Source: Deltaproteobacteria bacterium
Lineage (GTDB): Bacteria > Desulfobacterota > SM23-61
Length of the DNA: 28,013 nucleotides
Assembly: GCA_029857975.1 (NCBI GenBank)
Contig: JAOUFX010000001.1
Location: 1 to 28,013, forward strand
Reading direction: 5' to 3'
This document shows positions 1 to 28,013 of the stretch, piece by piece. The notes beneath the pieces were generated by a model, which was not told the origin of the DNA, did not search any database, and saw only the letters and a program-made list of their open reading frames with translations. The position numbers and the translations under genes were made by a program. The stretch's first letter is position 1; each line of letters opens with the position of its first letter.

Positions 1-210
1 CGCCCAATGTACAAAAGCCCCAAAAAGGCAAAGATCAATGGCGATAGAACGAGGGCAGCTTTTTTCCTTTTGCTGAAGAGTAAAATCAAGAGGGCCATGC
101 TCGCGCCCGTGATCCCGGCCATCGCCAGATAAAAGGGAAGTTGAAAATAGTTCCCGGCGATGATGCCGAAGATGTAAGCAAAAAGTATCAGCGGCAGGGG
201 CCTTTTCATT
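1..210 (-). pseudogene. comEC: ComEC/Rec2-like competence protein, 5' end, frameshifted, runs off the window
   Basis: Reading leftward from the ATG at 208-210, the first ten residues (MKRPLPLILF) look like the start of ComEC/Rec2, the inner-membrane channel that passes single-stranded DNA during transformation. At a run of six A (180-185, T on the coding strand) the reading must slip by one base to continue as a hydrophobic protein (AYIFGIIAGNYF, then two more membrane-like stretches) that stays open to the window edge. Without the slip the frame remains open but becomes polar and histidine-rich, unlike a membrane protein. In the downstream frame a TGA lies just upstream of the homopolymer and there is no early ATG, GTG or TTG. 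This means a real frameshift or a homopolymer sequencing error. Only about 70 codons are visible, so the family call is moderate. Confidence 0.55.
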
Positions 211-280
211 GCCTTAAAATAAAAGAAATAAGGTCAGGGGTCAATACGCCATCACTCCATGATTAACACCTTCTGCAATT

Positions 281-970
281 TTACATGATTGTTGTCCTCG
301 GACCTCGCAGGGATTGGTGTAAATAGTCGCTCAATAGCCAGGCGAGGATGGCCAGGCATTCCATGTCTAAATATTGTTGGGCTCGTTGTTCAAAGAGGAT
401 AAGACACTGGGCGGGAAATTCCTCGTCGGCATCATTAAAAAGAAGGAGTAGAGGAAGGTGGGGCAAGGGATCGAACATCATGATTAATTGATAATTCCAG
501 GCCAGACCTGGGTCCTGGGCGCAAAGGCCAAGGGATGCTTCTCTTAATTCTTTAAGCTTTCCGGCAAAGTTTCTGGCGATGGCCCTTTCGGTATTGTTTT
601 GAAAACCGTCTACAAAAGGAGCGGCTCCTTTAAAATCCTTATAAGAGACCCAATCCTTCGCTGCAGGTTCAAAAGGAGGATACTGGAGAAGGTATTTGCA
701 CAAGACGACCTTTATGGCATGGATGGGTTCTTTCCCGGAAGAATCCGTGATCTGGCGGGCGGAAACCCGGTACCTTTGACCGAAAAAGGGGATGAGAATG
801 GAATCGTCTTGAATCTCTATCCCGATTTTACTGGCTAAAGTCCGGAGATCAAGCTGCTCTATTTGCCTCAGATAATCTTTATAAATTTGACCGAAAATAG
901 GTGCCGGTTTATCCACTCGGTGCCCCCCTTGACTCCAAGATCGCCTGAATTTTTCGATTGGTTCCATCAT
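281..970 (-). CDS. DUF3786 domain-containing protein
   Basis: A 229-residue soluble protein of the DUF3786 family, which has no established function and is common in anaerobic deltaproteobacteria and clostridia. Family-typical features are the stretch around residues 105-125 (WVSYKDFKGAAPF, usually W-I-S-F-R-E-L) and the C-terminal part with PLPHLPLLLLFNDADEEFPA followed by CLILFE and a buried aspartate/leucine-rich helix. No signal peptide or membrane helix is seen. Two adjacent ATGs (970 and 967) can serve as start; neither has a good Shine-Dalgarno sequence. It lies 70 bp upstream of the comEC-like gene on the same strand, so the two may be co-transcribed. The family call is by recognised pattern; the role is unknown. 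Confidence 0.75.
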   Translation of the reverse strand: MMEPIEKFRRSWSQGGHRVDKPAPIFGQIYKDYLRQIEQLDLRTLASKIGIEIQDDSILIPFFGQRYRVSARQITDSSGKEPIHAIKVVLCKYLLQYPPFEPAAKDWVSYKDFKGAAPFVDGFQNNTERAIARNFAGKLKELREASLGLCAQDPGLAWNYQLIMMFDPLPHLPLLLLFNDADEEFPAQCLILFEQRAQQYLDMECLAILAWLLSDYLHQSLRGPRTTIM

Positions 971-1449
971 GAAATGGATCTAAATTTTTTGTAACAGTTT
1001 AGTCCTTTGAAAAATTTGGCTAAACTTCAATGCAAAATGAAAAAGTTAAATTGATAATTTCAAAATGATCAGGGTTTTACAGAATATTTGCATTTTTCAA
1101 TTGGCAATTTTCACTTTTCAATGAAATTTAACGTGCCTTTTCAAAACGTTAAATTGATACGATTTTTTTACCTTAAAAGATAGATTTGGGCAATAGGGGA
1201 CATCTTAAATAATTTATTTGATATGGAGTTGGCGGCCATTGATCAACAAGCGACTATGCCAAGACTGGCTCGCCTTGACTGCTCCCTCCTTTCGCAGGGG
1301 TGCCGGCTTCTCCAAATTTTTACGAAATCACCAATAATTCCCTGCGGTAATTTAGGCACAATAATACCAATTTTCGCCCCCGTGTAGTCAGAAAAAAAGC
1401 AACCCAACTTTCCTAAAATAAACCAACTTTTTTGCATTACCATAAAGGT
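971..1449. other. AT-rich intergenic stretch without a convincing gene
   Basis: Between the divergently transcribed DUF3786 and cNMP-binding genes lie about 480 bp of mostly AT-rich sequence. The first part (about 1029-1165) is low-complexity and full of imperfect inverted repeats. The second part (about 1240-1440) holds a 66-codon open frame on the minus strand with no recognisable family and unconvincing composition; I do not call it. The right end leads into the promoter at 1451-1479. Confidence 0.5.
1125..1155. repeat. 10-bp perfect inverted repeat
   Basis: AATTTAACGT (1125-1134) and its exact reverse complement ACGTTAAATT (1146-1155) are separated by 11 bases. Six bases further on there is a run of seven T. 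The words GTTAAATTGATA at 1045-1056 and 1148-1159 are identical, and the interval 1029-1130 forms a longer imperfect palindrome. It could be a weak terminator-like hairpin or part of an AT-rich dispersed repeat. Confidence 0.45.
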
Positions 1450-1450
1450 A

Positions 1451-1479
1451 TTGACAAGCCCCCCGCTTTGTATTTTATT
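1451..1479 (+). promoter_or_regulatory. sigma70-like promoter of the cNMP-binding gene
   Basis: A perfect -35 box TTGACA at 1451-1456, a 17-base spacer, and TTTATT at 1474-1479 as a 4/6 match to the -10 box. The start codon follows at 1521 with GAGGTG as Shine-Dalgarno sequence. Confidence 0.5.
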
Positions 1480-1520
1480 ATTTCGGCTGGATTTTTCAAA
1501 ATCTCTTGAGGTGAAAAATC

Positions 1521-1961
1521 ATGTGGAGTGAAAAAGATATTACGAGAGAATATAAAAAGGGAGACATTATCATTAAAGAAGGCGACTTGGGTAGAGAGAT
1601 GTTTATTATCAAGTCTGGATCGGTGGACGTGATTAAAAGCGATGATAAAAAAGAGGCTGTGCTGGCTACTTTAGAAAGAGGTGATTTTTTCGGTGAGATG
1701 GCCATATTGGAAAATGTTCCCAGGACTGCGATGGTGATCGCACGAGAAACGACCCATCTTATTGCCTTGAATATCGGAAGTTTGCTTATCAAAATAAAAA
1801 AAGACCCATCCTTTGCTTTCAATATGATGCAGAAGATGAGCCACCGTATTAGAGTGCTTAATGAAAAATTATTAAAAAAGGAAACAAGGGATAAGTCTGA
1901 TCGTTCCGAATTAAATTTGGCCGTAACGAAAAGCGAATATCTAAGAAATGGTGATCTATAA
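1521..1961 (+). CDS. Stand-alone cyclic-nucleotide-binding domain protein
   Basis: A 146-residue protein that is almost entirely one Crp/Fnr-type cyclic-nucleotide-binding beta-roll (about residues 10-105) with a helical tail. The phosphate-binding cassette is visible at residues 57-70 (FGEMAILENVPRTA), with the glutamate (E59) and arginine (R68) that in the family contact the ribose and phosphate of cAMP or cGMP. There is no C-terminal helix-turn-helix, so it is not a Crp-type transcription factor. It more likely acts as a sensor subunit for another protein. The start at 1521 is supported by TTGAGGTG upstream and by the promoter at 1451-1479. A phosphoesterase gene follows after 26 bp and a potassium-channel remnant lies further downstream. 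Domain call firm; ligand and partner unknown. Confidence 0.85.
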   Translation: MWSEKDITREYKKGDIIIKEGDLGREMFIIKSGSVDVIKSDDKKEAVLATLERGDFFGEMAILENVPRTAMVIARETTHLIALNIGSLLIKIKKDPSFAFNMMQKMSHRIRVLNEKLLKKETRDKSDRSELNLAVTKSEYLRNGDL

Positions 1962-1987
1962 ATGTGGGATTTTGTTATTTTTAAATC

Positions 1988-2770
1988 ATGAGTAGATTTC
2001 ATACGCTGGTCAAAGAAGAACATCTCTGTATTATTTCCGACCTTCATTTAGGAAATCCTTCCTTCGTTCAGGGCGAAAATTTAGATTCCTTTTTAAAATA
2101 TTTATCGCAAAAAAATTCAAGCCTTTGCATTAATGGAGATGGCATCGATCTTTTACAGTTATCTATCCCCAAATTGGCGTTGGATATTCATTCAATTTTG
2201 AGGGGCCTTCAAGGTTTTTTTGCTCACGGAAAAAAGAAAATTTATTATGTCATCGGGAACCACGATATATATATGGAAGCATTCTTAGAGGATTCGGGCA
2301 TTTTTAACGTAGTCCCATTTCTTGATGTCATTTCCGGTGACCGGCGGATCCATATTGAACATGGCCATCTCTATGACAATCTCTTTATCAATTTTCCGCG
2401 ATTGTATATTCAAGTAGCTAAATTATTAGGTTTTTGCGTAAAGATTTCACCTAGCCTTTTCCATCTTTACTTTAAAATCTCAAATTTTTTTTCGTGGCTC
2501 AAAAACAGAAATCATTTATGGTTACCGAATCCTCCCCTAGAAAATCTTGTATTCATGAGAGCAGCGAAAGAGTTTTTTGAAAGAGGATTCGATATGGTCG
2601 TTTTCGGACATACCCATCGTTTCGGCATACAAGATATATGGAACAACAAAAAATATGCCAATGCCGGGAGCTGGGCTGATAAAACTGCCCACTACCTAAT
2701 GATTGACGAGGGAGAAATAAATCTGAGGGAATGGTTATTATCTTATGAAATGGAAATGACATCCTTATAG
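1988..2770 (+). CDS. LpxH-like metallophosphoesterase (UDP-2,3-diacylglucosamine diphosphatase family)
   Basis: A 260-residue calcineurin-like phosphoesterase. The dinuclear-metal motifs appear in order: SDLHLG (D18, H20), NGDGID (D51), GNHD (91-93), EHGH (124-127) and FGHTH (207-210). The spacing and length resemble LpxH and its relatives, which hydrolyse UDP-2,3-diacylglucosamine to lipid X in lipid A synthesis. However, LpxH proper usually has GNRD where this has GNHD, so another phosphoesterase role is possible. The ATG at 1988 lacks a strong ribosome-binding site. A ten-codon frame (1962-1991) ends across it (ATGA), so translational coupling to that mini-frame or to the upstream cNMP-binding gene is possible. 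Base composition is AT-rich compared with the biosynthetic genes later in the window. Confidence 0.75.
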   Translation: MSRFHTLVKEEHLCIISDLHLGNPSFVQGENLDSFLKYLSQKNSSLCINGDGIDLLQLSIPKLALDIHSILRGLQGFFAHGKKKIYYVIGNHDIYMEAFLEDSGIFNVVPFLDVISGDRRIHIEHGHLYDNLFINFPRLYIQVAKLLGFCVKISPSLFHLYFKISNFFSWLKNRNHLWLPNPPLENLVFMRAAKEFFERGFDMVVFGHTHRFGIQDIWNNKKYANAGSWADKTAHYLMIDEGEINLREWLLSYEMEMTSL

Positions 2771-2893
2771 TAACCTAAGCTGAGCAAGGCCAAGAAATGG
2801 GGGGATTCCCTTGTTTTGCCTCAAATTTTCTCTATGCCCTCAGTGATACCTTTTTTAGGTAAAAGACACCTGAATAAGAAAGCCGGTTGATGA

Positions 2894-3061
2894 TACTTTT
2901 TAATCCGCATTCTTATTGCGAATGGCTTAACCAATGAAGATCGATCTCTGACGGATGCCTTTTATTTTATCATCGTTACCATTGCCACGGTCGGCTATGG
3001 GGACGTCCACCCGGGTACTCCTTCAGGTAAAGTATTTACTGTCATCCTGTTACTTTCTTAA
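2894..3061 (+). pseudogene. Remnant of a two-TM potassium channel (pore helix, selectivity filter, start of TM2)
   Basis: An open stretch of 55 codons bounded by TGA (2891-2893) and TAA (3059-3061) encodes a classic K+ channel pore: FYFIIVTIATVGYGD followed by VHPGTPSGKVFTV. The filter TVGYGD is encoded at 2987-3004. A full Ion_trans_2 channel needs a first transmembrane helix before this and a complete second helix after it; both are missing. There is no ATG in frame before the pore, and TAA cuts the second helix after about ten residues. Copy A of the inverted-repeat element begins 15 bp after that stop. I read it as a decayed gene; its original partner domains cannot be told. Confidence 0.7.
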
Positions 3062-3075
3062 TATCTTCCCTTTCT

Positions 3076-3168
3076 CTCAAATTCTGCCATAAGAACCACG
3101 CCGCTGTTTTTCAAAACTTTTAAACCCCCCCCTCGTCCCTCCTGTCGTCTTTATGGCGGAATTTTAGT
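3076..3168. repeat. Inverted-repeat element, copy A
   Basis: This segment starts CTCAAATTCTGCCATAAG and matches the segment starting at 11536 with one difference over the first ~49 bases, then less exactly to the end. Its ends are imperfect inverted repeats: AAATTCTGCCATAAG at 3079-3093 against the reverse complement of 3150-3164 (AAATTCCGCCATAAA), 13 of 15 matching. The middle is pyrimidine-rich (C runs at 3125-3132). It looks like a small non-coding dispersed palindromic element. It lies between the channel remnant and a weak open frame. Confidence 0.7.
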
Positions 3169-3237
3169 AAAAAAGGCTGAGGGGGTTGAATTTTCGTTCG
3201 GGAAATGTTATGTCTTCCCTGATTATTATATTCCTCA

Positions 3238-3480
3238 TTGATTTTGATAGCGGAGTTGGAAAGAATGGCGCCAAGCGGTAGCCTGCCGGATAGCCGTGAG
3301 GACGTACAAGATTTTAGATATTCGGGCGAAGTTGGCAATTGGGTCAAAGTGGACCATGAGTTTGCCATGCCGGGTGCCATGCAGATGTCTTTATATGGTA
3401 GTCCGGTAGCCAATCCACTCAGAGGGGTTAGAAAAAAAGTTCAATTTAGATTTACCCATACGGTGTTGGGCAGGGGATGA
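3238..3480 (+). CDS. Hypothetical protein, doubtful
   Basis: An 80-codon frame starting with TTG and ending TGA, about 70 bp upstream of the OadG-like gene. No family is recognised. The C-terminal part (MSLYGSPVANPLRGV, then KKVQFRFTH) is protein-like but short, and the N-terminus has no clear Shine-Dalgarno sequence. It may be the 3' remnant of a longer decayed gene, in keeping with the neighbouring channel remnant. Confidence 0.25.
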   Translation: MILIAELERMAPSGSLPDSREDVQDFRYSGEVGNWVKVDHEFAMPGAMQMSLYGSPVANPLRGVRKKVQFRFTHTVLGRG

Positions 3481-3550
3481 ACGAAGGCCGCATTCTCCAT
3501 ACGGAAAGGGGAAAGATAGGGAAGGTTCAAAAGACCTTCAGGAGGAAAAA

Positions 3551-3682
3551 ATGATTGATTGGAATTTAGCTTTTTTAATTGCGGGAGCCGGTTATGGTAT
3601 AACCATTTCCGTTTTGCTAATTATCTCAGTAATTATCTGGATTATTACTTTGGTCACGAAAAAAGAGAAAATCCCTAAGTAA
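3551..3682 (+). CDS. Small OadG-like membrane subunit of a sodium-pumping decarboxylase
   Basis: A 43-residue single-pass membrane peptide: a short acidic N-terminus (MIDWNLAF), a hydrophobic span of about 25 residues, and a basic tail (TKKEKIPK). Position supports the call: it has a strong ribosome-binding site (AGGAGG ending at 3545) and lies 16 bp before the beta-subunit gene. In this family the gamma (OadG/MmdD-type) subunit is a small one-helix protein that holds the complex together. It is shorter than most gamma subunits and lacks an obvious His-rich tail. A 6-bp hairpin (GAAGGT 3521-3526 with ACCTTC 3534-3539) lies directly before the Shine-Dalgarno sequence. Function is inferred from context. 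Confidence 0.6.
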   Translation: MIDWNLAFLIAGAGYGITISVLLIISVIIWIITLVTKKEKIPK

Positions 3683-3698
3683 GGGGAAGGGAGTTATC

Positions 3699-4856
3699 AT
3701 GTTGGGATTGTATGAGAGTGGTTATACCCACCTGACTTCTGGCAATATTGCTATGCTTTTAATCGGAGCTGGGCTCATTTATCTGGGCATTGCCAGGAAG
3801 ATGGAGCCTTTGCTGTTGGTACCAATAGGTTTTGGTATTTTTATGGTGAATCTGCCCATAGCAGGGATCATGGTTTACACACCAGAAGGCTTGCCTGCCT
3901 TAGGAGGCCTTAAAGAGATCGCCGAAGGGAAAATCGGAATACTCAACCTTCTCTATTACTATGGATTGAATACTGAGCTCATTCCCTTGCTTATCTTTTT
4001 GGGCGTTGGAACACTCATGGACTTTAGACCCACCATCGCCCGGCCCATATCCCTCATCTTTGGGGCAACGGCACAACTCGGGGTCTTTGTCGTTTTTCTA
4101 ATCGCCTACCTCAGTGGTGTGTTCACCATCAAGGAGGCCGCCTGTATTGGAATTATTGGTGGGTCAGATGGTCCCCCCACGGTCTATCTAACTGTAGTCT
4201 TAGCCCCAGTCCTGCTCGGGCCCATTACGATGGTTGCCTACTCCTACATGGCCCTGGTGCCCATTCTTCAACCACCGGTCATCCGATTACTCACGACCAA
4301 AAAAGAACGCAGGATAATGATGAAACCACAAATCAGAAAAGTATCCCAACTGGAACTGATCCTTTTTCCGATCGTTGTTTTCATCGTTGCTACAATCCTT
4401 GTCCCCAAATGCGCCCCTCTCGTCGGCATGCTCATGTTCGGCAATCTATTACGAGTGAGCGGGGTAACAGACCGGCTTGCCAATGCCGGAAGTATCCTTA
4501 ACGACATCCTCATTCTTCTCTTGGGTATCTGTGTGGGGGGACTCATGCCTGCCCAGGTTTTTTTCAATCCTCGAACTTTAGTGATCATTGGCTTGGCTGT
4601 TCTGGCCTTCATTTTTTCTACCGCCGGAGGTCTGTTGACAGCGAAATTGATTAACTTGTTTCTAAAAGAAAAAATCAATCCGATCATTGGAGCGGCAGGG
4701 GTTTCAGCAATCCCGATGGCCGCCCGGGTTGCCCAGGCTGAAGGACAGAAAGCGAACAAGAAAAACTATCTCCTTATGCACGCCCTAGGTCCGAACATGG
4801 CAGGCGCTATCGGTACTGCCCTTGTGGCTGGAATTTTTATGGGGATGCTCCAATAA
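3699..4856 (+). CDS. oadB: Sodium ion-translocating decarboxylase subunit beta (OadB/GcdB/MmdB family)
   Basis: A 385-residue polytopic membrane protein with about nine to ten hydrophobic spans. The family signature GGSDGPP (residues 154-160) carries the conserved aspartate implicated in Na+ coupling in OadB. The family couples decarboxylation of a carboxybiotin-bound substrate (oxaloacetate, methylmalonyl-CoA or glutaconyl-CoA) to outward sodium pumping across the inner membrane. Start ATG at 3699 has GGGAAGGGAG upstream. The OadG-like peptide precedes it by 16 bp and an intrinsic terminator follows at 4997-5022. No carboxyltransferase or biotin-carrier gene is in the window, so the substrate cannot be assigned, and oadB is a family-level symbol. 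Confidence 0.88.
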   Translation: MLGLYESGYTHLTSGNIAMLLIGAGLIYLGIARKMEPLLLVPIGFGIFMVNLPIAGIMVYTPEGLPALGGLKEIAEGKIGILNLLYYYGLNTELIPLLIFLGVGTLMDFRPTIARPISLIFGATAQLGVFVVFLIAYLSGVFTIKEAACIGIIGGSDGPPTVYLTVVLAPVLLGPITMVAYSYMALVPILQPPVIRLLTTKKERRIMMKPQIRKVSQLELILFPIVVFIVATILVPKCAPLVGMLMFGNLLRVSGVTDRLANAGSILNDILILLLGICVGGLMPAQVFFNPRTLVIIGLAVLAFIFSTAGGLLTAKLINLFLKEKINPIIGAAGVSAIPMAARVAQAEGQKANKKNYLLMHALGPNMAGAIGTALVAGIFMGMLQ

Positions 4857-4996
4857 TCAGTGGGGTCGGATCTTTCTTTTTGACAAATCTCCAATTCACC
4901 GGTCAATTTCCCCAAAATGGCCTGGGACTTGTTTGTGCTTTTCAAATATTCTTTTCAAACGACTGTGAATTCGGGATGTTGTCTTATCGGGGACGT

Positions 4997-5022
4997 CCGT
5001 GCAGAGCGTGCGCGGTTTTTTT
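4997..5022 (+). terminator. Rho-independent terminator after the decarboxylase genes
   Basis: CCGTGC (4997-5002) pairs with GCGCGG (5010-5015) through a 7-base loop with one G-T wobble, and is followed by seven T (5016-5022). It lies 140 bp after the beta-subunit stop codon on the same strand and about 70 bp before the end of the convergent ATPase gene. Confidence 0.65.
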
Positions 5023-5094
5023 ATTTGAGACGGCCATGAAGATGTCCACTGTCTGCCTGTTCTCTATTTTTGAAAAAGGGCGAGATTCGCGGCC

Positions 5095-6348
5095 CTATCC
5101 TTGGCCGATCAACCATTTCCATAAAGGCAGATAGGCGATGGTTCTTTTACCCGATGGCTCCTTGGCTTCATAATCCCAGGTTAAAACTGTAAGGTTATTA
5201 CAACCGACCTCCGCTGCGGATTTAATGAGGGCGTTCGTTTCCCGTTTTCGTGTCTTATAATCCCCCACTTCACAGCAGACCTGAAGCAACTGGTTAATGT
5301 TTACCCCTTCCTTGAGCGCAAAATCCACCTCTTTCCCATCTCGGGTTTTATAATAATAAAACTCCTTTCCTCTACGCAGGAGCTCAACAGCTACTAAATT
5401 CTCCATCAATTTCCCGATATCAGGGGTGATCTTAATCTTTACCGCATTGATCATTCCCGTGTCATAGGCATAAACCTTTCTGGGGCTTTTCATCTGCTCT
5501 TTAACCTTATAAGAGAATCGTTCATTTACAAAAATCACGAAGGCCTCCTGCAGGTACTCCATATAATTCTCAATGGTATGAACGCTCCTGAAAGATAGAA
5601 TATTTTTAAGCCTGGTATAGGAAAATTCATTCGAATGATTGGTAACTAGGTAAAGCCCGAGATCATGTAGTTTTTTTGCGTATCTGAGATTATATCTCTT
5701 GACTACATCCCTGAATAAAATGCTCTCAAACAAAGTGCCCAGGTAGCTTTTTAGTTCGATTCCTTTGATGACGATCTCCGGATAGCCACCTGAATTCATG
5801 TATTCGTTTAAATGATTCAACAGCACTCCCTGCTTTTCCTTGAGGGTAATGGTTTCATCTACTATGAACTCCCTTGCTCTTAAAAACTCCCGGAATGAAA
5901 AGGGAAGGATCTGAAACTGGGTGTGCCGGCCGGTCAGATGGGTCGCCAGTTCCCTGCTGAGAAGCCGCGAGTTTGAGCCGGTAATGACAACCGTGAACCC
6001 TCGCCGGTGAAGCCTGTTTATGAACAGTTCCCAGTTCGGAAGATTCTGAATTTCATCAAAGAGAAGAAATTTGGTTTCACCGTAGACTTCCCGGATTGCT
6101 TTAACCAAAGTATCATAATCCTTTGCTCCAAGAAGCTGCTCATCATCAAAATTCAGATAGCCAAAATTGATTCCTTCAAGGAGTTGGATGGCAAAGACAG
6201 ATTTACCAGCTCTTCTCGGTCCGCTGATCACCTTGATGAGCGAATCATTCATATGCGAAGGGGCATTTTGCAGGGCATCACGAGGGATATAATGCTTGCC
6301 AATCATTTCCTCACGCTCGGCCTTCTGCCTTAATACAACCTCTTTCAT
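5095..6348 (-). CDS. AAA family ATPase with C-terminal DUF4143 domain
   Basis: A 417-residue protein of the AAA_14 + DUF4143 family. Walker A is GPRRAGKS (residues 43-50), Walker B LLFDEIQ (95-101), and a sensor-like ITGSNSRLL follows at 122-130. The C-terminal part has the DUF4143 hallmarks ENLVAVELLRRG (316-327) and DGKEVDF (337-343), a nuclease-fold-like motif. The family is common as orphan genes in bacteria and archaea; the biological role is not established, though mobile or defence functions have been proposed. Two starts are possible: ATG at 6348 with AAGGA very close upstream, or the Met at residue 15 (MIGKHY) with GAGGAA just before it. A palindrome-overlapped promoter lies about 45-85 bp upstream. 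It is transcribed alone, convergent with the decarboxylase genes. Confidence 0.85.
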   Translation of the reverse strand: MKEVVLRQKAEREEMIGKHYIPRDALQNAPSHMNDSLIKVISGPRRAGKSVFAIQLLEGINFGYLNFDDEQLLGAKDYDTLVKAIREVYGETKFLLFDEIQNLPNWELFINRLHRRGFTVVITGSNSRLLSRELATHLTGRHTQFQILPFSFREFLRAREFIVDETITLKEKQGVLLNHLNEYMNSGGYPEIVIKGIELKSYLGTLFESILFRDVVKRYNLRYAKKLHDLGLYLVTNHSNEFSYTRLKNILSFRSVHTIENYMEYLQEAFVIFVNERFSYKVKEQMKSPRKVYAYDTGMINAVKIKITPDIGKLMENLVAVELLRRGKEFYYYKTRDGKEVDFALKEGVNINQLLQVCCEVGDYKTRKRETNALIKSAAEVGCNNLTVLTWDYEAKEPSGKRTIAYLPLWKWLIGQG

Positions 6349-6392
6349 TTCCTTGAGATCACCCCCTGCCCGTCAATCAGGGTTTTTGTTTA

Positions 6393-6433
6393 ATTATATA
6401 GCCATAATGCACAAAAAACAAGATTTTTGTGCA
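6393..6433 (-). promoter_or_regulatory. Promoter with overlapping palindromic operator for the AAA/DUF4143 gene
   Basis: On the minus strand a perfect -10 box TATAAT (plus 6393-6398) sits 17 bases from a weak -35 TTGTTT (plus 6416-6421). The -35 is inside a perfect 10-bp inverted repeat: TGCACAAAAA at 6408-6417 and TTTTTGTGCA at 6424-6433, with a 6-base centre. The predicted transcript starts about 40 bases before the gene. The arrangement suggests repression or autoregulation, but the regulator is unknown. Confidence 0.55.
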
Positions 6434-6605
6434 GTATAACTATTTTAATGCGCAAACATTCTTTCCCTGCAAGGGGCTTTCTCCTATTTTAAGATATCCG
6501 AAAGGGAGTCAGGGAACGATAGATCTTAGACCTTCAGGCATTTTTTTGAAGGAAAGGGGGATTTTTTTAAATTCATTGATATGGAATGGAATTCGCTTTA
6601 ATGGT

Positions 6606-6622
6606 AAACTAATGATTAGTTT
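6606..6622. promoter_or_regulatory. 17-bp perfect palindrome upstream of the DUF2914 gene
   Basis: AAACTAAT (6606-6613), a central G, and ATTAGTTT (6615-6622) form an exact palindrome, the size of a typical dimeric repressor site. It lies 130 bp before the DUF2914 start codon in an otherwise gene-free stretch (6434-6752). I see no convincing -35/-10 pair beside it. Confidence 0.35.
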
Positions 6623-6752
6623 TCTGTAATCGGAGAAACTCGTGAAATAAATAAGGGGATTTTCTTTTTGGTAAAAACGTTGAGGAAGATCTTGGGAGTA
6701 AAAAGGGACCCATGATTTATTATTCACCTTAGGGGAAGGAGGAAGAAAAAAG

Positions 6753-7196
6753 ATGAAGAAGCAAAGCAAAGCGGTGTTGATTTTAGTGGTAGCGGTCTTT
6801 TTTGTTTGCGGAGGAATTCTCCCCGTTTTCGCACAGGAAAAAGCCAAAACGGAAGGCGCCCCCAAAGAGGGACCCGAGTTTACTATCGGCCGGGCTGTTA
6901 TGGGGACCGGGGTTGAGAACCGAGAACCTGTGGGAGTTTCAGAGGTATTTCCTGCCACTACGGAGAAAGTGTATTGCTTTTTGGAAGCCACCCATATTCC
7001 TAAGGATATGGAAATCTCCATTACCTGGTTTCATGGCCAAAAGGAAATGAGAAAGATCAACCTTCCATTAAAGGCAGGCTCGAGATGGAGAACCTATGCC
7101 CACAAGAATTTGGGCGGGCTAAAGGGAGACTGGAAAGTTGAGATTAAGGACGCGGAAGGAAAACTTCTGAAAGATCTCACCTTCAAGGTTGAATAA
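6753..7196 (+). CDS. Secreted DUF2914 domain protein
   Basis: A 147-residue protein with a clear Sec signal peptide (KKQSK, a hydrophobic core, then PVFA with cleavage before Q28). The mature part is a DUF2914 domain: GVENREPVG, the FPATTEKVYCF strand, ITWFHGQKEMRKINLPL, the SRWRTYAHKNL segment and the closing DWKVEIKDAEGKLLKDLTF. The family is a small beta-sandwich of unknown function, often periplasmic and sometimes fused to membrane regions. The start ATG at 6753 has GGAAGGAGG upstream. No lipobox is present although a Cys lies in the signal peptide. It appears to be transcribed alone, and a strong hairpin follows at 7221-7301. Domain call good, function unknown. Confidence 0.82.
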   Translation: MKKQSKAVLILVVAVFFVCGGILPVFAQEKAKTEGAPKEGPEFTIGRAVMGTGVENREPVGVSEVFPATTEKVYCFLEATHIPKDMEISITWFHGQKEMRKINLPLKAGSRWRTYAHKNLGGLKGDWKVEIKDAEGKLLKDLTFKVE

Positions 7197-7220
7197 AAGA
7201 ATCCACATCGCCAAGGAAGG

Positions 7221-7301
7221 CGTTCATGCAGAATATGCTGAATGATGCCCCTTAAGGCCAGGGTCTGTCAGGAAGGGCGCAGGTTATGTTCTGCATGAAC
7301 G
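7221..7301. repeat. Long hairpin with a 13-bp perfect stem
   Basis: CGTTCATGCAGAA (7221-7233) is exactly complementary to TTCTGCATGAACG (7289-7301). The stem continues inward for four more pairs if two G-T pairs are allowed, and smaller internal pairings exist (CCTTAAGG near 7250-7257; TGCCC with GGGCG). There is no T-run after it, so it is not a plain intrinsic terminator. It lies between the DUF2914 and TfoX-like genes. It could be a structured RNA, a processing site or a small mobile-element relic. Confidence 0.5.
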
Positions 7302-7363
7302 GGCTATAGGCACTCCATAGAGCAAGGCATATTGCGCGCATAAATTTGAAAGGGCTGATACTC

Positions 7364-7708
7364 GTGGCCAAAGAAAATGAATTCGTGGAGTATGTTTTGG
7401 ACTTATTTGGACCTTGGGGGCCGGTGAAAGCCAAAGCCATGTTCGGGGGTTTCGGTATCTACCGGAATAATCTTATGTTCGGATTGATCGCGGATGAAAT
7501 GCTTTACCTTAAGACCGATGAAAAAACCCGATCTGCCTTCGAGTCCAAAGGGCTGCCCCCTTTTACCTATGCAAAGAAGGGAAAAAAATTCTCAATGTCC
7601 TATTGCCAGGCACCGGAAGAAGCCTTAGAGGATCCTGAAGAGATGGCTGTATGGGCGGAAAAAGCCTATGGCGCTGCGGTGCGCGCGAATAAGAAGAAAA
7701 AAGCCTAA
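7364..7708 (+). CDS. TfoX/Sxy N-terminal domain protein
   Basis: A 114-residue protein that is essentially one TfoX N-terminal domain: FVEYVLDLFG, then KAKAMFGGFGIYRNNLMFGL, DEMLYLKTDE, and the FTYAKKGKKFSMSY strand. In gamma-proteobacteria TfoX/Sxy activates competence genes with CRP; small N-domain-only homologues are widespread and their role is unclear. I choose GTG at 7364 because AAAGGG lies 9 bases upstream and because the domain starts there; TTG at 7346 is the other possibility and adds six residues. The lysine-rich C-terminus (ANKKKKA) is typical. The comEC-like gene elsewhere in the window is also competence-related, but the two are not linked. Confidence 0.82.
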   Translation: MAKENEFVEYVLDLFGPWGPVKAKAMFGGFGIYRNNLMFGLIADEMLYLKTDEKTRSAFESKGLPPFTYAKKGKKFSMSYCQAPEEALEDPEEMAVWAEKAYGAAVRANKKKKA

Positions 7709-7795
7709 TGCTCAACTTGTCAATAATCCTTCTGCCCGCACCAACGAACTCCTGCGCAAGATAACCTTCAAGACTTCCATTTTCCTTCTCCTTCT

Positions 7796-9313
7796 TTAGG
7801 AAACGAAGAGATTCTTGGTAGAAAAATCTGGATCGCTGGTCAAGTTCACTCCCAGACGCCGCAAACCTGCTTCATCCCCCGGCGTGGGGATGTGGGTCAT
7901 ATGAACTTCGCAATTGCGCAGTTCCTTTATTTTTTCGATCGCTAATTGCGCCGCCGGGTTGGTCATAGCGCCGATACTCAGGGCAATAAGCGTTTCTTCC
8001 AGGTCCAGGCTGATCGTTTTTTCATTCAGAATTTCCGTTTTGAGGTTTCTGACCGAATCGGTGATGTACGCAGGGAGTAACTGGATTTTATCGGGAATGT
8101 CGGCTAAATGCTTTATGGCGTGTAAAACGAGGCTGGAAGCTGCATGCATTAGCGGTGAATTGCTGCCAGTAATAATGGTGCCGCTCTTCAGTTCTATGGC
8201 TGCTCCGCAATAAATTCCTTCGTTCCCTTTTTCTTTCTGCTGCGCCTCCCGGGCGGCCTGCCGGGCGGGGTTCACCACTCTCCGGTGTTCCGGCTCGAGA
8301 TTAAAATCCTTGATAAAAAGCTCAACCCTCTGAACGGTTTCTCTATCGGAAAAACCCATCGCATACTCACATCGATATCGAAAATACCGCCGGATCACTT
8401 CCTGCTTGGCTGCCTCCCTGGTCATTTCATCATCTGTTATGGCAAACCCCGCCCGGTTTACTCCCATATCCGTAGGAGACTTGTAAAACGATGAGCCTCC
8501 GGTTATTTTTTCCAGTATTCTTTTCAGCACGGGAAAAACTTCCACATCCCGATTATAATTTACGGCGATTTGACCGTAGGCTTCCAGATGAAATGGATCA
8601 ATGAGATTGAAATCTTTGATGTCCGCGGTTGCCGCTTCATACGCTACATTGACCGGGTGTTTAAGCGGTAAATTCCAAATGGGAAAGGTCTCAAATTTGG
8701 CATATCCTGATTTTAAGCCCCTGTTGTAGTCATGATATAGCTGGGAAAGGCAGGTGGCTAATTTCCCGCTGCCGGGGCCGGGGCCGGTGACAACCACCAG
8801 GGGTTTTTCTGTTTCAATATACTCATTGGCTCCATAGCCTTCGTCACTGACGACCAAATCCACATCTGTGGGATATCCCTTGGTATAACGATGGGTGTAG
8901 ACCCTGATGCCTCTTCTTTCCAATTTATTCTTGAACAAGGTGGCCGCCGGCTGGCTCTCGAAGCGGGTGATATTCACCCCCAGCACATTGATCCCCCAGG
9001 TGCGCAGATCATCGATGAGTTTCAGGGAATCGGAATCATAGGTAATGCCAAAATCTGCCCTTATTTTTTTCCTTTCAATATCCCCCGCATAGATGCAAAG
9101 CAAAATATCAGCCTTGTCTTTCAGTTCCTGCAAAAGCCGCATTTTGACATTGGGCTCATAGCCGGGTAAAACCCGCGAGGCATGATAATCATAAAAAAGT
9201 TTACCTCCGAATTCCAGGTAGAGCTTATTATCAAACCTCTTAACTCTTTCGAGAATTTCAACTGTCTGTTCCTGTAGGTACCGCTCGTTTTCAAAGCCGA
9301 TTTTATGAGTCAT
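7796..9313 (-). CDS. DUF1846 domain-containing protein
   Basis: A 505-residue cytoplasmic protein matching the DUF1846 family over its full usual length of about 500 residues. The N-terminal opening ([14 protein letters not shown]), the glycine-rich [15 protein letters not shown] at 177-191, and the [11 protein letters not shown] and [13 protein letters not shown] segments are family-typical. The glycine-rich stretch resembles a nucleotide-binding loop. Structures of the family are known to me but no established reaction is. The start ATG at 9313 fits a GGGGAGG-rich upstream region. It is convergent with the TfoX-like gene and has 462 bp of repeat-rich non-coding DNA upstream. Family call good, function unknown. 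Confidence 0.85.
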
Positions 9314-9416
9314 CTTTTTCTCGTCGAACCTCCCCTCCTCTTTTAGCCTCTGGATTCCTTCAGGCCTGAAAAAGAACCATCCGGAGCACTTTTACTTTTA
9401 CCTAAAAAAGGCGATT

Positions 9417-9611
9417 CACCACAGAGGGCCCATAGGAAAATTAAGATAAAATAAGGAAATAAACTCCTTTTCTCTGCTTTACTCTGTGCACTCGTTAACT
9501 GAAAATAACACCATATTCTATCTGACGAATTTATTACATGAGAACACAGAGAAAATATTGAGCTTATTTTGTTTTTTAACCATGAAATTATTCTCTGAGA
9601 TCTCTGTGGTG
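9417..9611. repeat. ACCACAGAG-type palindromic repeat, two hairpin units
   Basis: CACCACAGAG (9417-9426) and CTCTGTGGTG (9602-9611) are exact reverse complements bounding the element. Inside, CTCTGTG (9482-9488) and CACAGAG (9545-9551) divide it into two inverted-repeat units of about 70 bp with AT-rich middles. The same motif recurs at 14271-14279 and 24324-24427. The stretch from 9314 to 9775 holds no gene that I can support; it must also contain the promoter of the DUF1846 gene, which I could not place. Confidence 0.65.
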
Positions 9612-9775
9612 TAAAAAAAATGCTCAATTTAGGTTTTATTATCTATGGTTCATCAACCCACCCTCTGGCTTTCCGCAAAGCGCAGCGCGGGCGGGGAAAC
9701 AAAGCTTCGGAAAAATTGCCAAATCCACCCCCACAGTTAAAGATAGGGGCGATGATCGTTATCTATTATTCCCTT

Positions 9776-11383
9776 TTATATTTCGGAAATGATTTCTGTT
9801 AGATTTCGGTTCAACTCCAAAATGCGGTCCTTGAGCTCGGCCTGCTCCATCCAGGCCTTGGACTCCAGTCGAGACTTCCGGTCCCGAAGTGCGGCCAGAT
9901 TGGATTCCATATCAGAAAGGAGATAGGTCCATTCGATGGGAGGAGCGGCTTTTTCCGGATGGACAGCTCGTTTGAGTTCCTGCCCCGCTTTTAGCGTGGC
10001 TTCTTCCAGATAATCGGGGATGAGTACTTTGAGTCCCAAACGCTCCTGAATAAGGTCCGCCAGGACCTGTTGCGCAGAAAACTCTCCATGAACCAAAAAA
10101 ACTTGCATGTGGGGATTCTGAAAATGGCTCAGCCATTCTAAAATTTGACTTTGCCCGGCATGGGCGGAAAAGCCGTTGATGGTAAACACCCGGGCTTTTA
10201 CAGCAATTTCTTCCTGAAAAAGGTGAACTCTTTTCATGCCGTCCACGATCTTTCGCCCTGTTGTCCCCTGGGCCTGAAAGCCGACGAAGACAATACTCGC
10301 CCCCTCGCGCCACAGATTATGCCTCAAGTGATGCCGGATCCTCCCCGCATCCGCCATGCCGCTGGCCGAGATAACGACGGCTGGCCCGGAGAGGTGGTTG
10401 ATGGCCATAGATTCTTCGGTAGTCTCGGCAAAACGCAACTGGGGCAAAGAGAGCGGGTCTTCTCCTTTGCGCAGAAGTTTTTTAGTGGCTTCATCAAAAT
10501 ATTCCGTATAATTCCGAAAAATCTCAGTGGCCTGGATCGCTAAGGGGCTGTCCAAATAAACGGGTACATCCTCTGGGAGCCTTCCCTCTTTGGCTAAAAG
10601 ATGAAGGGAATAAATGATCTCCTGGGTTCTTTCCACAGCGAACGCCGGGATAATAACCTTCTCTCCGCGCGCGTAACTGTAAGCGATTGCTTCGGCCAGT
10701 TCATTCAAGCTGTCTTCTTCATTTTTATGATTCCGGTTCCCGTAGGTGGATTCAAGAAAAAGATAATTGGCCGTCCGGACCGTGCTGGCATCCTCAACTA
10801 GCAATTGGGCCGGCCGGCCCACATCCCCCGAAAAAACCAATTTACTCTGAAAGCCACTTTCTTCAACCCAGAGTTCGATTAAGGAAGCACCCAGGATGTG
10901 TCCGGCATCCTTAAAATTAACCTTTAAGCCCGGCAAGGGTTCAAAAGGTTCATTATAGGCTTTTATCTCAAACATCGGGAACGTGGCCTGCGCATCTTTT
11001 TGGGTATATAAAGGTTGAATATGCTTCTGCCCATGGCGGAGGCGTTTTTTACTCTTCCATCGCGCCTCCATTTCCTGAATATGGGCGCTGTCCAGAAGCA
11101 TGATCTCCAGTAAATCCCGGGTCGGCGGGGTGGTGTAAATCCGGCCCTGGAACCCCTTTTGCACCATGCGGGGCAGGAGACCGGAATGGTCGATATGGGC
11201 ATGGGTGATGAGGAAAAAATCGATCTTGTGGGGCTCGTAAATATCCACATCCCAGTTGCGTTTTTCGATTTCGGCATTGCCCTGATGCATCCCACAATCG
11301 ACGGCCAATCGATGCTCACCGGTCTCCAGGATGTAACAGGAGCCTGTAACCGTCCTCGCCGCCCCCATAAATTTTATGTTCAT
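9776..11383 (-). CDS. MBL-fold beta-CASP ribonuclease/exonuclease (CPSF73-like)
   Basis: A 535-residue metallo-beta-lactamase-fold nuclease with an inserted beta-CASP domain. Visible motifs are HAHIDHSG (residues 61-68, metal ligands), the DAGHILGAS loop, FSGDVGR, the beta-CASP STYGNRNH and the VVISASGMADAGRI stretch, NGFSAHAGQ and LVHGE. The family cleaves RNA (eukaryotic CPSF-73 and bacterial homologues). The last ~70 residues form a charged helical tail that goes beyond the catalytic core and might be an oligomerisation or RNA-contacting segment. The start ATG at 11383 has AGGAGA upstream, and a promoter lies at 11471-11499. It is divergent from the zinc-ribbon/HTH-repeat gene. RNA as substrate is inferred from the family. 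Confidence 0.88.
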   Translation of the reverse strand: MNIKFMGAARTVTGSCYILETGEHRLAVDCGMHQGNAEIEKRNWDVDIYEPHKIDFFLITHAHIDHSGLLPRMVQKGFQGRIYTTPPTRDLLEIMLLDSAHIQEMEARWKSKKRLRHGQKHIQPLYTQKDAQATFPMFEIKAYNEPFEPLPGLKVNFKDAGHILGASLIELWVEESGFQSKLVFSGDVGRPAQLLVEDASTVRTANYLFLESTYGNRNHKNEEDSLNELAEAIAYSYARGEKVIIPAFAVERTQEIIYSLHLLAKEGRLPEDVPVYLDSPLAIQATEIFRNYTEYFDEATKKLLRKGEDPLSLPQLRFAETTEESMAINHLSGPAVVISASGMADAGRIRHHLRHNLWREGASIVFVGFQAQGTTGRKIVDGMKRVHLFQEEIAVKARVFTINGFSAHAGQSQILEWLSHFQNPHMQVFLVHGEFSAQQVLADLIQERLGLKVLIPDYLEEATLKAGQELKRAVHPEKAAPPIEWTYLLSDMESNLAALRDRKSRLESKAWMEQAELKDRILELNRNLTEIISEI

Positions 11384-11470
11384 TCCGATGATCTCCTCTC
11401 CACTGTCGTGTGCTCATTTATCCCCATGCTTCCCCAAGGTGGATGGCGCCAATAACATTTTTTTCCTGGG

Positions 11471-11499
11471 TATATACCTTGTCAACCAAAGTTAGTCAA
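11471..11499 (-). promoter_or_regulatory. Promoter of the beta-CASP nuclease gene with dyad
   Basis: On the minus strand TTGACT (plus 11494-11499) and TATATA (plus 11471-11476) are 17 bases apart. The spacer and -35 lie within an imperfect 25-bp dyad, CCTTG (11477-11481) to CAAGG (11497-11501), which could be an operator. The predicted transcript has a leader of about 80 bases. Confidence 0.5.
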
Positions 11500-11535
11500 G
11501 GATTTTCAGGTTCCGGGCCAAAGAGTCACGGGGAC

Positions 11536-11630
11536 CTCAAATTCTGCCATAAGAACCACGCCGCTGCTTTTCAAAACTTTTAAAACCCCCTCCTCTCACC
11601 CCTCCTGTCATCCTTATGACTGAATTTCAG
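11536..11630. repeat. Inverted-repeat element, copy B
   Basis: Second copy of the element at 3076-3168. The first ~49 bases differ from copy A at one position (C for T at 11567). The ends pair imperfectly: AAATTCTGCCATAAG (11539-11553) against the reverse complement of 11613-11627 (AAATTCAGTCATAAG), 13 of 15 matching. The middle is pyrimidine-rich. It sits between the two divergent promoters at 11471-11499 and 11649-11677. Confidence 0.7.
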
Positions 11631-11648
11631 TCCCCAGTAACTTAAACC

Positions 11649-11677
11649 TTGACCTACCGGTTCAATGGAGTTATATA
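11649..11677 (+). promoter_or_regulatory. Promoter of the zinc-ribbon/HTH-repeat gene
   Basis: TTGACC (11649-11654) and TATATA (11672-11677) are separated by 17 bases. The predicted start of transcription is about 25 bases before the ATG at 11709, leaving a short leader with a GGGGGG Shine-Dalgarno-like run. Confidence 0.55.
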
Positions 11678-11708
11678 AAAAGCCAACGCCTAAGATGAAG
11701 GGGGGTTT

Positions 11709-12593
11709 ATGGTCAAAGGATTAAGTTTCCGTAAGGATTGCAGTGAATGTGGACGAACTTTCCTTACTCCGAATCGCCAAGCAAGACTTTGCCCACGGTG
11801 TAGCGAACGAGTTGCGGAAAAAATTAAACAAAAGCAAAAGGCCCTGCAACAGCAGGAAAAGAAAGCTCCCCCTTCAACCAAAACTTCCCGGCCAACTCCG
11901 CCAGCCGGGCTATCGCTGACTGATAATCTTAGGGCTCAAGTTCTTAAAGAGTACGAAGTCTACCGGGAAGAGAAGAACCTGGTGCGGCGGCAAGTCCATG
12001 CCCTAATCGCCAAGAAACTGAAAATTAAAAAATTACTGGTGGCCCAAGCCCTGCAGGCGGTGGGCAATTTGGCCTTACCGGAAGGGACAGAGCAGGAAAT
12101 TATTCGCCGCTATCAAGGGTATGTGATGAGTTTAGAGCGCCCTGCCAGAGGGCGGCGCAAGACAATTGCCGGGGAAATGGGGGTTCCCTTCCGAGCCGTG
12201 GTGCTTGCCGTTCGGAAGTGGAACAGGCAACCACCCCACCTAAAAGAGCTAACCCGGGAGCAGCGCTTTTTCATCGAAAAAAACCATTGGCGCAATCTGG
12301 AAAACGGTAAGTCTCTTCGGGAAGGGGTGGAGGAGATTGCCCAAAAAATCGCCTGCCCTCTTTTACAGATTTTTCGTTATCTGGATTTTATTCATGAAGG
12401 GCAAGATCGCTTGGCCAACGTCCCCGATGTCACACCGGATCAAAAAGAAGCCATTCTGGCGGGATACGCTGAATACCTTTCGGGATCCGCTCCCCCCGAT
12501 CTTTTTCTACATACGCTCTTAGCGGAAAAAGCGGGAGTCAATCATAAGCAAGTACACAAAGTGCTTCTGCACTACCGCCTGGAGAAGCAATGA
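11709..12593 (+). CDS. Zinc-ribbon protein with four tandem HTH-like repeats, function unknown
   Basis: A 294-residue protein I cannot assign to a named family. It starts with a zinc ribbon: Cys11, Cys14, Cys28 and Cys31 (CSEC and CPRC knuckles). A lysine/glutamine-rich helix (34-52) and a proline-rich linker (53-68) follow. The rest is four copies of a ~49-residue module starting near residues 70, 123, 181 and 241. Copies 1, 2 and 4 align without gaps; copy 3 is one residue shorter. Shared positions are a leading L/V, an I/L at 9-10, Tyr at 13 and 16, then an I/L-A pair near 31-32 and a G/K-(I/V) turn followed by a VxxxV-type helix, which looks like a helix-turn-helix. A DNA- or RNA-binding role is likely but inferred. 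It has its own promoter, and its gene ends 22 bp from the convergent leuB end. Confidence 0.8.
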   Translation: MVKGLSFRKDCSECGRTFLTPNRQARLCPRCSERVAEKIKQKQKALQQQEKKAPPSTKTSRPTPPAGLSLTDNLRAQVLKEYEVYREEKNLVRRQVHALIAKKLKIKKLLVAQALQAVGNLALPEGTEQEIIRRYQGYVMSLERPARGRRKTIAGEMGVPFRAVVLAVRKWNRQPPHLKELTREQRFFIEKNHWRNLENGKSLREGVEEIAQKIACPLLQIFRYLDFIHEGQDRLANVPDVTPDQKEAILAGYAEYLSGSAPPDLFLHTLLAEKAGVNHKQVHKVLLHYRLEKQ

Positions 12594-12615
12594 GGAGCCT
12601 AAGCCCCACCCCTCT

Positions 12616-13674
12616 TTACAGATACTTGACCACCAAATCCCCCACTTCCCGAGTCGTATAACCCATCTCTCCCGCGGCCATGCTCTTTAAATGTTTCTCG
12701 AGGACTTGGGCGACGGCTTCTTCAACCCGCTGAGCGGCTTTCTTTTCTCCGAAATGGTCGAGCATCATCTGACAAGCTGCGATGGCCGCCATGGGGTTAA
12801 TCATATTCTTGCCGGTGTACTTGGGGGCCGAACCGCCCATGGGCTCAAACATGGAGACCCCGCCAGGGTCGGGGTTGATGTTACCGCCGGCTGCAATGCC
12901 CAGGCCACCCTGGATCATAGCCCCCAGGTCCGTGATGATGTCGCCAAAAAGGTTGTCGGTCACGATCACGTCGAACCATTCCGGGTTTTTAATCATCCAC
13001 ATGCAAAGGGCATCGACGTGGGTATAGTCCGTTTTTACGCGGGGATATTCCTTGGCTACCTCTGCAAAGGTCCTCGCCCATAGATCGGAAGCGTAGTTGA
13101 GCACGTTGGTCTTGCCCGCGAGGGTCAGCTTGAGTTCATGGTTGCGCTTCAAGCACAACTCGAAAGCATAGCGTAAGCATCGCTCTACGCCCTTACGGGT
13201 ATTGATCGATTCCTGGACCGCAACCTCATCCGCGGTTCCCTTTTTCAGGAACCCTCCCGCGCCCGTGTAGAGCCCTTCGGTGTTTTCGCGGATAATGACG
13301 AAGTTGATATGTTCGGGTCCTTTATCCTTCAGGGGAGTTTCTACCCCTGGGTAAAGTTTCACGGGCCGGAGGTTGATATACTGATCCAGGGTAAACCGCA
13401 AACGCAAAAGGATGCCTTGTTCAAGGATACCAGATTTAACCTGGGGATGCCCAATGGCCCCCAGGAATATGGCTTGAACTTTTCTGAGTTCTTCCAGAAC
13501 GCTTGCAGGAAGAATTTCGCCGGTTTTGAGATAGCGCTCTCCCCCCAGATCGTAGAAATGAAAGTCCAGTTGGATTTTTTCTTTCTCGGCAACAGCTCTT
13601 AATACTTTCAGTCCCTCGTCTACTACTTCGGGGCCGGTACCATCTCCCGGGATAACAGCAATCGTATAAGCCAT
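12616..13674 (-). CDS. leuB: 3-isopropylmalate dehydrogenase
   Basis: A 352-residue member of the isocitrate/isopropylmalate dehydrogenase family; the enzyme oxidatively decarboxylates 3-isopropylmalate to 2-ketoisocaproate with NAD+ in leucine synthesis. Visible features are IPGDGTGPE at the N-terminus, ENTEGLYTG, the AGKTNVL lysine, and the metal-binding [12 protein letters not shown]. Residues 85-90 (EQGILL) match the E-x-G-L-L pattern of isopropylmalate enzymes rather than the serine pattern of isocitrate dehydrogenase. The [14 protein letters not shown] stretch is closer to actinobacterial- or archaeal-type LeuB than to the E. coli type. It is the last gene of the cluster, after leuD with a 73-bp gap, and has AAGGGAG before its ATG. 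Context makes leucine synthesis the clear role. Confidence 0.88.
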
Positions 13675-13747
13675 ATTTTCTCCCTTGATATAAGTGTATT
13701 GGTAATTATTCGAAACCGGTTTTAACGTAGCAACAGGAAGTCTGTTT

Positions 13748-14248
13748 TTATTCGCTTTTCATCTTAAATGCCTTAACGTAGCTCATCAACCCTCCAGACT
13801 CGATGAGCTGTTGCATGAAGAGTGGAATGGGTTGGGCTTTAAAAGTCTTTCCCGTGCTCAAATTTTCAATGGCGCCCGTTTCGCTGTCCACCTGCAACGC
13901 ATCGTCCTGGTGGATCCCTTCTACGGCCTCAGCGCACTCGAGAATGGGCAAACCCATGTTGAAGGCGTTGCGGTAGAAGATGCGGGCAAAACTCTTCGCT
14001 ACCACGCAGGCAATGCCGGCATGTTTGATGGCCAGGGGGGCGTGTTCCCTGGAGGAACCGCAGCCGAAATTTTCCTCGGCCACAAAGATGTCTCCGGGCT
14101 GAATCTTCTCGAGAAATTTCGGGTCGATATCTTCCATAAGGTGGGAAGCCATTTCCGCCGGATCCGTCGTATTGAGATAACGGGCAGGAATGATGGCATC
14201 GGTATCGACATTCGCCCCGAATTTCCAAGCTCTTCCTTTGTAAATCAT
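13748..14248 (-). CDS. leuD: 3-isopropylmalate dehydratase small subunit
   Basis: A 166-residue swivelling domain of isopropylmalate isomerase, which with LeuC converts 2-isopropylmalate to 3-isopropylmalate. Key segments are [13 protein letters not shown] near the N-terminus and [11 protein letters not shown], which holds the substrate-recognition loop, followed by the [12 protein letters not shown] stretch. I start it at ATG 14248, which has GGAGG at the right distance and gives the usual [11 protein letters not shown] opening. The open frame extends to 14293, but the extra 15 codons lie in an ACCACAGAG-type repeat fragment and are not credible protein. It is the archaeal/deltaproteobacterial short type, separated from leuC by about 100 bp that carry that fragment. 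Confidence 0.93.
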
Positions 14249-14270
14249 AAATCCTCCTAATACTAATTTA

Positions 14271-14297
14271 ACCACAGAGGGCACGGGGATCACAGCG
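14271..14297. repeat. Fragment of the ACCACAGAG-type repeat
   Basis: ACCACAGAGGGCACGGGGAT with a following CACAG resembles one arm of the palindromic repeats at 9417-9611 and 24324-24427. No matching second arm is visible. It lies between leuC and leuD, within the operon. Confidence 0.4.
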
Positions 14298-14350
14298 ATA
14301 TAAAAATCTTAAAAAAAACAATTTAGGACACAGATAGCCATGGTCTTCCG

Positions 14351-15628
14351 TTAAGCGGCCACTCCCAATTCTTCCGGACCGCCAATCCTCCCCAGAATGG
14401 CCGAAGCTGCCGCCACAGCCGGGTTAGCCAGATAAACCTCGCTCTCCGGATGGCCCATCCGTCCCACGAAATTGCGATTGGTCGTGGTCACAGCGCGCTC
14501 CCCCTTGCTTAAGATGCCCATATAACCGCCCAGGCAGGGACCACAGGTCGGGGTGCTGATGACCGCATGGGCGTCCAGAAAGATTTCGAACAGGCCTTCT
14601 TTCAAAGCTTGACGGTAGATCTCCTGGGTCGCCGGGATGATGATCAACCGCGTAAAAGGTGCTCGTTTCCTTCCTTTGAGAACACGGGCCGCCGTGCGCA
14701 AGTCTTCCAAACGCCCGTTGGTACAGGAACCGATGACCGCCTGATCGATGACCACTCTGCCCACCGCACTGATGGGCTTGACATTGGAGGGCAGATGAGG
14801 AAAGGCTACCTGAGGCTCAATCCGGGTGACATCGATATCTATGGTTTGAATGTACTTGGCCTCGCCATCACTATAGTGAAATTTATAGGGCCGTTTGGCT
14901 CGGCTTTGCACGTACTCTTTGGTTAATTTATCGGGCGCAATAATCCCATTTTTGCCACCGGCCTCGATCGCCATGTTGGCCATGGTCAAACGACTATCCA
15001 TGGAAAGATTGGCAATGGCCTCCCCGGTAAATTCTATCGCCCGGTATAAAGCCCCGTCCACGCCGATCTTGCCGATGGTGTAAAGAATCAGATCTTTCCC
15101 GTCCACCCAGGGGCGGCGCTTCCCCTGATAGATCATTCTGATGGTTTCTGGCACCCGAAACCAGGCCTCGCCAGTGATCATGGCCGCAGCAAAATCCGTC
15201 GAACCCACGCCCGTGGAGAAAGCACCCAGCGCCCCGTAGGTACAAGTATGGCTGTCCGCTCCGATGACGAGGTCGCCGGGAAGGACCAGTCCTTGTTCGG
15301 GGAGCAGGGCATGTTCGATGCCCATTTCTCCCACTTCATAATAATGGGTTAAATTCTGTTCTCGGGCAAACTGGCGCATGAGCTGGCATTGCTGGGCCGA
15401 CTTAATGTCTTTGTTCGGAACGAAATGATCGGGAATGAGGACGATCTTGTCCGGATCAAAAACTTTCGTGGCTCCGGTCCGGCGGAATTCCTCGATGCCG
15501 ATGGGCGCGGTAATGTCGTTGCCCAGAACCAAATCGACCCGGGCGTTGATCAGTTGCCCGGGTTCGACTTCCCGGAGGCCGGCATGTTCGGCCAGAATCT
15601 TTTCGCTAATGGTCATCGGTCGAATCAT
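14351..15628 (-). CDS. leuC: 3-isopropylmalate dehydratase large subunit
   Basis: A 425-residue aconitase-family protein that carries the catalytic [4Fe-4S] cluster of isopropylmalate isomerase. The three cluster cysteines are seen in [14 protein letters not shown] (first Cys), GSCTNGR-type context is present, and PTCGPCLGG supplies the CxxC pair. The HSHE-like H-T-C-T and the late GRMGHPES segment are typical. Length fits the short LeuC type that pairs with a ~165-residue LeuD. I start at ATG 15628, which has GGGAG about 8 bases upstream; a TTG at 15634 in the same frame is less likely. The start is two bases after the leuA stop codon, implying translational coupling. Confidence 0.93.
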
Positions 15629-15630
15629 TT

Positions 15631-17151
15631 TCAAACTCCCTTGATACGCTTTTGGTACTCTAATTTATTCAGTCCATTGATATAGGCTTTGGCCGCAGCA
15701 ATGATGATATCGGTATGGGCCCCTTGCCCGGTGACCCGGATTCCTTCTTCTTCCAGGATCACCGTGACCTCCCCCTGGGCATCCGTACCGCCGGTGATGG
15801 CGTTGATCAAAAACTTGAGTAGGTGACTTTTGGTCTTGGTAATCTTGGAAATCGTTTTGTAGGCCGCATCGACCGGGCCATCCCCAAATCCCGCTTCCTG
15901 ATAGAGTTTTCCTCCGATCTCGATCTGAACCGTGGCCGTGGGTACAGTTACCGAACCGCTGACCACGTTGAGGTTGACCAATTTGAATAGGTCGGGAATG
16001 CGCAGAATTTCATCGGCAATAATAGCTTCCACGTCTTCATCGAAGACCTGCTTCTTTTTATCGGCCACTTCCTTGAAGCGCTGGAAGGCCTGATTCAGGT
16101 GGGCTTCGCTGAGTTCATAGCCCAGGGTCTTAATCTTCTCCCGGAAAGCATGGCGGCCCGAGTGCTTGCCCAGAACCAGAGTGGACTGGGAGATGCCTAC
16201 GGATTCCGGGCGCATAATTTCATAAGTGGTCTTCTCCTTCAGCATTCCATCCTGGTGGATGCCGGCTTCATGAGCAAAGGCGTTAGCGCCTACGATGGCT
16301 TTATTGGGGGGGACGAGAATACCCGTAATGCCGGAGAGGAGCCGGCTTGCCGGGTAAATCTGTTCGGTTACGACTCTCACCTGGTAAGAAAAGAAATCGC
16401 GCCGCGTCTTCAAAGCCATAACGATCTCTTCCAAGGAAGCATTGCCGGCCCGCTCCCCGATTCCATTAATGGTGCACTCTATCTGGCGGGCACCGCTTTC
16501 CACGGCCGTCAGGCTGTTGGCTACGGCCATTCCCAGATCGTTGTGACAGTGAATGGACAGGATGGCTTTATGGATGTTTTTCACTTTTTGGCGGAGAAAT
16601 GTAATCAGTTTTCCGTATTCCGTGGGGATGATGTAACCCACAGTGTCCGGGATGTTGACGATGGTGGCGCCGGCTTCAATGGCCGCCTCGACGACCCGAG
16701 CCAGATATTCGGGGTCGGAGCGAGTTGCATCCTCTGCGGAAAATTCTACTTCCTGGGTATACCGCTTGGCGTAAGCCACGGCGCGGCCCGCTTCTTCCAA
16801 AACTTCCTCGCGGCTCTTGCGCAGCTTATATTGCAGGTGAATATCCGAGGTAGCGATGAATACATGGATGAGCGGATTGCGGGCGTATTTCAGCGCTTCC
16901 CAAGCCCGGTCGATGTCTCCCGGCGTTGTTCGGGACAAGCCGGCGATTTGCGTCTCCTGGACTTCCTGGGCAATGCGCTTAACCGATTCGAAATCTCCCG
17001 GCGAGCTACTGGGGAAACCCGCCTCGATCACATCCACGTTTAAACGCTCGAGTTGGCGGGCAAGCATTATTTTTTCATCCAGATTCATGCTGGCGCCTGG
17101 GGACTGCTCCCCATCGCGCAGCGTGGTATCGAAGATACGAATTATCTCCAT
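15631..17151 (-). CDS. leuA: 2-isopropylmalate synthase
   Basis: A 506-residue enzyme that condenses acetyl-CoA with 2-ketoisovalerate, the committed step of leucine synthesis. The catalytic TIM barrel starts with [12 protein letters not shown] (8-19) and carries the [12 protein letters not shown] metal-binding motif and [10 protein letters not shown]. The C-terminal regulatory LeuA dimer domain is complete (GGTDAQGEV to [15 protein letters not shown]), so leucine feedback inhibition is expected. Its length fits the ~500-residue bacterial type. The start ATG at 17151 has GAGGG upstream. It follows pssA by 85 bp and its stop nearly abuts leuC. IPMS and citramalate synthase look alike; the neighbouring leuCDB supports leuA but does not exclude some citramalate activity. 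Confidence 0.93.
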
Positions 17152-17236
17152 GGCTGAAACCCTCTTTTAACTGCAAAAAATGATAACCGACTGCTTCTTT
17201 GTCTCCTGGGTTTGCATTTCTCCTCGCCCTTTCGAA

Positions 17237-18012
17237 TTAAACGGCCTTTTCCTCCGGCAAAAGAGGCCTGGACGCACGCCGGTGACGGAGGAATATGATG
17301 GCCATGATAGGGCCAGAGATGGCATAGATCAGAAAGAGGCCAAAGAGAGTGTATTCGGGTTCGTAGGCCACAACGATGATTAGCAGAATGGCGATCACCA
17401 GCCAGCGAAAAGGTTTGCGACGGAAGAGCTCGATGTCCTTGAACCCATAATACTTCACCGTACTCACCATCAAAAAAGCCAAAATATAAGTGGCGATGAG
17501 GACCGTCAGGTGTTTACTGACCCCTGTATCGCCCAGTTTGTAAAAGACCAGGATTCCGGTGGCAATCAGGCCGGCGGCTGCCGGTATCGGCAGGCCGCTG
17601 AAATAGCGGCTTTCCACTGTATTCACCTGAATATTATAGCGGCCCAGGCGCAGGGCTCCACAGACCACGTAGAGAAAAGCAGCCAGCCAACCCAGGCGCC
17701 CAAAAGGCTCAAGGGCCCAGGCGAAAACCAGCATACCCGGGGCGACGCCAAAGGCGATGACGTCGGCCAGGGAATCAAATTCTACGCCGAAGCGGCTGGT
17801 CGTATGCGTATAGCGGGCAACCCTCCCATCCATTCCATCCAATAGGCCGGAAATCAAGATGAAGATGGCCGCTGTGTAAAAATCTTCTTGCAGGGTACGG
17901 AGGAGTGAAAAAAAACCACAAAAAAGGCTGGTGGCGGTGAAGAGGTTGGGGAGAATATAGATCCCCTTGCGCATGCTGTCGATTTTTTTTCTGCGTTCTT
18001 TCTTCTCCCGCC

Positions 18013-18016
<4 letters not shown>
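17237..18016 (-). CDS. pssA: CDP-diacylglycerol--serine O-phosphatidyltransferase
   Basis: A 259-residue membrane enzyme that makes phosphatidylserine from CDP-diacylglycerol and serine. The CDP-alcohol phosphotransferase motif is complete: D63-G64, A67-R68, G77, D81 and D85 with the correct spacing. About six to seven hydrophobic spans follow, and the N-terminus is strongly basic. I start at ATG 18016, which overlaps the psd stop codon by four bases (ATGA). The frame is open a further 41 codons upstream inside psd, but that part has no membrane-enzyme features. The product feeds Psd, encoded just upstream. The pair sits in the middle of branched-chain amino acid genes, an arrangement I recall from other deltaproteobacteria. 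Confidence 0.92.
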
Positions 18017-19709
<1,693 letters not shown>

Positions 19710-20237
19710 TTAAGATTTTTGCAGGTCTTTTTCCCGCATCCCACTCGCATTGGCCCCTTCTTTGCGGACCCGGGTGATCGCTACTTTCCCCGTGCGCACA
19801 ATTTCCATGATGCCGATGGGAACGAGAAGGTCAATGACGGCCTGGATCTTTTTTTCATCTCCGGTAATTTCCAGGGTAAAGGATTTGGGGGAAACGTCCA
19901 CCACCTTCCCCCGGAAGATGTCTACGATCCGTAGAACTTCAGCGCGCGAGGTCGTCTCGGCTGTTACTTTGATCAGGGCCATTTCCCGTTCCACATAATC
20001 AGAACCCGTAAGCTCGAGAACTTTGATCACGTTGACCAGTTTGTTCAGTTGTTTAATGATCTGTTCAACGATTTGGACGTTCCCGCGGGTGACCAGAGTC
20101 ATCCGGGAAATAGACGGATCTAAGGTCTCGGCCACATTTAGGCTCTCGATGTTAAAACCCCGGCCACTAAAGAGTCCGGAGATCCGGGAGAGGACTCCCG
20201 GTTCATTATCCACTAAAACCGATATAACGTGTCGCAT
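19710..20237 (-). CDS. ilvN: Acetolactate synthase small (regulatory) subunit
   Basis: A 175-residue regulatory subunit with an N-terminal ACT domain (HVISVLVDNEPGVLSRISGLF, followed by RGFNIESLNV) and the C-terminal IlvN-type domain. It activates IlvB and gives valine feedback inhibition in characterised systems. Length matches the ~165-175-residue short type (also named IlvH). The start ATG at 20237 has AAGGGG directly upstream and lies 7 bp after the ilvB stop, so the two subunits are translationally close. Confidence 0.94.
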   Translation of the reverse strand: MRHVISVLVDNEPGVLSRISGLFSGRGFNIESLNVAETLDPSISRMTLVTRGNVQIVEQIIKQLNKLVNVIKVLELTGSDYVEREMALIKVTAETTSRAEVLRIVDIFRGKVVDVSPKSFTLEITGDEKKIQAVIDLLVPIGIMEIVRTGKVAITRVRKEGANASGMREKDLQKS

Positions 20238-20244
20238 TTTCCCC

Positions 20245-21948
20245 TTATACCAGAAGCATTTCGGTCAAGGCCGCGCCGGCCGGAACCATGGGATAAACAC
20301 ATTCGTCCCGATCCACTACGAAATCCATAACCACGGGCTGGCGAATCGCCAGGGCCTCGCGGATGACCGGTTCAACTTCTTCCGGCTTGGTTGCCCGCAG
20401 GCCAACGGCCCCGTAAGCTTCGGCCAGCTTGACGAAGTCAGGAGCGACCTCGAATAGGGTTTGGGAATAGCGCTGAGCGCAGAAAAGCTGTTGCCATTGG
20501 CGCACCATGCCCAGGCAGTGGTTGTTCAACACCGCCACCTTCACCGGAAGTTTATATTGAACGGCCGTGGCCAACTCCTGAATGTTCATCTGGAAGCTTC
20601 CGTCGCCAGCGATATCGATGATGGTTTTATCCGGGAAGGCCACCTGCGCGCCAATGGCGGCAGGGAAACCATAACCCATCGTGCCTAAACCGCCAGAAGT
20701 GATCAACGTTCGCGGCTGGGTAAAGGTAAAAAATTGGGCTGTCCACATCTGATTCTGGCCTACTTCCGTGGTGATGATGAAGTTGCCCCCCGTGATTTCT
20801 CGGGTAATTTCGTTGATCTTTTTTACAACGAATTGGGGTTTAATGCAGGGGCCGGATTTATAAGTTAACGGGGACGTTTTCATCCATTCCCCAATCTGCT
20901 TTAACCAATCTGCCCGCGCTTGGAGCCAATCCTGAGCGGGTTCTTCCTCGAAGAATTTGAGCATCGCTTTGAGGACATTCTTGACATCGCCGACGATGGG
21001 AATGTCCACGAGAACATTCTTGGAGATGGAAGTGGGGTCGATGTCGATATGGATTTTTTGCGAGCGGGGAGAAAACGTTTCCACCTTGCCCGTTACCCGG
21101 TCGTCAAACCGGGCTCCAACCGCAATGAGCACATCACAATGGGTGATGGCCATATTGGCCTGAAAGGTTCCATGCATGCCGAGCATGCCCAAGAAGAGAG
21201 GGTTCGTTCCCGGGAAGCCTCCCAATCCCATGAGGGTCGTCGTTACAGGAATGGAAAACTTTTGGGCCAAGGAAGCAAGTTCTTTGGAAGCGTTGGAGAG
21301 GATGACTCCTCCCCCGGCGTAAATCAGGGGCTTTTGGGCTTGAGCAACGAGTTTAACCGCTCTTCTGATCTGCCCAGGATGACCCTGGTAAGTTGGATTA
21401 TAGCTGCGCATCTTGGCCTTGGCAGGGTAGGAGAACTCCGTACTGTCGGCCATTACATCCTTGGGTAGATCCACAAGGATCGGGCCGGGCCTTCCTGTCC
21501 TGGCCAGATGGAAAGCCTGTTTAACGATCGCAGCCAGGTCCTTGACATCTTTGACCAGATAATTGTGCTTGGTGCAGGGACGGGTGATGCCGACAATATC
21601 TGCTTCCTGGAAAGCATCGTTGCCGATGAGCATGGTGGGCACTTGACCGGTGAAGACCACCAGAGGAACCGAATCCATGTAGGCGGTGGCGATGCCGGTT
21701 ACGGCATTGGTGGCGCCGGGGCCGGAAGTCACCAGGCAAACCCCCACTTTGCCCGAAGAGCGGGCATACCCATCGGCTGCATGCACGGCTCCTTGTTCAT
21801 GGCGCACAAGGATATGGCGGATTTCTTCGGAATATTTTAACAGCGTGTCGTAAATGCTTAGGACAGCTCCTCCGGGAAAACCGAAGATTGTATCCACCCC
21901 TTCCAGCTTCAGACTCTCAAAGAGAATTTCCGCTCCCGTTTTCTTCAA
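20245..21948 (-). CDS. ilvB: Acetolactate synthase large (catalytic) subunit
   Basis: A thiamine-diphosphate enzyme of about 567 residues that joins two pyruvates to 2-acetolactate, or pyruvate with 2-ketobutyrate. Seen in order are FGFPGGAVL, the catalytic-glutamate region [15 protein letters not shown], a FAD-binding middle domain ([11 protein letters not shown]) and the ThDP motif GDGSFQMN to VLNN. I start it at TTG 21948, which gives the standard opening (M)[13 protein letters not shown] and has GGGGGT upstream; GTG 21966 and an ATG at 22017 are also in frame, but the extra residues lie over the upstream small gene. It is followed by ilvN. Confidence 0.94.
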
Positions 21949-21952
21949 ACCT

Positions 21953-22189
21953 TTACCCCCGTGCACCCTGGGATCGGTATTTACCGAGAATGGCCTCGAT
22001 CCGATCGCGGCCAGCAAGTTTCAGTTTTTGGATTTTTTTTCGTTCCACTTCTTCCTCCGGGGTGAGATACAAATGACGATTCAATTCCGCAAGTCTGCGT
22101 TCAAATGCTTCATGCTCATCCATATGTCGCTTCAGCTCGGGGTCGCTGGAGATGTACTTCTGGACGAGTTCCAGGTCGCGCTTCTCCAT
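21953..22189 (-). CDS. Small YdcH/DUF465-like coiled-coil protein
   Basis: A 78-residue, highly charged, all-helical protein. The patterns [21 protein letters not shown] and [17 protein letters not shown], with a KxxKD-like basic pair, match the YdcH (DUF465) family, whose role is unknown. It has a good ribosome-binding site (GGAGAGG) and is the first gene after the promoter at 22242-22270, ending about 5 bp before the chosen ilvB start. Being first in a branched-chain amino acid operon, it may be a conserved passenger or a factor in expression. The family call is fairly good, the function unknown. Confidence 0.75.
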
Positions 22190-22214
22190 CGCCTCTCCTC
22201 CTTTTCAAAAAATA

Positions 22215-22226
22215 GCAATCGATTGC
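22215..22226. promoter_or_regulatory. 12-bp palindrome, possible operator of the ilv-leu operon
   Basis: GCAATCGATTGC is a perfect palindrome located about 16-27 bases downstream of the -10 box of the promoter at 22242-22270, that is, in the early transcribed region. This is a usual place for a repressor site. The binding factor is unknown. Confidence 0.4.
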
Positions 22227-22241
22227 AAGAATAAATTTAAT

Positions 22242-22270
22242 ATTTTATACTAAAAAAGCCCATTTGTCAA
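22242..22270 (-). promoter_or_regulatory. sigma70-like promoter of the ilv-psd-pssA-leu operon
   Basis: On the minus strand a perfect TTGACA (plus 22265-22270), a 17-base spacer and TAAAAT (plus 22242-22247). The predicted start of transcription is about 45 bases before the YdcH-like start codon at 22189. No other clear promoter was seen within the cluster, so it may drive all ten genes. Confidence 0.6.
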
Positions 22271-22350
22271 ATCTGGGGACCTAAGGCTTAAGCCGCCAGG
22301 CCCATTGAACCCTCAATGCTTCATTCTCAATCCTCATTCACGGAGGTACG

Positions 22351-22692
22351 ATGAATTCTGTTAAAAGAGACCAAGATTTAAGCTGGGAGCCTCATCCCTT
22401 TTTGCCCATTCAGATCAAGCTGCTGGTTACCCGGAAATTGGATCAGGCCGATGTGACCTGCTTCCTGGTTAAAATTCCCGTGGGCAAGGAGATCCCCGAG
22501 CATACCCATGAAATCCAGGAGGATATAATTTTTCTCCTTTCCGGAAAAGGGAAAATGTGGATTGACGGCACCGGAGATTTCGACATCGAAAAAGGCACTT
22601 TTGTCCGGGTCCCTAAAAATACCCGGCATAGGATCTATGGTGTCACCGAAGAGATTTTGAATTACGATGTCTTTGTCCCTCCGTTATTTTAA
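22351..22692 (+). CDS. Cupin domain protein
   Basis: A 113-residue single-domain cupin. The first cupin motif is GKEIPEHTHEIQEDIIFLLSGKG (His53, His55, Glu59 as likely metal ligands) and the second is GTFVRVPKNTRHRI with a late histidine. Such small cupins include isomerases, dioxygenases and sensors; nothing here fixes the reaction. The start ATG has GGAGGT at the right distance. The stop overlaps the end of the convergent pyrF by nine bases. It is divergent from the ilv operon by about 160 bp. Confidence 0.85.
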   Translation: MNSVKRDQDLSWEPHPFLPIQIKLLVTRKLDQADVTCFLVKIPVGKEIPEHTHEIQEDIIFLLSGKGKMWIDGTGDFDIEKGTFVRVPKNTRHRIYGVTEEILNYDVFVPPLF

Positions 22693-23430
22693 TTCGGAGC
22701 GGGGTATTCCACTGATCTCGGCAATCACCCGGTCCATGGCCGCGGCCGGATCTTGTGCCAAGCGAACAGGGCGGCCGATGACGATATAGTCCGCACCGAA
22801 GGTGATGGCCTCCTTGGCGGTCATGACCCGTTTTTGGTCGTCTTGGCCGGGTGCGGCAAAGGCCGGACGGATGCCGGGGGTTACGATATGGAATCGCGCT
22901 CCACAGCGCTGGCGTACGGAAATGATTTCCTGGGGCGAAGCAACCACCCCATCGATTCCTGCCTTTTGGGCCAATTCAGCCAGGTGGACGACCTGCTCCG
23001 ATACCGGCCCGATCCAACCTATCTCTTTGAGGTTCTCTTCGTCCAAGCTGGTCAGAATGGTAACGGCCAAGATTATGGGCTGCGGCCGATTCAACTTTTC
23101 GGCTACATTGCGGCAACGCTGCGCTGTTGTGCGCATCATTTCCATTCCGCCGGCGGCATGAAGGTTGAACATTGTCACCCCCAATTTAACGGCTTCTTCC
23201 GCCGCCCGGGCGACTGTGTTGGGAATATCATGCAGTTTAAGGTCGAGAAAAACATCCCCGCCTTCTTCTTGAACCGCTTTTACCGCCTCTGGACCGAAGG
23301 CGGTGAAAAGCTCCAGTCCAACCTTAAACAACCCTACCCGGTTTTTCAGCAATCCCACGAAACGGCGCACTTCTTCTAAAGTGGCCACATCGAGAGCAAA
23401 GATAATCTTTTGGCGAACGACTTCCCTCAT
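22684..23430 (-). CDS. pyrF: Orotidine 5'-phosphate decarboxylase
   Basis: A 248-residue enzyme for the last step of UMP synthesis. The FALDV start, the FKVGLELF lysine, the catalytic [11 protein letters not shown] (D63, K65, D68), and the phosphate-binding GIRP and VIGRPV loops are all present. Length fits the bacterial group 1 type. The start ATG overlaps the rpoZ stop codon by four bases (ATGA), and the 3' end overlaps the convergent cupin gene. Confidence 0.96.
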
Positions 23431-23654
23431 TTTCCTTCCTCGTTCTTTTCCTGCGCAATTCTCCCCTTGGGTTTTGCCGGGGTCACTTTGCCGGCGGCGA
23501 TTTCCCGCAGGGCCAGGACAATTTCTTTATTGTCCGTTTGCACGCGGGGATTGGACCCCTTGAGCAATTGTTTCGTCCGGGCGGTTGCCAGCAGCACCAA
23601 ACCGAAACGATTGGGAACCTTTTTTAAACAATCTTCTACTGAAATACGAGCCAT
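23427..23654 (-). CDS. rpoZ: RNA polymerase omega subunit
   Basis: A 75-residue omega subunit with the conserved opening [10 protein letters not shown] and the [16 protein letters not shown] helix, which holds the beta' C-terminus. The ATG has GAGGAGGAG upstream. It follows gmk by 43 bp, the usual gmk-rpoZ order, and overlaps pyrF by four bases. Confidence 0.95.
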
Positions 23655-23697
23655 TTTCTCCTCCTCTTGGGATTTGGATTAGACGAATTTTCAGGAT

Positions 23698-24315
23698 TTA
23701 TTTAGCGGTAAGTATTTCATCTACGAACTCGCTCATCCTTTCTCGCCGACAGTGTTCTGCCAGGATGACGGCTTGCAATTGTTCCTGAGCTTTTTCCAGT
23801 TCATCATTGACGATCAGATAGTCATACCCGTAAGCCTCAGCCATTTCGGCTTTCGCTTTCCCCAGACGATCTTCCCTGTCCGCTTTTCTTTCGGTCCGGC
23901 GGTGGGACAATCTCCTTTCCAGTTCCTCTAAGGAAGGAGGGAGGACGAAGATGAAGACCCCTGGCAACCTTTTTTCGCGTATCTGCTTCGCCCCCTGTCC
24001 GTCTATATCCAGGATAACATCCCGGCCATCCGCCAAGACTTTTTCCACCACAGCTCGTGATGTGCCGTAGCGATGGCCATAGATCTCTGCCCATTCCATG
24101 AATTCACTACGATCGATCATTTGTTGAAATTCTTGGGGGGAGGTGAAATGGTAATCTCTACCGTCTTCATCCCCGGGGCGTTGTTGGCGAGTGGTATGAG
24201 AGATAGAGTAATGAAGACCAGGAAAGATTCGGGTCATCGCCCGGCAGAGGGTCGTCTTCCCCGTCCCCGAGGGAGCAGAGACGACGAACACCAGCCCTTT
24301 CTTTTTCTTATCCAT
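23698..24315 (-). CDS. gmk: Guanylate kinase
   Basis: About 205 residues; phosphorylates GMP to GDP. The P-loop is SAPSGTGKT (13-21 from the start chosen), followed by SHTTRQQRPGDEDGRDYHF, the GMP-binding region, and DIDGQGAKQIRE. Two ATGs are two codons apart; I prefer 24315, where GGTGAG lies six bases upstream, over 24321. The upstream gap to yicC contains a palindromic repeat, part of which overlaps the possible Shine-Dalgarno region. Confidence 0.95.
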   Translation of the reverse strand: MDKKKKGLVFVVSAPSGTGKTTLCRAMTRIFPGLHYSISHTTRQQRPGDEDGRDYHFTSPQEFQQMIDRSEFMEWAEIYGHRYGTSRAVVEKVLADGRDVILDIDGQGAKQIREKRLPGVFIFVLPPSLEELERRLSHRRTERKADREDRLGKAKAEMAEAYGYDYLIVNDELEKAQEQLQAVILAEHCRRERMSEFVDEILTAK

Positions 24316-24323
24316 TAGCATCT

Positions 24324-24427
24324 CACCGCAGAGTACGCTGAGACCGCAGAGGAATCAATAAAACTAAAAATCAATTTTTATTCCTTGTGGGTCTTTGGTT
24401 TAATAAAAACTCTGCGGTCTCTGTGGT
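24324..24427. repeat. ACCGCAGAG/ACCACAGAG palindromic repeat
   Basis: The left arm has CACCGCAGAG (24324-24333) and ACCGCAGAG (24343-24351). The right arm has CTCTGCGGT directly followed by CTCTGTGGT (24410-24427), the reverse complement of the same words. The middle is AT-rich. The element fills nearly the whole yicC-gmk gap and would form a long hairpin in the operon transcript. It belongs to the same motif family as 9417-9611. Confidence 0.65.
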
Positions 24428-24442
24428 TAAATATTTTTTAAA

Positions 24443-25321
24443 TTATTCCACGTTCTGAACCTGCTCGCGAATCTTCTCCAGCTCACCTTTAATACCCACG
24501 GCCAACTGGGCAATCCCGGCATCATTGGCTTTCGAGCCTATGGTGTTAGCTTCCCGATTTATTTCCTGGAGGAGAAAATCTAACTTTCTCCCCATGGGTT
24601 CAGGACGGTCCAGCATTTCCCGAAACTGATTGAGATGACTACCAATACGCACCAATTCCTCATTGAGGTCGCTGCGTTCCGCCAGGTAGGCCACTTCCTG
24701 CGCCAATCGGGCTTCATCGATTTGGAGTCCCCCGCACAGCTCCTGAACCCGCTGGGCCAGTCGGTCGCGGCAAGCGCGCAGCGCCAACGGGGCTTTTTCT
24801 TCAATTCCCTGTAACATTTCCTCCACGATTTTCAGTCGGTTCAAGAAATCCTGGCGGAGCATCAGGCCTTCCTCACGGCGCATGTTTTCCAGCTGCCCCA
24901 GCGCCCCCTCCAGGGCTTCCTGCAAGGCGGCCCATTCTTTTTCCAGGTTCGTTTCCACTTCTTTCCGAGTGAAAATCTCTTTGTAGTTGGACAGGGTTTC
25001 TATGCGGATTTCCCCGGGGATCCCCAAATTTTCCTGCAAAGCCTGTAAGGCCTGGTAATAGTCACGGGCCAAGTTTAGGTCCAATTCCAACTTTTGTTCC
25101 ACGGGGGAAGAGTCGCCGCTTTGTACGAAAACCTCAATCCGTCCCCGGGAAACCCGCTGTTTGACGTAATTCCGTATCTGCCCTTCCAGAGCGTTCAGCC
25201 TTCGGGGTAGGTGCGGTAGAATGTCGCAGTAGCGGTGGTTGAAGGACTTGACCTCCACTTCCACCCGTTGCCCTTCTTCCTGCCATTCCCCCCGGCCGTA
25301 GCCGGTCATGCTTTTGATCAT
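24443..25321 (-). CDS. YicC family endoribonuclease
   Basis: A 292-residue protein with the YicC hallmarks: the N-terminal MIKSMTGYGRG, EVKSFNHRYCDI, and the C-terminal GRKLDFLLQEINREANTIGSKAND. E. coli YicC has been reported to be an endoribonuclease linked to small-RNA turnover. The middle (about 150-200) is helical and rich in Leu and Glu. Its place directly before gmk is a widely conserved gene order. It starts 9 bp after the DUF4416 stop. Confidence 0.93.
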   Translation of the reverse strand: MIKSMTGYGRGEWQEEGQRVEVEVKSFNHRYCDILPHLPRRLNALEGQIRNYVKQRVSRGRIEVFVQSGDSSPVEQKLELDLNLARDYYQALQALQENLGIPGEIRIETLSNYKEIFTRKEVETNLEKEWAALQEALEGALGQLENMRREEGLMLRQDFLNRLKIVEEMLQGIEEKAPLALRACRDRLAQRVQELCGGLQIDEARLAQEVAYLAERSDLNEELVRIGSHLNQFREMLDRPEPMGRKLDFLLQEINREANTIGSKANDAGIAQLAVGIKGELEKIREQVQNVE

Positions 25322-25330
25322 AATTTCACC

Positions 25331-25870
25331 TTAAAGGATGCAAGGGTTTTTCAACTGCCACAGGTAACGCTTGCGCAGAAGATTGATCAGGCCGATCAAT
25401 GGTTGGGAAGCATAATCCGGATAAGTCCAGGGCAGGGAAGTAAAAGCCCCCTTTTGGAACCATAACGTCAAATCCCCGTAAATTCCCTGTCCGAGGTAAA
25501 CCCTGTGGCTATAATCCTTCCCCGTGGCCAGGATAAACTTGGAAGCCGCCATGTACCCTGGATCGATATTTACTTTCCGCCCCTCCCGTTCATTTAGGAA
25601 CTTTGATTCCAAGGCGTTCGTCCAGATTTTTATCTCCGGCAACTGATCGGGTGCAATCAAGGGCCCAAACCCGGCCAGCCTGCGCTTAAGGCCTCTACCC
25701 ATTTCCGGTTCGTAATAGGAGGTGAAGTCAAAGGGTAAAGGTTCAGTCAAAAAATCCACTGCCCCGTATTGCCGGTCGGCCTCAGATATTGCCGCAGTGA
25801 AAACTTCCTCTTCCCCAAAGATAAAACTCATCACCAACTTCACGGGCTGGGGAGAACGGGGCAAGCTCAT
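25331..25870 (-). CDS. DUF4416 family protein
   Basis: A 179-residue protein of the DUF4416 family, unknown in function and typical of deltaproteobacteria and related anaerobes. Family features seen are PVKLVMSFIFGEE at the start, FDFTSYYEPEMG, RKVNIDPGYM and the aromatic GDLTLWFQKGAF with PWTYPDY. No signal peptide or membrane span. GAGGG precedes the ATG. It is tightly packed between the heptose kinase (9-bp gap) and yicC (9-bp gap). Confidence 0.85.
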   Translation of the reverse strand: MSLPRSPQPVKLVMSFIFGEEEVFTAAISEADRQYGAVDFLTEPLPFDFTSYYEPEMGRGLKRRLAGFGPLIAPDQLPEIKIWTNALESKFLNEREGRKVNIDPGYMAASKFILATGKDYSHRVYLGQGIYGDLTLWFQKGAFTSLPWTYPDYASQPLIGLINLLRKRYLWQLKNPCIL

Positions 25871-25879
25871 AACATACCC

Positions 25880-26896
25880 TCAGGGGTTGGACCCTACTCT
25901 TTTGCGCCTTTCCCGGATGCCATTTTTTACAGCATCTTCCAGTTCTGACGCTTTGATGGTCGCCGTCCCGATTTCTCCCACGACGATTCCGGCCGCGATA
26001 TTGGAAAGTATTGCAGCTTCCTTGGCGGTGGCCCCGCTGGCCATGGCCAACGTGAGTACCGAGATTACCGTATCCCCCGCCCCGGTAACATCATAAACCT
26101 CTTGGGCCATCGTGGGGATGTGGGTTACTTCTCCGTTGCCCTGAAAAAGGGTCATTCCTTTTTCTCCCCGGGTGATCAAAACAGATTGGGCTTGCAACCG
26201 CTGCAGCAGGGTCCGGCCCACCGCCATGAGATCTTCCTCGCTCATAATCCAGCGTCCGCTCGCTTCCGCCGCCTCGTAATGGTTGGGAGTTATGATGGTT
26301 ACTTCACGGAAAAGGGGAATATTTTTTACTTTTGGATCCACCGTCAAAATTTTCCCGGCTCTTTGAGTCAGGGAACGTACCCCCTCCATCAAAGGTTCAC
26401 AAATGACCCCTTTTCCGTAATCGGAGACCAGAACGGCATCCAATTCATTGATCCCCCCTTCCAGCAGCGAAAGGATCTGCTTAATACTTTCCGGACGAAT
26501 GGGCCGGGTAATTTCCCGGTCGTAGCGGACCACCTGCTGATGTTGGGCGATGATCCGCGTCTTCACTGTGGTAACCCTTTCTGGTTCGACGATGACTCCT
26601 TTGGTTCCCAGATCCATCTTGTGCAGGTCATGGATCACTTTCCGCCCCATCTCGTCATTGCCCACCATTCCCGCCAGTAAAACTTTCCCGCCGAGGGTGT
26701 GGATATTGTTAGCCACGTTTCCGGCCCCCCCCAGACGCAAACTTTCGGAGGTCACGCTCACTACGGGGACCGGTGCTTCCGGAGAGACCCTGGAAACATT
26801 GCCCCAAATATATTCATCCACCATTAGGTCCCCGATGACCATGATCCGGGCATTGGGGAACTTGGAAATAAAAGGAAGTAATGAGTTATGATTCAC
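25880..26896 (-). CDS. rfaE1: D-glycero-beta-D-manno-heptose-7-phosphate kinase (RfaE domain I)
   Basis: A 338-residue PfkB/ribokinase-family kinase that makes heptose-1,7-bisphosphate for ADP-heptose, the LPS inner-core sugar donor. VIGDLMVDEYIWG near the N-terminus, GGAGNVANNIHTLGG, the DYGKGV segment and the PfkB signature VTGAGDTVIS are present. It contains only the kinase half; the nucleotidyltransferase half found in E. coli HldE is not encoded here and must be elsewhere. The start ATG lies 11 bases inside the 3' end of gltX, so the two are translationally coupled. Confidence 0.92.
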   Translation of the reverse strand: MNHNSLLPFISKFPNARIMVIGDLMVDEYIWGNVSRVSPEAPVPVVSVTSESLRLGGAGNVANNIHTLGGKVLLAGMVGNDEMGRKVIHDLHKMDLGTKGVIVEPERVTTVKTRIIAQHQQVVRYDREITRPIRPESIKQILSLLEGGINELDAVLVSDYGKGVICEPLMEGVRSLTQRAGKILTVDPKVKNIPLFREVTIITPNHYEAAEASGRWIMSEEDLMAVGRTLLQRLQAQSVLITRGEKGMTLFQGNGEVTHIPTMAQEVYDVTGAGDTVISVLTLAMASGATAKEAAILSNIAAGIVVGEIGTATIKASELEDAVKNGIRERRKRVGSNP

Positions 26897-28013
26897 CTCG
26901 CCTGCTCCTTTTTGACCCTGTTAGCGCAAGGGCTGATTCCACCCTTTGCAGCACTCTTTCTTTGCCCAGGAGAATAAAAATTTTTTCTAATTCCGGGCCG
27001 CGAATTTTCCCCGTCAAGGCCGCCCGCAAAGGCATGAAAAGGCCCCGTCCAGAAAGATTTACCCGCTTGGCCAAAGTGGATACGATCCGTTTATAATTAC
27101 CGGCGCTGATCTCGGCAACGGTTTGGAGTTCTTCCTTCATCGCCTGCAGGACTTTCCCACTTTCTTCTTTTTGGAGAAGGCTTTGGGCTTCGGGCTCTAC
27201 TGTCCTGACCTCCTCGCTAAAAATCGATAAGTGCTCGTCGAGCTGGGAGAGGTTATCCACCTCCTCCCAGATTACGTCCAGGGCGGCTTTCCACCATGCC
27301 TCCCCCATTTTTTCAATATTTATACCTTTTTTTTGCAAGAATGGCCAGGCCAGCTCCAGTTTTTTCTCCTCCGCCAGTCCTTTCAAATGGTTCCGGTTTA
27401 CCCACTTTAGCTTCTCAAAATTGAAGATTGCGGAACTGCGGGATACTCGTTCCAAAGAAAATTTCTTGATCAGTTCTTCCAAGCTAAAAATCTCCTGGGC
27501 GTCTTCGCTGGACCAGCCCAGCAAAGCCAAGTAATTGGCCAGGGCTTCGGGCAGATACCCCTCCTCCCGAAAATGAGCGACGTTCGTGGCTCCATGGCGT
27601 TTACTCAAAGGGGTTCGGTCTGACCCCAGGATTAAAGGAAGGTGGGCGAATTGGGGTGGAAGAAATCCCAGCGTATTGTAAAGGAGAAGTTGACGGGGGG
27701 TGTTCGTGAGGTGATCTTCCCCTCGAATGACATGGGTAATGGCCATCAGGCCGTCGTCTACTACCACGGCGAAGTTGTAAGGAGCTCCCCCATCGGAACG
27801 CAAAATTATGAAATCTCCCATTCTTTGCCCATCAAAAGAAACTCGCCCTTTTACCAGGTCTTGAAATTCAATGGTCCGGGCCTCCATTTTAAACCGCAAA
27901 GAGGCCGGGCGACCGGCGGCAGAAAACGCCTGCTCTTCTTCTGCGGTTAAATTTCGGCAACGGCCATCATATAGGGGAGGAATCCCTTTGGCCAAAGAGC
28001 GCTTGCGCTTTTC
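26886..28013 (-). CDS. gltX: Glutamate--tRNA ligase, C-terminal part (5' end outside the window)
   Basis: The frame is open to the right edge, giving 375 codons of a class I aminoacyl-tRNA synthetase that attaches glutamate to tRNA. Visible are YNFAVVVDDGLMAITHVIRGEDHL and the KMSKS-type loop PLSKRHGAT, then the helical anticodon-binding domain. The N-terminal HIGH region is outside. A TTG at 27995 should not be taken as a start, since reading continues in frame (EKRKRSLAKG) to 28013. Whether it is discriminating or also charges tRNA-Gln cannot be judged here. The 3' end overlaps the heptose kinase start. Confidence 0.95.
   Translation of the reverse strand, partial: EKRKRSLAKGIPPLYDGRCRNLTAEEEQAFSAAGRPASLRFKMEARTIEFQDLVKGRVSFDGQRMGDFIILRSDGGAPYNFAVVVDDGLMAITHVIRGEDHLTNTPRQLLLYNTLGFLPPQFAHLPLILGSDRTPLSKRHGATNVAHFREEGYLPEALANYLALLGWSSEDAQEIFSLEELIKKFSLERVSRSSAIFNFEKLKWVNRNHLKGLAEEKKLELAWPFLQKKGINIEKMGEAWWKAALDVIWEEVDNLSQLDEHLSIFSEEVRTVEPEAQSLLQKEESGKVLQAMKEELQTVAEISAGNYKRIVSTLAKRVNLSGRGLFMPLRAALTGKIRGPELEKIFILLGKERVLQRVESALALTGSKRSRRGES

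Follow-up and report, generated by a model that had tools for sequence, protein, structure and literature searches.

The window, a stretch of 28,013 nucleotides from a Deltaproteobacteria bacterium, contained the gene P0001 for a 294-aa protein, whose open reading frame had the coordinates given in the original prediction. The gene and its segments, as well as two elements ahead of it, are listed in Table 1. To the left, the gene was flanked by a divergent gene for a beta-CASP metallo-beta-lactamase (9776-11383, Pfam), and to the right by a convergent gene of the isocitrate/isopropylmalate dehydrogenase type (12616-13674, Pfam). No RNA families or tRNAs were found within the window. A gene for a DUF1846 protein (7796-9313, - strand) was located directly beyond the beta-CASP gene, and the same pair was found in the genome G123. 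The leuB-like and leuD-like genes (Pfam) ran in one direction at 12616-17151 (- strand), together with two further genes, which we take to be leuC and leuA, and they were adjoined by what are presumably ilvC-, ilvN-, and ilvB-like genes at 18660-22017.

Table 1. Coordinates of the gene, the segments of its product, and the upstream elements in the window.
Feature	Position	Strand	Evidence
15-bp palindrome GACTGAA-T-TTCAGTC	11618..11632		sequence
Sigma70-like promoter TTGACC-17-TATATA, 9/12 consensus bases	11649..11677	+	sequence; L029/L035
Whole gene P0001, zinc ribbon and four HTH-like repeats, 294 aa	11709..12593	+	
Zinc ribbon (predicted), residues 5-35, Cys11/14/28/31	11721..11813	+	67-row alignment
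Residues 36-69, remainder of charged helix (29-51), then Pro-rich disordered linker (52-69)	11814..11915	+	
R1, residues 70-122, helix 3 variable	11916..12074	+	prediction, hhalign, domain census
R2, residues 123-176	12075..12236	+	prediction, hhalign; HTH_23 match of relatives maps here
R3, residues 179-234	12243..12410	+	prediction, hhalign, conservation
R4, residues 240-294	12426..12590	+	prediction, hhalign, conservation

The N-terminal segment carried the pattern C-x2-C-x13-C-x2-C at the four cysteines that had been predicted to form a ribbon. In the family alignment of 67 rows, which represented 67 of the 123 proteins listed by the first and profile searches, these columns contained Cys in 65, 65, 66, and 66 rows, respectively, with gaps in the other rows, and F7, R8, F18, and R23 were also nearly invariant. 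With its two CxxC knuckles of conserved cysteines, the segment is a predicted metal-binding zinc ribbon. The proline-rich linker was found at the expected place, with pLDDT values below 50 at residues 52-67 in the AlphaFold2 model, and it had the lowest amino acid identity among the six segments compared with the close relative L029. The alignment contained 20 invariant residues in all, comprising Y135, R144, G148-R149-R150, I153, and W171 in R2, R183, F187, E190, R223, and D226 in R3, and Y253, Y256, P263, L267-H268, H283, L286, and R290 in R4.

The structure prediction by AlphaFold2 gave three helices in each of the four units, at residues 72-85/93-104/108-119 in R1, 125-141/149-157/161-172 in R2, 183-198/203-214/218-228 in R3, and 243-258/267-275/279-293 in R4, and the R3-R4 pair was well defined (pTM 0.83). 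The units were thereby predicted to have the three-helix HTH fold of the homeodomain-like clan, with superpositions on homeodomains at low Z. The homology of the repeats was analyzed using profiles cut from the 67-row alignment, which were compared pairwise by hhalign against 40 column shuffles per pair. The scores were 56.6 for R2-R4, 46.6 for R1-R4, 42.1 for R1-R2, 27.7 for R3-R4, 24.0 for R1-R3, and 22.1 for R2-R3, while the top shuffled scores ranged from 13.2 to 18.2, so that 0 of 40 shuffles scored as high in each of the six pairs. Reversed-profile controls scored 7.2-8.4, but 15.0 for R2-R4. The hhalign probability of R1-R3 was 89, or 71 once the insert columns were omitted, and R2-R3 was the weakest pair, with probabilities of 43 and 47. 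R1, R2, and R4 were mutually close, with R3 as the outlier and most diverged repeat.

This profile comparison confirmed that the protein contains four homologous tandem repeats. The in-register starts at residues 70, 123, 182, and 242 agreed with the predicted starts (70, 123, 181, and 241), and R1, R2, and R4 aligned ungapped over 48-51 columns, in line with the claim that three of the repeats align without a gap. The tyrosines said to be shared at repeat positions 13 and 16 were present in the window protein (Y82/Y85, Y135/Y138, Y253/Y256), with Y135, Y253, and Y256 invariant across the family, but the column of Y85 was mostly E/Q family-wide.

The original prediction had recognized no named family, and the libraries searched (Pfam, NCBIfam, PHROGs, PADLOC, and PDB) agreed for the window protein. 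It had no Pfam or NCBIfam match above the cut-off, and its best PHROGs match, over the ribbon and linker, was to an unknown family at E 4e-4, which argued against a named family in these libraries. The same PHROGs family was matched by 34 of the 67 members, with a best E of 2.6e-6. PADLOC gave no match for P0001 and its relative P0036, and one weak match for P0013 (PbeC, E 0.0065), and a PDB search by sequence gave nothing under E 0.015. The window protein had no match to HTH_23 (PF13384), even with Pfam matches taken up to E 10. Five relatives, chosen for scoring because they were marked so among the 120 listed, passed the HTH_23 cut-off of 24.6 with scores of 25.0-33.1 (P0054, P0059, P0074, P0106, and P0120), P0036 scored 21.3, below the cut-off, and P0013 had no match. 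In all four of these relatives that were part of the 67-row alignment, the match mapped to R2. Among the matches listed by a literature search, a plan of a ribbon and four HTH units was not described. The plan of four repeats and a zinc ribbon is a new architecture built from known modules, and the protein belongs to a bacterial family that is conserved but has no name.

The HTH_23 and other homeodomain-like proteins have the three-helix fold in common with the window protein, which differs from them by four units per chain, a zinc ribbon, and a score below the cut-off. The structural neighbors at low Z included homeodomains, paired domains (Pax5, Prd), and the bipartite DNA-binding domains of Tc3 and TnsB; in contrast to the paired and bipartite domains, the window protein has four units, a zinc ribbon, and no recognized catalytic domain. 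In the Foldseek searches against the PDB, there was no match at E 0.001 or better. The double homeodomain of DUX4 ranked first among the matches to the R3-R4 pair (E 0.19) and likewise has a tandem pair of homeodomain-like units. Its single units superposed at 2.3-2.5 A over 52-53 residues, but not the pair (rmsd 23.3 over 103), and DUX4 is eukaryotic, unlike the window protein. The D5-like phage transcriptional regulators (PHROG 323) drew weak matches from 7 of 67 members, which were not significant (best E 0.0075), and the window protein itself did not match PHROG 323 at E values of up to 10.

The first search returned 28 proteins, and the profile search gave at least 188 relatives at E 0.001 or better, 120 of which were listed. 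In the sources, most of them were called "hypothetical protein," and a few had generic labels. When the most divergent member was the query, only itself and one relative were found among the matches listed. Relatives were found in the phyla Desulfobacterota, Acidobacteriota, and Armatimonadota. In the Desulfobacterota sample, 19 of 395 genomes matched, with eight real members (seven full length, one shortened), while the other 11 matches were weak, beginning in the ribbon and ending by profile position 104. The Acidobacteriota sample yielded 13 matches in 297 genomes, one of them weak and ribbon-only, and the class of one acidobacterial carrier yielded 30 in 147. In Armatimonadota, 4 of 151 genomes matched, including the center genome, and in the nearest genus and family of the window, 4 of 8. 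One acidobacterial clade may be Chloracidobacterium. Most carriers had one copy, which was sometimes split within a gene or across contigs; G722 may hold more than one, as the same C-terminal part was found on two of its contigs.

A maximum likelihood tree was built from 35 rows (8 from Desulfobacterota, 3 from Armatimonadota, and 24 from Acidobacteriota), leaving out L079 and L080, which are parts of one split copy. The phylum labels required two changes for three phyla, which is the minimum, compared with a mean of 10.3 after shuffling. Branch support was 100/99 for Desulfobacterota, and 90/85 and 87/84 for the other two phyla, with an unsure deep branching order since some long branches meet. 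Because the phyla separated with the minimum number of label changes, the tree suggests vertical inheritance with many losses. In comparison with L029, the dN/dS of the family gene was 0.28, indicating purifying selection, and the neighboring genes had values of 0.05 (leuB), 0.13 (first 307 codons of the beta-CASP gene), and 0.21 (leuD).

An alternative is that the protein descends from a transposase or homing endonuclease that lost its catalytic domain, with the DNA-binding part having been domesticated to bind old element ends or to take on another role. The weak matches to CENP-B_N, the Sleeping Beauty HTH, and the IS91 zinc-binding domain point in this direction, as do the DNA-binding domains of Tc3, TnsB, SETMAR, and Mu transposase among the structural matches, and the only match below 0.001 in the viral structure library was a phage "Endonuclease" (E 2.2e-4, prob 0.99, TM 0.16). 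However, no relative was found in phages and plasmids (two queries each) or in IMG/VR (0 of 146 pattern-matched stretches), which ruled against a mobile origin, and the phyla separated in the tree with R2-R4 kept in all three. No transposase was found among the neighbors scanned by Pfam, which comprised 10 window genes and 7 genes of other loci and thus a minority of the neighbors. The Pfam search with the window protein, taken up to E 10, gave no catalytic DDE/D domain, and the ribbon, linker, and four units fully occupied the chain. We consider a transposase relic quite improbable.

Within the nearest genus, G001, G020, and G123 shared the gene order of beta-CASP gene, family gene, and dehydrogenase gene. 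G151 and G176 had the same dehydrogenase gene, but the stretch of DNA examined next to it contained no family gene and no beta-CASP gene. The contig of G200 ended at the dehydrogenase gene, and G094 gave no dehydrogenase match. The proposed search for homologs and their neighborhoods found relatives in quantity, but no gene partner was kept throughout 40 loci. When clusters with at least four loci were counted, the commonest neighbor family was present in 9 of the 40, which ruled against operon logic. A NusB gene was found in nine loci and a bi-domain oxidoreductase gene in eight, both within Acidobacteriota. All seven loci of one acidobacterial clade (L057, L058, L059, and L087-L090) had NusB upstream, at a distance of around 91-117 bp, and a counterpart of the L058 DUF218 gene (Pfam) directly downstream, with both neighbors on the strand of the family gene. 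In two further acidobacterial loci, NusB was 2.8-2.9 kb upstream. A few clusters included one locus of another phylum at a different distance or orientation, such as L092 with the seven-locus clade, and a kinase-like neighbor cluster included L001 at 8.8 kb. In one acidobacterial genome, a HARE-HTH domain gene (10431-11102 of L062) adjoined the family gene.

The NusB gene upstream in these nine loci is compatible with a factor associated with RNA, the ribosome, or RNA polymerase, in which the ribbon and the HTH string would have structured RNA or the machinery of transcription as their ligand instead of their own DNA site. Bacterial sigma factors, which are also strings of helical HTH-type domains, occupied roughly half of the 20 best Foldseek rows (best E 0.059, TM 0.15), including a label "RPSB" that we take to be sigma-B. 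RsmI in complex with the small subunit was among the weak R3-R4 structural matches, and the ribbon weakly matched eS31, a VapC6 ribbon, and NOB1. Nevertheless, the NusB neighbor was confined to Acidobacteriota, the sole domain match above threshold was a homeodomain-like HTH, and the structural matches of this kind were all weak. The window protein had no match to sigma70 region 2/4 profiles (Pfam, E up to 10), and Sigma70_r1_2 was weak in 4 of 28 members (best E 0.028, among the 25 of 65 families listed). This role is rather unlikely.

The domain composition was determined by placing the best non-overlapping domain matches in the 40 loci, which are not independent since seven belong to one clade with the same gene order. 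The full arrangement of ribbon-R1-R2-R3-R4 was found in 28 loci, ribbon-R2-R3-R4 without R1 in three (L003, L004, and L033), and R2-R3-R4 alone in nine (L006, L008, L063, L064, and L094-L098). R2-R4 were therefore present in 40/40, the ribbon profile in 31/40, and R1 was missing in 12/40. L064, which is the same gene as L051, had an N-terminal CxxC pair outside the ribbon profile match. A plain profile search had placed R1 in 40/40 loci, which the non-overlapping placement revealed as a cross-match to its sister repeats. In G001, the shortened copy L035 (10007-10390) had a frame that stopped after residue 112, and the DNA jumped by around 555 bases at a short imperfect repeat to sequence past the stop of the window gene. 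Either R2-R4 have truly been lost there or the assembly is wrong.

The claim that the gene has its own promoter is plausible. The close relatives L029 and L035 had TTGATC-17-TATATA ahead of the gene, sharing the TATATA box of the window, and a consensus scan omitted the window promoter because its -10 box lacks the final T. A clade of acidobacterial copies had boxes of the TTGAAG-17-TAGACT type, and the recurring AAACTTCAA, found in 5 of 24 upstream regions (at most 3 in shuffles), corresponded to the -35 region of one acidobacterial clade. The nearby palindromic element had been taken as a sign of regulation, but the palindrome found here, possibly not the same element, was missing at that place in L029 and L035. 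Such palindromes, with 7-bp arms and a gap of 0-8, are expected around 15 times per 28 kb by our arithmetic estimate, and this one is probably a product of chance. No longer element was common to the 24 upstream regions, which ruled against an autoregulatory operator.

All 67 aligned proteins were basic, with a pI of 9.1-10.3 (median 9.7), while R3 and R4 of the window protein were approximately neutral and R3 had a median net charge of -2 in the family. Helix 3 and its "exposed" positions were assigned by register and hydrophobicity rather than from coordinates, and the conservation of these positions in R3 relative to other polar positions was reached by 27 of 10,000 draws. R4 was borderline (578), R2 ordinary (6132), and R1 variable (9871). 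The invariant GRR starts helix 2 of R2, and the invariant LH is at the equivalent place in R4. The suggestion that the protein coats DNA or RNA gained no direct support, given the neutral R3 and R4 and the conserved helix-3 positions in R3 and, less clearly, R4, which are more in keeping with a protein that specifically recognizes DNA or a partner than with one that coats uniformly. The helix-3 conservation in R3 could also reflect protein docking, because of its negative median charge. If the protein were an interaction scaffold, its tri-helical units would bind partner proteins and the ribbon would add stability, with nucleic acid not being the ligand; the well-defined R3-R4 pair, the acidic or neutral R3, and invariant charged residues, among them R223 and D226, would suit this role, but the basic pI of every aligned member and the HTH_23 match in relatives argue against it, and it appears very doubtful.

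Based on the conserved helix-3 positions in R3 and, at the borderline, R4, the GRR of R2, and the LH of R4, we propose a DNA reader formed by R2-R4 with an adaptable N-terminal part, which is consistent with R2-R3-R4 in every locus of the census and with HTH_23 above the cut-off in 5 of the 120 listed relatives. We narrowly favor a stand-alone, trans-acting chromosomal protein of this kind, which would bind double-stranded DNA and control transcription or local chromosome structure. R2-R4 would sit on the duplex as a composite reading head, making contacts through the GRR loop of R2 and helix 3 of R3 and R4, and would recognize one long site that is the same across phyla. The basic zinc-ribbon arm and R1 may strengthen binding or touch a partner, for example RNA polymerase, and the outcome would be control at sites elsewhere in the genome. 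The DNA binding is inferred from sequence and models, and the originally predicted regulator or DNA-binding protein with several contacts per molecule is plausible but unproven.

The family is definable and has a clear profile, and Pfam and NCBIfam give the window protein no match above their cut-offs. A bolder and rather improbable version of the DNA reader is an unrecognized family of chromosome or transcription factors with site specificity, passed on vertically in at least three phyla. Its three tandem homeodomain-like modules would read a single long, composite DNA site, unchanged from phylum to phylum, much as dedicated chromosome-marking systems do, and its N-terminal part would be swappable. 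If the recognition surface is truly conserved across phyla, a shared bacterial regulatory or chromosomal site could emerge.
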